Shown here piece after piece: positions 1-64,000 of a DNA stretch of 64,000 nucleotides. The stretch lies in contig NZ_JACHIJ010000006.1 in the NCBI RefSeq assembly GCF_014203115.1, forward strand, positions 248,001 through 312,000, in the 5' to 3' direction. Below the pieces are notes generated by a model. It was not told the origin of the DNA. It saw only the letters and a list, made by a program, of their open reading frames with translations, and did no database searches. Position 1 is the first letter of the stretch, and each line of letters opens with the position of its first letter. The stretch comes from Afipia massiliensis. GTDB taxonomy: Bacteria; Pseudomonadota; Alphaproteobacteria; Rhizobiales; Xanthobacteraceae. The translations under genes were made by a program, and so were the position numbers.

Positions 1-1
1 T

Positions 2-301
2 CAGCCGCACCGCGCAGTGGGTCGCACCATTTGCGATGCGCTGATGGCTTCAATTCCCGGCGAGATTACCTTCGCCGTCAACGAGAAGAATGGAGTGAAG
101 GGCGTCACGGCAACCGACGATGAAGTTGCTAAGGCCGTCGCGTTTGCGTTTCGCGAGTTGAAGCTCGTGGTCGAGCCGGGTGGTGCCGTCGCGCTCGCCG
201 CACTTCTGGCGGGACATATCGATGCCAGGGGCAAGACGATTGCGATCGTGCTGTCCGGCGGCAATGTCGATGCGGATCTCTACGCGAAGCTCATTCAGTA
301 G
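2..301 (+). CDS. Threonine/serine dehydratase, C-terminal fragment (partial)
   Basis: This is the 3' end of a gene that begins before the window. The visible 99 codons match the C-terminal part of PLP fold-type II threonine dehydratase/serine racemase enzymes, which deaminate threonine to 2-oxobutanoate. Diagnostic stretches are VVEPGGAVALAALL and the terminal VLSGGNVD. The protein ends about 10 residues after GGNVD, so it lacks the C-terminal ACT-like regulatory domain of the long biosynthetic IlvA. It is therefore probably the short, catabolic or racemase-like form. The PLP lysine lies outside the window. The strain-level substrate cannot be decided from this piece. Confidence 0.85.
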   Translation, partial: QPHRAVGRTICDALMASIPGEITFAVNEKNGVKGVTATDDEVAKAVAFAFRELKLVVEPGGAVALAALLAGHIDARGKTIAIVLSGGNVDADLYAKLIQ

Positions 302-359
302 GCGTCACAATCCGGTCTTTTGCTTGCCTTTTGCGCCGAAGACCGCCGCAGTTTCGCCT

Positions 360-1424
360 TTAGCTGAAAAACGCGATTTTCTCGGCCTGGCTCATGCGCC
401 TGATGGGCGCGAGCGGATCGCTGCGCGGCGAAACCGGCCTTGCGATAATCCCGCTGGCGATCAGGCTTGCACCGAGCGAGGTGGGCGCGGACGCCGTGGC
501 CTCGATCTCAGGCTCGATTGCAAGAACGGCAGGCTGAACAACAGCGGGCTCAATTTCAAGAACAGGCTCCGGTGCCGCTTCCGGCACGATAGTCAGATGC
601 ACGGCCCTAACGGGCTCCGGCCCTTCATCCACTTCGATCGTCGCCCCAACCATCTCCATCGGCTGGATGTCTTCCGCCAGCATAACCGTTTCGGGTACGG
701 CTTCCGGCGACGGCTCTTCCGAAGCCGCGACTGTGACGTCGAACAGTTCGTCATCCAGGGCGGCGATCTGCAGTTCGCTGGGCGTTTCCACAGGCGCCGG
801 ACTGAAATCGACGACATGGACTGTCGCAACGGGCTCGACCTCGGCGTGCGGCTCCACCGCGGATGGGGCAATGGCCTCGATGTCGCGCGCTGCCTCGTCG
901 AAGGCCCGCAGAACGTCGTCGCGAAGGCCTGCTGCGGCAGCGTGATCGCAGGCGGCGTTGATCGCATCGACCTGAGACTCGAGCAGGGAACAGATGCGGC
1001 CGTCCGCGCCGGATTCGCGCAGTCCCCAAGCGATCTCGCGGATCACCCGCGCGCATTTGCGTGACGGCGCCAGCGCGTCCGTCAAAGCCTGACCGTCCAA
1101 TGCCGCGGAAACGCTTTCGCGGGTGGCTGCGACAATGGCCCGAACCGCAGCCATGGCTTCCGGCAACTCATTTGAAGGCTGAGCGACCGGTTCTTCTTGC
1201 GGCTGCTGTTCTTCCTTCTGAACCGCCAGCGTGCGCTCGATGCGGGCGACGGCTTCCAGCACCATGGCGGTGTCGGCGTTGCGGTTGCGCTTTGTGTATT
1301 CGTCCAGGAACCAGCGGCCGCGCGCGGTCTCCAGAAACGCTTCGCGAATAGCCTCGAAGTCCGCGTCCGTCGGAGACGTGGCGCGGGCCGAGATCGGCGA
1401 CAGGGCGAAGGCTTCGTTGGCCAT
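360..1424 (-). CDS. Conserved hypothetical protein, possibly CheZ-like
   Basis: A 354-residue soluble protein starting at the ATG of MANEAFALSP (complement of 1422-1424); the longer reading upstream looks untranslated. The N-terminal third contains a charged conserved block (ARGRWFLDEYTKRNRNADT, about residues 36-54) that I associate with a family of alphaproteobacterial hypotheticals. The middle is helical. Next comes a long Pro/Glu/Val/Ala-rich, probably disordered segment. The extreme C-terminus is a short conserved-looking tail (MSQAEKIAFFS). A disordered linker plus a C-terminal amphipathic peptide recalls CheZ-type CheY-P phosphatases, but I see no decisive catalytic motif. It is divergent from the MFS gene, with about 60 bp between the starts. 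Confidence 0.6.
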   Translation of the reverse strand: MANEAFALSPISARATSPTDADFEAIREAFLETARGRWFLDEYTKRNRNADTAMVLEAVARIERTLAVQKEEQQPQEEPVAQPSNELPEAMAAVRAIVAATRESVSAALDGQALTDALAPSRKCARVIREIAWGLRESGADGRICSLLESQVDAINAACDHAAAAGLRDDVLRAFDEAARDIEAIAPSAVEPHAEVEPVATVHVVDFSPAPVETPSELQIAALDDELFDVTVAASEEPSPEAVPETVMLAEDIQPMEMVGATIEVDEGPEPVRAVHLTIVPEAAPEPVLEIEPAVVQPAVLAIEPEIEATASAPTSLGASLIASGIIARPVSPRSDPLAPIRRMSQAEKIAFFS

Positions 1425-1488
1425 TAAAACCTGTAAGACTGAAATCTGCAGGACAGAAACGCGGTGACGCAATCCATACGCAAAAGCG

Positions 1489-2748
1489 ATGTCCAGATAT
1501 GCCGAACACGCGCTAAACATTCACCAACACGAACCGCAGCGAATCGCAATTCCCTTGCTCACCAGAGAATCACAAAAGCATCCGGCCGGGCAATCCGTTG
1601 CTCGCCGATTTGCCATGCGGATCAGCCTGTTTTACGCCTCGACCTTCGGCATTATCGGGGTCCATCTGCCGTTCTTCCCGATCTGGCTGAAGGCCATTGG
1701 AGTCGATGTGTCCTGGATCGGGGTGATCACGGCGGCGCCGTCGCTGTCCCGCTTCACCATCCTGCCGTTTGTGACGGCGACCGCCGAGCGTCGCCAGGTC
1801 CTGCGCGGGACGATGATCGGACTCGCGTTTGCCACGGCAACGGGTTTTGCCATTCTGGGGCTACTTCGTGACCCGCTCACCATCCTGATCGTCTATGCCG
1901 TCATCGCCTGCCTCTGGACGCCGCTCAGTCCGTTGACGGACGGCTATGCATTGAAGGGCGTGACGCGTTACGGCCTCGACTATGGGCGAATGCGGTTGTG
2001 GGGCTCGGCATCATTCGTGGTGTTCGCCCTTGTAGCGGGCCTGTTGCTGCAGAGGATCGAGGCGCAAAACCTGATCTGGATCATTGTGGCGCTGGCATTT
2101 CTCAGCGCGTTCGTCGGTCTTGGGATTGTCCCACTGAAGGCTCCGGCCGTCGAAGCGCCGCTGCAAGGCAAGACGCATAGCTTGCTAAGGTCGCCGCAAT
2201 TCCTCGCGATCATTGGAGCTTCGGCACTGATCCAGGGCAGCCACGCGGCGTACTTCGGTTTTGCCTCCATTACCTGGCAGAACGCCGGGCTAGGGGGATT
2301 CACGATCGCTGTCTTGTGGTCGCTTGGGGTCATCGCCGAGATTGTTGTCTTCGCGATCTCGCCGCGCTTCACCCTGTCGCCGCAGGTCCTTGTGCTGATC
2401 GGCGCGGCGAGCGGCGTGCTGCGCTGGGTGATTACGGCGCAGGAGCCGCGGATCGAGATTCTCGCGGTGGTGCAGTTAATGCACGGCCTGACGTTCGGCA
2501 TCACGCAGGTTGGCGTCGTCGCGTTGATCGTCCGCAGCGTGCCCCATCACGTTATCGCCAGCGCGCAAGGCTACATGGTGGCCACTCAGGGTGCCACCAC
2601 CAGCCTCACGATGATCTGTTCGGGGCTGATCTATGCCCGGGTCGGCGAGGGCGTGTACTACGCGATGGCCGTGATGGCGCTCGCAGGCGGTCTCGTCATG
2701 GCCTTCGCGCGCAAGCGCCTCGACGCGCATCACGCGGTGATGGACTAG
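1489..2748 (+). CDS. MFS transporter (HcaT / MFS_1-like family)
   Basis: A predicted inner-membrane permease of about 12 transmembrane helices. Residues from RRFAMRISLFYAS onward resemble the MFS_1-like branch that includes the 3-phenylpropionate and nucleoside permeases: LPFFPIWLKAIGVDVSWIG in helix 1-2, then a cytoplasmic loop with AERRQ, and GYALKGVTRYGLDYGRMRLWGS between helices 4 and 5. The start is uncertain. ATG 1489 is the longest reading, TTG 1555 and ATG 1615 are in frame, and none has a strong ribosome binding site. The family usually has some residues before the RFA-RI block, so 1615 seems too short. The substrate cannot be inferred. It converges on the dipeptide epimerase gene, overlapping it by 4 bp at the stops. 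Confidence 0.8.
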   Translation: MSRYAEHALNIHQHEPQRIAIPLLTRESQKHPAGQSVARRFAMRISLFYASTFGIIGVHLPFFPIWLKAIGVDVSWIGVITAAPSLSRFTILPFVTATAERRQVLRGTMIGLAFATATGFAILGLLRDPLTILIVYAVIACLWTPLSPLTDGYALKGVTRYGLDYGRMRLWGSASFVVFALVAGLLLQRIEAQNLIWIIVALAFLSAFVGLGIVPLKAPAVEAPLQGKTHSLLRSPQFLAIIGASALIQGSHAAYFGFASITWQNAGLGGFTIAVLWSLGVIAEIVVFAISPRFTLSPQVLVLIGAASGVLRWVITAQEPRIEILAVVQLMHGLTFGITQVGVVALIVRSVPHHVIASAQGYMVATQGATTSLTMICSGLIYARVGEGVYYAMAVMALAGGLVMAFARKRLDAHHAVMD

Positions 2749-3749
2749 CCCCAGAGACCGGCGTCGGGCGGATAGACCATGCTGCCGTCATAGCGCAGGC
2801 CGTTGTCGCGGTCCTTCGCTAATAGTAACGGCCCGTCGAGATCGACCACGCGCGCTCCCTGCGCGATCATCATCGCGGGGGCCATCGCCAGCGAGGTCGC
2901 GACCATGCAGCCGACCATCAGGTCAAATCCCAGCGCCCGCGCCGCCTCGGCCATCGCCAGCGCCTCGGTGAGGCCGCCCGTCTTGTCGAGCTTGATGTTG
3001 ATAGCGTCGTAGCGCTCGCGCAGGCCCCCCAGCGACGCGCGGTCGTGCACGCTTTCGTCGGCGCAGACAGCCACGGGCCGCTTGATGCGCGCCAGGGCCT
3101 GATCCTGACCCGCGGGCAGGGGCTGCTCGATCATGGTCACCCCGGCATCGGCGCAGGCCGCCAGATGCCGCTCCAGGTCGGCCTCGGTCCAGGCCTCATT
3201 GGCGTCGACGATCAGCTCGCTGGCCGGAGCGGCTTTGCGGACCGCCGCGATCCGGGCCTCGTCGCCGTCGCCGCCGAGCTTGATCTTGAGCAGCGGGCGA
3301 TGGGCGGCCTTTGCAGTCGCCTCCGCCATGGCTTGCGGGGTGCCCAGCGAGATCGTGTAGGCGGTGGTCAGCGGACGCGGTTCGGGACGTCCAAGGAGGT
3401 CCCAGATACGCGTTTCAGCCACCCTGGCCTCCAGATCCCACAGCGCGCAATCGAGCGCGTTACGGGCCGCTCCGGGGCTCATCCGTGATTGCAGCGCCTG
3501 CCGGTCCAGACCGCTGCGGAACGCGTCCTGAAGGCTGAGGATGGCCGCGAGCGTTCCTTCCGGCGTCTCGTTGTAGCGGGCATAGGGAACGCACTCGCCG
3601 CGCCCGATAATGGCCTTACCATTGAGGCCCTGGCGACTTACCTCAGCCACAATCACAACGGCTTCTGTCTTGGCTCCCCGGCTGATGGCGAAGCCGCCGG
3701 CAATAGGCCAGCGCTCGATCCGGGCGGCGACAGTCAACGATGGCGTCAT
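2745..3749 (-). CDS. Dipeptide epimerase (L-Ala-D/L-Glu epimerase type), enolase superfamily
   Basis: A 334-residue enolase-superfamily enzyme of the muconate-lactonizing subgroup. It probably epimerises L-Ala-D-Glu released from peptidoglycan so the dipeptide can be recycled. The KIK motif (K155, K157) and the lysine of INIKLDK (K253) are the expected opposing acid/base lysines. D182 (VDANE), E208 (IEQP) and D231 (CADES) are the metal ligands. The start is the ATG of MTPSLTVAAR. The open frame runs 52 codons further upstream, but that part looks non-coding and would overlap the promoter of the divergent mlaE. Exact dipeptide specificity cannot be read from sequence. Confidence 0.85.
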   Translation of the reverse strand: MTPSLTVAARIERWPIAGGFAISRGAKTEAVVIVAEVSRQGLNGKAIIGRGECVPYARYNETPEGTLAAILSLQDAFRSGLDRQALQSRMSPGAARNALDCALWDLEARVAETRIWDLLGRPEPRPLTTAYTISLGTPQAMAEATAKAAHRPLLKIKLGGDGDEARIAAVRKAAPASELIVDANEAWTEADLERHLAACADAGVTMIEQPLPAGQDQALARIKRPVAVCADESVHDRASLGGLRERYDAINIKLDKTGGLTEALAMAEAARALGFDLMVGCMVATSLAMAPAMMIAQGARVVDLDGPLLLAKDRDNGLRYDGSMVYPPDAGLWG

Positions 3750-3886
3750 TTGTGAAATCGATTTTCGTGAGGGCGGACTTGCCGAGAGGCGGCAATTATG
3801 GCTCTTAGCAGCATCCCCGTACAGATTGTCGGCATCGTGGTAGGTTGTTTGATCAACCGGGCACGGGATCGACACAGGAGTTGGGC

Positions 3887-5020
3887 TTGAACGGCAATCC
3901 GACATTGGAGCAGGTGAACGTCGGCGCGGGTCTCGCGCTGCGCGCGACCGGCCAATGGACCGTCCACCACGCGCCGGACCTCGAAAAGATCGTCGAGGAC
4001 ACCGAACGGCTGACCGGCCGTCCGGCCAACATCGTGATCGACGTGTCGCAGGTCTCCAATCTCGACACCTTCGGGGCCTGGCTGATCGAACGGCTGCGCC
4101 GCAGCCTGACCCAGGGCGGCATCGAACCCAATGTGGCCGGCCTGTCCGCCAACTACGCGAGCCTCGTGAATGAGGTCCGCCAGGTGAAGTCCGGCGTCGT
4201 TCACAAGCGCCAGCGGCAAACCCTGCTTGGCATGCTTGACGGTATCGGCCGCAGCGTCGTGGACGTCGGCGGTACGCTGGTCGGCCTGATCGGTATGCTG
4301 GGGGCGATCCTCAACGCGCTGTTCCGGGTGATCCGCCACCCGACCACCTTCCGCTTCACCTCGATGATCCACCACCTTGAACAGGTGTGCTGGCGCGCGG
4401 TGCCGATCGTGGTGCTGATCACCTTCCTGATCGGCTGCATTATCGCCCAGCAGGGCATTTTCCATTTCCGCAAGTTCGGCGCCGACGTGTTCGTGGTCGA
4501 CATGCTCGGCGTGCTGGTGCTGCGCGAACTCGGCGTGCTGCTGGTGGCGATCATGGTCGCCGGTCGCTCGGGCAGCGCCTACACGGCGGAACTCGGCTCG
4601 ATGCGGATGCGCGAGGAAGTCGACGCGCTGCGCACCATGGGCTTCGATCCGACCGAGGTGCTGATCCTGCCGCGCATCGTCGCGCTGATCATCGCCATGC
4701 CCATTCTGGCTTTCCTCGGCGCGATGGCCGCGCTGTACGGCGGCGGTCTTGTCGCATGGGGTTACGGCGGCGTGCAGCCCGACGCGTTTCTGGTCCGCCT
4801 GAAGGAAGCGATTTCCATCAATCATTTCACGGTGGGCATGGTGAAGGCGCCGTTCATGGCGCTGGTGATCGGCGTCGTCGCCTGCGTCGAGGGCGCTGCC
4901 GTGAAAGGCAGCGCCGAGTCGCTCGGCCAGCACACCACGGCATCGGTGGTGAAATCGATTTTCTTCGTCATCGTCATGGATGGCCTGTTCGCGATCTTCT
5001 TCGCGACGATCAATATTTGA
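3887..5020 (+). CDS. mlaE: MlaE-type lipid ABC transporter permease with fused N-terminal STAS (MlaB-like) domain
   Basis: A 377-residue permease of the MCE/Mla system, which moves phospholipids between inner and outer membranes. Residues of about 8-100 form a STAS-like domain (VIDVSQVSNLDTFGAWLIERL), the role played by separate MlaB in E. coli. The rest is the MlaE membrane domain with the typical RELGVLLVAIMVAGRSGSAY and EVDALRTMGFDP motifs. I chose TTG 3887 because AGGAG lies 6 nt upstream (3876-3880); an in-frame TTG at 3845 lacks a comparable site. It is first in an operon with mlaF and mlaD and divergent from the epimerase gene. Confidence 0.9.
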   Translation: MNGNPTLEQVNVGAGLALRATGQWTVHHAPDLEKIVEDTERLTGRPANIVIDVSQVSNLDTFGAWLIERLRRSLTQGGIEPNVAGLSANYASLVNEVRQVKSGVVHKRQRQTLLGMLDGIGRSVVDVGGTLVGLIGMLGAILNALFRVIRHPTTFRFTSMIHHLEQVCWRAVPIVVLITFLIGCIIAQQGIFHFRKFGADVFVVDMLGVLVLRELGVLLVAIMVAGRSGSAYTAELGSMRMREEVDALRTMGFDPTEVLILPRIVALIIAMPILAFLGAMAALYGGGLVAWGYGGVQPDAFLVRLKEAISINHFTVGMVKAPFMALVIGVVACVEGAAVKGSAESLGQHTTASVVKSIFFVIVMDGLFAIFFATINI

Positions 5021-5030
5021 GGTGGCGACC

Positions 5031-5801
5031 ATGGCGTCCTATTCCAACGATGCGATCATCCGTGTCCGCGACCTTACGGTGAAGCTGAACGAGAACCTCA
5101 TTCTCGATCACCTCGATCTCGACGTGCGGCGCGGTGAGATTCTCGGTTTCGTCGGTGCGTCGGGCGCGGGCAAGTCGGTGCTGACCCGCACGATCATCGG
5201 CCTGATCCCGAAGCTCGCCGGCAATATCGAGGTGTTCGGCGTCGATATGGGCAAGGCGAACGAGGACCAGCGCCGCGCGGTCGAACGCCGCTGGGGCGTG
5301 CTGTTCCAGCACGGCGCGCTGTTCTCGTCGCTGAACGTACGCCAGAACATCCAGTTCCCGGTCCGCGAGTTCATGAACGTGTCCGAGCGGCTGCTCGATG
5401 AAATCGCCATCGCCAAGCTCGCCATGGTCGGCCTCAAGCCGGAAGTCGCCGACCGGTTCCCGTCGGAACTCTCGGGCGGCATGATCAAGCGCGTGGCGCT
5501 GGCCCGCGCGCTCGCGCTCGACCCGGAAATCGTGTTCCTCGACGAGCCGACCTCCGGCCTCGACCCGATCAGCGCCGGTGATTTCGATCAGCTTGTGATG
5601 ACGTTGCAGCGTACTTTGGGGCTGACCGTTTTTATGGTAACCCATGATCTCGACAGCCTTAAAACGGCCTGCAACCGGATTGCAGTGTTGGGGGATCGCA
5701 AGGTTCTCTTGGTAGGCACGATGGATGACATGCTGGCCTCGCAGCATCCTTGGCTGCGGGCCTATTTTCATGGCAATCGCGCCCGGGCCGTGATCGCGTA
5801 A
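5031..5801 (+). CDS. mlaF: MlaF-type ATP-binding protein of lipid ABC transporter
   Basis: A 256-residue ABC ATPase that energises the MlaE permease. Walker A is GASGAGKS, the signature is LSGGMIKR, Walker B is EIVFLDEPTSGLDP, and the switch histidine lies in VTHDL. The signature residues and the C-terminal YFHGNRAR tail fit the MlaF subfamily. The start is ATG 5031, 10 nt after the mlaE stop, with GAGGTGG just upstream. It sits between mlaE and mlaD, so all three are probably co-transcribed. Confidence 0.92.
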   Translation: MASYSNDAIIRVRDLTVKLNENLILDHLDLDVRRGEILGFVGASGAGKSVLTRTIIGLIPKLAGNIEVFGVDMGKANEDQRRAVERRWGVLFQHGALFSSLNVRQNIQFPVREFMNVSERLLDEIAIAKLAMVGLKPEVADRFPSELSGGMIKRVALARALALDPEIVFLDEPTSGLDPISAGDFDQLVMTLQRTLGLTVFMVTHDLDSLKTACNRIAVLGDRKVLLVGTMDDMLASQHPWLRAYFHGNRARAVIA

Positions 5802-5828
5802 TTATATTGCGTATTTGGAGTTAAGTTG

Positions 5829-6665
5829 ATGGAAACAAAGGCAAATTTCGTCCTGATCGGGGCGTTCACGCTGGCGGTGGTTGCCGCGGCGTTTGGCTTT
5901 GTGTTCTGGTTCCAGAACCTTGGTGCGGCGGCTCAGCGAATCCCGCTGCGCATCGTGTTCGAGGGCGCGGCTTCCGGCCTGCGCACCGGCGGCAACGTCA
6001 ACTTCAACGGCATCAAGATTGGTGAAGTCACCTCGATCAAGCTCGATGATCCAAAGCGCGTTGTCGTGATCGCCAACGTCGACAAGTCCGCGCCGATCCG
6101 CAAGGACTCGCTGGTCGGCCTCGAGTTCGCGGGTCTCACCGGCGTGTCGTCGGTGTCGCTCAAGGGCGGTTCGATCGAGGCGGGCGGCGTGCCGGTCGCC
6201 GAAGACGGCGTGCCGACGCTCACGGCCGATCCCAACGCGATCCAAGACATCGGCGAGGCGGTGCGCGGCGTATTGCAGAACGTCAACAAGCTGGTTCTCG
6301 ACAACCAGGAGACCCTGCACAACAGCATGACCAACATCGAAGCGTTCTCGAAGAGCCTTGCGGCGAACTCCGCGCGCATCGACAGCATCATGGCGGGCGT
6401 CGATGGCTTGATGGGCGAGAAGGGCGAGTTGCACGCAGCCGCCAAGTCGTTCCGCGAACTCGCTGACAACCTCGACAAGCGCTCCGCCGGCCTGATCATC
6501 GACGGCCGCCGCACGCTGGCCGACATCAGCCGCGCGGTGAACAACTTCGACCGCAACCCGACCCGCGTGCTGTTCGGCGCTGGGCAAAAGGATGCCGCAC
6601 CGGCCCCGCCGCCGGCTCCAACTCCGGCCCGGAACCCCGCCGATGCCCGCGCGCGGCAGCGGTAA
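5829..6665 (+). CDS. mlaD: MlaD-family MCE-domain lipid-binding protein
   Basis: A 278-residue protein with one N-terminal membrane anchor (FVLIGAFTLAVVAAAFGFVFW) and an MCE domain (IVFEGAASGLRTGGNVNFNGIKIGEV). A helical tail follows, and then a Pro/Ala-rich end. It should sit in the periplasm and form the lipid-binding ring on MlaE. ATG 5829 follows GGAG at 5818-5821; a TTG at 5826 is the only alternative. It is third in the mla operon and followed by repeat-rich non-coding DNA. No mlaC or mlaA gene is visible nearby. Confidence 0.9.
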   Translation: METKANFVLIGAFTLAVVAAAFGFVFWFQNLGAAAQRIPLRIVFEGAASGLRTGGNVNFNGIKIGEVTSIKLDDPKRVVVIANVDKSAPIRKDSLVGLEFAGLTGVSSVSLKGGSIEAGGVPVAEDGVPTLTADPNAIQDIGEAVRGVLQNVNKLVLDNQETLHNSMTNIEAFSKSLAANSARIDSIMAGVDGLMGEKGELHAAAKSFRELADNLDKRSAGLIIDGRRTLADISRAVNNFDRNPTRVLFGAGQKDAAPAPPPAPTPARNPADARARQR

Positions 6666-6773
6666 CGGCTGGTAAGCCGCTGAGTATTGGTTCGCTGCAC
6701 TCAATTCACGAGTTGTCATCACTGGGCTTGTCCCGGTGATCTCGATGAGGTTTCCACGGAATCTCTCAACCGG

Positions 6774-6956
6774 GTCGTCCCCGCCAACGGGTCCGGCTTC
6801 GCCGGCCCGATGACAGGCTCCGGCGGGGACCCATACTCCCTAAGTTCTCGATTTGCTCCCTAAGCTCTCGATTGAGGGGCCTGCTGGAGCAGGCTTCGTA
6901 CCATCATCACCTCGTTCGGTGGTTATGGGTCCCCGCCTTCGCGGGGACGACATTGA
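6774..6956. repeat. Bipartite intergenic inverted repeat, family A copy 1
   Basis: The outer arms are GTCGTCCCCGCCAACGGG at the left and a complementary CCCCGCCTTCGCGGGGACGA near 6930-6950. The left arm continues into GGGGACCCATACTCCCTAAG, which is shared with copy 2. The internal part differs between copies. It has the architecture of a mobile palindromic intergenic element. No protein is encoded. Confidence 0.7.
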
Positions 6957-6987
6957 GTATGTGGCACTCAACCCGCCCAGCCACAGT

Positions 6988-7115
6988 TCGTCATGGCCGG
7001 GCATAGCCGTTCGAAGAACGGCGTCGCTTCCGCTCGCCTATGTCCCGGCCATCCACGTCTTTTCTTGAGATATACAGGCAAGACGTGGATCACCGGGACA
7101 AGCCCGGTGATGACG
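6988..7115. repeat. Intergenic palindromic repeat, family B copy 1
   Basis: It begins GTTCGTCATGGCCGGG, contains CCCGGCCATCCACGTCTT in the middle, and closes with AAGACGTGGATCACCGGG and CCCGGTGATGAC. It consists of two nested GC-rich hairpins joined by a CGTCTT/AAGACG pairing. Further copies lie at 7836-7928 and 23900-24030. Confidence 0.7.
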
Positions 7116-7675
7116 ATCGTGGGTGTTGCGCTGGTGTGCATCACCTCATCATTCCAGATTCGATTTTCAAACAGCCACGCATCATCGCTCCCGCGCTTTA
7201 ATTGCGCGAGGTGAGCCCTTGCCTTGCCCCTGAAACGAGGGGCATGGAGCGCCGCGAGGCGCGCCTTGTCTTGTTTCGCTTCCGGCACCGCTTGCGAGGC
7301 GATGTGTTTCCGGAAGCGCATCGCCTTGCGGCGCTCCATTGCGGGATTTTGGGCGAGGGGACCGTACTTCCGGGTGAGGACGGACGCTCTCACGTCCCGA
7401 TCCGGCCGGCTTTCGCCGCCTTCATCCTCGCCGCGTCCAGCCGCGAACGGCAGAGCCACGTAGTTGGCCCGGACGGTGACCCCAGCCTCCCGGACGTGTG
7501 GTTGCGAACCACGCGCGCAGGCACCGCATCCTGCTCCGCCTCATGAGCGCCCTCGAGAAGCGCCCCTCACGAACAGGACACGCCGAACATACGAGCGGTT
7601 CGGAGAGCGGGGATTGGTATCCCCATCACGAAATGTTGCAGGCTACAGGCTCATTGTCATTTCGGAATCTCACCG

Positions 7676-7811
7676 CGTCGTCCCCGCGAAAGCGGGGACC
7701 CATACTCCCTAAGCCATCGATGTGGTGGAGATGCTGGAGCGATCTTCTCGCTTTTGCCACGACGCTCAGTGGTTTGGGTCCCCGCTTTCGCGGGGACGAC
7801 ATTGCATGTGT
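7676..7811. repeat. Bipartite intergenic inverted repeat, family A copy 2
   Basis: The left hairpin is CGTCGTCCCCGCGAAAGCGG followed by GGACCCATACTCCCTAAG. The right hairpin is GTCCCCGCTTTCGCGGGGAC near 7778-7797. Each half is itself a hairpin, and the two halves are complementary to each other. The conserved flanks match copy 1. Confidence 0.75.
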
Positions 7812-7835
7812 GGCGGGCGCTGCGCTTCCCACACT

Positions 7836-7928
7836 TCGTCATGGCCGGGCTTGTCCCGGCCATCCACGCCTTACTTTTGGATCAATGAGTGAAGACGTGG
7901 ATCACCGGGACACGCCCGGTGATGACGG
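7836..7928. repeat. Intergenic palindromic repeat, family B copy 2
   Basis: GTCATGGCCGGGCTTGTCCC followed by GGCCATCCACGCCTT forms the first hairpin. GAAGACGTGGATCACCGGG followed by CCCGGTGATGACGG forms the second. This is the compact form of the family; copies 1 and 3 carry a longer middle. Confidence 0.75.
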
Positions 7929-7973
7929 CCGAATGTGTTGAAACACTCTCGTTTCATCTTCCTGTAGCCAACA

Positions 7974-8001
7974 AGAAAAGCGGAGGCTTGCGCCTCCGCT
8001 T
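7974..8001 (-). terminator. Rho-independent terminator of the growth-pole-ring gene
   Basis: A perfect 10-bp stem, AAGCGGAGGC / GCCTCCGCTT, with a 4-nt loop. On the minus strand it is followed by a T-rich run (complement of 7972-7979). It lies about 50 bp past the stop of the 1712-codon gene. Confidence 0.85.
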
Positions 8002-8049
8002 GTTGTTCGATCACTTCACCGGCCGGAGCCGATGAAATAAGTCCGAGTC

Positions 8050-11000
8050 TTACCCCAGCCGTCCCGCCGCGTGGGCGAGCAGGGTGTAGACAAGGCCCGT
8101 TTCCGACACGAGGTGGCTGCGCAGCGCCGCCGGTCCGCGTTCGTCGCGCGAGACTTCGTCGAGCAGCCGCTCGAACTCGTTGATGTAACGGTCCACCGTC
8201 TGCTTGAAGTTGCGGTCGGCGCGATACTTGCGGGCGACCTCGTCGAACGCCTTCTGGCCGGCAGGTGTGTAGAGCCGCTTGGAGAACGCCTTGCGTTCGC
8301 CGCGCTGATAGCGATCCCACATTTCCGCTGCGAGCTCGCGCTCCACCAGCCGGGCGATGTCGAGCGACAGCGCTTCCAGCGGATTTCCAGACTGACGCGG
8401 GGCGGCAGCGGCGCGGCCACGCGGGCCGTCGTCGGTGTCGGCGCGGTTCAGCAGATCCGACAGCCATCCGTCGCGGTCCGAAGCGGCCGGGGCGACCGAC
8501 GGCGCTTCCGTGCGGCGCGGAGCCGGGTTGGCCGGACCGAATTCTGGCGGCGGCAGGCTCGATGCGCTGGTGATGTCGCGCGGGCGCGGCGCAGGGCGGG
8601 AGACCGCCTCCTGACGTCCGCCGTTGCTGGCGATCGCAAGTTCATCTTCGCGGACGCCACGGTTGCCGGTGGCAACGTCGAGACCCTTGCCGTGGCGGGC
8701 GACGATCCGGTTGAGTTCGGCGAGCGCCTCGATCTGGTCAACGATGACCTTGCGCATATGCGCCGTGCTCTCGGCGGCTTCCTGCGGCACTTCGAGCACG
8801 CCCCGGCGCAGTTCGGCGCGGGTGGCGTCGAGCTCGCTGTGCAGTTCTGAGGCCATCTGCTTCATGCTGTGCACGATGGTCGAGAACTTGTCGGCAGCCT
8901 GACGGAACATATTGTCCGCTTCGCGCGTGCCCTGGTCGTACAGTTCGGACATCGCTTCGGAGGTCTGGCGGCGTTCGTCCTCGACGGCCATGCGCACGGC
9001 TTCGAACTGGCGGCTGACTTCCGCCGAGCTGGAGCCTGCGGTCTGCGCCACGATCTGCGCGATGTCGCGCGCCCGCGTTTCGGCTGCGGCGAGCGAGTCG
9101 TCGAGCAGGTTCGTGAAGCGGGAGAGGCGATCATCGAGGTCGTGGGTCCGCAGGTCGATGTTCGAGATCAGCGATTCCAGGATGGCGTTACGGTCGGCAA
9201 CGGAGTCGCCGGCGCGTTCGTTGCTCTTCTCCAACAGGGTCGCGGCCTCGGCCAGCGCGCGGCCGTGGTTCTCGAACTGCACCGAGAGGGCGTTGAGGTT
9301 CTCCAGCGCGCCTGATGTCTTGGAGGTGAAGGTTCCGAGCTGCTGCTCCAGCGTAGAGGTGGATTCGCCGTTGCGGCTGGTTACGTCGTTCATCGTCGAG
9401 ACGAATTCCGCGACCCGCGTGACGAGCGTGCGCTCCAGCGAGTTGAGGTTGTCGTGCGCGCCGGTGAGCACTTCCTGCAACAGGATGTTGCCTTCGCGCA
9501 GCCGCTCGAACAGGGCAAGCGTGTCGGTGCGCAGGATCTTGCTGGTTTCCTGCAGCTCGTTGATGGTCGAGGTCGCCACCTGACGCGACTGGTCGATCGC
9601 CGCGCGCGAGGTCTGGTCGATGTCCTTCAGCGACTTGCTGACGGCGCCGATGGCGATTTCGCTGGCGGTGTTGATCTGGCGCGCCAGATCGGAGCTGTTG
9701 TTCATCATCGCGACGGTGAAGGCGCCGCCATGGTTTTCGATCGACTTGAGCGCGGAATCCGCGGCGCTGCCGATGGTGGTCGAAATCTCGGCGGCCTTGC
9801 TGCCGATGGCGTCGACCAGTGCGCTGCGCTTGCTGTCGACAAGCTGGGCGAGCTGCTCGGTGTGCTCGCGCACGCCGTCGGTGATCGCCTCGACCTTGCC
9901 GGTGAGGGTCGAGCCGAAGCGGTCGGTCGAGACAGCGATGGTGCGTTCGATCTCGGCGGAGGCCGACTTGATCTGCGCGGTCGCGCCGGTCGATGCGACG
10001 GTGAGGGTGTTCTCGGCTTCGCGGGCAGCCATCTGGATGCTGCGCTCGACATCGCCGGAGACCGTCTTGAGGCTGTTGCCGAGGTCGGTGGAGACGGCCT
10101 TGAGGCTGGTGCTGACGTCGCCGGAGACGCTGCGAAGGTGCGAGCCCACCTCGCCGGAAATATCCCGCAGATGGGTGCCGACATCGCCCGTGATGCCGCG
10201 AAGCTGCGAGCCGACCTCGTTGGAGACGGTCTTCAGCTCGGTGCTGACTTCGCTCGAGACAGCCTTGAGCTGGTTGCCGACGTCGCTGGACAGCGACAGC
10301 AGCGACTGCTGGGCGGCGCGCGCGCCTCCCTGAACCGTCGCGGTGGTATCGGCCATCAGGCCGGTCAGGATGCGCTCGGCTTCCTCGACGCGCGACTTGA
10401 TCGTCAGCGACAGTTCGTCCGAGCGGGAGCCTATCGCCTCGGCGGCATGCTGGCCGCTGGTGGTGACGCGGTTGGCGGCAGCCTCGACGCGGGTATCGAG
10501 CAGGTTCTCGAACTGCGCAACGCGGGCGCTGATGTCCGAGGCGAGGGAGCTGACATTGAACTCCAGGTTGTTCTGGATGTCCTTGACGCGGACCGACACG
10601 GCGTTGGCCATGTCGTCGACGCCGCTGGTCATCAGGCTCATGACCTGCGCCCCACGGCTTTCCATCGCATCGGCGATGGTCGCGGAGCGGTTCTCGACCA
10701 CGGCCACGAACGCCGCGGCGCGGCTGTCGAAGGTCTGCACCACGGATGAGGTGCGGGTGTCGACGATGTCGGCGAAGGCGGCGGTGCGGGTATCGAAGGC
10801 GTCGGAGACCGCGTTGGTTCGCGCCTCGACGATGTCTGCAAAGGCTGCGGTGCGGGTATCGAATGCCTCGGTGATCGCGGCGGTGCGGGCATCTACCACG
10901 GTGGTGAAGGCTTCCGCTCCGTTGTTGATCCGCGAGGTGATGGCGACGGTGCGCGCATCGATGAGATCGGCGAACGCGGTGGTGCGGCCGTCGATGGTGT

Positions 11001-13188
11001 CGGTGAAGGCGGTGGTGCGGTAGTCGATCGTTTCCTTGAACGCCGCGGTCTGGTTGCTGACCGCTTCGGTGAATTCGGCGGTGCGGGTGTCGAACGTCTT
11101 GGCGATCTCCGCGGTGTGGGTCGCCACGGTCTCGGTGAACGTGGCGGCGCGGCTGTCAAAGATCTTGCCGAGTGCGTCGGTGTGGGTGTCGAGCTTCTCG
11201 GTGAACGCCACCGCGCGGTTGTCGATCGCGTCGGTGAAGGCGCTGGTGCGCGAATCCATTACCGAGGTGAAGGACGCAGCACGGCCGCTGACCGTCTCGC
11301 CGAAGGCGGCGGCGCGAGCGTCGAACGATTCCTCGAGCGCCTTGGTGCGGCTGGTGACGGTTTCGTCCAGCGCATTGACCTTGCCGAGCAGCGAGTTGTC
11401 GAGATTGTCGATGCGGGTTTCAACCGCAGACTTGAAGCCGTCCAGGCTCTGGTCGAGCTTGGCATGAAGCTGGTCGCCATGGGTGGTGACGCGGCTGTCG
11501 AAGGTGTCGACATAGGTCTTGAGACTGTCGGCCAGGCCCTGGGTACGCTCGCCCATGCGTTCGACGATCTCGCCGCCATAGGTCTTCACGGTGCGGTCGA
11601 ACTCGGCGATGTGGCGGGTGATGAGGGCGCCCAGCGTGCCGCTGTCGCGCGCGAACCGTTCCGCCAGTTCGGTACCCTGTTCTTTCACGAGGCCGTCGAA
11701 CAGGCCGATCTGGTTGCTCAGCGTCTCGTGGGCGCTTTCGGTCTGGGTCATGACCTTCGCCACCAGCGTGCTGATGGTGACGTCGAGCGCTTCGCTGGCC
11801 TTGTCGCCGCTGGTCAGCACGCGATCGGCCAGCCGGTTGCCGGCTTCGTCGATCTGCTCGGAGAGGGTGGCGCCGCGCACGTCGAGTTCCGACAGCAGGG
11901 AATCGCTCGAATTCTTCATCGAGTCGAAGATGCGTTCGGTGCGGTCGACAACGCTTCGCACGATATCTTCCGAACGCGAGGCGATGCCGTCGACGATTCC
12001 GGTCGAGCGCTCCTCGAACTCGCCGGTCATCTTGTCGAGGCGCTCGTTCAGCGAGTCGTGAACGCGGTCGGCGAGGTCCGCGAATTCCTCGTGGACGTGG
12101 CCGGTCTTGAAATTGAGGCTGGCGGTCAGCTTTTCGCTGGCGTCGAGCACGGCAGCGGCGGTCTGGGTGCTGGCTTCTTCGAGGCGGTCGAGCAGGTCGC
12201 CGCCGCGCTCGCCGAGCGCAATGATCATGTTGTCGCCGGCGCTGGAGAGCGCGCGGGTGATGTGTTCGCTGCGCTCCTCGAGCGCGCCGGTGATGCTGCT
12301 GGCCACTTCATCGACGCGCGATGCGATGGCGTCGCTGATCAGGGCGATGTCCTGACGCAGATCGATCTGCACGCCGGAAATGGCGTTGCGGACCTGTTCG
12401 GCCTGGCCGACGAGGTTGTCGCGCTGAACCGCGATGTCCTGGAGCAGGGCGCGGATGCGCACTTCGTTGTCGCTGTAGGCGCGCTCAAGCGACGACACTT
12501 CGTTGGCAACGAGGGCTTCGAGTTCGCCGGCACGCGCGATCGCGCGCTCGACGCCGTCGCCCATCGCGGCGACTTCGCGGCGGATCGCCTGGCCCACTGT
12601 CACGATCGAGCCGTTGGCGACATGTTCGGGTTCGGAGAAACGCACGGCCATCTGCGCCATGGACTGCGCGATCATGCTCATTTCCTGGCTGCGCCACGCC
12701 ATGCTGGCAAGGAAATAGAACAGCAGCAGCGGTGCGACGAGAACGGCGATGAGGCCGATCATCGCCAGAGCGCCGGCGCTGCCCTGGCCGGCAACCGATT
12801 CAAGCGCGGGCAGGAATGCGAAGGCGAGGAATCCGACGCCTGCGATCCACAGGCCGGAAAACAGCGTGGCGACAGTGTAGGCGTTGCGGCGCGGGCGGCC
12901 CTTCTGGATCGCCTGGAGAATGGTGCCGATGGTCTCGCGGTCGTCGTTCGCGGGAAGGCGGTCGAAGGCGGGAGCGCCGAGATCGTCGGCCGGCTGGCGC
13001 AGATCAGAGCCACGGTTGTCAGAACCACGGCTGTCAGGGCCGCGGGTGGCGGAGCCGAGCGAGGGTTCGTTGCGCAAGTGATTGTCCCGGCCGTTGTCGG
13101 TCTCAGGCAGGTCGCCGATGTTCAGAGCTTCCTGGATCGCCGAGAGAGCGACTTCGGTTGGATCCTTGACCTTCGGATTTTTTGCCAT
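8050..13188 (-). CDS. Giant apolipoprotein-like growth-pole-ring protein (GPR/RgsE homologue)
   Basis: A 1712-residue protein. After a disordered N-terminus (residues 1-100, with a short RGSDN/RGSDL repeat near 49-64) come two transmembrane helices at about 105-127 and 139-163. About 1200 residues of almost uninterrupted helix follow, then a Pro/Arg-rich linker and a C-terminal globular segment. The helical part contains two runs of 11-residue repeats (see the repeat entries). This architecture and size match the Agrobacterium GROWTH POLE RING protein and Sinorhizobium RgsE. Those form a ring at the growing pole and are needed for polar growth and rod shape in Rhizobiales. The assignment rests on architecture, not on an alignment. 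The start is ATG 13188. The promoter region is shared with the divergent Hpt gene and carries CtrA-type boxes. Confidence 0.75.
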   Translation of the reverse strand: MAKNPKVKDPTEVALSAIQEALNIGDLPETDNGRDNHLRNEPSLGSATRGPDSRGSDNRGSDLRQPADDLGAPAFDRLPANDDRETIGTILQAIQKGRPRRNAYTVATLFSGLWIAGVGFLAFAFLPALESVAGQGSAGALAMIGLIAVLVAPLLLFYFLASMAWRSQEMSMIAQSMAQMAVRFSEPEHVANGSIVTVGQAIRREVAAMGDGVERAIARAGELEALVANEVSSLERAYSDNEVRIRALLQDIAVQRDNLVGQAEQVRNAISGVQIDLRQDIALISDAIASRVDEVASSITGALEERSEHITRALSSAGDNMIIALGERGGDLLDRLEEASTQTAAAVLDASEKLTASLNFKTGHVHEEFADLADRVHDSLNERLDKMTGEFEERSTGIVDGIASRSEDIVRSVVDRTERIFDSMKNSSDSLLSELDVRGATLSEQIDEAGNRLADRVLTSGDKASEALDVTISTLVAKVMTQTESAHETLSNQIGLFDGLVKEQGTELAERFARDSGTLGALITRHIAEFDRTVKTYGGEIVERMGERTQGLADSLKTYVDTFDSRVTTHGDQLHAKLDQSLDGFKSAVETRIDNLDNSLLGKVNALDETVTSRTKALEESFDARAAAFGETVSGRAASFTSVMDSRTSAFTDAIDNRAVAFTEKLDTHTDALGKIFDSRAATFTETVATHTAEIAKTFDTRTAEFTEAVSNQTAAFKETIDYRTTAFTDTIDGRTTAFADLIDARTVAITSRINNGAEAFTTVVDARTAAITEAFDTRTAAFADIVEARTNAVSDAFDTRTAAFADIVDTRTSSVVQTFDSRAAAFVAVVENRSATIADAMESRGAQVMSLMTSGVDDMANAVSVRVKDIQNNLEFNVSSLASDISARVAQFENLLDTRVEAAANRVTTSGQHAAEAIGSRSDELSLTIKSRVEEAERILTGLMADTTATVQGGARAAQQSLLSLSSDVGNQLKAVSSEVSTELKTVSNEVGSQLRGITGDVGTHLRDISGEVGSHLRSVSGDVSTSLKAVSTDLGNSLKTVSGDVERSIQMAAREAENTLTVASTGATAQIKSASAEIERTIAVSTDRFGSTLTGKVEAITDGVREHTEQLAQLVDSKRSALVDAIGSKAAEISTTIGSAADSALKSIENHGGAFTVAMMNNSSDLARQINTASEIAIGAVSKSLKDIDQTSRAAIDQSRQVATSTINELQETSKILRTDTLALFERLREGNILLQEVLTGAHDNLNSLERTLVTRVAEFVSTMNDVTSRNGESTSTLEQQLGTFTSKTSGALENLNALSVQFENHGRALAEAATLLEKSNERAGDSVADRNAILESLISNIDLRTHDLDDRLSRFTNLLDDSLAAAETRARDIAQIVAQTAGSSSAEVSRQFEAVRMAVEDERRQTSEAMSELYDQGTREADNMFRQAADKFSTIVHSMKQMASELHSELDATRAELRRGVLEVPQEAAESTAHMRKVIVDQIEALAELNRIVARHGKGLDVATGNRGVREDELAIASNGGRQEAVSRPAPRPRDITSASSLPPPEFGPANPAPRRTEAPSVAPAASDRDGWLSDLLNRADTDDGPRGRAAAAPRQSGNPLEALSLDIARLVERELAAEMWDRYQRGERKAFSKRLYTPAGQKAFDEVARKYRADRNFKQTVDRYINEFERLLDEVSRDERGPAALRSHLVSETGLVYTLLAHAAGRLG
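10033..10296 (-). repeat. Protein-coding 33-bp repeats: eight hendecads, V-G-x-x-L-K type
   Basis: Inside the growth-pole-ring gene, eight successive 11-residue units read SLSSDVGNQLK, AVSSEVSTELK, TVSNEVGSQLR, GITGDVGTHLR, DISGEVGSHLR, SVSGDVSTSLK, AVSTDLGNSLK, TVSGDVERSIQ. The same periodicity fades through about three further units. Eleven-residue periodicity suits long, nearly untwisted coiled coils or apolipoprotein-like amphipathic helices. Confidence 0.85.
10657..11349 (-). repeat. Protein-coding 33-bp repeats: 21 hendecads, R-T-x-A-F type
   Basis: Twenty-one uninterrupted 11-residue units run from RTKALEESFDA to RSATIADAMES inside the growth-pole-ring gene. The consensus is R-T-x-A-F-x-x-x-h-D-x, for example RTAAFADIVEA, RTNAVSDAFDT, RTAAFADIVDT. 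The frame never slips, so the repeat is under protein-level selection. Nucleotide identity between units is moderate, so it is not a recent satellite expansion. Confidence 0.88.
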
Positions 13189-13370
13189 GTGTCCCGCACG
13201 CCTTTATTTTTTACGCATCCGCAGTGGCACCACGGCAGAGGCCGCGCGCCTTCGAATGTTCCCCGATACCGTCGGCCGAAACGAAGTTACGTCGCCGATT
13301 TGTCCCGCCGGTTGTCCCGCACTTCCGCAAACATCCTATTGGCTCGGTCGGTCGAATGAAATGGCAGGAG

Positions 13371-13385
13371 TTAATAGATTTTTAA
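13371..13385. promoter_or_regulatory. CtrA-type box TTAA-N7-TTAA
   Basis: TTAATAGATTTTTAA is an exact TTAA-N7-TTAA, the established CtrA binding consensus. It lies between the divergent growth-pole-ring and Hpt genes, 183 bp before the first and 200 bp before the second. More TTAA words follow at 13392, 13407 and 13415. Binding is inferred. Confidence 0.6.
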
Positions 13386-13510
13386 TCATCGTTAACGGCG
13401 CAAGGGTTAACACTTTAAGAAATCAACAGTTTTCAAAAGCACTTTGGTATTTCTAGGCGGCGGCACGGCGAAAACATGGCTAAATGATGGCGAATGGCTG
13501 ATACATTTCG

Positions 13511-13518
13511 TTAACCAT
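13511..13518 (+). promoter_or_regulatory. CtrA-type half site TTAACCAT
   Basis: TTAACCAT, the common CtrA half-site form, lies 67 bp before the Hpt start codon. The same 8-mer precedes fliX (46801), fliL (56453) and fliC2 (within 41075-41100). Confidence 0.5.
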
Positions 13519-13584
13519 TGGTGTGATTGCTTGAGGGTGTTTTCCGCCGGTTGACCCGGCGCCGTCAGCAATCTCGGATGTGTC

Positions 13585-13962
13585 ATGTCACTCAATTTGG
13601 AGCGGTTGAACTGGATGCCGTCGCCACCGCTCGTTCCGGAAGACTCCGCCATCGATGTCCAGCATCTTGGACGCATGACGCTCGGCGAAGCCGCGCTTGA
13701 GGCCGAAGTTCTCGCGCTTTTTTCGGCCCAGAGCGGGGAGCTGGTTACCCGGCTCAAAGCCAACCCGCCTGACGCCGCCGCACTGGCGCATACGCTGAAG
13801 GGGTCCGCACGCGCCATCGGCGCTTTCCGGGTCGCGGAAGCCGCTCTCGGCGTCGAAGCTGCCATGAAGAACAATGGCGACGTGGCGAGCGCGATCACTC
13901 TGCTGCAGCAGACTGTCGAGGAAGCCCAGGTCACCATCGGACGGATGTTGAACCGGTCCTGA
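13585..13962 (+). CDS. Single-domain histidine phosphotransferase (Hpt)
   Basis: A 125-residue protein that is almost entirely one Hpt four-helix domain. The phospho-accepting histidine is H69 in the motif AHTLKGSARAIGA, and the helix before it carries the usual LFSAQSGELVTRL. Such stand-alone Hpt proteins pass phosphate between a hybrid kinase and a response regulator in the cytoplasm. The kinase partner is not in the window. It lies divergent from the growth-pole-ring gene and shares an intergenic region with CtrA-type boxes, so it may be cell-cycle controlled. It is not ChpT-like, because no degenerate ATPase domain is present. Confidence 0.85.
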   Translation: MSLNLERLNWMPSPPLVPEDSAIDVQHLGRMTLGEAALEAEVLALFSAQSGELVTRLKANPPDAAALAHTLKGSARAIGAFRVAEAALGVEAAMKNNGDVASAITLLQQTVEEAQVTIGRMLNRS

Positions 13963-13998
13963 CCGGCGTTTCCGCACGGCTTTTATCCCCCGGCAGAT

Positions 13999-14073
13999 CC
14001 AGTGTCCCGTATCCGACGTTCGCTTCACTCTGCAGCAATTTCCGAGCGAACGTCGGATACGAAGGGACACTGG
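13999..14073. repeat. Long bulged hairpin 1 of a related pair
   Basis: An inverted repeat made of a perfect 10-bp outer stem (13999-14008 with 14064-14073) and a perfect 16-bp inner stem (14009-14024 with 14045-14060). A 3-nt bulge, GAA (14061-14063), interrupts the 3' arm, and the loop is 20 nt. The layout is identical to hairpin 2 in mirror image. There is no U-run, so it is not a standard terminator. Confidence 0.9.
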
Positions 14074-14086
14074 CAAACTATTGGTT

Positions 14087-14163
14087 CTAGTGATCCTTTG
14101 GTTCTGCCATTCGTAAAGGTGCCTGCTAAAGATATGGTACGAATGGCAGAACCGGATCACTAG
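14087..14163. repeat. Long bulged hairpin 2 of a related pair
   Basis: The outer stem is 10 bp, CTAGTGATCC (14087-14096) with GGATCACTAG (14154-14163). The 3-nt bulge TTT (14097-14099) is in the 5' arm. The inner stem is 16 bp (14100-14115 with 14138-14153) around a 22-nt loop. It lies 13 nt after hairpin 1 and 64 bp before the ferredoxin start. It aligns with the reverse of hairpin 1 at 18 of 29 arm positions, and every differing paired position is compensated. Confidence 0.9.
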
Positions 14164-14227
14164 CATCTGGCGGATTGACCCGTTATAGGACTGCTCAATC
14201 TGAATTATCCGGGCAGCACGACAAATC

Positions 14228-14548
14228 ATGGTCAAAATCAACTTCACCGATCACACAGGCACAACCCGTTCCGTGGACGTGGAGGCCGGCGCGACCGTGA
14301 TGGAAGCGGCGATCCGCAACGCCATTCCCGGAATCGAGGCTGAGTGCGGCGGCGCATGCGCCTGCGCGACCTGCCATGTGTATGTCGATGAAGCCTGGCG
14401 TGAGAAGGTCGGCTCGCCGACGCCGATGGAAGAGGACATGCTCGATTTCGGTTACGACGTGCGGCCGAATTCGCGCCTGTCATGCCAGATCAAGGTTACT
14501 GACGATCTCGAAGGCCTCACGCTGACGACGCCGGAACGTCAGGCGTAG
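14228..14548 (+). CDS. [2Fe-2S] ferredoxin, adrenodoxin type
   Basis: A 106-residue electron carrier. The cluster ligands are C40, C46 and C49 (motif C-x5-C-x2-C in [11 protein letters not shown]) and C86 (SCQIKV). An extra C44 lies inside the loop. The C-terminal part with MEEDMLDFG is typical of adrenodoxin/putidaredoxin-like ferredoxins of alphaproteobacteria. These donate electrons to P450s or take part in Fe-S biogenesis. No P450 or isc genes are nearby, but a ferredoxin-NADP reductase gene lies at 22829. The start is ATG 14228. The gene converges on a small membrane-protein gene, with the stops overlapping by 10 bp. Confidence 0.93.
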
Positions 14549-14751
14549 TTCGCGTCATCATCCGCCGCATCAGCCGGCGGTGGATTTTTTCCGGCGGCGA
14601 TCCATTCGGCGACCGCCGTCACCAGGCCGACGATGAAAACGGCGATCACGACACGCGTGTCCGCCTGCATCAGCATCGCAACGACGCCGAAGATCCAGAT
14701 CGCGCCGGTCAGCCGGAGCGCAATTGCAAGCGATGGCGGCATGTTGTGCAT
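14539..14751 (-). CDS. Small two-helix membrane protein, unknown
   Basis: A 70-residue protein from ATG 14751 (GAGGT ribosome binding site), beginning [19 protein letters not shown]. It has two hydrophobic helices ([24 protein letters not shown] and [20 protein letters not shown]) and a short acidic, Pro/Asp-rich tail. I do not recognise a family. It sits between the autotransporter stop and the ferredoxin gene, overlapping the latter's 3' end. The longer open frame upstream overlaps the autotransporter gene and is unlikely to be used. Confidence 0.6.
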
Positions 14752-14761
14752 GGCCGCGACC

Positions 14762-17485
14762 TCAGAATGGCATCGACGCGCGGGCGCGATAAGTCCAGAG
14801 AGCTGCACCATTGCTGCTGCCGAGTCCGCCACGCTCCGCGCCGACGGATATCTGCGCGCCGTTGGCAAATTTCAAATTCGCGCCGCTCGCGACACGTGCC
14901 GACCAGCCGTCAAGAATGGCGGCTGACACGGTTGCGAGGCTGGCCACCGGCACGGCGGCGCTGTCGCTGTTGAAGTAATAGTCGCCGTACAATCCGACAT
15001 ACGGCGCGACGGCGACCGAAGACCACATCACCGGATAGGCGAGCTTGAGTCCGCCGCTGGCGCGGCCGGTGGAGAAGTCGCGTGCCGATTGCAGCGTGCC
15101 GAGCGTATCGGTGTAGGCGTTCTCGTGCTCCCACAACGCGTATACGCGCGCAGACGGTTCGATCTGCAGTCCGTGGCTTTCATAGGTACCCGTCAATCCG
15201 CCCGACACCAGCCAGCGATTGCCGTTGAAGGTGCCGGAAGCTGTGCCCGCGGTTCCGTCATAGCCGATGCCGGAATAGCCGACCGCTGCGTCGAAGCGCA
15301 GGGTCTGCGTGATCTTCCAGCCGAGATAGCTGCCGACGGTCCAGCCGTCGCCCTTCAGGCGGCCCTGCAATTGATCCGAACGATACTCAAATGTCTCGTA
15401 GCCGCCGAATGCGCCGATCAGGAAATTCGGCGCGAGTTTGCGCGTGAGACCGGCAAGCGCATTGATCTGGTTGCCGTAGAGCGTTGAGGGGGCACCCGTA
15501 CCGCTGCTGCTCCATCGGTCGAGCGTCGCACCGCGCACTTCAGCCCAGCCGAGCCACTCGCGCTGTTCGGTAAAACGCCGCGGCGCCTTTATTGGCGAGG
15601 CATAGGCGAGGGCGCCGAACGCATCCTCGACGCGCGACGACTTCGTTGACGTTACGCCGCCCGCCTGCGACGAACTTGCGCTGCCAAACGGTGCGGAGGA
15701 GCCGACGCTCGATGACGCTTTCTGGTCGTCGTCACGGCTCTCGGCGGAAAAGTTGAAACGGATACCGCTGTTGTTCGGGCTGACCAGCGATCCGCCGCCG
15801 TCGCTGAAACCTTCAGCGATGGCATTGTCGATTGCGCCAGAAATCGCCTGACCGGAGAACTGGCTCACCATGGGCGTGGCCATGGCCTGGAGTGCGCGCA
15901 GCTTCAAACTGTCCGCGGGAATGTTCACCGATTGAACCAGTGGCGATGACGTGCCGCTCGTAAAGCCCGGACTGCCGCTGAAACTGGCCGTGATGGTGTG
16001 ACTGCCCAGCGTAAGCGCCGCCGTCGTGAGCGTCGCCACGCCGCCGGTGAGCGCGACGGTGCCAAGCGTCGTTGCTCCGTCCATGAAAGTCACCGTACCG
16101 GGCGGCGTTCCGCCCGCGCTTGTGACGGTCGCGGTGAAGGTCACCGGCTGGCCGACATCGCTTGGATTCTTCGATGATGCCAGCGCCGTTGTCGTGCTGG
16201 AGAGACTGATGGTCTGGGAGAGGACCGGAGATGTCGAGCCGTTGTTGTTGGAATCGCCGCCATAGACCGCGGTGATCGAGCGCGCACCGGGCGTCAGGGC
16301 GCTTGTGGTCAGCGTTGCCTGACCCGTGCTCAATGTGCCCGATCCGATCAGCGTCGCGCCATCAAAGAACTGCACGGTGCCGGTAGGGTTCAGGCCGGTG
16401 ACGTTCGCGGTGAAGGTCACCGGCAGGCCGAACGGGCTCGGATTGGCGGATGAACTGACGGAAGTGCCCGATGTCGCCTGTCCTACGGTGAACGGACCGG
16501 TGATCGTTGCATTGGTGTAGTTCGTGTCGCCGTTGTAGGTCAGGGCCGTGGTGAAGTTCGTGGCGGTCGCATAGGTGTGCGTGGTGCTGGCTGTGCCGCC
16601 ACTGAGCGTGAGGACAGCTGGGGATGAGCCGTCGCCGAAATTGAGCGTCGCCGTTCCGGTCGGAGTTGGCACACCCGATACGCCGGAGACCGTGACCGAG
16701 AATGTCGAAGCCTGACCGGCAACACCGGGCGACGGCGATATGTTGAGACTTGGCGAACTGGCTGCCTTGTTGACGGTTTGCGTGAGGCTTCCGGAACTGG
16801 TGACATAGTTGGTGCTGTCCCCGCTGTAATTCGCGGTCACGCTCTTGCTGCCGGCGGTCGCATAGGTGTGGGTTGCGGTTGCGGTGCCTCCGCTTAGCGT
16901 CACCGTCGACGAGTTGCCGTCGCCGAAATTGATGGTCACGGTGCCGTTCGGAGTGCCGTTCGATGCGGTGCCTGTCACGGTGGTGGTGAAAGAGACCGAT
17001 TGTCCCGCGACGCTCGGGTTTGGCGTCGCCTGAACTTCGGTGAGGCTGGCATTGGCCGGGCCCGGCGTGCAGGCGACCGTGATCCAGTTCGCACCGCCGC
17101 CTGAACCGCCATTGTAGATATAGGCGGTAATGGCGGACTCATTGCCCGCCGCGGTGAGCGTGAAGGTGGAGAAGTTCGTCGGATTGGTGCTCTCCGCGCG
17201 CCGTTGGCTGCCGTCCGTGAACACCAGATAGACGTAGTTCAGCGTGCCGTCATTGGTGCGGGCTGTCGTGGTCAGCACGTCGCCGGGGCTGAACCGCTTG
17301 CCGGTGATGGTCTTCCAGGCCATCGGTGTCGAGGTGGACGCGGATAAGTCGAGTTCGCCGTTGTTGACCGCGTCACAGCCTGCGGACGCCCATGCGCCTG
17401 AGGCCGCCGATACGGCCAGAATGCCGCCAGCCAACAGGGCGAATGCGGCGCGCTTGATCGCCGCGATCCTCTCAACGCACCCCAT
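14762..17485 (-). CDS. Autotransporter with Ig-like repeat passenger
   Basis: A 907-residue surface protein. The signal peptide ends around residue 34 (GAWASA). A short N-terminal domain follows, then about four Ig-like repeats of 90-100 residues between roughly 145 and 520. Their signatures are PNPSVAGQSVSFTTTVTG and GTVTINFGDGN. A low-complexity Ser-rich linker leads to a C-terminal autotransporter beta-barrel (about 640-907) that ends in the outer-membrane signature SMPF. The passenger is probably displayed outside as an adhesin-like stalk. It is paralogous in barrel and leader with the next gene upstream. Function beyond surface display is not visible. Confidence 0.87.
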   Translation of the reverse strand: MGCVERIAAIKRAAFALLAGGILAVSAASGAWASAGCDAVNNGELDLSASTSTPMAWKTITGKRFSPGDVLTTTARTNDGTLNYVYLVFTDGSQRRAESTNPTNFSTFTLTAAGNESAITAYIYNGGSGGGANWITVACTPGPANASLTEVQATPNPSVAGQSVSFTTTVTGTASNGTPNGTVTINFGDGNSSTVTLSGGTATATHTYATAGSKSVTANYSGDSTNYVTSSGSLTQTVNKAASSPSLNISPSPGVAGQASTFSVTVSGVSGVPTPTGTATLNFGDGSSPAVLTLSGGTASTTHTYATATNFTTALTYNGDTNYTNATITGPFTVGQATSGTSVSSSANPSPFGLPVTFTANVTGLNPTGTVQFFDGATLIGSGTLSTGQATLTTSALTPGARSITAVYGGDSNNNGSTSPVLSQTISLSSTTTALASSKNPSDVGQPVTFTATVTSAGGTPPGTVTFMDGATTLGTVALTGGVATLTTAALTLGSHTITASFSGSPGFTSGTSSPLVQSVNIPADSLKLRALQAMATPMVSQFSGQAISGAIDNAIAEGFSDGGGSLVSPNNSGIRFNFSAESRDDDQKASSSVGSSAPFGSASSSQAGGVTSTKSSRVEDAFGALAYASPIKAPRRFTEQREWLGWAEVRGATLDRWSSSGTGAPSTLYGNQINALAGLTRKLAPNFLIGAFGGYETFEYRSDQLQGRLKGDGWTVGSYLGWKITQTLRFDAAVGYSGIGYDGTAGTASGTFNGNRWLVSGGLTGTYESHGLQIEPSARVYALWEHENAYTDTLGTLQSARDFSTGRASGGLKLAYPVMWSSVAVAPYVGLYGDYYFNSDSAAVPVASLATVSAAILDGWSARVASGANLKFANGAQISVGAERGGLGSSNGAALWTYRARASMPF

Positions 17486-17545
17486 GCCCCACCCACTACT
17501 CGATGCTCCGTCGCCGACCGGGCGACTGAGACCTCAGCGTGGAAC

Positions 17546-17592
17546 GTGTGGCAGATCGATTTGGGGTCGTCTTCTCACTGAGCGCAGACGCC
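17546..17592 (-). promoter_or_regulatory. Autotransporter leader element, copy 1
   Basis: On the minus strand it reads GCGTCTGCGCTCAGTGAGAA then GACG, nine variable nt, and CGATCTGCCACAC. It lies 60-107 bp upstream of the Ig-repeat autotransporter start. CGTCT and AGACG can pair as a 5-bp stem. An upstream ATCTTTTCAG-type string is shared with copy 3. Confidence 0.6.
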
Positions 17593-17732
17593 ATATTCTG
17601 GCGGATGAATGTCGAATCTTTTCAGCGCTGTGGCACGGCAGTCACATGCCCGGCCAAGTGAAATTTTTACGTGATGGCAAAGGGACGCTGAAATACGAGA
17701 GCAGTAATTCTTACGTCATGAAAATCGACGCG

Positions 17733-17756
17733 AAGCCCCGCCTGTGTGCGGGGCTT
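17733..17756 (-). terminator. Terminator hairpin after the HAF autotransporter
   Basis: A perfect 9-bp stem, AAGCCCCGC / GCGGGGCTT, with a 6-nt loop, about 110 bp past the HAF autotransporter stop on the minus strand. The flanking T-run is weak (only TT-GT on the plus side, and GATTTTC further along on the minus side). I call it a probable terminator. Confidence 0.6.
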
Positions 17757-17766
17757 TGTAGGCTCC

Positions 17767-17812
17767 ATGTGGCAGATCGGCGCGCGCCCGTCTTCTCATT
17801 GCGCGCAGACGC
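17767..17812 (-). promoter_or_regulatory. Autotransporter leader element, copy 2
   Basis: On the minus strand it reads GCGTCTGCGCGCAATGAGAA then GACG, nine nt, and CGATCTGCCACAT. Here the element lies just past the HAF autotransporter stop and just before the terminator hairpin. It is not directly in front of a start codon. Confidence 0.6.
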
Positions 17813-17862
17813 ACAACTCAGATGCGGGAAGGTAAACGCGGCACTTCGCGCCGCCGATGCGC

Positions 17863-19968
17863 TCAGAACGTCTGGCTGATGCCGAGGCGCGAGACGTAAG
17901 TGACCACCTGACCGGGCGTGAGCGACGCGGTGACTGACGCCGTGACCGCGCCGTTCGTCCATGCGGGCAGGCGCACGCCGCCGCCGACCTCAGCCCAGTC
18001 CCTTGCCGACGACAGACCGGGCGAGGTGAAGGCGAACTGCGCATCGACCAGCGTGCCGGTGATGTTCGCGCCCTTGCCGCTGTCGAGGCGGTGGCCCCAG
18101 GCCGCTGTGCCCCACACCCAGCTATTCGGTGCGAAGGTGTAGCGCACGTCACCGCCGACGCGCGAGACCTGCGAGGTCGAAATGAAATCATCGAAATTCG
18201 AGGCGAACACGCCATTGGTTTCGCCGTAACCTCCGAAGCGCGTTTCTGCGAATGTGTAGGAGGCGAACGGCGTCACCGTGACCTGCGGCAGAACCGCGAA
18301 GCCCCAGCCGATGCGCGCGGTAGCGCCATAGCCGTTGCCCGACGCCGATCCGGTCGACGATGTCGGTGTGACGCCGTTGAGATAACCGCGTGTGATGTCA
18401 CCCGTCAGTGCGATCAGGCTGCCGCCGAGCAGCCATTGCAGGCCCGTGTTCGGTGTGCGTGCGATGAATGCGCCCACCGCGCCGCCGAACATCTTCGCGT
18501 TGCCGTTATTGACCATGTCGGTCTTCACATAGTTCGCCGATGCCGAGAAGCCGGCGACAAGACCGAACGGCAGATCGGCGGTGAGGCCGAGCGTGCCCGA
18601 TGCAATCGGGTCGCTGTCGTAAGCGCCATAGCCGAACACGGAGTAGGGCGTGCTGCGGCTGCCCTGAGTCTGATACGCCTGTGTGGCGTATTCCTGCATC
18701 GTGCCGAGCGTGCCACCGATCGCGGCATTGGCGGTCTGTCCGACGGCGGACTGGCCTGCATAAGAACTGGCCATCTGGTCGTAGGTCGTCAGACCCTGAC
18801 AGATCACGGACTGGCAGCGCGCGATGTAGTAACCCTGCAAGACCCTGTTTTGATCGGTGAGATCGCCGATGGTGATCTTGCCATCGGCAGACATGGCTTT
18901 CGCTGCACCGAGAACCATGCCGGGGCCCGGACTTATGCCCCTCGCGGCCAGCAGATCGGACAGCTTTTGCATGCCAGTGGCCTGCGTCCAGCGAAATGCA
19001 AACATAGGACCAGTATTAAGGGGGGCGTCGTTACTGATGCCTGCGACAATGGCGCCGTCGGCACTGACAGCCGAGGCAGAGGACCAAACGCCACCGGGCA
19101 AAGTGCCGAGATCCTGCATGCCGGTGGCCTGTGTCCAGCGAAAGGCGTGATAATTGCCTGCGCTATCCGCGACGGCATTTCCGACGATCACAGAGCCATT
19201 GGCGCTGGCGGCGTTGGCAAAACTGTTTTGTCCGGGCGCCGTTGGCAGAGAACCGAGGCCAACCATGCCGGTCGCCGCGGTCCAGTACATCGCCTGGTAT
19301 GAAAAGCCACCCGAGGGGGGATCACCCACGTAGCCGACGATTGTGGTCCCATCCGCGGAGATGGCACTTGCATTGCTCGATCTATAACCCGACAGGAAAC
19401 CGAGGCCCGTCGTGCCCGTGACCTGCGTCCAGCGAAAGGCCTGTCGAATTCCGAGGTCACTCACCGCAAATCCCGCGACGACATTCGTGTCGGCGCTCAT
19501 GGCGGTGGCGAAGCTTTCGTTATAGTTCTGAAGCGAGCCGCCGGGTCCGAACGCGGTGCCGGTATGAAGATCGGTAAAAACGCCGTCTGCATAACGGATC
19601 GCGTGGCCGGTGACATTGTTCGGCCCCTGAAATTGCCCATAACCGACCCAGACCGTTCCGGTGTCGTTGATGGCCGAGATGCTGGTCTGGAGAGTCGGGT
19701 CGGCGAACGCTGGCACCAGGCTGTAGGTGCCGTTGCTGTAAATCCAACTGCGATAATTCCCGGCACCGCCATCGGTAACGCCAAAAAGGAAGCGCCCGTT
19801 ACGGCTCATACCCCAGAGCTCGAAAAAGCTGCCAAGCCCGGTGCCAGTGAGGACCTCGATCCCGTCTCGCGCCGATGCGACGGACGGGAGGGCGAGCGCG
19901 GCCATCGCCGCGCTCGCAAACAAAGCGGCGCGCCATCGTGTGCGTGTTAAAAGTCCAGCCCCGGCCAT
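17863..19968 (-). CDS. Autotransporter with HAF repeats
   Basis: A 701-residue surface protein. The signal peptide ends around residue 33 (ALPSVASA). The passenger contains about six HAF-type extracellular repeats, marked by HAFRWTQATGMQDLGTLPGG and variants such as QAFRWTQVTGTTGLGFLSGY. These probably fold as a beta-propeller-like unit. The C-terminal 280 residues form an autotransporter barrel ending in SRLGISQTF, with the usual terminal phenylalanine. Ligand and role are unknown. It has the same orientation as the Ig-repeat autotransporter and shares its leader element. The two AraC genes lie upstream on the same strand. Confidence 0.87.
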   Translation of the reverse strand: MAGAGLLTRTRWRAALFASAAMAALALPSVASARDGIEVLTGTGLGSFFELWGMSRNGRFLFGVTDGGAGNYRSWIYSNGTYSLVPAFADPTLQTSISAINDTGTVWVGYGQFQGPNNVTGHAIRYADGVFTDLHTGTAFGPGGSLQNYNESFATAMSADTNVVAGFAVSDLGIRQAFRWTQVTGTTGLGFLSGYRSSNASAISADGTTIVGYVGDPPSGGFSYQAMYWTAATGMVGLGSLPTAPGQNSFANAASANGSVIVGNAVADSAGNYHAFRWTQATGMQDLGTLPGGVWSSASAVSADGAIVAGISNDAPLNTGPMFAFRWTQATGMQKLSDLLAARGISPGPGMVLGAAKAMSADGKITIGDLTDQNRVLQGYYIARCQSVICQGLTTYDQMASSYAGQSAVGQTANAAIGGTLGTMQEYATQAYQTQGSRSTPYSVFGYGAYDSDPIASGTLGLTADLPFGLVAGFSASANYVKTDMVNNGNAKMFGGAVGAFIARTPNTGLQWLLGGSLIALTGDITRGYLNGVTPTSSTGSASGNGYGATARIGWGFAVLPQVTVTPFASYTFAETRFGGYGETNGVFASNFDDFISTSQVSRVGGDVRYTFAPNSWVWGTAAWGHRLDSGKGANITGTLVDAQFAFTSPGLSSARDWAEVGGGVRLPAWTNGAVTASVTASLTPGQVVTYVSRLGISQTF

Positions 19969-19998
19969 TGACGGCTCCCCAACCCGGTAATGGCCCTA

Positions 19999-20040
19999 CC
20001 AAATCGGGAGAAAGCCGTCTTCTCATTGCGCGCAAACGCG
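19999..20040 (-). promoter_or_regulatory. Autotransporter leader element, copy 3
   Basis: On the minus strand it reads GCGTTTGCGCGCAATGAGAA then GACG, nine nt and CGATTTGGT, about 30-70 bp before the HAF autotransporter start. The CGTTT/AGACG stem is kept through a G-T pair. A CTTTTCAGGGTTGTGT-like string about 30 bp further upstream matches the one before copy 1. Confidence 0.6.
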
Positions 20041-20099
20041 CTGTCCGGATGCTGAAAAGTAGAGTCTTTTCAGGGTTGTGTCGCGGGGGCCGCTAGGAT

Positions 20100-21056
20100 T
20101 CACGCGTTGAGAGAATTCATCCGGACATCGCCTGGCGTCATGCCGTAGGCGCTGCGGAAAACGCGGTAGAATGTCGCGATGCTGTCGAAGCCGCAGGCAT
20201 AGGCGATCTCGGCGACCGAACGCGCCGGCATGGTTTGAAGCTGCCGTCGCGCTTCCTCCAGACGCATCGCCGTCAGCGTGCGTGCGAACGACAGGCCGGT
20301 GGGCTCGAACAGCACATGGACCTGCCGAAGTGAAATAGCGATCTCTGCCGCGACCGTTGCTGGCGACAAATCCGGGCGATGGAGATTGCGCTTCATGATT
20401 GCGCGCGCCGCGTGGAGATATCCCGCGCGCAGCGCCGCGCGGCTTTCCGGCAATCCTGTCGCAAGGCGTCCGCGCGCCAGCAGGGCCAGCCGCGCGATGT
20501 GCTGAACGTCGTCTTCAGGAGAGGCGGCGGGTTCATGCGGGTCTGACAGCGCGGCGAACATCGCCGCGATCAGGCGCGTGAATTTCGTATTGCCATCGAG
20601 TGTGCCGGGAGCGAGATCGTGCGCGCGTGCGCCCAGCAGGATATCGCTGCTCAGCGGAATCTTCAGCGTGCGGAAGTGAAAGCCGTCGGAACGTTCCGGT
20701 GTCCCCATGAACGGCTGCTCGGAGTGGCTGACGGTGAAGTCGCCTTCGCGAATGCGATGAACCTGGCCGCGCCCGATATCCACATAGCCCGGCCCGCGGA
20801 TCTGATATCCGATGCTCAGGCTGTTGCTTGCCACGCGTGCGATGTCGGCGGGTGTGCGGCCGACGCGGTAGGACGATGCGGTCATCTCGGCGACAACGGC
20901 ATTGCCGATCGTGACGGCGGAAAAGCGGCCGTGGAAATTGGCGCGGCGCTCACGCTCCAGTTCGATGGTGACCCCGAACAGGCTTTTGCCGCGCACCTCG
21001 CACCAATGGTCGAAGCGGTCCTGCGGACGCAGGTCGTCGGTGGAGAAGCTGATCAT
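20100..21056 (-). CDS. AraC-family transcriptional regulator (copy 1)
   Basis: A 318-residue regulator. The N-terminal 200 residues are the AraC-binding-like (cupin) domain found in AraC proteins that begin FSTDDLRPQDRFDHWCEVRG. The C-terminal 100 residues are a double helix-turn-helix, with the second helix in VAEIAYACGFDSIATFYRVF and the terminal YGMTPGDVR. It probably binds DNA near the neighbouring autotransporter genes or regulates unlinked targets; no effector is evident. The adjacent gene at 21148 is a close paralogue in the same orientation, so the pair arose by tandem duplication. Confidence 0.88.
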   Translation of the reverse strand: MISFSTDDLRPQDRFDHWCEVRGKSLFGVTIELERERRANFHGRFSAVTIGNAVVAEMTASSYRVGRTPADIARVASNSLSIGYQIRGPGYVDIGRGQVHRIREGDFTVSHSEQPFMGTPERSDGFHFRTLKIPLSSDILLGARAHDLAPGTLDGNTKFTRLIAAMFAALSDPHEPAASPEDDVQHIARLALLARGRLATGLPESRAALRAGYLHAARAIMKRNLHRPDLSPATVAAEIAISLRQVHVLFEPTGLSFARTLTAMRLEEARRQLQTMPARSVAEIAYACGFDSIATFYRVFRSAYGMTPGDVRMNSLNA

Positions 21057-21147
21057 GCGTGCCGTGCGTGGGAGGCTGGAACCGGTTCAGAATGGCAAGA
21101 CGGCAAGGAATTGTCCAATGACAACGGCGGCCGGGCGGTGCGACAGG

Positions 21148-22110
21148 CTATTGGCGATCCGTGGCGGCCTTGATGTCGCGGGGCGTTATGCCATAGGCCG
21201 CCCGGAATACGCGGTAGAAGGTCGACAGGCTGTCGAAGCCGCAGGCAAGAGCGACGTCTGTTACTGCAAGCGCCGGCGCCGATCGCAGCAGCCGGCAGGC
21301 CTCCGCGAGCCGCATCGCCATCAAGGTGCGCGAGAAGCTGGTGCCCGTCGGCTCGAACAGGATGTGCAATTGCCGCACCGAAATCCCGAGCGTGCCGGCC
21401 ACGTAGTCCGGTGACAGCTTCGGGTGGTGCTTGTCGCGCGCGAGGATGTTGCGGGCCGCCTGCAGAAATCCGAACCGCAGCGCGGCGCGGCTGTCCGGCG
21501 ATCCCGCCAGGACGGAGCCGCGCGCCAGCAGCGCCAGTTGCGCGAGATGACCGACGGCAAGATTGCAATCGGCTTCGGGATTTTGAGTGCTGTCCGCCAC
21601 CAGCGCCGCGAACGACGCCGAGATCAGCAATGTCAGGCGCGGGTCGTCACGCAGGAGCGCGGGCGCCAGATTGAGCGACGGGAATGCAGGCGCCGCGCGC
21701 CCGGCCAGCGGGATTTTCAGAATGCGCAGATCGAAGCCATGGGCCGTGATCGGCCGGGTCAGGTAAGGCAGATCCGAATGACTGATGGCGAACTCGCCGG
21801 CCCGCACCACGAACTCGCCGCCGGCGTGGCTGTTGAACCAGCTTGAGCCGCCGGTCTGCTGATAAATGCAAAGACTGTCGCTCGAGGCGCGGGAAATATC
21901 GCTGGCGGTGCGCGACACCTTGTAGGGCGACGCCTGCATCTGGCTCAGGATCGCGCCGCCGGCGGGTCTGGCCGAGAACTGCCCCCGGAAGTGCTGGCGT
22001 TCTTCCTGCTTCAGCGAGATCGTCACGCCAAACAGGTTGCGGGCGCGCACTTCGCACCAGTAATCGAACCGCTCATGTGGACGAAGGTCGTCGGTCGAGA
22101 AGGTGAGCAT
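21148..22110 (-). CDS. AraC-family transcriptional regulator (copy 2)
   Basis: A 320-residue paralogue of the downstream gene at 20100, with the same layout. The N-terminal FSTDDLRPHERFDYWCEVRA starts a cupin-like sensor domain, and the C-terminal double helix-turn-helix contains VALACGFDSLSTFYRVFRAAYGITPRDI. The DNA-contact helices are nearly the same in both copies, while the sensor halves differ more. The two may therefore read related operators with different inputs. Spacing to copy 1 is 91 bp. The target genes are unknown. Confidence 0.88.
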   Translation of the reverse strand: MLTFSTDDLRPHERFDYWCEVRARNLFGVTISLKQEERQHFRGQFSARPAGGAILSQMQASPYKVSRTASDISRASSDSLCIYQQTGGSSWFNSHAGGEFVVRAGEFAISHSDLPYLTRPITAHGFDLRILKIPLAGRAAPAFPSLNLAPALLRDDPRLTLLISASFAALVADSTQNPEADCNLAVGHLAQLALLARGSVLAGSPDSRAALRFGFLQAARNILARDKHHPKLSPDYVAGTLGISVRQLHILFEPTGTSFSRTLMAMRLAEACRLLRSAPALAVTDVALACGFDSLSTFYRVFRAAYGITPRDIKAATDRQ

Positions 22111-22200
22111 GACGGATGTTTGCCCCGTTAGCCTCGAACTTGGCCCGAGCTTTAGAGGCAGACGGTTGCCACGGCAACATCAATCGCTGTGCAGGTTGGC

Positions 22201-22644
22201 CTAGGTGAGCAACAGCCAGGGCTGAAACCGCTCGATGATGTCGGGGGTCAGCGGCGTCGGCTTGCGGGTCTTGGCATCGACCAGGACGGTAACGGCTTCG
22301 GCGGAGGCCGTGCAGACGTCGCCGGCAAACACCACCTGCTGGAATGTCGTTGAGGTGCGGCCGAGCTTCGAGACGCCGATGCCGAGTTCAAAGCTTCCCG
22401 GCCAGTGCATCTCGGCGCGGAAGTCGATCGCCAGATGCACCAGCATCCAGCTCAGGCCCTTCGGCATCAGGCCGCGGTCGCCGCTGCGCAACAGCGTCAC
22501 GCGCGCTGTCTCGAAATAGGTCGCGTACACCCCGTTATTGACGTGCTTGTTCGGATCGAGGTCGCCGTAGCGGACGTTGTCAGCCAGACGGAAGGGATAG
22601 TTTTCAAGCTTGAATTGCGGTTTCGGGCGGATCGGTGCGTTCAC
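22201..22644 (-). CDS. Acyl-CoA thioesterase, hot-dog fold (4HBT/YbgC-like)
   Basis: A 147-residue single hot-dog domain. The catalytic segment RYGDLDPNKHVNNGVYATYFE has the aspartate and histidine arrangement of 4-hydroxybenzoyl-CoA thioesterase-like enzymes. The long helix follows in ARVTLL, and a beta-sheet edge reads FQQVVFAGDVCTASAEAVTVLVD. It should hydrolyse acyl-CoA or acyl-ACP thioesters in the cytoplasm; chain length is unknown. It is divergent from the ferredoxin-NADP reductase gene. Confidence 0.85.
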   Translation of the reverse strand: MNAPIRPKPQFKLENYPFRLADNVRYGDLDPNKHVNNGVYATYFETARVTLLRSGDRGLMPKGLSWMLVHLAIDFRAEMHWPGSFELGIGVSKLGRTSTTFQQVVFAGDVCTASAEAVTVLVDAKTRKPTPLTPDIIERFQPWLLLT

Positions 22645-22711
22645 GTCTTCAGTCTCCGGTTTGAAGCCTGCATAGCGGGAAATGTCGCCGCCTCACAAGG
22701 TGCCGGGATAG

Positions 22712-23857
<1,146 letters not shown>

Positions 23858-23899
23858 GCGGATAGGCCGACGTTAGCTGCGTTGTTTCAATACTCACTG

Positions 23900-24030
23900 C
23901 CGTCATCACCGGGCTTGTCCCGGTGATCCACGTCTTCGCTTTGTCGATTGCAGAAGAAAGTCGTGGATGGCCGGGTCATAGGCGAGCGAAGCGACGCCGT
24001 CCTGCAGACGGCTATGCCTGGCCATGACGC
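23900..24030. repeat. Intergenic palindromic repeat, family B copy 3
   Basis: CCGTCATCACCGGGCTTGTC followed by CCGGTGATCCACGTCTT forms the left hairpin. The right half, ending TGCCTGGCCATGACG, repeats the GTCGTGGATGGCCGGG signature and the long GGCGAGCGAAGCGACGCC-type middle seen in copy 1. It fills the gap between the convergent FNR and SGNH-hydrolase genes and may serve as their shared transcription end. Confidence 0.7.
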
Positions 24031-24037
24031 TCTGATG

Positions 24038-26089
24038 CTATCGCTGCAGCGGTACGGTCGGCGCAATCGGCTCGCTGGTCACCGGATTTTCGGCAAGGCC
24101 GAGCCCGAGCACCGACATGGCGGCGGGGAGCGCCGCATCCGCCATTGCGGCGTGGCCTTCGGCGGTCGGATGGATCGCGCCGCCGTACACCGCGGACAAC
24201 ACACCCCACGTCGCATCGTGAATGTCGCCCGGCTGGTTGGTCGGAGCCTTTTGTGCCTGCGGATAGGTCATCGCCGTGAAGTAGCTGTCGTTGGCGTCGC
24301 GGACCCAGCGTGCGCGCGGCGCGTAGGCGCGGAAGTCGCTGGCGGCGGCGCCGCAGACCAGCGGATTGTTCGCGGCGTTGACGATGTCATTGGAAAAGCT
24401 CTCGCCATTGGCTGAGAAACATTCCCGGTCGAACGGCGGATCGGTTTCCGCGCGCGCACAGAAGCCATGGTTGGCGAAGGCCTCCTGATGCTGATCGACG
24501 AAGGTCATGCGGTCGCGGGTGCGGTCGCCGCACAGCACGCCGCCGCTGCACTGAGCGAGCCGCTTGATCTGCGGCAGGAATTCGCTCTGCACGAAATTCG
24601 TCACGTCGGCGAGGCGCTGCGGATCGGCATTGAACGACGGATGAATGTCGAAGCCGGCGCGGCCGCCAGGGCAAGGCGCGCCGTTCACGAGCGACGGGTT
24701 TGCGTAAGACGTGTAGATGACGCGCGCGAGATCGCCGCCGACGAGTGGCTTCAACGCCTGACGCAGCTTGCTGAAGTCCTGCGGCAGTTCTCGTTGCAAG
24801 GTGGAGCGCGCTTGATCGACCGAACTGAGCACGCCGGTGCGCCGTGACAGCGCGCGCTCGGTTTGCCGCTCGACGATGACGTCAGCGACCAGTCCCGAAA
24901 AGTCGATATCGTTGGCGCCGATGGACAACAGGATGAGATCGAGCCCACGGTCCGGCTGCCGCCGCGTGGCCGCAGTCAACGCCTCGCGCAATTCCGAGAT
25001 CTGCGCGTTCACCGTGCCCTGACAGGTCAGACCATTCTTGCCGACCACGCATTCGCGGGCGCGCTGCGATCCGAACATGCCTTCGTCGATGGTGGCGCCG
25101 GTGCAGGCCAGCGGCAGATAGGTCACCGCGATTTGCGGGTTCTGCGCCGCCAGCGCAATCGCCATGCGGGTCTGGTAGCTGTAGAGCGAACGGTGACACG
25201 CCGGGTTGAACCACTGCGCGCCGGCGCGCTGCCAGTTCTGCAGGCTCATGCCGTCGGACGTATCGCAGGCGCGCGCGCCCTTGAAGCCGGCGCGGCCGGG
25301 GCGGAAGTACATTCCGGCGGGGCCGCCGAGGTAGGAGCGGAAGCAGAATCCTTCATCGGAGAGCGTCACCGGCCGGTCGGGATTGCCTTCGCCCGATGCG
25401 ATGGAGTCGCCGAGGCCTGCGATGAAAATATCGCGCACCGCGATCTGCGTCGTGACGCGTTGCGGCGCATCCGATCCGCTCGAGACATCGACGGTGACGG
25501 GGGTGGCGCGGCCGTAACGGACACGCAGGTTGATCGGTTCGGCGCAATCGAGCGTCGATTGCCGCGGCGGATCGCCATCCTCGAAGGTCCATGCGCAGAC
25601 CGCACCCACCGGCACCTCGCCGGCGAGGCGCACGGTGACCGGATGATCGACCGGCGTGAGATAGCTTTCCTTCACGCCGTCGCGGGTGCAGGGCTCGCTG
25701 ACGCGACCCGCTGCGTCGATGCACAGCCGTCCGAGCGTGTTGCGCGCCCAGCCCCGGCCGTCGCTCTGGGTCGCCAGCGCCTGTTCGGCGGCAAGGATGT
25801 TGCGGCCGCTGAGCGAGTCGACCTGAAGCTTAAAGTCGCGCTCCTCGCGAAACAGCCGGAAGCGGTTACGGACTTCCCAGGAAATCTGCATCGTCGTGCT
25901 GAGTTGCACGGCGGGTGGCTGTGCGATTGGCGGCTGTGCAAGCGGCGGCTGGGCGACGGATGGGGCAGCGGCGGGAGGCGTTTGCGCCATCGCAGGGCTT
26001 GCCATTGCGCCCCCGAGCACGGCGACGAAAAGCGCCCCGATAAAGGGCCTTGCCCTCGGCGACGGACGGGTGACGCGCAACTTGATCAT
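24038..26089 (-). CDS. Secreted SGNH/GDSL-type hydrolase
   Basis: A 683-residue exported protein. The signal peptide ends near AMAQ (residue 36) and is followed by a Pro/Ala/Gln repeat (QPPLAQPPIAQPP). A beta-rich N-terminal domain precedes the SGNH hydrolase domain. Block I is GLGDSIASGEGN, with the nucleophile serine in GDS. Block III is LLSIGANDIDFSG. The catalytic Asp/His block is IHPTAEGHAAMAD near the C-terminus. Many cysteines suggest disulfides in the periplasm or outside. The substrate is unknown; family members are lipases, esterases or polysaccharide deacetylases. The length is about twice that of a bare SGNH domain. Confidence 0.85.
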   Translation of the reverse strand: MIKLRVTRPSPRARPFIGALFVAVLGGAMASPAMAQTPPAAAPSVAQPPLAQPPIAQPPAVQLSTTMQISWEVRNRFRLFREERDFKLQVDSLSGRNILAAEQALATQSDGRGWARNTLGRLCIDAAGRVSEPCTRDGVKESYLTPVDHPVTVRLAGEVPVGAVCAWTFEDGDPPRQSTLDCAEPINLRVRYGRATPVTVDVSSGSDAPQRVTTQIAVRDIFIAGLGDSIASGEGNPDRPVTLSDEGFCFRSYLGGPAGMYFRPGRAGFKGARACDTSDGMSLQNWQRAGAQWFNPACHRSLYSYQTRMAIALAAQNPQIAVTYLPLACTGATIDEGMFGSQRARECVVGKNGLTCQGTVNAQISELREALTAATRRQPDRGLDLILLSIGANDIDFSGLVADVIVERQTERALSRRTGVLSSVDQARSTLQRELPQDFSKLRQALKPLVGGDLARVIYTSYANPSLVNGAPCPGGRAGFDIHPSFNADPQRLADVTNFVQSEFLPQIKRLAQCSGGVLCGDRTRDRMTFVDQHQEAFANHGFCARAETDPPFDRECFSANGESFSNDIVNAANNPLVCGAAASDFRAYAPRARWVRDANDSYFTAMTYPQAQKAPTNQPGDIHDATWGVLSAVYGGAIHPTAEGHAAMADAALPAAMSVLGLGLAENPVTSEPIAPTVPLQR

Positions 26090-26124
26090 GCAGGTTTGAA
26101 GCCGACGGATGAGGCCAAAATGTG

Positions 26125-26240
26125 GGGCAGAGCGCGATCAGCAAAAGTGGAGACCGGTTTTGCGTCCGATCGCGCGCTCACTTTTGAAGGGCGCATGATC
26201 TTATCGCCAAGCCGCTACACACTTTGACGGATCATGCGCC
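26125..26240. repeat. Rhizobiales mosaic palindromic repeat (copy near 26.2 kb)
   Basis: The core IR is GGCGCATGATC (26190-26200) with GATCATGCGCC (26230-26240). It is preceded by a CGCGATCAGCAAAAGTGGAG...ACCGGTTTTGCG module. It shares the AAAGTGG/ACCGGTTTT and GATCATGC words with the copies at 30214 and 63412 but is longer and composite. Confidence 0.65.
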
Positions 26241-26292
26241 AAAACTTAGGTCAGGCCTCGAAACCCCACAAGCCACATCTTTGTGCGCGGAA

Positions 26293-27351
26293 TTATTCCG
26301 CGGCCTGCTTGGTGTTCACCGGCTGCGAGGGCGGCGTCTTGGCGACCGCCGGCTGCAGTTTCCGGCTCTGTTGCCACGGCAGGATGACGCTCAGCCACAA
26401 CTCCCGGATGCCCAGGATCGTGATCGACGTGGCGAACGGGATCAGGAAGTACAGAATGCGGAACACCAGCAGGGCCGCGAGCAGTTCCTCCTTGCCGAGC
26501 ATCGGCAGGCCGATCAGCATCGCCGCGTCGAACACGCCGAGACTGCCCGGCGCGTGGCTGGCGAAGCCGAGCAGCGTGGCGAGAATGAAGACGACGGAGA
26601 GCGTCACGAAGTCGAGATTCGGGCTGGACGGCGCCAGCAGGTACATCGCCAGCGCGCAGAAGGCGAGATCGACGACGCCGATCAGGATCTGCAGCACGGT
26701 GAGTGGCGCGGACGGCAGATGGACCTTCCAGCCGTCCTTGCCGAGTTTGCGGCGGCCATGCCCGGTCGCGATCCATGTGAGATACGCGGCGATGCCGACG
26801 AGCAACCCGGCGCCGATCAACTGGTTGACGCTCTCGGGCAGCAGATCGACCGCCGATGCGGCGGCCGGATGCCAGATCATTCCGATGCCGAGCACGAAGG
26901 TGTTGCCGAGCCAGAATGTCAGGCCGGAGATGAAACAGATTTTGGCGACGTCGATCGCGCTCAGGCCCCAGTCGGAATAGATCCGAAACCGGATCGCGCC
27001 GCCGGTGAAGACCGTGGCGCCGATGTTGTGGCCGATGGTGTAGCTGGTAAAGCTGGACAGCGCGGCGATGCGATAGGGGACGTGCATCTTGCCGATCGTG
27101 CGCAGTGCGAACAGATCGTAGAACGTCAGGGTGAAAAACGCGCACAGCACGCACAGCGCGGCCAGCGCAATCTGGCCATGCGACTTTTCGGCGAGCGCCG
27201 TCAAAACCATCGCGGTGTCCACACCCTTGAGGGTGCGGAACAGATGCATGATCGCAATGGAAACAATCGCGACGCTGGCGACGATCCCGAGCCGTTTCCA
27301 GCCAACTCGTTCCCTGAAAACACGCCCAAGCGCGCTCAACAATTGTTGCAT
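26293..27351 (-). CDS. UPF0104 / lysylphosphatidylglycerol synthase-type transmembrane protein
   Basis: A 352-residue polytopic membrane protein with about eight helices. It matches the flippase-like transmembrane domain family that includes the N-terminal part of MprF and E. coli YbhN. Typical stretches are SFTSYTIGHNIGATVFTGGAIRFRIYSDWG and SHAPGSLGVFDAAMLIGLP. It lacks the soluble aminoacyl-transfer domain, so it cannot be a full LPG synthase. A lipid-flipping or cardiolipin-related role is only a guess. ATG 27351 has a strong GGAGGA ribosome binding site and replaces the longer reading. Confidence 0.8.
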   Translation of the reverse strand: MQQLLSALGRVFRERVGWKRLGIVASVAIVSIAIMHLFRTLKGVDTAMVLTALAEKSHGQIALAALCVLCAFFTLTFYDLFALRTIGKMHVPYRIAALSSFTSYTIGHNIGATVFTGGAIRFRIYSDWGLSAIDVAKICFISGLTFWLGNTFVLGIGMIWHPAAASAVDLLPESVNQLIGAGLLVGIAAYLTWIATGHGRRKLGKDGWKVHLPSAPLTVLQILIGVVDLAFCALAMYLLAPSSPNLDFVTLSVVFILATLLGFASHAPGSLGVFDAAMLIGLPMLGKEELLAALLVFRILYFLIPFATSITILGIRELWLSVILPWQQSRKLQPAVAKTPPSQPVNTKQAAE

Positions 27352-27759
27352 TCGTCCTCCCGGCAGGGCGCGAAACCTATAGAAGCCGATTGAGGCGACA
27401 GTGAGCAAGCGGCTGCGGCGGTACTCATACGCGAAATCCCGCGCTTGGAAAATAGGGCGGTTGTGCAGCGCGAATAGCGGTTAACGCTGGGAAATCGGGG
27501 CCGATGGCCGTCATCTGCGCTTCATATTGGGCCGGCTCTGCGGTGATCCGGTCAACCCCATGTGGGGAATGAACACGGTGTTTGAAAGGCCGGCGGTCGT
27601 TTCGTTCGATCGGCCATTGTCGATTCTTCGCATCGGATTTTCAGGAACATCGGCCAAGGCGCGCCGTTAGACAGCCATCACGCTCAAGCGCATTGGCGGG
27701 CCATCGCGATGGAATGGCGGCGTCATCGCGCTCCCGAAATTCTCACAGAGGACACGGCG
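27352..27759. other. Intergenic region before the ferritin-like gene
   Basis: A 408-bp gap between divergent genes. It contains the EcfG-type promoter at 27644-27668 and otherwise nothing I can assign. An open frame that extends the ferritin-like protein upstream lacks a ribosome binding site. Confidence 0.55.
27644..27668 (+). promoter_or_regulatory. EcfG-type general-stress promoter (GGAAC-N16-CGTT)
   Basis: GGAAC (27644-27648), a 16-nt spacer and CGTT (27665-27668) match the alphaproteobacterial sigma-EcfG consensus exactly. Transcription would start near 27676, about 84 nt before the ferritin-like ATG. Genes of that family are common members of the general stress regulon. Confidence 0.7.
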
Positions 27760-28266
27760 ATGGGACTGTTTACGAAAGACATCAAGACCATGGACGATCT
27801 GTTCGTGCATCAGCTTCAGGACGTCTATTACGCCGAGAAGCAACTGGTGAAGGCGATTCCGAAACTCGCTGAAAAAGCCAATGACAATCAGCTCAAGCAG
27901 GGTTTTCTCAGTCATCTCGAGCAGACCAAGACTCACGTCACCCGGCTCGAGCAGGTGTTCCAGATGCACGGCGTCGAACCGAAGGCTGTGACGTGTCCGG
28001 CGATCGACGGCATCATCAAAGAGGCCGACGAGGTCGCCGGTGAAGTCGAGGACAAGCAAGTGCTCGATGCCGCGCTGATCAACGCGGCGCAGGCCGCCGA
28101 ACACTACGAGATCACGCGCTACGGCACGCTGGTGACCTGGGCGAAGCGGCTCGGCCGCGACGACTGCGCGGCGGTGCTGCAGAAGACTCTCGACGAGGAA
28201 AAGGAGACCGACCGGAAGCTGACGCAACTGGCCGAAAGCGGCATCAATCTCAAGGCTGCCAGCTAG
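27760..28266 (+). CDS. Ferritin-like DUF892 (YciE/YciF-type) stress protein
   Basis: A 168-residue four-helix ferritin-like protein of the DUF892 family. Conserved acidic and histidine positions are seen in LQDVYYAEKQLVKAIPKL, HLEQTKTHVTRLEQVF, AAEHYEITRYGTL and TLDEEKETDRKLTQLAE. These build a di-metal site. The family is induced by osmotic, desiccation or stationary-phase stress, but its chemistry is unsettled. ATG 27760 follows AGAGGA. The EcfG-type promoter upstream supports general-stress control. A GC-rich hairpin follows the stop. Confidence 0.88.
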   Translation: MGLFTKDIKTMDDLFVHQLQDVYYAEKQLVKAIPKLAEKANDNQLKQGFLSHLEQTKTHVTRLEQVFQMHGVEPKAVTCPAIDGIIKEADEVAGEVEDKQVLDAALINAAQAAEHYEITRYGTLVTWAKRLGRDDCAAVLQKTLDEEKETDRKLTQLAESGINLKAAS

Positions 28267-28305
28267 GGCGCCCGCTTGCCGTGGTCCGTCAAGGATTGTG
28301 AGGCA

Positions 28306-28338
28306 AAACGCCGCGCCGGTGCAAACCGCGCGGCGTTT
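28306..28338 (+). terminator. Hairpin terminator after the ferritin-like gene
   Basis: A perfect 11-bp stem, AAACGCCGCGC / GCGCGGCGTTT, 40 bp past the stop. It has only TTT-GC after the stem on the plus strand, so it is a moderate candidate. It also lies just beyond the convergent gene that ends at 28365. Confidence 0.6.
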
Positions 28339-28364
28339 GCACAAGCGACATCAGTTTCGGTGCA

Positions 28365-28802
28365 TCAGTTTCGGCGTAGAGCGAACTGCGCGCCGCAAAG
28401 CGACATCACCGCACCAAGACCCAGCGCGGCAAGACCCGCCAGGGCGCCGGACAGGGACGGGATCGGGCTCGGTGCAGCCGCCGCCTGACCGGCGGCCGCC
28501 AGCATGATAACGCCGACGGCAATCAGGAATTGACGCAGGCGCAGCGAGATCCGGCCGGAGACCGCGCTGTTCATCAGCGATGCCGAAATGAAGCCCGCGA
28601 GAAACGCCACCGTGCCGATCAGCCACCATGCGAGCGCCGCCCGCGCAGGGATCAATTCCGGGACGTTGCTCCGCCACAGATCGCCGAGATTGAGATTGAA
28701 GCGCTGGATGATGATGTGGATGCCGAGCGCCAGCAGCACGCCGAACAGGACCGATCCGGCGAGAACGATATGGCGGGAGAAATAGACGGGCTTGGTGGCC
28801 AT
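28365..28802 (-). CDS. Conserved hypothetical membrane protein
   Basis: A 145-residue protein with four predicted transmembrane helices (about 13-29, 55-77, 86-103 and 112-138), starting MATKPVYFSRHIVLAGSVLF. The loop between helices 1 and 2 contains FNLNLGDLWRSNVPELIPAR. I do not recognise the family. It is divergent from the hypothetical membrane protein at 28913, with 110 bp between the starts. There is no sign of transfer: base composition matches its surroundings. Confidence 0.65.
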   Translation of the reverse strand: MATKPVYFSRHIVLAGSVLFGVLLALGIHIIIQRFNLNLGDLWRSNVPELIPARAALAWWLIGTVAFLAGFISASLMNSAVSGRISLRLRQFLIAVGVIMLAAAGQAAAAPSPIPSLSGALAGLAALGLGAVMSLCGAQFALRRN

Positions 28803-28912
28803 CAGGTGTTTCGTCCGGGCGCGGCGGGCTGCTATGACTTGTAGAATGACGGCTAGCTGCTGCGCAAGCGGGGCCGGATCGCGGTCGTCCGCGGCGCCAT
28901 TGAAGGATTTTC

Positions 28913-29524
28913 ATGCTCTCGCAGATGTTCAACGCCGGGCGTGCCGGCCCCGAGACAGCCAGTGACGGCACGCAATACATCTTCAAGCCGTCGCTGGTGG
29001 GCGGAGCGGCGCAGTTCGATCTCACCGACGACGGATTGTCGTGGCAGGTGAGGGGAAAGCAGGGCGTGTGGCCGCTGGAGAAGATCGCGGCCATCCGTCT
29101 GTCGTATCGTCCGGTGTCGATGCAGTCGCGGCGGTTTCGCGCCGACATCGAGGACACGCGCGGCGAGCGCGTCACGATTTATTCGACAACTTGGCACACC
29201 GTCGCGCTGATGTCGCCGCAGGACAACGGCTACCGCGCGTTCATTGTCGAACTGCACCGCCGGCTTGCGGCGGCTGGAAGCAACGCGGTGCTCATTGTCG
29301 GCATCAATCCGACGATCTACCTGGGGGGACTGTTTGTGGTGGCGCTTGTCGGCGTCGCGATGCTGGGATTGCTGATCCGCGCATTGGTGACGGGTGAATT
29401 CGGGGGCGCACTGTTTCTGCTCGGATTCGCGGCGCTGTTCGGCTGGCAGATCGGCAACTTCATGCGCCGCAATCGGCCGCGCGGCTACACGTTCGAGGCG
29501 TTGCCCAAGGAAGTTTTGCCGTAA
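28913..29524 (+). CDS. Conserved hypothetical membrane protein
   Basis: A 203-residue protein. The first 120 residues form a soluble beta-rich domain (FDLTDDGLSWQVRGKQGVWPLEKIAAIRLSY) that resembles a pleckstrin-like or bPH fold. Two transmembrane helices follow (about 125-155 and 162-178), then a basic cytoplasmic end (RRNRPRGYTFEALPKE). Function is unknown. It is probably monocistronic, followed by a 160-bp gap before the convergent universal stress protein gene. Confidence 0.65.
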   Translation: MLSQMFNAGRAGPETASDGTQYIFKPSLVGGAAQFDLTDDGLSWQVRGKQGVWPLEKIAAIRLSYRPVSMQSRRFRADIEDTRGERVTIYSTTWHTVALMSPQDNGYRAFIVELHRRLAAAGSNAVLIVGINPTIYLGGLFVVALVGVAMLGLLIRALVTGEFGGALFLLGFAALFGWQIGNFMRRNRPRGYTFEALPKEVLP

Positions 29525-29687
29525 CTGGAAGTGTTGCCGTAAGAGTATGCGTTCAGCTCGGCCGGGCATCGTTGGCCGGCCCGGCCAAACCTCAGCCGCC
29601 CGATGATGGGGATCACCTTCCGGCGGCGCGCGACCATAGCTGACGACGCTGTCGGAGAGAAGTCAGTCCGGGTCACGAAATCGCGCG

Positions 29688-30113
29688 TTAGTGCCGCACC
29701 ACGAGCACCGAACATTTCGCATAGCGGACGACGTGTCCGGCATTTGAGCCGAGAAAATAACTCTGCATCGACGGGCGGTGCGACGTCATCACGATGAGGT
29801 CGGCGCCGATATCGGCGGCTTCTTCGAGCACCTCGTGATAGATGCCGCCCTGCCGCACGACCACCGAGATGCGCCGGCTTTCAATTCCGGATTCGCGTGC
29901 GACGATCCCCAGCGCTTCTTCCGACGACTGGCGTTGCTGCATGTCAAAATCGGGCGGGACATATTCCGCCAGCATCACCGGCGTCATCGGCATCACATTG
30001 ACCAGCCGCACGGTGCCGCCGGAGGATTTCGATAATGAAGCCGCCGTCTCGATGGCCGGCTTCGCAAGATCGGTATCGGCAAGGTCGATGGGGACGAGGA
30101 TGGACTGGAACAT
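29688..30113 (-). CDS. Universal stress protein (UspA family)
   Basis: A 141-residue single-domain Usp. The first strand is MFQSILVPIDLADTD. The C-terminal nucleotide-loop region reads MTSHRPSMQSYFLGSNAGHVVRYAKCSVLVV, close to the family pattern, but the G-x2-G-x9-G spacing is imperfect. It may therefore not bind ATP. It probably acts as a cytoplasmic stress-response modulator. It is followed at the upstream side by a palindromic repeat shared with the sixA-like gene. No EcfG promoter was found in front of it. Confidence 0.85.
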   Translation of the reverse strand: MFQSILVPIDLADTDLAKPAIETAASLSKSSGGTVRLVNVMPMTPVMLAEYVPPDFDMQQRQSSEEALGIVARESGIESRRISVVVRQGGIYHEVLEEAADIGADLIVMTSHRPSMQSYFLGSNAGHVVRYAKCSVLVVRH

Positions 30114-30213
30114 CGGTCTCTCCGCTCGATGGATCGCTTACGATGAAGTCGTTGGCGGCAAGATGCAAGGTTGGCAGGCAGAGCATCCGAGTTACGCCGG
30201 CTGATTTTCAGCT

Positions 30214-30262
30214 GGGCATGATCTGATCCGAAAACCGGTTCCCACTTTTCGGGATCATGCCC
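30214..30262. repeat. Rhizobiales palindromic repeat (GCATGATC...GATCATGC), copy at 30.2 kb
   Basis: Terminal arms GGGCATGATC and GATCATGCCC are perfect, and the centre holds CCGAAAACCGGTTCCCAC then TTTTCGG. It is a 49-bp element also present at 63412-63460 with a few changes. Its right arm contains the stop codon of the SixA-like gene. Confidence 0.8.
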
Positions 30263-30788
30263 CGTCCGACCATTCTCTCAAAAGCTTGGGACTGGCGAAG
30301 CGTTCGAGCCGCCCGCTGCGGAAACCGACATCGCCCCAGTCGTCGGTCTTGAAATCGATCACGACGATGCCCGCGGTCGGCAGGTTGGCAGCCAGTGCGT
30401 GCCTCCCGGCCGCGTCCCCGCTGGCGACCAGCGCAAGCGCCAGTTCATGCAGGCCGGGATTGTGCGCGAGGATCATCAGGCATTGTGGGTCGGCCTTCGC
30501 CGCTCCGTGAACAGCTCTCAGCAGTTCGGACGGATCGGCCCCGTACAGTTCGGGCAAATGTTTGACCCGCACGGACGGCATCGTGGCGCGAAGCAGGTCC
30601 CATGTTTGCTGGGTACGCGTTGCGGTCGAGACCAGCACAAGGTCGGGGCGATAATCTTCAAGCGCGAGCCAGCGGCCGATCTCCACGCTGTCATTGCGGC
30701 CGCGCTCGTCGAGGCGGCGATCCTGATCCTTGCCGGAAGGGGCGTCCCGCTCGGTCTTGGCGTGGCGGAGCAGGATCAGGCGGCGCAT
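30255..30788 (-). CDS. SixA-like phosphohistidine phosphatase (histidine phosphatase superfamily)
   Basis: A 177-residue phosphatase. The catalytic motif LILLRHAKTE carries the nucleophilic histidine (H8). Other conserved positions are VSTATRTQQTWDLL and LAHNPGLHELA, the latter with the second catalytic histidine. SixA-type enzymes dephosphorylate phosphohistidine on Hpt domains or on PTS proteins. The Hpt at 13585 is distant, so no link is implied. The last residues and the TGA stop fall within a mobile palindromic repeat, suggesting the native C-terminus was changed by its insertion. Confidence 0.85.
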   Translation of the reverse strand: MRRLILLRHAKTERDAPSGKDQDRRLDERGRNDSVEIGRWLALEDYRPDLVLVSTATRTQQTWDLLRATMPSVRVKHLPELYGADPSELLRAVHGAAKADPQCLMILAHNPGLHELALALVASGDAAGRHALAANLPTAGIVVIDFKTDDWGDVGFRSGRLERFASPKLLREWSDGA

Positions 30789-30967
30789 GTCGCGATCTCA
30801 TGTTCGGTCTGCGTGGCAAGCGTTGAAAACGTTGCCAGTTTTGAATTGGTGCACTAGGGCACGGCGCGGAATAGTGTACAAGCTTACGCAGAACCTGTGA
30901 CGGGCGCGAGTGCCGTTACACCCAGAAAACAAACGCGTCACGGCCTGCGCTTTTCGGAACAATCGGC

Positions 30968-32374
30968 ATGGAAGAATCTTCTGCAAATCCCCCGGCTGAC
31001 GTGTCCAGCCGTCAGGGGCTGACGTTCGATCTCGATGTCGATATCTGCGTCATCGGAGGAGGGCTGGCCGGCCTGACCATGGCGCTTGAATCGGTCCGCA
31101 AGGGCGCGAGCGTGGCGGTACTCGAAGGCCGCAGCATCGGCTGGAACGCGTCCGGCCACAATCTCGGCACCGTCATGCCCGGATACGGCGTCGCGGCTTC
31201 CGACCTGATCGAGCGTGTCGGCTTCGAGGATGCGCGTCATCTGTGGACGCTTGCGCAAGAGGGCGCGGATTATGTCCGCGCCACCGCGGCCCGCATGCAG
31301 GGCATTGCGCTGACGGACGGCGCGCTCGAAGTTTCGAGAATAGATGCCGGCGACGAACTCATCAGCCGATTGCAGACGCTCGGCGAGGATTTCGGCACAG
31401 AGGTCGAAGGCTGGCAGACCGATCGTGTGCGCGAAGTGCTGAAGACGGATCGCTACTTCCATGCGATTCATTTTCCGAAGGCGTTCCAGATCGACGCGCG
31501 GTCCTATGTTCATGGTCTCGCGGCGCTCGCCGAAACCGAAGGCGTGCGGATCTTCGAGGATACGCCGGTGGTCGGCATCGATCCGGCCGGTATCCGCAAG
31601 CGCGTGTTTACGCCATCGGCAAAACTGCGCTGCTCTCATGTCGTGCTTGCGGGCAATGCACATCTCGGCGCGCCCAGCCAGCGTCTCACCGCAACGCTGC
31701 TGCCGACCTGGCGTTATGCCGCGTTGACGGAGCCGCTCGGCGAACGACTTGCCGGCGCGGTGGCTTTTCAGGGATCGGTGAGCGACACCCACGGCATCGA
31801 TCATTTTCGCATCGTCGATGGCGACAGGCTGCTGTGGTCCAGTCCCGAGACGACATGGCAGGGCGATCCGCGGCGTTATGCCAAACGCATCGAGAGCCGT
31901 ATCGCCGCGATTTTCCCGAGGCTCGGGCCGGTCAAGATCGCAGACACCTGGGGCGGGATGTTCGGTCAGACGGTGCATGGCATGCCGCAGATCGGCGAAG
32001 TTCAGCCGGGCCTCTGGATTCTCAGCGGCTTCGGCCGTCAGGGACTGAACACGACGGCGATGGGCGGTCAGCTTCTCGCGCGGAGCATTCTGTCGGGCGA
32101 TGATCGCTGGCGGCTGTTTTCGCCATTCGAACTGGTGTGGGCCGGCGGATCGGCCGGGCGCATCGCGGGACAGGCGATCGATCTATGGACGCGCGGCCAT
32201 TCCGCCGCAGCCGGTGCACTGTCGCGATTCCGCGAACGCGCCCGCAGCCGGGAACAGGCGCGGGAATATGCCACGGAGGCGCGGATCGCATCCGCCAAGG
32301 CGCAGGCCTCGGTTGCGCGGCAGCACGCGTCGGCGGCGATGCATGAAGATCGCCGCGGTTCGGGCGGCGCCTAG
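30968..32374 (+). CDS. FAD-dependent amino-acid/amine oxidoreductase (DAO family)
   Basis: A 468-residue flavoprotein of the DAO family. The Rossmann FAD motif is VCIGGG-type, with VIGGGLAGLTMALESVRKG at residues 27-45, followed by VLEGRSIGWNASGHN. The substrate-domain signature GGMFGQTVHGMPQIGEV and the closing FAD contact LSGFGRQGLNTTAMGG are also present. The layout resembles gamma-glutamylputrescine oxidases and glycine/D-amino-acid oxidases; the substrate is not readable. A 60-residue Arg/Ala-rich tail extends beyond the usual end. It is probably monocistronic, divergent from the SixA-like gene. Confidence 0.82.
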   Translation: MEESSANPPADVSSRQGLTFDLDVDICVIGGGLAGLTMALESVRKGASVAVLEGRSIGWNASGHNLGTVMPGYGVAASDLIERVGFEDARHLWTLAQEGADYVRATAARMQGIALTDGALEVSRIDAGDELISRLQTLGEDFGTEVEGWQTDRVREVLKTDRYFHAIHFPKAFQIDARSYVHGLAALAETEGVRIFEDTPVVGIDPAGIRKRVFTPSAKLRCSHVVLAGNAHLGAPSQRLTATLLPTWRYAALTEPLGERLAGAVAFQGSVSDTHGIDHFRIVDGDRLLWSSPETTWQGDPRRYAKRIESRIAAIFPRLGPVKIADTWGGMFGQTVHGMPQIGEVQPGLWILSGFGRQGLNTTAMGGQLLARSILSGDDRWRLFSPFELVWAGGSAGRIAGQAIDLWTRGHSAAAGALSRFRERARSREQAREYATEARIASAKAQASVARQHASAAMHEDRRGSGGA

Positions 32375-32558
32375 CGCGCGAACGAAATCGGGTGAATAAC
32401 CCGCCGGCGGCGGGGTTATCGAAGCAGGCGCGTCTGCACGGGCGTTGCCGCCTCGCGGGAAAGTGAGCCTGCCGTGAGGGCGATGCTGTAACTTTCCGCG
32501 ACATGGATCGTAGATCGTGATGGACAGCCTGTTTCCCGATTTGCACGGAGCTTTGACG

Positions 32559-33071
32559 ATGATCGACCGCCGTATCCTGCTCGCATCCGCGATGAGTCTC
32601 GCTGCGTTCTCGGCATTCCGCTGGCTTGGCCTCGGCAACGCCAGCGCTGGCGAGAAATCCGCCGCAAAATTCGAAATCGAGAAGACTCCGGAGGAGTGGC
32701 GCAAGCAGTTGAGCGCGGCTCAGTATAATGTGCTGCGCGAAGCCGGAACCGAGCGCCCGTACTCGAGCCCGCTGAACAAGGAAAAGCGCAAGGGAACCTT
32801 CGCCTGCGCGGGTTGCGATCTGCCGCTGTTCGCGTCCGAGACGAAGTTTGAAAGCGGCACCGGCTGGCCAAGCTTCTATCAGGCGCTGCCGAACGCCATC
32901 GTCGAGAAGTCCGATCGCACCATGATGATGGTGCGGACCGAAACCCTGTGCCGACGCTGCGGCGGCCATCTCGGCCATGTGTTCGACGACGGCCCGAAGC
33001 CGACCGGACTGCGCTACTGCATGAACGGGCTGGCGCTGACGTTCAAACCTGCGGACGGCTCATCGACCTGA
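32559..33071 (+). CDS. msrB: Peptide-methionine (R)-S-oxide reductase MsrB, exported
   Basis: A 170-residue MsrB, which reduces methionine-R-sulfoxide. Zinc ligands are C83/C86 (FACAGC) and C131/C134 (LCRRC). The catalytic cysteine is C154 (LRYCMNG). GTGWPSF and GGHLGHVFDDG are the family blocks. The N-terminus IDRRILLASAMSLAAF looks like a twin-arginine or hydrophobic export signal, so it probably protects periplasmic proteins. ATG 32559 has GGAG 8 nt upstream and is preferred over the ATG at 32517. The terminator lies at 33106. Confidence 0.9.
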   Translation: MIDRRILLASAMSLAAFSAFRWLGLGNASAGEKSAAKFEIEKTPEEWRKQLSAAQYNVLREAGTERPYSSPLNKEKRKGTFACAGCDLPLFASETKFESGTGWPSFYQALPNAIVEKSDRTMMMVRTETLCRRCGGHLGHVFDDGPKPTGLRYCMNGLALTFKPADGSST

Positions 33072-33105
33072 TATCGCGCGGCAATTCTTGCCCGCTAGGC
33101 AATTG

Positions 33106-33137
33106 TGCCCCGGTCATCTGGCCGGGGCATTTCTTTT
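33106..33137 (+). terminator. Rho-independent terminator after msrB
   Basis: Stem TGCCCCGG / CCGGGGCA (33106-33113, 33122-33129), followed by TTTCTTTT. It separates msrB from the flagellar block. Confidence 0.88.
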
Positions 33138-33165
33138 AAGTGGCTGATTTTGCTTGCTTAACACT

Positions 33166-33182
33166 GTTGGCACAGAGCTTGC
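33166..33182 (+). promoter_or_regulatory. sigma-54 promoter of the flgE-flgK-flgL operon
   Basis: TTGGCACAGAGCTTGC carries the -24 GG and -12 GC separated by exactly 10 nt, close to the TGGCAC-N5-TTGC consensus. Transcription would start near 33194, about 62 nt before flgE. Confidence 0.85.
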
Positions 33183-33255
33183 GATCTCTTCTTCGAATGC
33201 GGCCGTGAACGTTGGGCACCGGTAGGCCGCCCGGATCGAAGTTGGAGATAATGTA

Positions 33256-35079
33256 ATGGGTCTCTTTGGCGCTCTAAACACATCCGTCGCGGGTCTTCGT
33301 GCTCAATCCTACGCGCTGGAAAACATCTCCGGCAACATCGCGAACTCGCAGACGACCGCTTTCAAGCGCATCGATACGAGTTTTCTCGACCTCATTCCCG
33401 AGACCGGCAACAACAACCAGCTTGCCGGCAGCGTTGCGACCTCATCGCGCGCAACCAATACGGTGCAGGGTGACGTTCAGAAGGCTGCCGTTGCCACCTA
33501 CATGGCGATCAGCGGCGACGGCTTCTTCGTGGTTCAGAAGCCGGGCAGCTTCACCGACAACAACCCGATCTTCAACGGCGTCGACAACTACACGCGCCGC
33601 GGCGACTTCACCCTCGACAAGAACGGTTATCTCGTCAACGGCGCCGGTTACTATCTCGAAGGCCTCCCGATCGATCCGACGACAGGCAACGTCACCGGCA
33701 GCAACCCGCAGGTTCTGAAATTCGGCGGTGACTTCCTGCCTGCCCAGCCGACCACCACGGTAACCTACCGCGCCAACCTGGCTGCATATCCGCTGACCAC
33801 CAAGCACGATAAGTCCGTTCCGGGTTCGGAACTGATCAACGTCGGCGATTTCACCACTAATCCGAGCACGGTCGGTACGCCGCCGCTGCCTTACCTCGAT
33901 AACGCGGCCAGCGGCACGCCGGTCAACAGCGCGCTGACCACACCGACCAGGATCAACGGTTCGACCGCGCTGTCGGGCGCGGCGAACACCAACTCGCTGG
34001 CGGCAGGTTTCGCAATCGGCGACACCATTACCGTCAACGGCAACACCATCACCTTTACCGCCGCATCCACGGCGCTGCCCCCCGGCGTCAATGACGCAAC
34101 AAACATCCCGATCGACAGCACGGTCGATCAACTGCTCGACAAGATCGACGGACTGAGCGGGAACGCGGCACTGAATTCGACGGTCACCGCCGGCGCGGTC
34201 TCGCTGCACACCGGCCTGACGAGCAACCTCACGGTCAGTTCAAGCAACGCGACCGCCTTCGCCGCTCTGGGCTTCTCGGGCCCTGTGGCCGTGAACCGCC
34301 TGGGTGGCGGTACGGCGGGCGCCGGAGTGGTCATCGGCTCCGACGCGGCGACATTCATTTCACAATCGATCGCGGGCGGCGCCACCACCGGCTACGACAT
34401 TTCCGGCTCGCCGGTGAGCATCCAGTTCCGCTGGGCCAAGATGGACAGTTCGACGCTCGGACCGGGCCATACCGATAAATGGAACATGTTCTATCAGGTC
34501 AATCCGAATGCGACGGGCACCGCGACGGCCTGGCAGAATATCGGCACCGATTTCTCCTTCAGCGCGAACGGTCAACTCACGCCGGCGGTTGCTTCGGTCG
34601 TCCTCACCACACCGAACATCAACGGCATCACGCTCGGCGACGTCACCGTCAATTTCGGCGTCAGCGGCCTGACCTCATTCGCCGACGCGAACGGCAATGC
34701 ACAGGTCAACGAAATTCGCCAGGACGGCTTCCCGGCGGGTTCGCTGCAGACGGTCGCGATCGGCGATAACGGCCGCGTGGTTGGCAGCTATTCGAACGGC
34801 CGCAACATCGACCTCGCGCAGATCACGCTGGCGACGTTCAACGGCGCGAACTTCCTCAAGCGCATCGACGGCGGCGCGTTTGAGGTGACTGACCAGTCCG
34901 GCGCCGCGATCTTCGGAAAGAGCGGTTCGATCACCGGCTCGGCGCTCGAAGGCTCGAACAGCGACATCGCCGACGAGTTCACCAAGCTGATCGTGACGCA
35001 GCAGGCCTACTCTGCGAACACCAAGGTCATCACGACAGCAAACACCATGGCGCAGGATCTGCTGAACGTCCTGCGATAG
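33256..35079 (+). CDS. flgE: Flagellar hook protein FlgE
   Basis: A 607-residue hook subunit. The N-terminal rod/hook signature is LFGALNTSVAGLRAQSYALE with NISGNIANSQTTAFKR. The Flg_bbr_C block at the C-terminus is GSNSDIADEFTKLIVTQQAY with a closing MAQDLLNVLR. The central 230-460 region is expanded compared with the ~400-residue enteric hook. It contains an insert (about 250-345) resembling the flagellin outer domain: GFAIGDTITVNGNTITF. It is first in an operon with flgK and flgL behind a sigma-54 promoter. Confidence 0.95.
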   Translation: MGLFGALNTSVAGLRAQSYALENISGNIANSQTTAFKRIDTSFLDLIPETGNNNQLAGSVATSSRATNTVQGDVQKAAVATYMAISGDGFFVVQKPGSFTDNNPIFNGVDNYTRRGDFTLDKNGYLVNGAGYYLEGLPIDPTTGNVTGSNPQVLKFGGDFLPAQPTTTVTYRANLAAYPLTTKHDKSVPGSELINVGDFTTNPSTVGTPPLPYLDNAASGTPVNSALTTPTRINGSTALSGAANTNSLAAGFAIGDTITVNGNTITFTAASTALPPGVNDATNIPIDSTVDQLLDKIDGLSGNAALNSTVTAGAVSLHTGLTSNLTVSSSNATAFAALGFSGPVAVNRLGGGTAGAGVVIGSDAATFISQSIAGGATTGYDISGSPVSIQFRWAKMDSSTLGPGHTDKWNMFYQVNPNATGTATAWQNIGTDFSFSANGQLTPAVASVVLTTPNINGITLGDVTVNFGVSGLTSFADANGNAQVNEIRQDGFPAGSLQTVAIGDNGRVVGSYSNGRNIDLAQITLATFNGANFLKRIDGGAFEVTDQSGAAIFGKSGSITGSALEGSNSDIADEFTKLIVTQQAYSANTKVITTANTMAQDLLNVLR

Positions 35080-35126
35080 TCGCGAGCGTACCGTCGCGTG
35101 ATGCGACCTGAGATGGGCAGTATGTT

Positions 35127-37010
35127 ATGGGTCTGAGCCAAGCTCTATCAACCGCGATGTCCGGCCTGCGGGCGAACCAGGCAGCAATGTCGCTGGTTTC
35201 GTCCAACGTCGCGAACGCCGAAACACCGGGTTACGTCCGCAAGACGACCAACCAGGTGCAGATGTCGACCGGCACCGGCGTCCAGACCATCGGCGTCAAC
35301 CGGACACTCAACGAATATATCCAGGCCCAGCTGCGGACCGAAACGTCGGGCGCGTATTATGCGAGCACGCGCGCGAGCTTCCTGAATAATCTGCAAAGCA
35401 TTTACGGCGATCCGGACTCCGCGTCGACGCTGGAAGGGAGCTTCAATGCATTGACCTCGGCGCTTCAGGCACTCTCGACCAGCCCCGATTCCCAATCGGC
35501 GCGGATCGGCGTGATGAACGCCGCGCAGTCGATGGCGCAGCAGTTGAATGCAACGTCGCAGGGTATCCAGGGATTGCGCAATAGCGCCGAGCTGGGGCTG
35601 ACCAATGCCGTGTCGGTGGCCAATAACGCATTGAGCCAGATCGCCAGCATCAACAGACAGCTGCAGGGCAACCTCGGGCAGGATGCGTCGACCGCCGCGA
35701 TGCTCGACCAGCGCGATCAGTACATCACGCAGCTATCGCAACTGATGGATGTGCGTGTCGTGCCGGGGAACGGCGATCAGGTTTCCGTCTACACGATGTC
35801 GGGCGTACAGCTCGTCGGCGGCTCAGACGCGGCGCAACTGTTGTTCAATGCACAAGGCACAGTGACGCCGAATACGCAATGGAATGCCGATCCGACCAAG
35901 AGCTCGCTCGGTTCGATTTCCATCAGCTATGCGAACGGCGGAAGCATCGATCTGATCTCGAGCGGTTCGATTCGCTCGGGGGCGATCGCAGCCTATCTCG
36001 AACTGCGCGACAAGTCGCTGGTGCAGGCGCAGGCCCAGGTCGATCAGCTCGCCGCGGCGATGGCCAGCGCGCTGTCCGACAGGACGACAAGCGGTACGGC
36101 GTATCCGCCGGCGTCACCCGCTCCACCGCCCGGCACACCGGCCGGCTTCGATCTCGACCTGTCAGGCCTTCAGTCCGGCAACGTCGTGAATCTGACCTAT
36201 ACAGATACGATCACCAACACCCAGCACAGCATTTCAATTATCCGCGTGGATGATCCGAGCGTGCTGCCGCTGAAGGACAATGCAACGATCAACCCGAACG
36301 ACAAGGTGATCGGCGTCGATTTTTCCGGAGGCATGGCGTCGGTCCTGACGCAGCTCAACGCGGCGCTCGGAAGCACGGGCGTTCAATTTTCGAATCCGTC
36401 GGGATCGACGCTGCGCGTGCTCGACGACGGCGCGGGCGGCATGGCCGACATCAATGCGGCGTCGGTGACGACGACGGCGACCTCGCTGAATGGCGGCGGA
36501 CCGGAACTGCCGTTGTTCACCGATGGCGGACATATCTATTCCGGTGCAATCACCGCGTCGGGTTCGCAGCAGACGGGTCTTGCCGGACGCATCACCGTCA
36601 ATTCAGGATTGCTGGCCGATCCATCACGCCTGGTCGTCTACGGCCCGGCAACATCTGCCGGCGACACCACGCGTTCGAATTACATTCTGTCGCAACTGAC
36701 ATCGGGCAGCTTCAATTATTCGGCGTCGACCGGCATCGGATCGAACGCGTCGCCTTACAAGGGCACGCTTCTCGGCTTCACGCAGCAGTTCACGAGCTTG
36801 CAGGGGAATGCTGCGGCGTCGGCACAACTGCTCTCCGACGGTCAGGACGTCGTGCTGAACACGCTGCAAAAGAAAATGGATTCAGTGTCCGGTGTCGATA
36901 TCGACGAGGAAATGGCCAACCTGCTGTCGTTGCAAAATGCCTACTCAGCAAATGCGCGGGTGATGTCCACCGTCAATTCGATGTTCCAGTCATTGATGCA
37001 GATACTGTGA
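35127..37010 (+). CDS. flgK: Flagellar hook-filament junction protein FlgK (HAP1)
   Basis: A 627-residue junction protein. The start MGLSQALSTAMSGLRANQAA with VSSNVANAETPGYVRK is typical of FlgK, as is the closing VDIDEEMANLLSLQNAYSAN. Residues 100-330 form the HAP1 helical core, and a Pro-rich loop near 330-345 (PPASPAPPPGTPAG) interrupts the outer domain. It joins hook to filament together with FlgL. The 47-bp gap after flgE and 7-bp gap before flgL indicate one transcript. Confidence 0.95.
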   Translation: MGLSQALSTAMSGLRANQAAMSLVSSNVANAETPGYVRKTTNQVQMSTGTGVQTIGVNRTLNEYIQAQLRTETSGAYYASTRASFLNNLQSIYGDPDSASTLEGSFNALTSALQALSTSPDSQSARIGVMNAAQSMAQQLNATSQGIQGLRNSAELGLTNAVSVANNALSQIASINRQLQGNLGQDASTAAMLDQRDQYITQLSQLMDVRVVPGNGDQVSVYTMSGVQLVGGSDAAQLLFNAQGTVTPNTQWNADPTKSSLGSISISYANGGSIDLISSGSIRSGAIAAYLELRDKSLVQAQAQVDQLAAAMASALSDRTTSGTAYPPASPAPPPGTPAGFDLDLSGLQSGNVVNLTYTDTITNTQHSISIIRVDDPSVLPLKDNATINPNDKVIGVDFSGGMASVLTQLNAALGSTGVQFSNPSGSTLRVLDDGAGGMADINAASVTTTATSLNGGGPELPLFTDGGHIYSGAITASGSQQTGLAGRITVNSGLLADPSRLVVYGPATSAGDTTRSNYILSQLTSGSFNYSASTGIGSNASPYKGTLLGFTQQFTSLQGNAAASAQLLSDGQDVVLNTLQKKMDSVSGVDIDEEMANLLSLQNAYSANARVMSTVNSMFQSLMQIL

Positions 37011-37017
37011 GGGTCTC

Positions 37018-38529
37018 ATGACTATCGAAGGCGTTAGCGGCCGGACATCTTATCTCGGCTCGTCGATCATCAACCTCAAGAGTCAGCTCGATACCCTGAC
37101 GCAGCAGCTTGCGACCGGAAAGAAGTCGATCACCTATTCGGGTCTTGGCGTCGACGCGGGTGTGGCGACGGGTTTGCGCGCGCAGCTCGCCGGCATTGCC
37201 AGCAACAGTAACACCGGGACGTTGCTCAACACGCGCATCAATATCGCGAACCTGTCGCTGCAAGGCATTAGCAGCGCGAGCAGCCAGGTCAAGGCCGCCG
37301 CGGCCGGCGCCACACTGACGCTTGACAACGCCGGCAGAACCGCCGGTCAGAAAACGGCTATGGCGTCGTTCACGCAGGTGATCGCGCTGCTCAACACCGA
37401 AGTCGGCGGCCGCTATCTTTTCTCCGGCCGCGCCACCGACACGCCGGCAACGCAGCCCGCCGATGTCATCCTCAAGGGCAGCGGGACGCAGGCCGGATTG
37501 AATCAGCTGATCGACGAGCGCGGTCAGGCCGATGGCACCACGGGATTGGGCCGCCTCGTGATTACGTCGCCGTCGCCGACATCGGTGACAATCGGCGAAG
37601 ACGTTGCGGGATCTCCGTTCGGCTTCAAGCTGAGCGCCATCACGTCGACGTTGACCGGCGGGACCGTCACCGGCCCTGCACCTCCGGCGGCGCCTCCCGG
37701 CGCGCCCTCGGAAATGTCCGTTGATCTCGGCGCGACCAATCCGGCCGATGGCGAGAAGGTCAGGTTTACGTTCGCTCTTCCCGACGGAACGTCGGAGACG
37801 GTCGAACTCACGGCCTCGACGGCGACCCCGACTCCTGCGGGCAGCTTTGCTATCGGCGCCAATTCGACGGCGACCGCGGCCAACCTCAATGCGGCACTCA
37901 ACACGGCAGTCGGCACGCTGGCAAATACGTCACTGGTGGCCGCGTCGGCGATCACGGCATCGGACAATTTCTTCAGCTCGTCGCCGCCGTTGCGTGTCGG
38001 CGGTCCTCCGTTCAATACCGCGACGGCGCTCATGAACGGCACGCCGGCCAACACCGTTTCCTGGTACATCGGGGAAAGTGGCACCGATCCAGCACGCGGA
38101 ACGGCGGTGGCGGGTGTCGATCAGTCGATCAGCGTGCAGTATGGCGCGCGCGCCAATGAACATGCGTTTGTCGCGGCGCTAAAGAATATCGCGGTCTATG
38201 CCGCGGTGACGACGAATGCGAGCAACCCGAACGCGAACGGACAATTGACTGCGCTGAACTCGCGCATCGTCGATAACCTTGCCGTGCATCCGGGAACACA
38301 GTCGATTCAGGATGTTCAGGCGGATTTCGCCGGTGCGCAGGCGGCAATCAAGGCGGCCAAGGATCGGCAGACCCAGACCGGCGCAGTCGCGCAGTCGATG
38401 CTGGATTCGATCCAGGGCATCAACGACAACGAAGTTGCCGCCAAAATTCTTGCCTTTCAGACCGCCCTGCAGGCGTCGTATCAGACGACCGCTTCGCTCT
38501 ATCAAATGAGCCTGGTGAAGTTCCTGTAA
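37018..38529 (+). CDS. flgL: Flagellar hook-filament junction protein FlgL (HAP3)
   Basis: A 503-residue FlgL-like protein, longer than the ~300-residue enteric form. The N-terminal D0/D1 part includes SSIINLKSQLDTLTQQLATG and YSGLGVDAGVATGLRAQ. The middle (about 220-320) is an inserted beta domain with the ADGEKVRFTFALPDGTSETV pattern, reminiscent of the flagellin and FlgE inserts. The C-terminus ends with QASYQTTASLYQMSLVKFL, as in the flagellin superfamily. It is last in the flgE-flgK-flgL operon and followed by a bidirectional terminator. Confidence 0.92.
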   Translation: MTIEGVSGRTSYLGSSIINLKSQLDTLTQQLATGKKSITYSGLGVDAGVATGLRAQLAGIASNSNTGTLLNTRINIANLSLQGISSASSQVKAAAAGATLTLDNAGRTAGQKTAMASFTQVIALLNTEVGGRYLFSGRATDTPATQPADVILKGSGTQAGLNQLIDERGQADGTTGLGRLVITSPSPTSVTIGEDVAGSPFGFKLSAITSTLTGGTVTGPAPPAAPPGAPSEMSVDLGATNPADGEKVRFTFALPDGTSETVELTASTATPTPAGSFAIGANSTATAANLNAALNTAVGTLANTSLVAASAITASDNFFSSSPPLRVGGPPFNTATALMNGTPANTVSWYIGESGTDPARGTAVAGVDQSISVQYGARANEHAFVAALKNIAVYAAVTTNASNPNANGQLTALNSRIVDNLAVHPGTQSIQDVQADFAGAQAAIKAAKDRQTQTGAVAQSMLDSIQGINDNEVAAKILAFQTALQASYQTTASLYQMSLVKFL

Positions 38530-38605
38530 GACCGGCGGGTATCTTCACGCCGCCGGGGCAATCGTCTCGCCATTATCCCCGAGAACGAAAACCAGTCCCG
38601 ACAAC

Positions 38606-38630
38606 GAAAAAGGCCTCCTTCTGGAGGCCT
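38606..38630 (-). terminator. Terminator of flbT copy 1 (possibly bidirectional with flgL)
   Basis: Stem AGGCCTCC / GGAGGCCT (38611-38618, 38623-38630) with a 4-nt loop. On the minus strand it is followed by a run of five T. It lies between the convergent flgL and flbT genes. Confidence 0.88.
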
Positions 38631-38656
38631 GTTCGCATGTGGGTCTGCGTGTGGTG

Positions 38657-39094
38657 TTAAGCGGCGGCGCTGCTGAGGCCGGCTTCGGTCGTTCCCGCAC
38701 CCTGGCCGCGGGCCAGATCGAGGAGCCGCTTCTCGTAAGCGATCAGCTTCTTCGATTCCTTCAAGGCTCTATAGTAGTCGCCGCTTAAGATGCAGTTATT
38801 GATTTCCTCGACCATGCCGGCGGCGCTCGGCACGGCGCTCAGGAAATCGCGCATCACGTCGAAATACACCGCGTGGTGTTCCTGCGGATCGTGCGAGATG
38901 TACATGAGCTGGACCGCCAGATAGATCAGCTTGGCCGGTGTGTCGGCGGTGTCCGGTGTCAGGATATCTTTCTCTCGCAAGACGGGCAGCCTCTCTCCTT
39001 CGATCAGGAATTTTGCACGCTGATCGGTATTTGTGATGACGCACGAGCCGACAATGATCTTCTCGTGCGGCTTGAGTTCGACCTTCAAAGCCAT
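38657..39094 (-). CDS. flbT: Flagellin translation regulator FlbT (copy 1)
   Basis: A 145-residue FlbT-family protein: VELKPHEKIIVGSCVITN, LIEGERLPVLREKDIL, AVQLMYISHDPQEHHAVYFD. FlbT binds the 5' region of flagellin mRNA and controls its stability and translation in Caulobacter and Brucella. It has a C-terminal tail of about 20 extra residues compared with copy 2 at 42906. It is divergent from fliC1. The start is ATG 39094 with GGGAGA upstream. The presence of two FlbT genes bracketing the flagellins is unusual (see findings). Confidence 0.92.
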   Translation of the reverse strand: MALKVELKPHEKIIVGSCVITNTDQRAKFLIEGERLPVLREKDILTPDTADTPAKLIYLAVQLMYISHDPQEHHAVYFDVMRDFLSAVPSAAGMVEEINNCILSGDYYRALKESKKLIAYEKRLLDLARGQGAGTTEAGLSSAAA

Positions 39095-39242
39095 GGCGGT
39101 TCTCCCGTGCGCGCCGGTTTCAACTGGGTCCGGCAAGTGCGGCGATCCTTTCGCGTTATGGTTAACGCGAGGTAAACGCCGAGCCGACCAGACGGAGATG
39201 GGTTTAAAAAATACCCTTGTCGGATCAAGGTATTTGCGAATT

Positions 39243-39264
39243 ACCGCGGTGCCCGCACCGCGGT
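39243..39264. promoter_or_regulatory. 22-bp palindrome between flbT copy 1 and fliC1
   Basis: ACCGCGGTGC and GCACCGCGGT are perfect inverted arms around a CC spacer, located 149 bp before the flbT start and 128 bp before fliC1. It has no T-run, so it is more like an operator than a terminator. A protein partner is not known. Confidence 0.5.
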
Positions 39265-39391
39265 CTAATGCCGACACTTGGACCGGACCGGTTCATATCT
39301 TTTTAGACTGTTGCTCCCAATGTGCACCGGTCCGCTGATCGAAATCGGCGACACGCTTGTACACGTTGCGTAACACCAGAAAGGTAGTTCC

Positions 39392-40954
39392 ATGTCCGGT
39401 ATCGTTCTCTCGTCCTCGGTTCGTCAGAACCTGCTCTCGCTCCAGTCGACCGCCGACCTCCTGTCGACCACCCAGACCCGCCTTGCCACCGGCAAGAAGG
39501 TCAACACCGCTCTCGACAATCCGACCAACTTCTTCACTGCCGCCGGCCTCGATGCCCGCGCCAGCGACATCAACAACCTCCTCGACGGCATCGGCAACGG
39601 CGTGCAGGTCATTCAGGCCGCCAACACCGGCATCACCTCGCTGCAGAAGCTGGTCGATACCGCGAAGTCGATCGCCAACCAGGCGCTGCAGACCCCCGTC
39701 GGTTACACCAAGTCGTCCGTGACGTCGCTTGCGACCACCGGCGCGACCGCTTCCAACCTGCTCGGCAATCCCGATACGGCCGCGACACGGTCTGGCACCG
39801 TCGTTGCGACCCTCGCGACCGGTGCGGACCTGAGCGCTGCGGCTGGCGGCGGCTTTGCCAACGGTGATACGCTTATCGTCAACGGAAAGACGATTACGTT
39901 CGCCACGGGTGGCGTTGGTGCAGCCGCATCGACGACCGACGCAACAACTGGAAACGTCACCATCAACCTGGCCAATGGTGCCGGTCCGGCCAACACAACG
40001 ACGGCGACGCTGAAGTCCGCTATCGAAGGCATCGTCGGCGCCGGCAGCACGTTCGCCATCGCTGCGAACGTTGCTACGATTACCGCCGGTAACACGACCG
40101 ACAGCATCGTCCTTGGCGGCAGCGCGCTGAGCAAGCTCGGCCTCACCGCCGGCACGACGGCGCCGACCTCGACGGTGACGGGCAAGACGCTGACCATCGG
40201 TGCAACCGGCGGCGGCACTGCGACCAACATCACCTTTGGTACGGGTGCTGGTCAGGTTTCGACCCTGAACGAACTCAATGCAGCTCTGTCGGCGAACAAC
40301 CTGCAGGCGTCGATTGACACCACTGGCAAGATCAGCATCACCACCTCCAACGATGCCGCGTCAGCGAATATCGGAACCATCGGCGGCACGGCGGCGGCGT
40401 TTGCCGGTGCGACAGCCGCTGCGGCGGTTGCTGATCCGAACTCGCAGGCAACCCGCGCCAGCCTGGTGAACCAGTACAACAACGTCATCGATCAGATCCG
40501 CACGACGGCTCAGGATGCGTCCTTCAACGGCGTCAACCTGCTGAACGGCGACCAGCTCAAGCTGGTGTTCAACGAAACCGGCAAGTCGACGCTGAACATC
40601 ACCGGCGTCAACTTCAACCCGGCGGGCCTCGGTCTTGGTTCGCTGTCCGTTGGCACCGACCTCGTCGACAACGCGGCGACCAACAAGATTCTGGCATCTC
40701 TGAACACCGCCAGCACCACGTTGCGTTCGCAGGCGTCGGCTTTGGGTTCGAACCTGTCGATCGTGCAGACCCGTCAGGACTTCTCGAAGAGCCTGATCAA
40801 CGTGCTGCAGACCGGTTCGTCCAACCTGACGCTGGCCGACACCAACGAGGAAGCGGCGAACAGCCAGGCGCTGTCGACCCGCCAGTCGATCGCCGTGTCC
40901 GCGCTGTCGCTGGCCAACCAGTCGCAGCAGAGCGTTCTTCAGCTGCTCCGCTGA
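39392..40954 (+). CDS. fliC: Flagellin (copy 1)
   Basis: A 520-residue flagellin. The N-terminal D0/D1 domain reads LSSSVRQNLLSLQSTADLL with RLATGKKVNTALDNPTNFFT. The C-terminal D1/D0 domain reads ANSQALSTRQSIAVSALSLA with QSVLQLLR. The outer domain (about 115-350) includes GFANGDTLIVNGKTITF, also seen in FlgE and copy 2. The C-terminal signature overlaps with FlgL, as in all flagellins. It has its own strong terminator at 40981 and its own leader. The start is ATG 39392 with AGAAAGG nearby. Confidence 0.96.
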   Translation: MSGIVLSSSVRQNLLSLQSTADLLSTTQTRLATGKKVNTALDNPTNFFTAAGLDARASDINNLLDGIGNGVQVIQAANTGITSLQKLVDTAKSIANQALQTPVGYTKSSVTSLATTGATASNLLGNPDTAATRSGTVVATLATGADLSAAAGGGFANGDTLIVNGKTITFATGGVGAAASTTDATTGNVTINLANGAGPANTTTATLKSAIEGIVGAGSTFAIAANVATITAGNTTDSIVLGGSALSKLGLTAGTTAPTSTVTGKTLTIGATGGGTATNITFGTGAGQVSTLNELNAALSANNLQASIDTTGKISITTSNDAASANIGTIGGTAAAFAGATAAAAVADPNSQATRASLVNQYNNVIDQIRTTAQDASFNGVNLLNGDQLKLVFNETGKSTLNITGVNFNPAGLGLGSLSVGTDLVDNAATNKILASLNTASTTLRSQASALGSNLSIVQTRQDFSKSLINVLQTGSSNLTLADTNEEAANSQALSTRQSIAVSALSLANQSQQSVLQLLR

Positions 40955-40980
40955 TCTGGACTATACCGAACAAAAATCAG

Positions 40981-41009
40981 GCGGCGGGGAAAACCCCGCC
41001 GCTTTTTTT
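40981..41009 (+). terminator. Rho-independent terminator of fliC copy 1
   Basis: GCGGCGGGG / CCCCGCCGC around an AAAA loop, followed by TTTTTTT: a textbook terminator just past the first flagellin stop. Confidence 0.95.
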
Positions 41010-41074
41010 GTTGTCCGTTGTGCCGCCGGCCGGGCAGGGCGGTTACATCATTAAGGCTTTGTAAAGGACGATAT

Positions 41075-41100
41075 TTAAGCCGCTGTTAACCATAATTTAA
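41075..41100. promoter_or_regulatory. Double CtrA-type box TTAA-N7-TTAA-N7-TTAA before fliC copy 2
   Basis: Three TTAA words at 41075, 41086 and 41097 are each separated by exactly 7 nt, giving two overlapping perfect CtrA consensus sites. They lie about 100-120 bp before the start codon of the second flagellin. The middle TTAA is part of TTAACCAT. Confidence 0.65.
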
Positions 41101-41197
41101 ACCGTGCCTCCTAAGAATTGGGGAAAGAAGCCGTTCTCCATGCTGCACCTGCCGATTCGGGTTGTCGGCATTTCGCATACTTAAGGAAGGTACCATC

Positions 41198-42766
41198 ATG
41201 TCCGACATCGTGCTCTCGGCGTCAGTTCGCCAGAATTTGCTGTCGCTTCAGGCAACGGCGGATTTGCTGGCAACCACCCAGAACCGGCTTGCAACGGGCA
41301 AGAAGGTCAACTCGGCGCTCGACAATCCGACCAACTACTTCACAGCCGCCGGGCTCGATGCTCGCGCCAGTGACATCAACAACCTGCTCGACGGTATCGG
41401 CAACGGCGTGCAGGTCCTGCAGGCCGCCAACACCGGCATCACCTCGCTGCAGAAGCTGATCGACAGCGCGAAGTCGATCGCCAATCAGGCACTTCAGACC
41501 AATGTCGGCTACGCCAAATCAAGCCTGACGACAGGTCCGAACACCGGGGCGACGGGCGCCAACCTGCTCGGATTGCCGGATACCGCCGCTAGCGTGACTG
41601 GCATTGTCGTCGCCGGCGGCTTGACACCTGCCACCACGCTGGCCGCCGCCGGTTTTGCCAACGGCGACTCGTTCACGGTCAATGGCAAGACGATCTCGTT
41701 CGTCACCGGTGTGGGCGCCGACCCCGCGTCCACGACCGATCCGGTCACCGGCAACGTTTCGATCAGCCTGTCCAGCGCCACCGGCGGCACCGTGGCGACC
41801 ATCCTGAGCGCCATCAACAGCATCACGGGCGGCACGTCGAGCATCGCGGGCAATCAGCTGACCGTCAGCAACGCGGTGGCCGACACCGCCAACAGCATCA
41901 CCTTCGGCGGTACCAGCAGCGTGCTCGCCAAGCTCGGCCTCTCGACCGGCACCACGCCGCCGACCTATACGTTCTCCGGCCAGACACTGACCATTCCATC
42001 AACCGCGGGTGGACCGGCCACCAACATCGTCTTTGGTAACGGCGTCGGACAGGTCTCCACCATCAACCAGCTCAATGCCGCGCTGCTGCCGAACAACCTT
42101 CAGGCCAGCATCGATTCGACTGGTGCGATCACCATCACCACGTCCAACGATGCCGCATCCTCGACGATCGGCGCACTCGGCGGCACGGCGACGGCAGCGG
42201 GCGAGCTGTTTGCGGGCGTGATCGTGTCAGCCCCGGTTGCCGAAGCCAACTCGCAGGCCACGCGCGCGAGCCTGGTGTCGCAGTACAACAACATTATCAA
42301 CCAGATCAAAACGACATCGCAGGATGCGTCGTTCAACGGTGTGAACCTCCTGAACGGCGACCAGCTCAAGCTGGTGTTCAACGAAACCGGCAAGTCCACG
42401 CTGAACATCACCGGCGTCAATCTTGATCCCGCAGGCCTTGGTCTTGGCGCGTTGGCCTCCGGCACCGACTTCATCGACAACGTCGCGACCAACAAGGTGC
42501 TCGACGCGCTCAACTACGCGAGCAGCTTCCTGCGCTCGCAGGCGTCAACGCTGGGTTCGAACCTGTCGATCGTGCAGATCCGCCAGGACTTCTCGAAGAA
42601 CCTGATCAACGTGCTGCAGACCGGATCGACGAACCTGACCATCGCCGACTCCAACGAGGAAGCAGCCAACAGTCAGGCGCTGTCGACGCGCCAGTCGATC
42701 GCGGTGTCCGCGCTGGCGCTGGCCAACCAGTCGCAGCAGAGCGTGCTTCAGCTTCTCAGAACTTAA
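41198..42766 (+). CDS. fliC: Flagellin (copy 2)
   Basis: A 522-residue flagellin, paralogous to copy 1. D0/D1 ends are near-identical (LSASVRQNLLSLQATADLL, NSQALSTRQSIAVSALALA), while the outer domain has diverged strongly between about 120 and 350. GFANGDSFTVNGKTISF is retained. ATG 41198 is preferred: AAGGAAGG lies 9-16 nt upstream, and homologues begin MS-IVLS. Unlike copy 1, it has a double CtrA-type box upstream. It may be expressed at a different time. Confidence 0.96.
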   Translation: MSDIVLSASVRQNLLSLQATADLLATTQNRLATGKKVNSALDNPTNYFTAAGLDARASDINNLLDGIGNGVQVLQAANTGITSLQKLIDSAKSIANQALQTNVGYAKSSLTTGPNTGATGANLLGLPDTAASVTGIVVAGGLTPATTLAAAGFANGDSFTVNGKTISFVTGVGADPASTTDPVTGNVSISLSSATGGTVATILSAINSITGGTSSIAGNQLTVSNAVADTANSITFGGTSSVLAKLGLSTGTTPPTYTFSGQTLTIPSTAGGPATNIVFGNGVGQVSTINQLNAALLPNNLQASIDSTGAITITTSNDAASSTIGALGGTATAAGELFAGVIVSAPVAEANSQATRASLVSQYNNIINQIKTTSQDASFNGVNLLNGDQLKLVFNETGKSTLNITGVNLDPAGLGLGALASGTDFIDNVATNKVLDALNYASSFLRSQASTLGSNLSIVQIRQDFSKNLINVLQTGSTNLTIADSNEEAANSQALSTRQSIAVSALALANQSQQSVLQLLRT

Positions 42767-42791
42767 GAGAAGGCTAAGGATTAGAACAGGA

Positions 42792-42822
42792 AAGCGGCGA
42801 GGGGCACTTCGCCGCTTCTTTT
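42792..42822 (+). terminator. Rho-independent terminator of fliC copy 2
   Basis: Stem AAGCGGCGA / TCGCCGCTT (42792-42800, 42809-42817), then CTTTT. It lies 25 bp past the stop of the second flagellin. Confidence 0.85.
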
Positions 42823-42905
42823 GCGCCGTAAACTGCCGTTACTGCTCTTGAGCTGAACTGGCAAGCGTCAGCCTGACAGGAGCCACAGAGCAAGGGAGAC
42901 AGAAC

Positions 42906-43286
42906 GTGCCTCTCAGAGTCGAGCTCAAGCCGTTCGAGCGAATCGTGATCGGCCAGAGCGTCATCACCAATTCCGAGCACCGCGCGACATTCCTGATCGA
43001 CGGCGATACGCCGATCCTGCGCGAGAAGGACATTCTGACGGCCGAGACCGCGAACACGCCGGTCAAGCGAATCTATCTCTGCGTTCAGCAGATGTATCTC
43101 GAAGATGACATTCCGAAATATCAGGAACTCTATCTTGGCTTCGTGCGGGACATGCTCGAGGCGGTACCAAGTTCCCGCGAACACATTGAAGCCGCAAGTA
43201 ATCATATTTTAAACGGTGATCTTTACAAAGCTCTAAGAGAAATCAGGAAACTGATGAAGCGCGAAGAAGAACTCCTCTCGAGGTAA
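42906..43286 (+). CDS. flbT: Flagellin translation regulator FlbT (copy 2)
   Basis: A 126-residue FlbT-family protein: VELKPFERIVIGQSVITNSE, LIDGDTPILREKDILTAETA, CVQQMYLEDDIPKYQELYLG. It starts at GTG 42906 with AAGGGAGA upstream. It forms a short operon with flaF (3-nt gap), the arrangement known from other alphaproteobacteria, and is most likely the canonical copy. It differs from copy 1 at many positions, so it is not a recent duplicate. Confidence 0.93.
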   Translation: MPLRVELKPFERIVIGQSVITNSEHRATFLIDGDTPILREKDILTAETANTPVKRIYLCVQQMYLEDDIPKYQELYLGFVRDMLEAVPSSREHIEAASNHILNGDLYKALREIRKLMKREEELLSR

Positions 43287-43289
43287 TAC

Positions 43290-43649
43290 ATGTCTCACGC
43301 TGCCTATGCTCGGACCGCTCAAACCACGGCATCTCCACGGGAGATCGAGGCGCAGGCTCTGCTGAAGGCAGCGAACAAGTTACAGGACATCGTGAACAAT
43401 CTCGGCCGCACCGACGACGAGTTCGCCGCGGCGCTGCTGTTCAATCGCAAGCTTTGGGCAATCCTGCTGAGCGCCGTCACCAGCGACGACAATCAGCAGA
43501 CCATCGAGGTTCGTCAGAACATTGCCAACATCGGTACCTTCGTCCTGACGCAAACCGCGGAACTGCAGCTCAATCCGCAGCGCGAGAAACTCCAGCCGCT
43601 GATCGATATCAACTGCAACCTGGCGGCTGGATTATCCGGCCGGGCATAA
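43290..43649 (+). CDS. flaF: Flagellar assembly regulator FlaF
   Basis: A 119-residue FlaF-family protein: SPREIEAQALLKAANKLQD, FNRKLWAILLSAVTSD, LPQEIRQNIANIGTFV-like VRQNIANIGTFVLTQT. FlaF is a chaperone-like factor for flagellin production and secretion that acts antagonistically or together with FlbT. It is the second gene of the flbT-flaF unit. Confidence 0.93.
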   Translation: MSHAAYARTAQTTASPREIEAQALLKAANKLQDIVNNLGRTDDEFAAALLFNRKLWAILLSAVTSDDNQQTIEVRQNIANIGTFVLTQTAELQLNPQREKLQPLIDINCNLAAGLSGRA

Positions 43650-43664
43650 CGAGCGGATTGCGCT

Positions 43665-44024
43665 GTGGCTGACCTCCTTGGCATCATATCGGCGAACTAC
43701 GTGGCGGTTGGCGCGAACGTCAACTACTCGAAAGGCCCTTATGTGCCTGTCGATGCCGCAAGCTACGAAGGCAACTGGACTGGCAAGTACGCCAACAACG
43801 AGTCCTTCAGCATCCAGGTGTCCGACGTCATCGGATTCCGCGCCAAGGTCAGATACCAGAGCGGCGCCACGACGAAGTATCAGGAGGTTCTGATCCGCGA
43901 CAACTCCTTCCGGATCGGGGACTCGAAGTTCATGCTGACGAAGCAGGGCACGGCGCAGATCAAGACGGTGATGACCAACAACGGCACCCAGTCACTCGAG
44001 ACGGCCTACGCCAAGCAGAGCTGA
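43665..44024 (+). CDS. Unknown protein co-located with flaF
   Basis: A 119-residue protein starting at GTG 43665, 15 nt after flaF, with GAGCGGA upstream. It is therefore probably co-transcribed with flbT and flaF. It is compact and beta-rich (GNWTGKYANNESFSIQVSDV, GFRAKVRYQSGATTKYQEVL) and has no signal peptide, cysteines or transmembrane segment. The N-terminal dozen residues are hydrophobic (LLGIISANYVAVGA) and resemble the start of flagellar axial proteins only weakly. I do not recognise a family. Position suggests a flagellar role, for example a flagellin-binding or modification factor; this is inference. Confidence 0.7.
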   Translation: MADLLGIISANYVAVGANVNYSKGPYVPVDAASYEGNWTGKYANNESFSIQVSDVIGFRAKVRYQSGATTKYQEVLIRDNSFRIGDSKFMLTKQGTAQIKTVMTNNGTQSLETAYAKQS

Positions 44025-44053
44025 TCCTTACGGTCGCGGCCTCGGACAGAATC

Positions 44054-44416
44054 TCAAACTCTCAGATCGGTATTCCGGCGCATGTTGTCCTCGCGGGCGA
44101 TGTCCATCGCTCGCAGATAGGCGCGTGCGCGCAGCCGCGCTTCGTCCGGATACTGGCGGACCACCAGGCTGGTCGCGCTGTCGACGGTTCGATAGACGAT
44201 TTCAGCCGCGGCGCGATCGATCACCACCTGCTTTGAGAGCCGATCGGTCTCGGCCTGGGGATTGTTGCGCACGTGCAGGGGCGCGTCCGGCGCTGTGACG
44301 GCCTTGTCAGGCGGAAGCTGCGTCGGGACAGCCGTCTTCGCTGCGTTGAACGCAGGATCGACGTATGTTGCGATAACCGATGCCCCCACCGGTTTGATGT
44401 TGAAGTCCGTACTCAT
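44054..44416 (-). CDS. FlaG-like small flagellar protein
   Basis: A 120-residue protein. The C-terminal half contains IVYRTVDSATSLVVRQYPDE, which follows the FlaG pattern (V-R-V-I-D-x-x-T-G-E-V-I-R-Q-I-P). A longer helical end than usual follows (RLRARAYLRAMDIAREDNMR). The N-terminal half is Pro/Ala-rich and probably disordered. FlaG affects filament length in other bacteria. It is convergent with the flaF operon. The assignment is tentative. Confidence 0.55.
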   Translation of the reverse strand: MSTDFNIKPVGASVIATYVDPAFNAAKTAVPTQLPPDKAVTAPDAPLHVRNNPQAETDRLSKQVVIDRAAAEIVYRTVDSATSLVVRQYPDEARLRARAYLRAMDIAREDNMRRNTDLRV

Positions 44417-44616
44417 GGCAGCCTCTGGCTTTCCCTTGAGTCAAACCCCAACCCTCCGGTTCCGAACATGACGGAACTCTCTGAAGCCAATCCTTATGTT
44501 GCTGCGGTGATTTAAATCAAAACGTCTGCGTTTCGCGCTGCCATATGCGCAATGCAAACACGACGCGGCCCATGGCGGTGCGATGAGCTGCGTCGCGGTC
44601 GATCAGGAGAAGGAGC

Positions 44617-45108
44617 TTACAGCGAACGGCTGACGGTCAGCGGGGTGACGTGACGCGGTCCCGGCATCGCGCGTTGTCCAGCGGCTGTATAACCGTTCGG
44701 AAGACTTTTCCGCTGCATTTCGCCGTTGACGCCGCGGATGATTCCCTCGGAGACGGCGTGCGCCGTCGCGAGCACCGTGAGATTGACCTGAAGCATGGCA
44801 CGGAAGGTGTCGTGATGACGGTGCAGCGCGGTCAGCAGTTCAAGCGTGGACTGCTTGAGGTAATCGCGGCTGTGCGTCAGTTTCGAGATCGCATCGACAT
44901 ACTGCCGCGACATCTCGCCTTTCTCGGCATCGAGCGCCATTGCTTCGCGGACATTGCCGGCGCGGACCAGCTCGGTCTCGCGTTCCACGATCCCGAGCAG
45001 CGTGCTCATGATCTTCATCAGCCCTTCGGCGAGCTGGCGGGCTTCGACCGGTGTCGATGCCGGGTCGAGAGATGCGGGCGCTCTGGAGTTTTGCTGTTGA
45101 GGGGTCAT
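44617..45108 (-). CDS. FlgN-like export chaperone
   Basis: A 163-residue helical protein that follows flgI-flgJ on the same strand, 19 bp after flgJ. The central long helical pair (RQLAEGLMKIMSTLLGIVER, ETELVRAGNVREAMALDAEK, KTLTHSRDYLKQSTLELLTA-like) matches the FlgN family pattern of hook-junction chaperones. In this role it would bring FlgK and FlgL to the export gate. ATG 45108 has GGGACACC upstream; the longer reading overlaps flgJ. Confidence 0.7.
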   Translation of the reverse strand: MTPQQQNSRAPASLDPASTPVEARQLAEGLMKIMSTLLGIVERETELVRAGNVREAMALDAEKGEMSRQYVDAISKLTHSRDYLKQSTLELLTALHRHHDTFRAMLQVNLTVLATAHAVSEGIIRGVNGEMQRKSLPNGYTAAGQRAMPGPRHVTPLTVSRSL

Positions 45109-45127
45109 GAGGTGTCCCTTCCGGCGC

Positions 45128-45469
45128 TTACGCCGCGCGATTGGCCTGTTGAAGGATGAGGGTGCGGTAAACGTCGCTGGAGATTCCAACGCCGCCGGAC
45201 TGCGCGAACGACTTCGAATACTGCTCGGTCATCATCGAGCGCCAGATGCCGGTGCCCGGCGTGTTGCCGTAGGGACCGTCGCCTTTGATGCCGCTCATCA
45301 TCTGCGTAAACATCGAGTTGAGGAACACCGCCTCGAAATCCTGCGCCTGGCCTTTAGCTTTGGCCTGCGCCTGCGGCGAGACTTTCGTCAGCGCGTCCTG
45401 CAGCAGAAGATCGGGACGTCCACCGGTGAAGGTCGTCGGAGCCCGTGTCGTGGTCGGGGTGATGCTCAT
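45128..45469 (-). CDS. flgJ: Rod-binding protein, FlgJ N-terminal type
   Basis: A 113-residue protein equal to the rod-binding half of FlgJ, without the muramidase half. The key block is AQDFEAVFLNSMFTQMMSGIKGDGPYG, and WRSMMTEQYSKSFAQSGGVG follows. It probably caps the growing rod, with a separate enzyme opening the peptidoglycan. Its ATG overlaps the flgI stop by one base (TGATG), which implies translational coupling. A 557-codon open frame containing it runs upstream in another frame of flgI and is not real. Confidence 0.88.
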   Translation of the reverse strand: MSITPTTTRAPTTFTGGRPDLLLQDALTKVSPQAQAKAKGQAQDFEAVFLNSMFTQMMSGIKGDGPYGNTPGTGIWRSMMTEQYSKSFAQSGGVGISSDVYRTLILQQANRAA

Positions 45470-46590
45470 CACATCACCTCGATGTCGGCCTGGATCGCGC
45501 CGGACGCCTTGATGGCCTGCAGGATGCCGATCAGGTCGCGCGGACCGATGCCGAGTCCGTTGAGACCATCGACGAGTTGCTGCAGCGAGACGCCATCCTT
45601 GACGACAGCGAGTTTCCTGCCGTCTTCCTGCACGCCGACGCGTGTGTTCGGTGTGACCACAGTGCGGCCCCGCGAAAACGGCGCGGGCTGGCTGACCTGT
45701 GGGCTTTCCGAAATCGTGACCGTGAGGTTGCCTTGCGCCACCGCGACGGTGGCGACGCGCACGTCGCGGCCCATCACGATGATGCCGGAGCGTTCGTCGA
45801 TGATGATCTTGGCGCCGAGATCCGGCTCGACCTGCAACTGCTCGATCTCGGTCAGCAGCGCGACTACGTTGCCCTTGAACTCGGCCGGAATGCTGAGCTG
45901 CACGGTGGAGGGATCGACCGGCTCGGCGGTCTTGGTGCCGAGGTAGTCGTTGACGGCGGCGGCGATGCGCTTGGCGGTGGTGAAGTCGCCGTTGCGCAGG
46001 GCAAGGCGGACATTCGGCAGGCGGTTCAGCGCGAACTCGATTTCGCGTTCGATGATCGCGCCGTTGGCGATGCGGCCGACGGTCGGGACGCCCTTGGTGA
46101 CGCTGGCGGCGGCGCCTTCGGCCGAAAAACCGCCGATTGCCAGCGAGCCCTGCGCGACCGAATAGACGTTGCCGTCCGCGCCGAGCAGGGGCGTGACGAG
46201 GAGGGTGCCGCCCTGAAGACTCTTGGCGTCGCCAAGCGCCGACACGGTAACGTCCATGCGGGTGCCCTGGGTGCCGAACGGGGGAAGGTTGCCTGTCACC
46301 ATGACGGCGGCGACGTTGCCGGTGCGGATGGTGGAGCCGCGGATGTTGACGCCCATGCGCTCGAGCATCGCTTGCAGCGACTGCTTGGTGAAGGGGATGT
46401 TGTTGAGGGTATCGCCGGTGCCGTTGAGGCCGACCACGAGACCGTAGCCGATCAACTGGTTCTGGCGCACGCCTTCGATGTTCGCGAGATCCTTGATCCG
46501 CGACGTCGCATGAGCCGGCGCACCCGAGGCGCCGATAACGGCGGTCAGCAGGGCGATGGCCATGCAGGCTGCCTGAGAAATCCGAAACAT
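45469..46590 (-). CDS. flgI: Flagellar P-ring protein FlgI
   Basis: A 373-residue periplasmic ring subunit. The signal peptide ends around AHA (residue 25). The FlgI signatures are RIKDLANIEGVRQNQLIGYG, LVVGLNGTGD and the closing GIGPRDLIGILQAIKASGAI. ATG 46590 has GGAGCAGAGG immediately upstream; the 5' extension of the frame is not needed. It is first gene of the flgI-flgJ-FlgN-like operon behind a sigma-54 promoter at 46660-46676. Length fits the family. Confidence 0.95.
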   Translation of the reverse strand: MFRISQAACMAIALLTAVIGASGAPAHATSRIKDLANIEGVRQNQLIGYGLVVGLNGTGDTLNNIPFTKQSLQAMLERMGVNIRGSTIRTGNVAAVMVTGNLPPFGTQGTRMDVTVSALGDAKSLQGGTLLVTPLLGADGNVYSVAQGSLAIGGFSAEGAAASVTKGVPTVGRIANGAIIEREIEFALNRLPNVRLALRNGDFTTAKRIAAAVNDYLGTKTAEPVDPSTVQLSIPAEFKGNVVALLTEIEQLQVEPDLGAKIIIDERSGIIVMGRDVRVATVAVAQGNLTVTISESPQVSQPAPFSRGRTVVTPNTRVGVQEDGRKLAVVKDGVSLQQLVDGLNGLGIGPRDLIGILQAIKASGAIQADIEVM

Positions 46591-46659
46591 CCTCTGCTCC
46601 CCGCTGAGGTCTTTGCGGACTGTTCCGTGCTCCCCACGGGACTGGTCCATCATTAACTA

Positions 46660-46676
46660 TGCGAGGGCCGTGCCAG
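46660..46676 (-). promoter_or_regulatory. sigma-54 promoter of the flgI-flgJ operon
   Basis: On the minus strand: CTGGCACGGCCCTCGCA, GG-N10-GC exact, with TGGCACG at -24 and TCGCA at -12. Transcription would start near 46648, about 58 nt before the flgI ATG. Confidence 0.85.
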
Positions 46677-46768
46677 AGCGGGAAAGAAGGCAAGCATCTG
46701 TATTTATTATGAAATTTTATGGAGAGGGAGGCTGGGGCAGTTCCGCCCGCGCGCCGAACTTGCCGTAT

Positions 46769-46785
46769 CCGGCATAAATTGCCGG
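46769..46785. promoter_or_regulatory. FlbD (ftr)-like palindrome CCGGCA-N5-TGCCGG
   Basis: Perfect 6-bp arms around TAAAT, about 95 bp upstream of the flgI sigma-54 -24 element. An overlapping TTGCCG...CGGCA lies at 46760-46774. The position suits an enhancer-binding protein such as FlbD. Identity of the binder is inference. Confidence 0.45.
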
Positions 46786-46800
46786 GCTGTTTACCTCTCA

Positions 46801-46808
46801 TTAACCAT
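46801..46808 (+). promoter_or_regulatory. CtrA-type half site TTAACCAT before fliX
   Basis: The 8-mer lies 73 bp before the fliX ATG, in the usual window for a class II flagellar promoter. A second single TTAA lies at 46653. Confidence 0.5.
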
Positions 46809-46880
46809 AAACCGCCACTTTGGGCCGTGGACCAATCAGGGCGTCACGCCAGCGGTCCCAATCCGTTGCGAGATAGCACG

Positions 46881-47300
46881 ATGCGAATTTATGGACCGAA
46901 TGGAGCCAATCTGGCGTCGCCGGCGGCAAACGCGCGGCGCTCAAGCTCGACGGCCTTTTCCCTTGGCGATATCGGCACGCCGGCGGAGACCCGCTCTGCT
47001 GCAGCGCCGCGCGCCACCAGCGGAATCGATGCGCTGCTGGCGATGCAGGGTGTCGAAGACTCTACGGAACGCCGCCGGCGCTCGGTTGCCCGCGGCCGGA
47101 CCGCGCTGGATGTGCTCGACGACCTCAAGATCGGGCTGCTGGCCGGGGCGTTCGACTCAACGACAGTCGCCCGCCTGCGCACCGCCGCAGCAGAGCTGAA
47201 AACCACCTCCGGCGATCCGGGACTCGACCAGGTACTGTCCGAAATCGAGCTGCGGGTGGAAGTCGAACTTGCCAAGGCGGGTCAGTCCGCCGGCGGCTAA
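46881..47300 (+). CDS. fliX: Flagellar assembly regulator FliX
   Basis: A 139-residue protein of the length typical for FliX. Conserved blocks are MRIYGPNGANLASPAANARR, GIDALLAMQGVEDSTERRRR and GLDQVLSEIELRVEVELAK. In Caulobacter FliX couples early basal-body assembly to activation of the sigma-54 activator FlbD. ATG 46881 is preferred; the frame extends upstream without support. It is divergent from the flgI operon, with an FlbD-like palindrome and a CtrA-type half site between them. Confidence 0.92.
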   Translation: MRIYGPNGANLASPAANARRSSSTAFSLGDIGTPAETRSAAAPRATSGIDALLAMQGVEDSTERRRRSVARGRTALDVLDDLKIGLLAGAFDSTTVARLRTAAAELKTTSGDPGLDQVLSEIELRVEVELAKAGQSAGG

Positions 47301-47474
47301 CGGCGCCTTTGGCCCGGAAAGGCCGGGCAGGGTTCCCTGTGGAAGGCCCCTGTTACCGGGGATTCCCGGGTTTTCCGGCCCACAGGCGATATTGTCTGTC
47401 ACAAGCCGCCGCTATATAAGCTGCGGCGCGAACGGGCATATTCCGTCCGCCTTGTACGTCGACATGGACCGCAC

Positions 47475-47885
47475 TTGGAAAAGTTGAAGAACTACAGGCC
47501 CTCTGAAAAAGAGCCTTTCATGAACGAGCGTCAGCGGGAGTATTTCCGCCGGAAACTGCTCGACTGGAAGGAGGAGATTCTCCGGGAATCGAAGACCACG
47601 CTTCAGCAGCTTCAGGAAGAAAACGTCAATCATCCTGATCTTGCCGACCGCGCTTCATCAGAGACCGATCGCGCCATTGAACTTCGTGCGCGCGACCGTC
47701 AACGCAAGCTCATTTCCAAGATCGATGCCGCCCTGCAGCGCATCGAAGAAAATACCTACGGGTATTGCGAAGAAACCGGCGAGCCGATCTCGCTGAAGCG
47801 GCTGGAAGCGCGCCCCATCGCGACGCTCTCGGTCGAGGCGCAGGAGCGGCACGAAAAGCGCGAAAAGGTCTATCGCGACGAATAG
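47475..47885 (+). CDS. dksA: DksA-family RNA polymerase-binding regulator with degenerate zinc site
   Basis: A 136-residue DksA homologue with the coiled-coil tip acidic residues in HPDLADRASSETDRAIELRA. It retains only one of the four zinc-finger cysteines: C98, with T101, S119 and A122 at the other three positions. Such cysteine-poor DksA variants function without zinc in Pseudomonas (DksA2). The start is TTG 47475; ATG 47520 would remove the KNYRPSEKEPF segment that I associate with the family. It probably tunes rRNA and amino-acid promoters with ppGpp. It is followed by a strong terminator. Confidence 0.87.
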   Translation: MEKLKNYRPSEKEPFMNERQREYFRRKLLDWKEEILRESKTTLQQLQEENVNHPDLADRASSETDRAIELRARDRQRKLISKIDAALQRIEENTYGYCEETGEPISLKRLEARPIATLSVEAQERHEKREKVYRDE

Positions 47886-47919
47886 CGGGCGTCGCCGCTA
47901 CCTTCGCGACAATTGTATC

Positions 47920-47953
47920 AAGCCCGGTGGTCCGAAAGACCATCGGGCTTTTT
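47920..47953 (+). terminator. Rho-independent terminator of dksA
   Basis: Thirteen-bp stem AAGCCCGGTGGTC / GACCATCGGGCTT (one G-T pair) with loop CGAAA, followed by TTT. Confidence 0.9.
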
Positions 47954-48017
47954 CATGCCGCTCCGGAACATGCGCGCTGGTCGCGAATTAGCGACAACAA
48001 AACAGACGGAGGAAATC

Positions 48018-48218
48018 GTGAGGATGTTTTTGATCGCAGCGGTATCGCTCGCCATAACTTCGCTCATGGCAACAACCGCCGATGCGCGGGGTTACCGGTA
48101 TTGCCTGAAGAGTTCGCCCGGTCCGGGTGACTGCAAGTACAGCAGCTATCGGCAATGTAAAGCGGCGGCGTCAGGGCTTAACGCGACCTGTGTCCGCAAT
48201 TACGGCCCGCGACGCTAA
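48018..48218 (+). CDS. Small secreted protein, DUF3551-like
   Basis: A 66-residue exported protein. A signal peptide (MFLIAAVSLAITSLMATTADA) is followed by a 40-residue mature part with four cysteines: YCLKSSPGPGDCKYSSYRQC and ATCVRN. This pattern (C-x8-C-x7-C-x9-C) matches the DUF3551 family of small periplasmic proteins abundant in Bradyrhizobium relatives. Function is unknown. GTG 48018 is chosen because GGAGG ends 5 nt upstream; ATG 48024 is the alternative. Confidence 0.75.
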   Translation: MRMFLIAAVSLAITSLMATTADARGYRYCLKSSPGPGDCKYSSYRQCKAAASGLNATCVRNYGPRR

Positions 48219-48278
48219 GCGCTGTTGAATGATCTGAGGTGGGCCCGAGTTCTTATTGCGCGCTCATGCGGCGCGCAT

Positions 48279-48509
48279 TCAGCTAGGCTGCTTGTTGATG
48301 TTCGCCTTGTCCGCGCTTGCCTTGTCGGATTTCGATGCGCCAAGTTCCTTGCGAACTGCGGCGGCGGAGTTGCCGACCTTGTCGATGAGTTTCTGCAACT
48401 CTTCCCTCGTGACGCCGAGGTGCTTGGTCCAGTAACGGACCTCATCGTCCGCGTTCATCGCGATATGACAACGATCCTGTTGGCCTTTCACCGCAAGGCG
48501 ATCCGTCAT
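48279..48509 (-). CDS. DUF3606 domain protein
   Basis: A 76-residue cytoplasmic protein. Its core, NADDEVRYWTKHLGVTREEL then QKLIDKVGNSAAAVRKEL, is the DUF3606 signature. A charged C-terminal tail (SKSDKASADKANINKQPS) follows. The family is small and common in Rhizobiales stress regulons, but its function is unknown. No EcfG promoter was found upstream. Confidence 0.85.
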   Translation of the reverse strand: MTDRLAVKGQQDRCHIAMNADDEVRYWTKHLGVTREELQKLIDKVGNSAAAVRKELGASKSDKASADKANINKQPS

Positions 48510-48588
48510 TCCGGCCTCCCGCGATAACTCTCTTGAAGGTCTGCGATCGGTGAAATGACCCCGTCAGGGGCCACTTCATCCGGTTTGA

Positions 48589-48849
48589 TCAGCGATGGTG
48601 ATGATGGTGACCGTGGCCGCGCTTGATAACGATCACCTTTTTACCGTGACGATGTCCGTGATGGCGATGCCCGTAATGACGATGCATATGGGCGCGAGCG
48701 CCGCGATACTCTCCGTGATGATGAGAATGATGACCGCGATGCACTCCACGTTCGCCGGTCTGGATAACGACGCTCTGTGCGCTGGCCATCGACGGAACCG
48801 CAATCGCAAGTGCAGCGGCGGCCGCAATAACAAAACCAAACTTCCTCAT
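48589..48849 (-). CDS. Histidine-rich small secreted protein
   Basis: An 86-residue protein. The signal peptide ends at SMASAQ (residues 1-25). The mature part is a His/Gly/Arg-rich region with 22 or more histidines (HHSHHHGEYRGARAHMHRHY, HRHHGHRHGKK, HGHHHHHR). It probably binds Ni, Zn, Cu or other metals in the periplasm; the metal cannot be deduced. ATG 48849 has AAAGGAGAG upstream. A near-consensus EcfG promoter (GGAAC-N16-TGTT, complement of 48880-48904) lies just before it. Confidence 0.75.
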   Translation of the reverse strand: MRKFGFVIAAAAALAIAVPSMASAQSVVIQTGERGVHRGHHSHHHGEYRGARAHMHRHYGHRHHGHRHGKKVIVIKRGHGHHHHHR

Positions 48850-49004
48850 GTATCTCTCCTTTGAATAAAGCGAGAGTAGAACAGAAGCGGCAACCAAACG
48901 TTCCCTGCGCGGTACAGACATTTTTATGAACCGCTGTTCATGGCCGACGGTTGTTGTTGTTGAATCCAGGCCTCTTCGCCGCTCAGCCAGTGGCATTCGC
49001 CCGA

Positions 49005-50153
49005 TTACGCGGCAAGGCTGAAGCTGGAGATTTGAACGCGGTTACGGCCGGAGGCCTTGGCTTCATAAAGCGCGGTATCTGCTCTGCTGAGCAGCGACTG
49101 GAGCGTCTCCGGCTCTGGCGAACGAACGGCGATTCCCGCACTGACCGTTGCCCGAACGGGTCCATTCTCCGTTTGAACGATCGTTGCTTCAATTTGCGAT
49201 CTGATGCGATCTGCAACGGCGGCTGAAGCTTTCGGATTTGAGTCTGGCATGATGATGCAAAACTCTTCACCACCCATACGCGCAGCAAGATCGTTCGCGC
49301 GAATATTGGAGTGTATGACATCGGCAAAGGCCATCAGTATCCGGTCGCCGGAATCATGTCCGAAGCGATCATTGATCGTCTTGAAGTAATCCAGATCCAT
49401 CATCACGACGGCCGTTCCGGGTGGCGTGATCCCCATCCGCCCGTCGAACAATGCGCGCCGGTTGAGAAGGCCGGTCAGCGCGTCTTTCATTGCATCCGAC
49501 TTGTGGCCGTTTGCGATGCGCATCTGATTGAGCGTGAGAGAGAGGGCGCCCATGCCGCTCAGCCCGGCAATCGCCATGATCGAGTTGATCTCTTCCGCCC
49601 AGTTGGCAGGCCGGGAGGTCAGTACGATCTGGCCCTGCTCGGCGAGTGCGTAACCGCATGCGATGAACGACGCCGCTGTGACAACACAAAATAGCGCATT
49701 GGCAGCCATCAGGAGCGGCGACTCCGCGCGTGCAAGCCAGTAATGGCGTCCGGTCTGAACGAGAAGAACGCCGATCGCGATGTTGCCGATCATCGTTCCT
49801 ACGCCGGAATAACCCAGGGCAAAAGCTGTCGATGTCAGAATGAACGAAAGAGCGACGGATATAGTTGTTGAACTCCAACTGGTTTGCCCCGAGCAAAACC
49901 GGGCGCAGCCGGCATGGAGCAATCCAAATCCTCCGATCAGGAACAGGAAGGATATCAGCAGGAGTCCTGAATTGTACTGCTCGACGACGGCGCCGAAGAA
50001 AACGACGCCGACGACGATGAGCACGAGGCCGCCCGCCCACATCAGCAGATGCCTCTCGGACCGCCCGATCGCCCACATCATGAAGAACGTGAGGCCGAGC
50101 GATGCGCAAGAAAAGCCGATGGCAACGAGGACGGAGAGCTGATCGAGAAACAT
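49005..50153 (-). CDS. Membrane-bound diguanylate cyclase (GGDEF)
   Basis: A 382-residue protein. The N-terminal 210 residues hold six or seven transmembrane helices (for example VLVAIGFSCASLGLTFFMMW), with no known sensor fold. The GGDEF domain follows from DALTGLLNRRALFD. The active-site motif is GGEEF, and an RxxD inhibitory site (RAND) lies 5 residues before it, so it is probably active and product-inhibited. It makes cyclic di-GMP from GTP at the membrane and may affect the motile-sessile switch. It is monocistronic, flanked by non-flagellar genes. Confidence 0.9.
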   Translation of the reverse strand: MFLDQLSVLVAIGFSCASLGLTFFMMWAIGRSERHLLMWAGGLVLIVVGVVFFGAVVEQYNSGLLLISFLFLIGGFGLLHAGCARFCSGQTSWSSTTISVALSFILTSTAFALGYSGVGTMIGNIAIGVLLVQTGRHYWLARAESPLLMAANALFCVVTAASFIACGYALAEQGQIVLTSRPANWAEEINSIMAIAGLSGMGALSLTLNQMRIANGHKSDAMKDALTGLLNRRALFDGRMGITPPGTAVVMMDLDYFKTINDRFGHDSGDRILMAFADVIHSNIRANDLAARMGGEEFCIIMPDSNPKASAAVADRIRSQIEATIVQTENGPVRATVSAGIAVRSPEPETLQSLLSRADTALYEAKASGRNRVQISSFSLAA

Positions 50154-50374
50154 GCTGCGGCCCGTGATGAATCCTGGGTCTTTAGATAGGTCAATGATGG
50201 TTACCTAACCAACGACGGTCGCGTCATTCGTGCCGCAGGGTGATCAAATGGTTACTCTGTCAGTTAAAGAATTTCGGGTGCCTGTCGCGTAGGTAAATCT
50301 GCACGCTCGATGAGCGCCAGATCGGCATTTCTACAGTATGAAAGACCGCGACCGTCGGCGCGGCGTATCCGCCG

Positions 50375-50668
50375 CTAGGCCAGCGTATGAACGATGACCG
50401 GTCCGGCGACCGCGGAAACGGGTCCGGTGAGCAGCGGCGCGAGATTTTGCTCGATCCACGCAAGCCCGCGCTTGTTCGACTCTTCCGCTCCGGCGAAATT
50501 GTTGAAGATGCTGATCGCCGTCACCGTGTCGTCCGGCGCATAGACCACATAGTAGGCCATGAAACCCTCGACATCGCTGATGATCGGGATCGCGCCTTCC
50601 TTGATCCGGCGCGCCAGTTCCTCTGCCATGCCCGTTTTTGCCTTTCCCTGACGAATGGCGGCGTACAT
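50375..50668 (-). CDS. Small ABM-like (dimeric alpha-beta barrel) protein
   Basis: A 97-residue protein of the size and pattern of antibiotic-biosynthesis-monooxygenase-like ferredoxin-fold dimers. YAAIRQGKAKTGMAEELARR (first strand and helix), EGFMAYYVVYAPDDTVTAIS, and SNKRGLAWIEQNLAPLLTG. The Bradyrhizobium relatives I have in mind are annotated only as hypothetical. ATG 50668 follows AAGGAGGAT. An enzymatic role is not established. Confidence 0.65.
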   Translation of the reverse strand: MYAAIRQGKAKTGMAEELARRIKEGAIPIISDVEGFMAYYVVYAPDDTVTAISIFNNFAGAEESNKRGLAWIEQNLAPLLTGPVSAVAGPVIVHTLA

Positions 50669-51040
50669 CACATCCTCCTTCACCGGTCGGCTGCTCGAGG
50701 TTGCGGCAACTGCGAGGTGGCGTCACGCCCATTCAGTGGCGGCCGAGCAGCGGGATTGTCCGCGCGCTGAACGGTTCGCAGTTGAGCATGGCGTCAGATT
50801 ATCACTTCCGCGGTCTGTTGGACACCGACTCAGCCGCGCTGCAGTCGGATGCCCGGCCTTTTGCGGGAAGAAGCCGGCGAGCGGCTATCCTGAATGGGGA
50901 GATCAGGAATAATCCCGGTTCATGGCTCCGAAATATCTTCATGGAGAACCTCGGGCCGGGACTGGACGTCTTGCCCTGACTATCGGCAGATATTAGCCTT
51001 GCCTCGTTTTTTGATGAAATTTCATTTTGTGGGGATCATT
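50669..51040. other. Intergenic region before the low-GC orphan
   Basis: A 372-bp gap. Short open frames exist, for example from ATG 50787, but none shows a credible ribosome binding site or family resemblance. I see no promoter match or repeat. Confidence 0.4.
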
Positions 51041-52591
51041 ATGACGTCACGCGTCTTTGGGGCCGCGCTGCTTTCGTTTTCTTTTCTTTGTACTCCCTCC
51101 ATGGCGGCAGAACCTGTTCTGGGAATGGGTATCGGCCATCCCAGAAAAACCACTGAGCTGGGTGACCGCCGAATTTATCAAATCACCTTCGAATGCAAAA
51201 AGCTGGCTGATCCGACAAGCGATCCGGTCGCAAACGCTTTCATTCGGAGAAACAAAAGTAATTCACATCTGATTGTGATAGCAGACGAGCTTCCGGCAAG
51301 AGATCCTGCGACCGACAAACTCAAGTTTTCTGACAAGGCCGTCGCTCTGCTTCCGGTTTTCTCGGTCCGGAATGGAAGGCTCGATCCGGACAACCGCGAA
51401 GCCTGTCCGAATGACACTTATGTTTATGGCGGGCGCAAGCTTTATGTCCTCGGCATCGCCAGTTTCTCAACGACCAACACGCCGGGCTGGCTGACCAGCC
51501 TCACATACGGGGTTGCGGGTCTGGTGCCGCCTCTTTGGTCGATGTTCAAGGGCAATATCTCGCCCGAGGTATCCAGCAAGTTGGGCAAGTACGAGGAGAC
51601 TGAAGACCCCTTAAAGAAGACTCTCAGCGCTCTCAATGCGGACGAAAACTACAGCCTCACCCAGGAACTCGGTGCGGACAGATATGTGGTGCAAACGGCA
51701 TTCAGCCGGGTCACGATCAGGGTCAAGTACATCCGGTCCATTCTCCGGGACGGCACCCAAACCGCCCGCAATGCTTTCCGGAAGCAGTTGGACGGAGGTG
51801 AGGAGCTCAGCACCACCGACATTGCCGCAACATGTTCTAAAATCGCAGCCGAGCTGCTGAAGCTTGGTTTCTCCAACGAGGAGGATGTGCCGTTCGGCCT
51901 CGGCTACAAGGCGATCAACTCAAAGCTGACTGTCGGCCAAATCACGGAATGTCTTGGCTCGGATTACGCCCTGGCCGCGGCCAACATGAAAGACCTTCAG
52001 AGCTTCGCTCCAAAATCGCGAAGACTCGATCCCAAAAAAGTCGCCGAGCAATTTCCGCCGGCAGACAGCTCCGTCGAATATCAACCCGAATATAGAGTCA
52101 ATCAGGCCAACACCGAGAAATTCAACAGAGCGCTGGCAACAGTTACGAGAGCCAAGGATGTCGTGGCCGCCGATCAGGCGAAGCTGAATAATCTTCTTGC
52201 GTCGACGTTCGTGCTTCAAGATGAAACGGTGGCCAAAGTATTTGGAGGTTCAAGCATCACCGGCGGAGATGCCGTTGTGAAAGCAATGATTGACGCCGGC
52301 TATCGCAGATTCGGTTGTCATCAATCGACAGAGCTGGGTAAGTCCGCGGACGGCGGCACAACCTTGCTGTTCGCGTTCAAGGCGGACGCCGACAACAAAA
52401 CATTGCCTATTGAAAGCGTCGTGATCCTTAAACCGTTCTTTGCGAGCAACAAGGTCACCAAGGTTATCGCTTACGACGAGTACGACTGGATTAACACGGT
52501 GATGGAATCACGAGGTTACGCTTGCTACGGCACGAAGATTGAGAAGCCGCCGGGCGAACAAAAGGTAGCTGCCGGCCCCAGGGGCGGGTGA
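51041..52591 (+). CDS. Unknown secreted protein, low-GC orphan
   Basis: A 516-residue protein starting at ATG 51041 with GGGG 6 nt upstream. The signal peptide (MTSRVFGAALLSFSFLCTPS ending at MAAE) indicates export. The mature protein is a mixed alpha/beta chain without transmembrane segments; a hydrophobic patch near 158-175 (LTSLTYGVAGLVPPLW) may be membrane-associated. I recognise no family or catalytic motif. Its base composition is visibly lower in GC than its neighbours, and many codons end in A or T, suggesting transfer or weak codon selection. It sits between non-flagellar genes and the flagellar flgF operon, with a hairpin 62 bp past its stop. Confidence 0.75.
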   Translation: MTSRVFGAALLSFSFLCTPSMAAEPVLGMGIGHPRKTTELGDRRIYQITFECKKLADPTSDPVANAFIRRNKSNSHLIVIADELPARDPATDKLKFSDKAVALLPVFSVRNGRLDPDNREACPNDTYVYGGRKLYVLGIASFSTTNTPGWLTSLTYGVAGLVPPLWSMFKGNISPEVSSKLGKYEETEDPLKKTLSALNADENYSLTQELGADRYVVQTAFSRVTIRVKYIRSILRDGTQTARNAFRKQLDGGEELSTTDIAATCSKIAAELLKLGFSNEEDVPFGLGYKAINSKLTVGQITECLGSDYALAAANMKDLQSFAPKSRRLDPKKVAEQFPPADSSVEYQPEYRVNQANTEKFNRALATVTRAKDVVAADQAKLNNLLASTFVLQDETVAKVFGGSSITGGDAVVKAMIDAGYRRFGCHQSTELGKSADGGTTLLFAFKADADNKTLPIESVVILKPFFASNKVTKVIAYDEYDWINTVMESRGYACYGTKIEKPPGEQKVAAGPRGG

Positions 52592-52653
52592 ATCTCTGCC
52601 GCCTCGCCGTGTTCAGACCGCCTGGCTGCCGAGGCCATTGCCTGAAACGATCA

Positions 52654-52684
52654 CGGCCCTCATCAGGGGAGCTGATGAGGGCCG
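52654..52684. terminator. Hairpin between the orphan gene and flgH
   Basis: A perfect 13-bp stem, CGGCCCTCATCAG / CTGATGAGGGCCG, with a 5-nt loop. Neither strand shows a strong T-run, so the terminator function is uncertain. Confidence 0.5.
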
Positions 52685-52819
52685 CGTCGTGAACACCGTG
52701 CTGCGCCTAGGTTCGCCGCCTGGTGTGGGAGCTCGAGAGAAAGACGGTGGGAGCCGTCTCATTTATTGCGGTGTGGTTTCCTTCTTAAAGCGGCTCAAGA
52801 TCACGCCTCTATGTCGTGC

Positions 52820-53578
52820 TTAGAACGGGAGCAGGATGTCGAACGCCTGCTGGCCGTAGCGGGCCTGCTGCACGTCGGTGATCTGGCCGCGGCCGCCGTA
52901 GGCGATGCGGGCCTGTGCGATCTTGCTGGAGTCGATGGTGTTGTCGCTCTGGATGTCCTCCGGCCGGACGATGCCTGCGACGATCAGTTCGCGGACTTCG
53001 AAGTTGACACGGATTTCCTGCTTGCCTTCGACCACGAGGTTGCCGTTCGGCAGCAACTGCGTGACCACGGCGGCAACGTTGGTCTGCAATGCTTCCTGCC
53101 GGTTGACCGACCCCTTGCCGTCGCTGGACGAGGTGGAGTCCGCCGTCAGCATGCGGCCGGGAGGGATCGCGGCGTTGGTGCCCGGGATCTTGTTGATGCC
53201 GAAGAAGCTGGTGACGCCGGAGTTCTCGCTGTTGGTGCGGCTGCGCTGGGTCTCGTTGGCGATGTTGGCCTTGTCGGTGATGTTGACCTGTACGGTCAGG
53301 ATGTCGCCGATCTGGTGCGCGCGCTGATCCTTGAAGAAGGCGCGCGAGCCGTTCCGCCACAGCGAGTTCGGATTGAATGACGCCGGCTGCGGCGCGGGCA
53401 TCGGCATCGACACCGGCTTGTAGCCCGCCTGCGTCGTCGGGTTGTCGATCGCCGAGAGCTTCGGCTTTTCGCCGATCGCGGCGAGGCGATCGAGAGACGA
53501 ACATCCGCTGGCCAGGGTGCCGAGCGCCAGCAGGCTGCCGATGACTATGAGGCGATTGAACACGTGAGACTTCGACAT
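52820..53578 (-). CDS. flgH: Flagellar L-ring lipoprotein FlgH
   Basis: A 252-residue outer-membrane ring subunit. The lipobox is LASGC (C at residue 26). Family blocks are SLWRNGSRAFFKDQRAHQIG, DILTVQVNITDKANIANET and the closing YGQQAFDILLPF. It is last in flgF-flgG-flgA-flgH, 5 bp after flgA. Confidence 0.95.
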   Translation of the reverse strand: MSKSHVFNRLIVIGSLLALGTLASGCSSLDRLAAIGEKPKLSAIDNPTTQAGYKPVSMPMPAPQPASFNPNSLWRNGSRAFFKDQRAHQIGDILTVQVNITDKANIANETQRSRTNSENSGVTSFFGINKIPGTNAAIPPGRMLTADSTSSSDGKGSVNRQEALQTNVAAVVTQLLPNGNLVVEGKQEIRVNFEVRELIVAGIVRPEDIQSDNTIDSSKIAQARIAYGGRGQITDVQQARYGQQAFDILLPF

Positions 53579-53583
53579 GACTG

Positions 53584-54627
53584 TTACTCGGCTTTTCTGG
53601 ATTCAGGGGCGGGAGCGGCTGGCGGTTCGCTGGTCGAGAGGGCCGCGGTTGTGGTGAGGCGCGGCTTCGGAACGATAATCGAGACCTGACCTGGGCCGGT
53701 CACCACGCCCTGAACGGTGCGCTTCGACTGCAGGTTGACGACGTTGACGACGTCGCCCTCGGTGCCGCTGTCGATCGCCTTGCCGCGGCCGGTGAGATAG
53801 ATGCCCGGCGTCTCGTAGATCAGCGTCACGCCCTGATCGCGCGAAACCAGATCCGGCTTTCCGAGATCGGCCACTTTCAGCGCCTGTCCGGCGCGCATCT
53901 GCTTGCGGGCCTGCATGCCGACCGAACGGTCGCGATTGGCGACGTCGTTACCGACTTCGGCTTTCGGCCGCCGCTCGATCACCACGTCGGATGACTTGAG
54001 AATGTCGTTGCGCTCGACGGCGCGGGTGAGCACCGCCGCTTCCACGGTTTCCACCGCAGTGCCGGTGAAGCGAAGCTTGGTCGGCGAGTAGGTGACGTCG
54101 TTGGCGATCTCGAAGGTGATGTCGAAGCGGCCGTTGCGCGGGTCGAACCGCACGGTGGTGGCGCGCATGTCGCCGGTATGGGCAGAGTCGAGCTGCAGTT
54201 CGCGCAGGTCGCGCTCGAAGGTCACCGAAATGTTGGCGGCGTCGCCGAGGCCGTTGCGGCGCTCGAGCACGCGGGCGATCTGATGCTCGATCTCCTTCGA
54301 GACCAGCGTACGCGACGACCGCGTCACCGAGACTTCGCGGATGTCGCGGGTCTGAACGCCGATCACCTCATGGGCGCGCAGCACAGTCAGCAGTTGCTGC
54401 GTCGGCAACGATCCGGTGGTGCCGAGATCGGGTGCGCGGAAGATGGCGATCTGCGCAGCGGTTCCGGCATTCTCGACCACATCGCCGATCCGGACCACGT
54501 CGCTGCTGACAGTGACGTTCGCGCGCAGCACGGGAGCTGCGAGCGAGTCTCGTTCCGCCTGCGCGAATGCCGCGCCGGACGTCAGGGCGAGCAGGGCGGC
54601 GGCGATCAGGGTTGAGCGCAACATCAT
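53584..54627 (-). CDS. flgA: P-ring assembly chaperone FlgA
   Basis: A 347-residue protein, longer than enteric FlgA (~220). The signal peptide ends around AFAQ (residue 23). The C-terminal SAF-type domain includes VIERRPKAEVGNDVANRD and GRAVGMQARKQMRAGQ-like RSVGMQARKQMRAGQALKV. It helps FlgI assemble the P ring in the periplasm. ATG 54627 is the first of two adjacent ATGs; GGGAGAG lies upstream. The gap to flgG is 8 bp. Confidence 0.9.
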   Translation of the reverse strand: MMLRSTLIAAALLALTSGAAFAQAERDSLAAPVLRANVTVSSDVVRIGDVVENAGTAAQIAIFRAPDLGTTGSLPTQQLLTVLRAHEVIGVQTRDIREVSVTRSSRTLVSKEIEHQIARVLERRNGLGDAANISVTFERDLRELQLDSAHTGDMRATTVRFDPRNGRFDITFEIANDVTYSPTKLRFTGTAVETVEAAVLTRAVERNDILKSSDVVIERRPKAEVGNDVANRDRSVGMQARKQMRAGQALKVADLGKPDLVSRDQGVTLIYETPGIYLTGRGKAIDSGTEGDVVNVVNLQSKRTVQGVVTGPGQVSIIVPKPRLTTTAALSTSEPPAAPAPESRKAE

Positions 54628-54635
54628 TCTCTCCC

Positions 54636-55424
54636 TCAGCGGAACATGCCGGTGGTGGCCTGCATCATCTGGTCGGCGGCGCTGACGACCTTGGCGTTCA
54701 TCTCGTAGGCGCGCTGCGCGGCGATCAGATCCGAGATTTCGGACACCACCTCGACGTTGGCCTGTTCGAGATTGCGCTGCTGCATGTCACCGAAGCCGTC
54801 GGCGTTGGCGATGCCGTCCTGCGGTGGACCCGACGCGGGGGTATCGGTGAACAGGTTGTCGCCGATCGACTGCAGGCCCGCCTTGTTGATGAAGCGGGTC
54901 AGGCCGATCTGGCCGACCACGGTCGGTGTGGTCGTGCCCGGCGTCGTGACCGAGACCTGGCCCTGCTGGTTGATGGTGAGGCCGGATGAATTCTGCGGAA
55001 TGGTGATCGTCGGCTGCACCGGATTGCCCTGCGCCGTCACCACGCGGCCCTGGCCGTCGGTGGTGAAGGAGCCGTCGCGTGTGTAGGTGTAGGTGCCGTC
55101 GGTCATCTGGATCTTGAAGTAGCCCTCGCCGCGGATCGCGATGTCGAGGTCGCCGCCGGTCGGGTTGAGCGTGCCCTGCGTCATCAGGCGCGGCGTGCCG
55201 ACGGTCTTGACGCCGCCGCCGATGTCGATGCCGACGGGGAGGATGGTGCCCTGATCGGACGCCTGCGCGCCGACGCGCTTGACGTGTTCGTAGATGAGGT
55301 CCTGGAACTGCGCGCGCTGCTTCTTGTAGCCCGTGGTGCGCAGGTTCGCGATGTTGTTGGAGATGACCTGGACGTTGAGTTCCTGGGCCGCCATCCCGGT
55401 CGCTGCTGTATAAAGTGCGCGCAT
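54636..55424 (-). CDS. flgG: Distal rod protein FlgG
   Basis: A 262-residue rod subunit. The N-terminal block is MRALYTAATGMAAQELNVQV with ISNNIANLRTTGYKK. The C-terminal block is NVEVVSEISDLIAAQRAYEM with the closing MMQATTGMFR. Length and both signatures are canonical. Second gene of the operon. Confidence 0.96.
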   Translation of the reverse strand: MRALYTAATGMAAQELNVQVISNNIANLRTTGYKKQRAQFQDLIYEHVKRVGAQASDQGTILPVGIDIGGGVKTVGTPRLMTQGTLNPTGGDLDIAIRGEGYFKIQMTDGTYTYTRDGSFTTDGQGRVVTAQGNPVQPTITIPQNSSGLTINQQGQVSVTTPGTTTPTVVGQIGLTRFINKAGLQSIGDNLFTDTPASGPPQDGIANADGFGDMQQRNLEQANVEVVSEISDLIAAQRAYEMNAKVVSAADQMMQATTGMFR

Positions 55425-55436
55425 GGATCGGTCTCC

Positions 55437-56204
55437 TTATGCCGGAACGTCGGCGAGTATCTGGATTGCGTTTTTGCGAAGGTCGTTCTGCTGCTGCATC
55501 AGCGACGAGACCGACTGGTAGGTGCGCATGACTTCCATCATGCGGGTCATCTCGGCGACCGCACTGACGTTGGACTTTTCAACGAAACCCTGATTGACGC
55601 GCGAGGCGAGGTCAGGCTGCGCGGCGATTCCGGCGGGCGCCGAGTAAAGGTTCGCGCCTTCCTTCTTGAGCTGCTGCGGACTGTCGAACTTCACGAGCTT
55701 GAGCTTGCCGCGGATGGAGTCGAACTGGGTCACGACGCCTTCGCCCACGGTGATCGTGCCGTCGCTCGAGATCGCGATGTCGCGGTCGGTCGGCTGGAAC
55801 ACGATCGGGCCGTTGGTGCCGAGCACGATGTTGCCGCCGGTGGTCACGAGCTGGCCCTGGGCGTTGATCTGGAACGAACCGTCGCGGGTGTAGCGTTCGC
55901 CGGCCGGCGTCTGGACGGCAATGAAGCCCTTGCCGTCGATGGAGACGTCGAGCGGGCTGCCGGTCTTCTCCGAGGGGCCCTGTGAGAAATCGTGATAGGC
56001 GGCGCGGTCATGGACGAAGCTGACGCGGCGGTCGCGGACCGAGAAGTTGTCCTCGCGCGCGCCCGTGTTCAGGAATTCCTCGAACAGCGACTTGTTGGCC
56101 TTGAAACCGGTGGTGTTGACGTTGGCCACGTTGTTGGCAATGACGTCGATCTGCCGCTCAAGCGACATCTGCCGCGATAATGCGACGAGAAGCGTATTCT
56201 CCAT
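55437..56204 (-). CDS. flgF: Proximal/distal rod protein FlgF
   Basis: A 255-residue rod protein. The N-terminal block is MENTLLVALSRQMSLERQID with VIANNVANVNTTGFKANK. The C-terminal block is NVSAVAEMTRMMEVMRTYQS with MQQQNDLRKNAIQILADVPA. ATG 56204 has GGGGAG upstream. The frame's 14-codon extension is not needed. First gene of flgF-flgG-flgA-flgH behind a sigma-54 promoter. Confidence 0.95.
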   Translation of the reverse strand: MENTLLVALSRQMSLERQIDVIANNVANVNTTGFKANKSLFEEFLNTGAREDNFSVRDRRVSFVHDRAAYHDFSQGPSEKTGSPLDVSIDGKGFIAVQTPAGERYTRDGSFQINAQGQLVTTGGNIVLGTNGPIVFQPTDRDIAISSDGTITVGEGVVTQFDSIRGKLKLVKFDSPQQLKKEGANLYSAPAGIAAQPDLASRVNQGFVEKSNVSAVAEMTRMMEVMRTYQSVSSLMQQQNDLRKNAIQILADVPA

Positions 56205-56308
56205 CGGCCAGTCTCCCCTTGTTGAACCGCGGCCTGCCTCTCCCAAGGCCTGACGCGGATCGTGCGAACCGGTGAAGCTCTCCCAAGCCGTCGGTTCGCC
56301 ATCTACAA

Positions 56309-56325
56309 TGCGAGAGCTGTGCCAA
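56309..56325 (-). promoter_or_regulatory. sigma-54 promoter of the flgF-flgG-flgA-flgH operon
   Basis: On the minus strand: TTGGCACAGCTCTCGCA, GG-N10-GC exact, -12 word TCGCA as in the flgI promoter. Transcription would start near 56298, about 94 nt before the flgF ATG. Confidence 0.85.
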
Positions 56326-56369
56326 CTAAGAAATATGAATTATTTCAATGTTTTATGGATTTTCGAGGC

Positions 56370-56386
56370 TTGCCGGGCGTCGGCAA
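56370..56386. promoter_or_regulatory. FlbD (ftr)-like palindrome TTGCCG-N5-CGGCAA
   Basis: Perfect 6-bp arms around GGCGT, about 45 bp upstream of the flgF sigma-54 -24 element. Together with the next palindrome it suits an enhancer. Confidence 0.5.
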
Positions 56387-56405
56387 TAACCTCTTGTTGA
56401 CCATG

Positions 56406-56417
56406 TTGCCCCGGCAA
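56406..56417. promoter_or_regulatory. FlbD (ftr)-like palindrome TTGCC-CC-GGCAA
   Basis: Perfect 5-bp arms with a CC spacer, 20 bp beyond the previous palindrome. It shares the TTGCC/GGCAA word with it and with the site at 46769. Confidence 0.45.
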
Positions 56418-56452
56418 AAATTTCCCAGTTGAGGGACAAAAGAAAGATTCCG

Positions 56453-56460
56453 TTAACCAT
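56453..56460 (+). promoter_or_regulatory. CtrA-type half site TTAACCAT before fliL
   Basis: The 8-mer lies 113 bp before the fliL ATG in the divergent gap. It matches the sites before fliX and hpt. Confidence 0.5.
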
Positions 56461-56572
56461 TGCGTCCGTACGGTGGACAAACAGGGCGCTCACGCGCCGG
56501 CGGCCTTTGTATCGCGTCATTTAAAGCCAGTTCGGCAGCATCGAGCCCATCCCAGGACCACGGGCGGGGGCA

Positions 56573-57055
56573 ATGGCAGACGACGATCAGGAGGAGGGCG
56601 CGGAAGCCGCTGCTCCGAAAGGCAAACGCAAGCTCATTATAATGGGTGGCGCTGCGGCGCTTGTGCTTCTGCTTGCCGGGGGCGGCTGGTTCTTCTTCAT
56701 GCGCGGGCCTGCGAAGGAAGTGCAGGCAGTCGCGCCTCCGCCGAAGCCGCCGGTATTCCTTGATGTGCCAGAGGTGCTGGTCAACCTGTCGAACGCACCG
56801 GGCGAACGAGTTCAGTATCTGAAGGTCAGGGTCGTGCTCGAGGTAAAAGATCAGCCGCTGTCGGCGCAGATCGCGCCGACGATGCCGCGGGTGACCGATC
56901 TGTTTCAGACCTACCTGCGCGAACTGCGTCCCGCCGATCTCAACGGTTCGGTTGGGCTGTTCCGCCTGAAGGAAGAACTGACGCGCCGTGTCAACGCCGC
57001 GATCTCGCCCAATCAGGTGAACGCTGTGCTGTTCAAGGAAATCGTCATTCAGTGA
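56573..57055 (+). CDS. fliL: Flagellar basal-body-associated protein FliL
   Basis: A 160-residue inner-membrane protein. A charged cytoplasmic start (MADDDQEEGAEAAAPKGKRK) precedes one transmembrane helix (LIIMGGAAALVLLLAGGGWF). The periplasmic FliL domain contains VFLDVPEVLVNLSNAPGERV and YLKVRVVLEV, closing with LFKEIVIQ. It interacts with the stator and helps motor torque. It is first gene of fliL-fliM-DUF6468-motE. The CtrA-type half site lies upstream. Confidence 0.93.
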   Translation: MADDDQEEGAEAAAPKGKRKLIIMGGAAALVLLLAGGGWFFFMRGPAKEVQAVAPPPKPPVFLDVPEVLVNLSNAPGERVQYLKVRVVLEVKDQPLSAQIAPTMPRVTDLFQTYLRELRPADLNGSVGLFRLKEELTRRVNAAISPNQVNAVLFKEIVIQ

Positions 57056-57072
57056 CGGACGGAAATTGAAGC

Positions 57073-58278
57073 ATGTCTCCGGGTGATAATGACGTCGATC
57101 AGGATGCGCTAGCCGCCGAATGGGAAGGCGCGCTCGATTCCGAAGATCCGGTCGCCGCCGCGGCTGAGGCGGAAGCCAATACGCTGACCGAGACCATGGC
57201 CGAGCAGTGGGCCGCGATGGTCGACGACGGCAGCCGCAGCCTCGAAATCGGCAAGGCCGGCGGCGAGCGAGTTCTGTCGCAGGAAGAAATCGACAACCTG
57301 CTCGGGTTCAGCGACGGCGAGCTCAATATCGACGAGAATTCCGGCATCCGCGCCATCATCGATTCCGCGATGGTGTCGTATGAACGCCTTCCGATGCTCG
57401 AAATCGTGTTCGACCGCCTGGTGCGGCTGATGACGACGAGCCTGCGCAATTTCACCTCGGACAACGTCGAAGTCTCGCTGGACCGCATCACCTCGGTGCG
57501 CTTCGGCGACTATCTCAATTCGATCCCGCTGCCCTGCGTTCTGTCCGTGTTCAAGGCCGAGGAGTGGGAAAACTTCGGCCTGTTCACCGTCGATTCGAGC
57601 CTGATCTATTCGATCATCGACGTGCTGCTCGGCGGCCGCCGCGGCCAGCCATCGCTGCGCATTGAAGGCCGGCCCTACACCACGATCGAAACCAACCTCG
57701 TCAAGCGTCTCGTCGAAGTCGTGCTCGCGGATGCCGAGCAGGCCTTCCGGCCGCTGTCGCCGGTGACTTTCACGATCGACCGGCTTGAGACCAATCCGCG
57801 CTTTGCCGCCATCAGCCGTCCCGCCAACGCCGCCATTCTGGTCCGCCTGCGGATCGACATGGAAGATCGCGGCGGCAACATCGAACTTCTGCTGCCTTAC
57901 GCCACCATCGAACCGATCCGCGACGTTCTGTTGCAGATGTTCATGGGTGAAAAGTTCGGCCGCGATCCGATCTGGGAAGGTCATCTCGCGACCGAGATCG
58001 CGCAGGCCGAAATCGCGGTCGATGCGGTGCTCTATGAGGCCAACATTCCGCTCAAGCAACTGATGACGCTGAAGGTCGGCGATACCCTGCCGCTCAACGT
58101 GCGGCCCGACGCGCTGGTCACGGTGCGATGCGGCGACGTGCCGCTAAGCGAGGGACGGATGGGACGGGTCGGCGACCGGGTCGCCATTCGCGTCACCAAG
58201 CCGCTGCGCAAGCCACATACGTCCTACGCGATGTTCGAGAAGCAAGATGAACAAACCAAACTGATGGAGGCACAATGA
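57073..58278 (+). CDS. fliM: Flagellar motor switch protein FliM, N-terminally extended
   Basis: A 401-residue C-ring protein. The CheY-P-binding motif LSQEEIDNLLGF is at 68-79 rather than near residue 5. The preceding 67 residues are acidic and Ala/Glu-rich, with ALAAEWEGAL near 12-21, as in other alphaproteobacterial FliM. The middle CheC-like domain and the C-terminal FliN-like domain (DTLPLNVRPDALVTVRCGDV) follow. It sets rotation direction. It overlaps the next gene by 4 bp (ATGA). Confidence 0.95.
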   Translation: MSPGDNDVDQDALAAEWEGALDSEDPVAAAAEAEANTLTETMAEQWAAMVDDGSRSLEIGKAGGERVLSQEEIDNLLGFSDGELNIDENSGIRAIIDSAMVSYERLPMLEIVFDRLVRLMTTSLRNFTSDNVEVSLDRITSVRFGDYLNSIPLPCVLSVFKAEEWENFGLFTVDSSLIYSIIDVLLGGRRGQPSLRIEGRPYTTIETNLVKRLVEVVLADAEQAFRPLSPVTFTIDRLETNPRFAAISRPANAAILVRLRIDMEDRGGNIELLLPYATIEPIRDVLLQMFMGEKFGRDPIWEGHLATEIAQAEIAVDAVLYEANIPLKQLMTLKVGDTLPLNVRPDALVTVRCGDVPLSEGRMGRVGDRVAIRVTKPLRKPHTSYAMFEKQDEQTKLMEAQ

Positions 58279-58763
58279 GTCATTCATTCGGACTTGTGAT
58301 CGAGAGCCTGGTTGCGGTTCTGCTTCTGGTGACAATCGGTTACTGCACGCTGCTGAATCGCCGTCTCAAGCGGCTCAAGGCCGACGAGCACTCGATGCGC
58401 GCGATGATCGCCGAGCTGATCACGGCAACGGAAATCGCCGAACGCGCCATCGGCGGCCTGAAGGTGACCGTACGCGAGTGCGACGAGAACCTCGGCGCGC
58501 AGCTCGCGGCGGGCACGACATTGTCCGCGAAACTCGCCAAGCAGGTGGCCGCGGGCGAAACGATCCTCAATCGCCTGACGCAGATCGCGCTCGCGGCAAG
58601 GCCAGCCGGCGCTGAAACGCAGACCACCGCGGCGGCCGATGTCGCGGAGCAGGCGGCTCCGGCGCAGAACCCATCGGCGCAAAACATGTCGAACGCCAAG
58701 GCGTTGCTTGCGGCCGCGCAGGCCTTCTCCGAGCGGCGAAGGGCGACCGGTCTCGCTGCATGA
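58275..58763 (+). CDS. DUF6468 family flagellar-cluster protein
   Basis: A 162-residue protein with one N-terminal transmembrane helix (LVIESLVAVLLLVTIGYCTL), a coiled-coil helix (LNRRLKRLKADEHSMRAMIA), and an Ala-rich tail. It matches DUF6468, a family conserved between fliM and motE in Rhizobiales. The role is not established; topology suggests a periplasmic or cytoplasmic coiled coil anchored in the membrane, perhaps working with MotE or the stator. It overlaps both fliM and motE by 4 bp, so it is translationally coupled. Confidence 0.8.
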   Translation: MSHSFGLVIESLVAVLLLVTIGYCTLLNRRLKRLKADEHSMRAMIAELITATEIAERAIGGLKVTVRECDENLGAQLAAGTTLSAKLAKQVAAGETILNRLTQIALAARPAGAETQTTAAADVAEQAAPAQNPSAQNMSNAKALLAAAQAFSERRRATGLAA

Positions 58764-59524
58764 AAACGCTTCTCCGCGATATCCGTCTCATCCCGATACT
58801 TCTGATCGCGACCTGCTGCCTGGTCGTGCTCAAGGTGTCGGGCCTTCTGCTCGACGGCGGATACATCCTCAACGACACTCCGAAGCCCAAGTCCTGGGCG
58901 CAGGAGACGTTCAACTTTCCGTCGTCCGGCAAGACGATCGATTCAGCGGACATCACAGGCTCGGTCGCGGCCAAGAAAGAGGAGAAGCCGGTCGTTGCGG
59001 CTCCGGAAGCCTTGCCGCCGCCGCCTGAGAACGTGGTCTATCCCGATCCCAACCGCCCCATCTCGGCGTCGGAACGCGCGGTGCTTGAGAGTCTGCAGGC
59101 GCGGCGTCAGGAGATCGAAACCCGCGCGCGTGAGATCGACATTCGTGAAAGCCTGATGAAGTCCGCCGAAAAGCGGATCGAAGGCAAGATCGAGGAAATG
59201 AAGGCGACCGAGGCGCGGGTTTCCGTGGCCGGTCAGCAGAAGCAGGAACAGGAAGCGGCGCGCTTCAAGGGACTCGTGACGATGTACGAGTCCATGAAGC
59301 CAAAGGACGCGGCCAAGGTCTTCGACCGGCTCGAACTGTCGGTGCTGTTCGAGATCGCCTCGCAGATCGCGCCGCGCAAGATGTCCGATATCATGGGGCA
59401 GATGCAGCCGGAGGCGGCCGAGCGGTTGACGGTCGAGATGGCGCGCCGCTCAACGGGAGACAGATCGGCGTCCGCCAGCGATTTGCCGAAGATCGAGGGC
59501 AGGCCGCAGCAGGTCCGCAATTGA
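58760..59524 (+). CDS. motE: MotE-family periplasmic motility protein
   Basis: A 254-residue protein. The N-terminal hydrophobic segment (LIPILLIATCCLVVLKVSGL) is followed by a Pro-rich linker, a coiled coil (RRQEIETRAREIDIRESLMK) and a C-terminal MgtE-N-like helical domain (YESMKPKDAAKVFDRLELSV, LFEIASQIAPRKMSDIMGQM). MotE in Sinorhizobium is a periplasmic chaperone for MotC. It overlaps DUF6468 by 4 bp and ends the fliL operon or continues into the TPR gene. Confidence 0.85.
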   Translation: MKTLLRDIRLIPILLIATCCLVVLKVSGLLLDGGYILNDTPKPKSWAQETFNFPSSGKTIDSADITGSVAAKKEEKPVVAAPEALPPPPENVVYPDPNRPISASERAVLESLQARRQEIETRAREIDIRESLMKSAEKRIEGKIEEMKATEARVSVAGQQKQEQEAARFKGLVTMYESMKPKDAAKVFDRLELSVLFEIASQIAPRKMSDIMGQMQPEAAERLTVEMARRSTGDRSASASDLPKIEGRPQQVRN

Positions 59525-59533
59525 GGCGGGTGA

Positions 59534-59548
59534 TTAACAGCTCCTTAA
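59534..59548. promoter_or_regulatory. CtrA-type box TTAA-N7-TTAA before the giant TPR gene
   Basis: TTAACAGCTCCTTAA is an exact TTAA-N7-TTAA, 10 bp past the motE stop and about 105 bp before the TPR gene ATG. Confidence 0.6.
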
Positions 59549-59652
59549 CAGCCGAATTCTAGATTCGAATTGCGCGTCTGAGCCACAGGTTTCCGGAATA
59601 ACAGAAAGCCGAGAACATCCGGCAAGAAAGACCCGGCGAGAAAGATTTGGGA

Positions 59653-62600
59653 ATGTCCTGCAAGGCCGCCCTCACGTTCAAGGCCGCCCGGAAGTCCGGG
59701 GCGAGGGCCCGGTCTTTCGCGGACAGGCTCTGCCGTGGCCTGCAGCCGCTGCCGCTTGCGCTGGCTGTCGCGTTGTCATGTCTTTCTGTTGGGACAAACT
59801 CCGCGCGCGCAGAACCGGTCAGGGGTGAAGCCACGCTGACGGCGCAGTCCGGTTACGCGCGCATGGTCCTGCAGTTTCAGGAAGATGTCCCGACCGAGGT
59901 GACCGTCGCTGGCGCGATCCTGGTGATCCAGTTTAGTAAGCCGGTCGCCGTTCCGATCGACCTGCTTGCCGAGTCGGTCCCGTCCTATGTCGGATCGGTT
60001 CGGCGCGATCCGGATGGCACCGCCATCCGCATGGCGTTGACGCAGAAGGTGCGCGTCAACGTGATGACCGCGGGTGAGCGGGTGTTTATCGATCTTCTGC
60101 CAGAGAAGTGGACCGGACTCCCGCCAGCATTGCCTGCCGAGGTCGTCAAGGAATTGTCCGAACGTGCGATCGCGGCTGAGCGGGCGCTGCGGATTCAGCG
60201 GATGGCGGAAGAAGCCAAGAAGCGGCCGCCGGTCCGGGTGCGGGCGTCGGTCCAGCCGACCTTTGTCCGTTTTGTTTTTGAAATGCCGGACGGCGTCAGC
60301 GTGTCGTCGTCACTGGCCGCGGACAAATTTTCGCTGTCGTTCACCTCGCCGCTGACGTTCGACCTCGCCGATGCGAAGATCGCGATGCCTGCGAACATTC
60401 ACTCGATCAACCAGAAGATCGAAGGCGAGACATCGCGCATCGACATTGCGATGATCGGCGAGGCCGATGTCCACGCCTTCCGCGAGGAGAAGAATTACGT
60501 CGTCGATGTTGCGTTCGAGCAGGGGCAGAAATCGAAAGCGGCCAGGTCGCTTCCGAAGGCTCTCTCGACACCTGCCGACAAGGCCGTCGAAATCGTGCCG
60601 CCGACGTCCGAGCAGGTCGCGCAGCAGACGACGAAGCCGGCCGACACAGTGCAATCGGAGGTGAAATCTCCAGAGGCCAAATCTCCTCACATCAAATCTT
60701 TGGAGGTCGCGCCGCCTGAGGCCAAAACATCAGACACCAAGCCGTCCGACAACAAGCCGTCTGTTGCTGACGCGAAAGCGGAAGCAGTGCCCGCCAAACC
60801 GGAGATTGCTGCGCCGCCCGTGGCTGCTCCGGTCGTGGCCGCCGCTGTGGACGCGCCAGCGAAGGCGCCTGCGGCATCGCCGTCTGCGCCTGCGAAGGCG
60901 CCGCAGCCGGACAGTCCTGCGATGACGCCCGCAGCAGGCGTGACCGTGGACGCGCGGCTGACCAGCGATGACTTTCGCCTGACATTTCCGTTCACCAGCC
61001 CGACGCCTGCCGCGGTGTTTCGCCGGTCCGATTCGATCTGGCTGGTGTTCGATACCGATCAGCCGATCGACGCCAGCGCGATTAAGCGCGAAGGCGCGTG
61101 GATTGTCGCCGACGCGACCCCGCTCGATCTGCCAAAAGGCCGCGCTCTCCGGATCCGGCTGAACCGTCCGCAGCTTGCAACCATGATCGGGGACGAGCGT
61201 GCGTGGACCCTCATCCTTGCCGACAAGGCCCAGTCGCCGCCACAGCCGCTGGCCGCGACGCGCAACATGGCCGATCCCAGCCGTGCCAGTGTCGGTGTCA
61301 GCCTTGCGAAGCCGGGACAGATACATCGTTTCAACGATCCCGACGCCGGCGACCAACTGCTGGTGATGACTGCCGGAGGACCGGCACGCGGATTCATGAG
61401 GCGTCAGGACTTCGTGGAATTCGCGCTGCTCGAATCCATCCACGGCGTCGTCGTCCAGCAAAAATCGGATGACCTGACCGCCGGAATTGCGTCCGACACG
61501 CTGATCCTGTCCCGGCCCGGCGGCTTGACACTGTCCACGGCGATGACCGCGCCGGATCGCGCGACGTCGGTCGTTCGTCCGGTGTTCGATGTCACCGAAT
61601 GGCGCACCTTTCAGAATGCGGAGTTCATTCCGACCCGCAACAAACTGCTGACCGCCGCTTCGATGGCGACGGGTTCTGCGCGCATGCCCGCGCATGTCGA
61701 TCTTGGGCGATTTTATCTGGCGCGCGGCATGAACGTCGAAGCGAAGGGGATTCTCGATCTGGCTCTTGCCGAGGCCAAACCCGGCGAGGAGGATGCGGCG
61801 GCGTTGACGGTTCATGCGGTCGCCAGCACGCTCGCTGGCCGCTCAGAGCTTGCGCTCGCCGATCTCGCCAATTCCGCCGTTACCCCCAATCTCGATTCCC
61901 AGCTCTGGAAAGCGCTCGCGCTGGCACGGCTGCAGAAGTGGGCGGAGGCGCGCGAGAAATTCAAGAACGTCGAGTTTGCGATTACCGCCCTGCCGGTCGA
62001 ACTGCAGCGCATCGTGATTGCGGAAGCATTTCGCGCGTCGCTGGAGGTGAGGGATTATCCGGGTGCGACGGTGCGCAGCAACGATCTCGATGTCCTCGGC
62101 GTCGGCCCCGATCAGGCTGCGTCGATAGCTGTTCTGCGCGGGCGCCTGGCCGAAGCGCTGGGCCGCGATCAGGATGCGCTGGCCGCGTTTGCGGCGGCCG
62201 CCGGATCGGCAGATCGCCCGGCCGCCTCCGAAGCCAAGGTCCGCGAGATTGCCCTGCGCCAGAAGCGTGAGGAGATCACCGACGACGACGCGCAGCGCGA
62301 TCTCGAAGTTCTTGCGGCGACATGGCGCGGCGATTCCACCGAGGTCAAAACGCTCGCCATGCTGACCCGGCTCTATGCCGCAAAAGCGCGCTATCCGGAA
62401 ACCTTCGCGGCGGCGTACCGCGCGATCCAGCTGGAGCCGAACTCCGAAATATCGCGCAAGATGCAGGACGAGGCGTCGGCGCTGTTTGAGCAGATTTATA
62501 ATGGCGCCAAGGGCGATGATATCCCGCCGGTCGAGGCGCTGGCGATGTTTTACGAATTTCGCGACCTGACGCCGATCGGCCGCCGTGGCGACGAGATGAT

Positions 62601-63369
62601 CCGGCGTCTGGCGGACCGTCTCGTCGGGATCGATCTGCTCGATCAGGCCAGCCAACTGCTGCAATACCAGATCGATCACCGGCTGGAGGGTTCCGCCCGG
62701 GCACAGGTCGCATCACGGCTGGCGATGGTCTACCTGATGAACCGCAAGCCGGAGCGCGCCATCGCGGCGCTGCGCACCACGCGGATCGCGGATCTGGCCG
62801 GCGAAATCCGCCAGCAGCGTCTTTTGCTGGAAGCCCGCGCGCAGACCGACATCGGCCGTCACGATCTGGCACTCGACATTATCTCGAATGTGAGCGGCCG
62901 CGAAGCGGTCCGGCTGCGCTCCGACATTTACTGGGCGTCGCGGCGCTGGCGCGAGTCCGCCGAGCAGATCGAATTGCTTTACGGGGATCGCTGGCGCGAC
63001 TTCCAGCCGCTGACGGCGACGGAAAAAAGCGACGTCATCCGCGCGGCCATCGGCTACGCGCTGGCGGAAGACGCCATCGGCCTCGCGCGATTCCGCGAGA
63101 AGTACAATCCGAAGATGGACGGCGGCAACGACCGCGCGGCGTTCGATCTCGCCGCGAAGCCGGCGAGGGCGAACAGCGCGGACTTTGCCCGGATCGCGAA
63201 AATGGCGGCGACTATCGACACGCTCGACGGCTTCCTGCGCGAGATGCGCGTCCGCTTTCCCGATGCGATGGCGCGCGCGAAGCTTCCGCCGGAAATCAAG
63301 ACCGACCCGAATCCGACCGGCGCGCTGCCCGCCATCAAGGGCGTGAGACCGGTCGCAGCCGCGCGCTGA
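59653..63369 (+). CDS. Giant periplasmic AMIN-like / TPR-repeat protein
   Basis: A 1238-residue exported protein. After a long signal segment (PLPLALAVALSCLSVGTNSA ending SARA near residue 55) come AMIN-like beta regions. The first contains RMVLQFQEDVPTEVTVAGA, and a similar beta region (residues 430-545) contains DDFRLTFPFTSPTPAAVFRR. Between them is a Lys/Pro/Ser/Ala linker with repeats such as EAKSPHIKSLEVAPPEAKTS. The C-terminal 600 residues are TPR-like helices (for example FYLARGMNVEAKGILDLALA). It probably scaffolds in the periplasm, possibly binding peptidoglycan. It lies between motE and fliP behind a CtrA-type box, so a motility role is likely but not proven. The start may be TTG 59647. 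Confidence 0.75.
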   Translation: MSCKAALTFKAARKSGARARSFADRLCRGLQPLPLALAVALSCLSVGTNSARAEPVRGEATLTAQSGYARMVLQFQEDVPTEVTVAGAILVIQFSKPVAVPIDLLAESVPSYVGSVRRDPDGTAIRMALTQKVRVNVMTAGERVFIDLLPEKWTGLPPALPAEVVKELSERAIAAERALRIQRMAEEAKKRPPVRVRASVQPTFVRFVFEMPDGVSVSSSLAADKFSLSFTSPLTFDLADAKIAMPANIHSINQKIEGETSRIDIAMIGEADVHAFREEKNYVVDVAFEQGQKSKAARSLPKALSTPADKAVEIVPPTSEQVAQQTTKPADTVQSEVKSPEAKSPHIKSLEVAPPEAKTSDTKPSDNKPSVADAKAEAVPAKPEIAAPPVAAPVVAAAVDAPAKAPAASPSAPAKAPQPDSPAMTPAAGVTVDARLTSDDFRLTFPFTSPTPAAVFRRSDSIWLVFDTDQPIDASAIKREGAWIVADATPLDLPKGRALRIRLNRPQLATMIGDERAWTLILADKAQSPPQPLAATRNMADPSRASVGVSLAKPGQIHRFNDPDAGDQLLVMTAGGPARGFMRRQDFVEFALLESIHGVVVQQKSDDLTAGIASDTLILSRPGGLTLSTAMTAPDRATSVVRPVFDVTEWRTFQNAEFIPTRNKLLTAASMATGSARMPAHVDLGRFYLARGMNVEAKGILDLALAEAKPGEEDAAALTVHAVASTLAGRSELALADLANSAVTPNLDSQLWKALALARLQKWAEAREKFKNVEFAITALPVELQRIVIAEAFRASLEVRDYPGATVRSNDLDVLGVGPDQAASIAVLRGRLAEALGRDQDALAAFAAAAGSADRPAASEAKVREIALRQKREEITDDDAQRDLEVLAATWRGDSTEVKTLAMLTRLYAAKARYPETFAAAYRAIQLEPNSEISRKMQDEASALFEQIYNGAKGDDIPPVEALAMFYEFRDLTPIGRRGDEMIRRLADRLVGIDLLDQASQLLQYQIDHRLEGSARAQVASRLAMVYLMNRKPERAIAALRTTRIADLAGEIRQQRLLLEARAQTDIGRHDLALDIISNVSGREAVRLRSDIYWASRRWRESAEQIELLYGDRWRDFQPLTATEKSDVIRAAIGYALAEDAIGLARFREKYNPKMDGGNDRAAFDLAAKPARANSADFARIAKMAATIDTLDGFLREMRVRFPDAMARAKLPPEIKTDPNPTGALPAIKGVRPVAAAR

Positions 63370-63411
63370 TCTGATCTTGATCGCAACGCAAGGCGTTGAT
63401 CGTTCTTATTC

Positions 63412-63460
63412 AGGCATGATCTGATCCGGAAACCGGTTTCCACTTTCCTGGATCATGCCT
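63412..63460. repeat. Rhizobiales palindromic repeat (GCATGATC...GATCATGC), copy at 63.4 kb
   Basis: Arms AGGCATGATC and GATCATGCCT with centre CCGGAAACCGGTTTCC then ACTTTCC. A 49-bp element nearly identical to the one at 30214. It abuts the fliP stop codon. Confidence 0.8.
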
Positions 63461-64000
63461 ATCCGCCACCGTAGCTTTGCACGAGGCTGCCGGCCACCAG
63501 CGACCAGCCGTCCACCAGCACGAAGAAGATCAGCTTGAACGGCAGCGACACCACCACCGGCGGCAGCATCATCATGCCCATCGACATCAGGACCGACGCG
63601 ACGACGAGGTCGATGATCAGGAACGGCAGAAACAGCAGGAATCCGATCTCGAACGCCCGCTTCAATTCGGAGATCATGAAGGCGGGGATCAGGATGCGCA
63701 GCGACATCTGCTCAGGCGAGGCCGCGGGCGGCTCGCCGGACAGGTCCATGAACAGCTTGAGATCTTTCTCGCGGACATTCTTCTGCATGAAGCCGCGCAA
63801 CGGGCCGGTGCCGCGCTCGAACGCCTGCTCGACGGTGATCTGGTTCGCAACCAAAGGCTTGATGCCGTCGTCATAGGCCTTCTGCAGAACCGGCCCCATC
63901 ACGAAGCCGGTTAGGAACAGCGCCAGCGCGATGATGACCGAATTCGGCGGTGCGGTGGCGGTGCCGAGCGCGGTGCGCAGCAGTGACAGCACCACCACTA
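63459..64000 (-). CDS. fliP: Flagellar export protein FliP, C-terminal part (partial)
   Basis: About 180 codons of the 3' part of fliP; the 5' end lies beyond the window. FliP signatures are LRTALGTATAPPNSVIIALA, LALFLTGFVMGPVLQK, and the final ILIPAFMISELKRAFEIGFL with FLPFLIIDLVVASVLMSMGM and FKLIFFVLVDGWSLV. It is a core membrane component of the type III export gate. The stop codon TAG is at the edge of a palindromic repeat. Confidence 0.95.
   Translation of the reverse strand, partial: VVVLSLLRTALGTATAPPNSVIIALALFLTGFVMGPVLQKAYDDGIKPLVANQITVEQAFERGTGPLRGFMQKNVREKDLKLFMDLSGEPPAASPEQMSLRILIPAFMISELKRAFEIGFLLFLPFLIIDLVVASVLMSMGMMMLPPVVVSLPFKLIFFVLVDGWSLVAGSLVQSYGGG

Follow-up and report, generated by a model that had tools for sequence, protein, structure and literature searches.

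In the parts of PMC3116915 and PMC8266576 that deal with them, REPINs and BIMEs are intergenic elements whose unit is an inverted doublet of palindromes with compensatory changes and a bulge in the stem, and RAYTs are regarded as the movers of REPINs. High-copy palindromes that include heterodimers are also found in the GTAG/CGTC families, which according to the portion of PMC3733652 that covers them extend to Bradyrhizobium and Rhodopseudomonas. For Bradyrhizobium and its relatives, the intergenic repeats Br-REP1 and Br-REP2 have been described, and the pertinent sections of the same paper mention an undescribed larger repeat of Afipia, with the data not shown (PMC5082802). The element that is the subject of this study shares with REPINs and BIMEs the inverted doublet as unit, the intergenic location, the compensatory changes and the stem bulge, with the GTAG/CGTC families the high copy number and the heterodimers, and with Br-REP1 and Br-REP2 the intergenic location and the occurrence in Bradyrhizobium and relatives.

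The locus is part of a window of 64,000 nucleotides from Afipia massiliensis (the whole stretch of DNA that was analysed; contig NZ_JACHIJ010000006.1, positions 248,001 to 312,000). Judging from sequence comparison, positions 13999 to 14163 are very probably one copy of a non-autonomous mobile doublet of 160-170 bp, made of two unlike, inverted and bulged hairpins, that propagates between genes in Afipia and in further genera of the family. The doublet, which was delimited by sequence, folding, BLAST copies and a hairpin scan and has no assigned strand, consists of three parts: Hairpin 1 (13999 to 14073, plus strand) has the foot CCAGTGTCCC, a 10-bp outer stem, a 3-nt bulge on the 3' arm, a 16-bp inner stem and a 20-nt loop; an A+T-rich linker of 13 nt follows (14074 to 14086, no strand); and hairpin 2 (14087 to 14163, minus strand) has the foot CTAGTGATCC, an outer stem of 10 bp, a TTT bulge on the 5' arm, an inner stem of 16 bp and a 22-nt loop. 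Apart from the one bulge each, the stems are completely paired. The analysis of the outer words showed that the left outer tetranucleotide CCAG (13999 to 14002) pairs with an inner CTGG, and the right one, CTAG (14160 to 14163), with an inner CTAG. The region from 13980 to 14180 folds with -103 kcal/mol; 200 dinucleotide shuffles averaged -55.91 (sd 4.31), and none of them was as stable (z -10.93). The preliminary description had reported two bulged hairpins of this plan 13 nt apart with bulges on opposite arms, the absence of a U-run, and a position between hpt and a ferredoxin gene; sequence and folding bear out all of this, and the flanking genes match the Hpt domain (PF01627) and the 2Fe-2S ferredoxin domain (PF00111). 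The element adjoins the stretch GGATTGACCCGTTATAGGACTGC (14172 to 14194), which lies upstream of the ferredoxin gene and is strongly conserved across the aligned Afipia rows.

Further copies do exist, as the idea of a mobile palindrome demands. With positions 13985 to 14180 as the query, BLAST returned 68 matches in the A. massiliensis genome at E values up to 10, and the first 25 of them (L001-L025) span at least 104 bases of the query each, which means 25 copies with matches that exceed 100 of the roughly 165 bp; when oriented, they share common ends near CTAGTG...CACTAG. A scan for hairpins identified 35 doublets of several sequence families in 2.0 of the 5.3 Mb of this genome. In 800 kb, 50 hairpins of at least 19 bp were counted, as compared to none in one order-3 Markov control, and 13 of the 50, mostly of another family, lie outside called pairs. 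Matches at E values up to 0.001 were present in 27 of 61 genomes (this one and 60 relatives) and in three of 33 genera. A scan of named contigs with a pattern gave 91 stretches, and among the 80 stretches listed about half carry the label Afipia and about a third Bradyrhizobium, as counted by eye. The genomes of the GTDB family were scanned with a strict pattern of three CTAG feet, which 121 of 391 genomes and 28 of 47 genera contain. Low counts of this pattern mean little because its reversed form yields up to four matches per genome; at least five forward matches were found in 54 genomes, and the highest forward counts were 351 (G094) and 296 (G028). In a plasmid and a phage collection, the focal copy had no counterpart at E values up to 1, and we therefore reject the idea of a plasmid- or phage-borne element.

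The two hairpins had been regarded as twin copies. It is true that hairpin 1, when reverse-complemented, aligns with hairpin 2, and thus hairpin 2 resembles hairpin 1 when the opposite strand is read; the unit, however, is the doublet, and its two hairpins come from different sequence families. When 35 doublets were typed by their feet, 13 were of the pairing TCC-TGG, eight each of ATC-TCC and GAG-GTC, two of GTC-TCC and one each of four others, three of these singletons being incompletely typed because the start was displaced or the foot word was a different one. No pair of two hairpins of the same family was found among the 35 doublets, three of which were not typed in full, and when the hairpins within each doublet are compared, their identity is 0.64 in the median and 0.74 at most. 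The architecture is uniform: The hairpins are 10-16 nt apart in 33 of the 35 doublets, they are about 75 nt long with stems of about 26 bp and paired, CTAG-like foot words, and wherever a bulge was called, in 65 of the 70 hairpins, it sits on the inner arm. Profile searches in the 2.0 Mb and in the loci of the pattern scan, which may overlap, gave 352 hits that form 167 adjacent pairs and 25 orphans, some of these at the ends of loci. In 400 kb of G028, the most loaded Afipia genome, 127 profile hits included 13 orphans, and 27 pairs were called among 81 hairpins of 60-95 nt, 29 of which were unpaired, some of the called pairs being part of longer arrays with other bulge orders. One single hairpin of this genome (L387, 19076-19150; G028:C1 3299076-3299150) has arms that resemble the outer arms of two different families, and may have arisen from a doublet by deletion. 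The window also contains inverted repeats of other families at 7041-7100 and 7677-7800, and long CGTC-type hairpins similar to CGTCATGGCCGG occur elsewhere in the A. massiliensis genome.

The pattern of changes in the stems speaks to the question of what keeps them paired. We counted covariation on copies found by BLAST because the hairpin scan favours well-paired copies. In 25 of the first 28 BLAST places (L001-L025 minus L019, plus L027; L019, L026 and L028 were left out), 98.2% of the cells are paired and 26 of 52 pairs are changed on both sides; none of 500 shuffles reached these values, and slid controls gave at most six pairs. As dispersed copies diverge, a comparison shows more and more compensated changes (from 1.7 up to 11), whereas the number of single changes stays at 1.6-2.0; in the closest class, in which less than 20% of the unpaired positions differ, 17 comparisons gave 27 single and 29 compensated changes. 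In contrast, 39 comparisons of copies at the same site gave 200 single, 42 compensated and 23 other double changes, and 157, 16 and 14, respectively, if the four comparisons with very different flanks are omitted. Both sets of comparisons share sequences and do not represent independent events. Pairing that is kept during propagation and decays at rest is expected of a mobile element rather than of a resident RNA, and this seems to be the case here. Of the two candidates proposed earlier, a mobile palindrome that diverges while it keeps pairing is thus favoured by the many copies, by their presence or absence at orthologous sites and by the compensation among dispersed copies. A contrast of this kind between dispersed and same-site copies can help to separate mobile palindromes from structured RNAs in general.

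The second of these candidates, a structured RNA or an element of mRNA ends that functions at each site, could draw on the very strong folding and on the observation that other REPs at 3' ends are transcribed in Bradyrhizobium, as reported in the relevant part of PMC5082802. We consider it highly improbable, since same-site copies gain mainly uncompensated stem changes and there is no excess of G.U pairs: The ratio of G.U to A.C mismatches is 5:4 in the orientation of the element, 2:2 in that of the genes and 7:12 in A2. On the arbitrary contig strand, this ratio is 8:1. The doublets were also mapped relative to genes, as had been suggested before. None of the 35 doublets lies inside a gene predicted by a custom Markov gene finder, with predicted genes being dropped if an element took up more than 30% of their length, and some doublets reach 4-33 nt into the end of a predicted gene. 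Twenty-two doublets are located between tandem, 11 between divergent and two between convergent genes, and about 19.7, 10.1 and 5.2 would be expected from the intergenic length, a distribution that also speaks against such an RNA. We do not claim an avoidance of convergent genes based on two as compared to about 5.2 cases; a function as transcription terminator was rejected given the missing U-run and these two convergent cases. In Rfam, no family reached the gathering score at the focal site, and a permissive search returned 11 sub-threshold matches (ten miRNA families and one Hac1/Xbp1 intron family), so that a known Rfam RNA was rejected, too. Elsewhere in the window, a flg-Rhizobiales RNA (RF01736) is present at 56159-56298 on the minus strand with 113.4 bits.

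For the mobile doublet, the empty sites of relatives give an impression of how it may insert. At the focal site, 16 of the 29 genomes of the genus could be aligned, and 13 of these rows are short and lack the doublet, which led us to reject the idea that the feature is fixed in the genus; the site is filled in A. massiliensis and in G020. The short sites end in CTGG- or CTAG-like words at the right outer position, and some of them could be deletions, as the rows L063 and L066 end in words that resemble the right end of the element. In G028, hairpins of other families are present beside the same conserved stretch between hpt and the ferredoxin gene (L072), suggesting repeated insertion there. 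On a larger scale, the joined flanks of 33 elements of A. massiliensis were compared to nine relatives (12 elements) or four relatives (21 elements), and an aligned empty site was obtained for 24 of the 33 elements. Measured against the flanks left beside the element, the excess at the empty site is 4 nt in nine of these 24 cases, 5 nt in four, 1, 2, 3 and 6 nt in two cases each, and -11, -3 and +23 nt once each. Clear examples of empty words are C7:19042 (CCAG), C7:75829 (AACG) and C1:139020 (TTAA), and for C2:41139 the empty word is TCAG, CTAG or TTAG, depending on the genome. Among the 33 of 35 elements that were placed by the foot finder, some of them with wrong feet, 18 have equal outer words on both sides.

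The footprint may be read in two ways. The excess of 4 nt is what a 4-bp target duplication predicts, and the doublet might be a MITE of a DDE transposase that duplicates CTAG-like sites, with ends TG...CA and with outer words that were subsequently changed so as to pair with their inner counterparts; such a change is possible. A mover of the IS5/IS427 type is a candidate for such a MITE. In good agreement, the left outer CCAG of L417 (G018), which is unpaired with the inner CTAG, is identical to the word that G013 has at its empty site, and the right outer CTGG of L396 is likewise the word at the empty site of G020. However, all 18 equal outer words are CTAG even though several empty sites read TCAG, CCAG or CCCG instead. 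Moreover, a search for partners of the IS5/IS427 type (PF13340) gave only four matches in total in A. massiliensis, G028 and G018, with one over the cut-off each in A. massiliensis and G028, and none in G013, and no autonomous copy, i. e. no longer relative with a gene between two such hairpins, was detected in 2.0 Mb of A. massiliensis and 0.4 Mb of G028. When ends were compared in G028, the best match (18 of 18 bases after the foot, 2.3 kb apart) fell on hairpins that belong to different doublets, and the genes between them look ordinary. A DDE-type MITE is thus conceivable, if rather doubtful. Conversely, CTAG on both sides of many filled sites suggests that the target word is replaced at insertion. 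According to this second possibility, which we put forward only tentatively, the doublets would be RAYT-independent transposons whose enzyme reads the folded single strand and, on either side, swaps a CTAG-like target word for the CTAG of the element, the target thereby being lost instead of duplicated, and they would have reached hundreds of copies in some genomes of one family. The outer words of L417 and L396 make the replacement less likely because they resemble the target word. By eye, 21 of 35 same-site copies agree with A. massiliensis in both outer words, and 14 differ, one of them (L431) due to misalignment.

As to the mover of the non-autonomous doublet, an enzyme acting in trans might recognise the folded single strand, which is perhaps exposed during replication, by its paired foot CTAG-TG, the A-rich bulge on the inner arm and the conserved stem words, and might move or copy the doublet into a CTAG-like tetranucleotide. 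The hairpins of a pair may stay unlike because a pair from the same family would form a long and unstable palindrome. Small palindromic repeats abound in bacteria, and the mover investigated in the consulted papers is the Y1 RAYT. A classical REPIN, i. e. a REP doublet moved by such a RAYT that was lost here or missed by the search, would account for the inverted doublet as propagating unit, the compensatory changes and the intergenic spread, all of them traits that are described in the corresponding part of PMC3116915. Y1_Tnp matches are indeed present in three of 29 genomes of the genus and in six of 13 chosen genomes, including the high-copy genomes G094, G103 and G356, and a diverged transposase could escape the PF01797 search. 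Nevertheless, this domain was not detected in A. massiliensis nor in seven of the 13 chosen carriers (G028 with its 296 forward matches, G013, G018, G002, G118, G196 and G193), and no hairpin of this kind lies within about 1.5 kb on each side of the Y1_Tnp genes of L088 and L089 (G004 and G020). In addition, the unpaired GTAG or CGTC tag is missing, and the stems have about 26 bp as compared to 6-13 bp in the GTAG families (PMC3733652, in the part that describes them). A classical REPIN is therefore unlikely. The abundance of the doublet family where no Y1 transposase is detected points to another mover, and since the doublets are polymorphic between close relatives, their movement can be tested.

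Our best reading is an element that is REPIN-like, yet outside the REP/RAYT system as it is defined, because the GTAG/CGTC tags and the short stems are missing and the searches in A. massiliensis and in the Afipia genome with the highest load detected no Y1 transposase. Our searches of the open-licence literature yielded no description of this element. By description only, it may be likened to the RIME elements of Rhizobium, which are intergenic and contain two large palindromes. The same holds true for QMITE2 of Coxiella, a palindromic miniature element with matches of 83-100 nt in Bradyrhizobium, as far as the consulted part of PMC5896051 describes it. Against 33 elements, the best scores of the Br-REP1 and Br-REP2 consensus were similar to those of shuffled sequences (16 vs. 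18 and 24 vs. 20). The terms CTAG, Afipia and Nitrobacter are absent from the main text of PMC3733652, and in contrast to the GTAG/CGTC families described there, the Afipia element carries no such tag and has longer stems. Finally, it differs from REPINs and BIMEs in that a Y1 transposase remained undetected in its own genome and in several carriers, in the size of its stems (about 26 bp) and hairpins (about 75 nt), in a CTAG foot that is paired whereas the GTAG of REPINs is unpaired, and in the origin of the two hairpins of each pair from different families.
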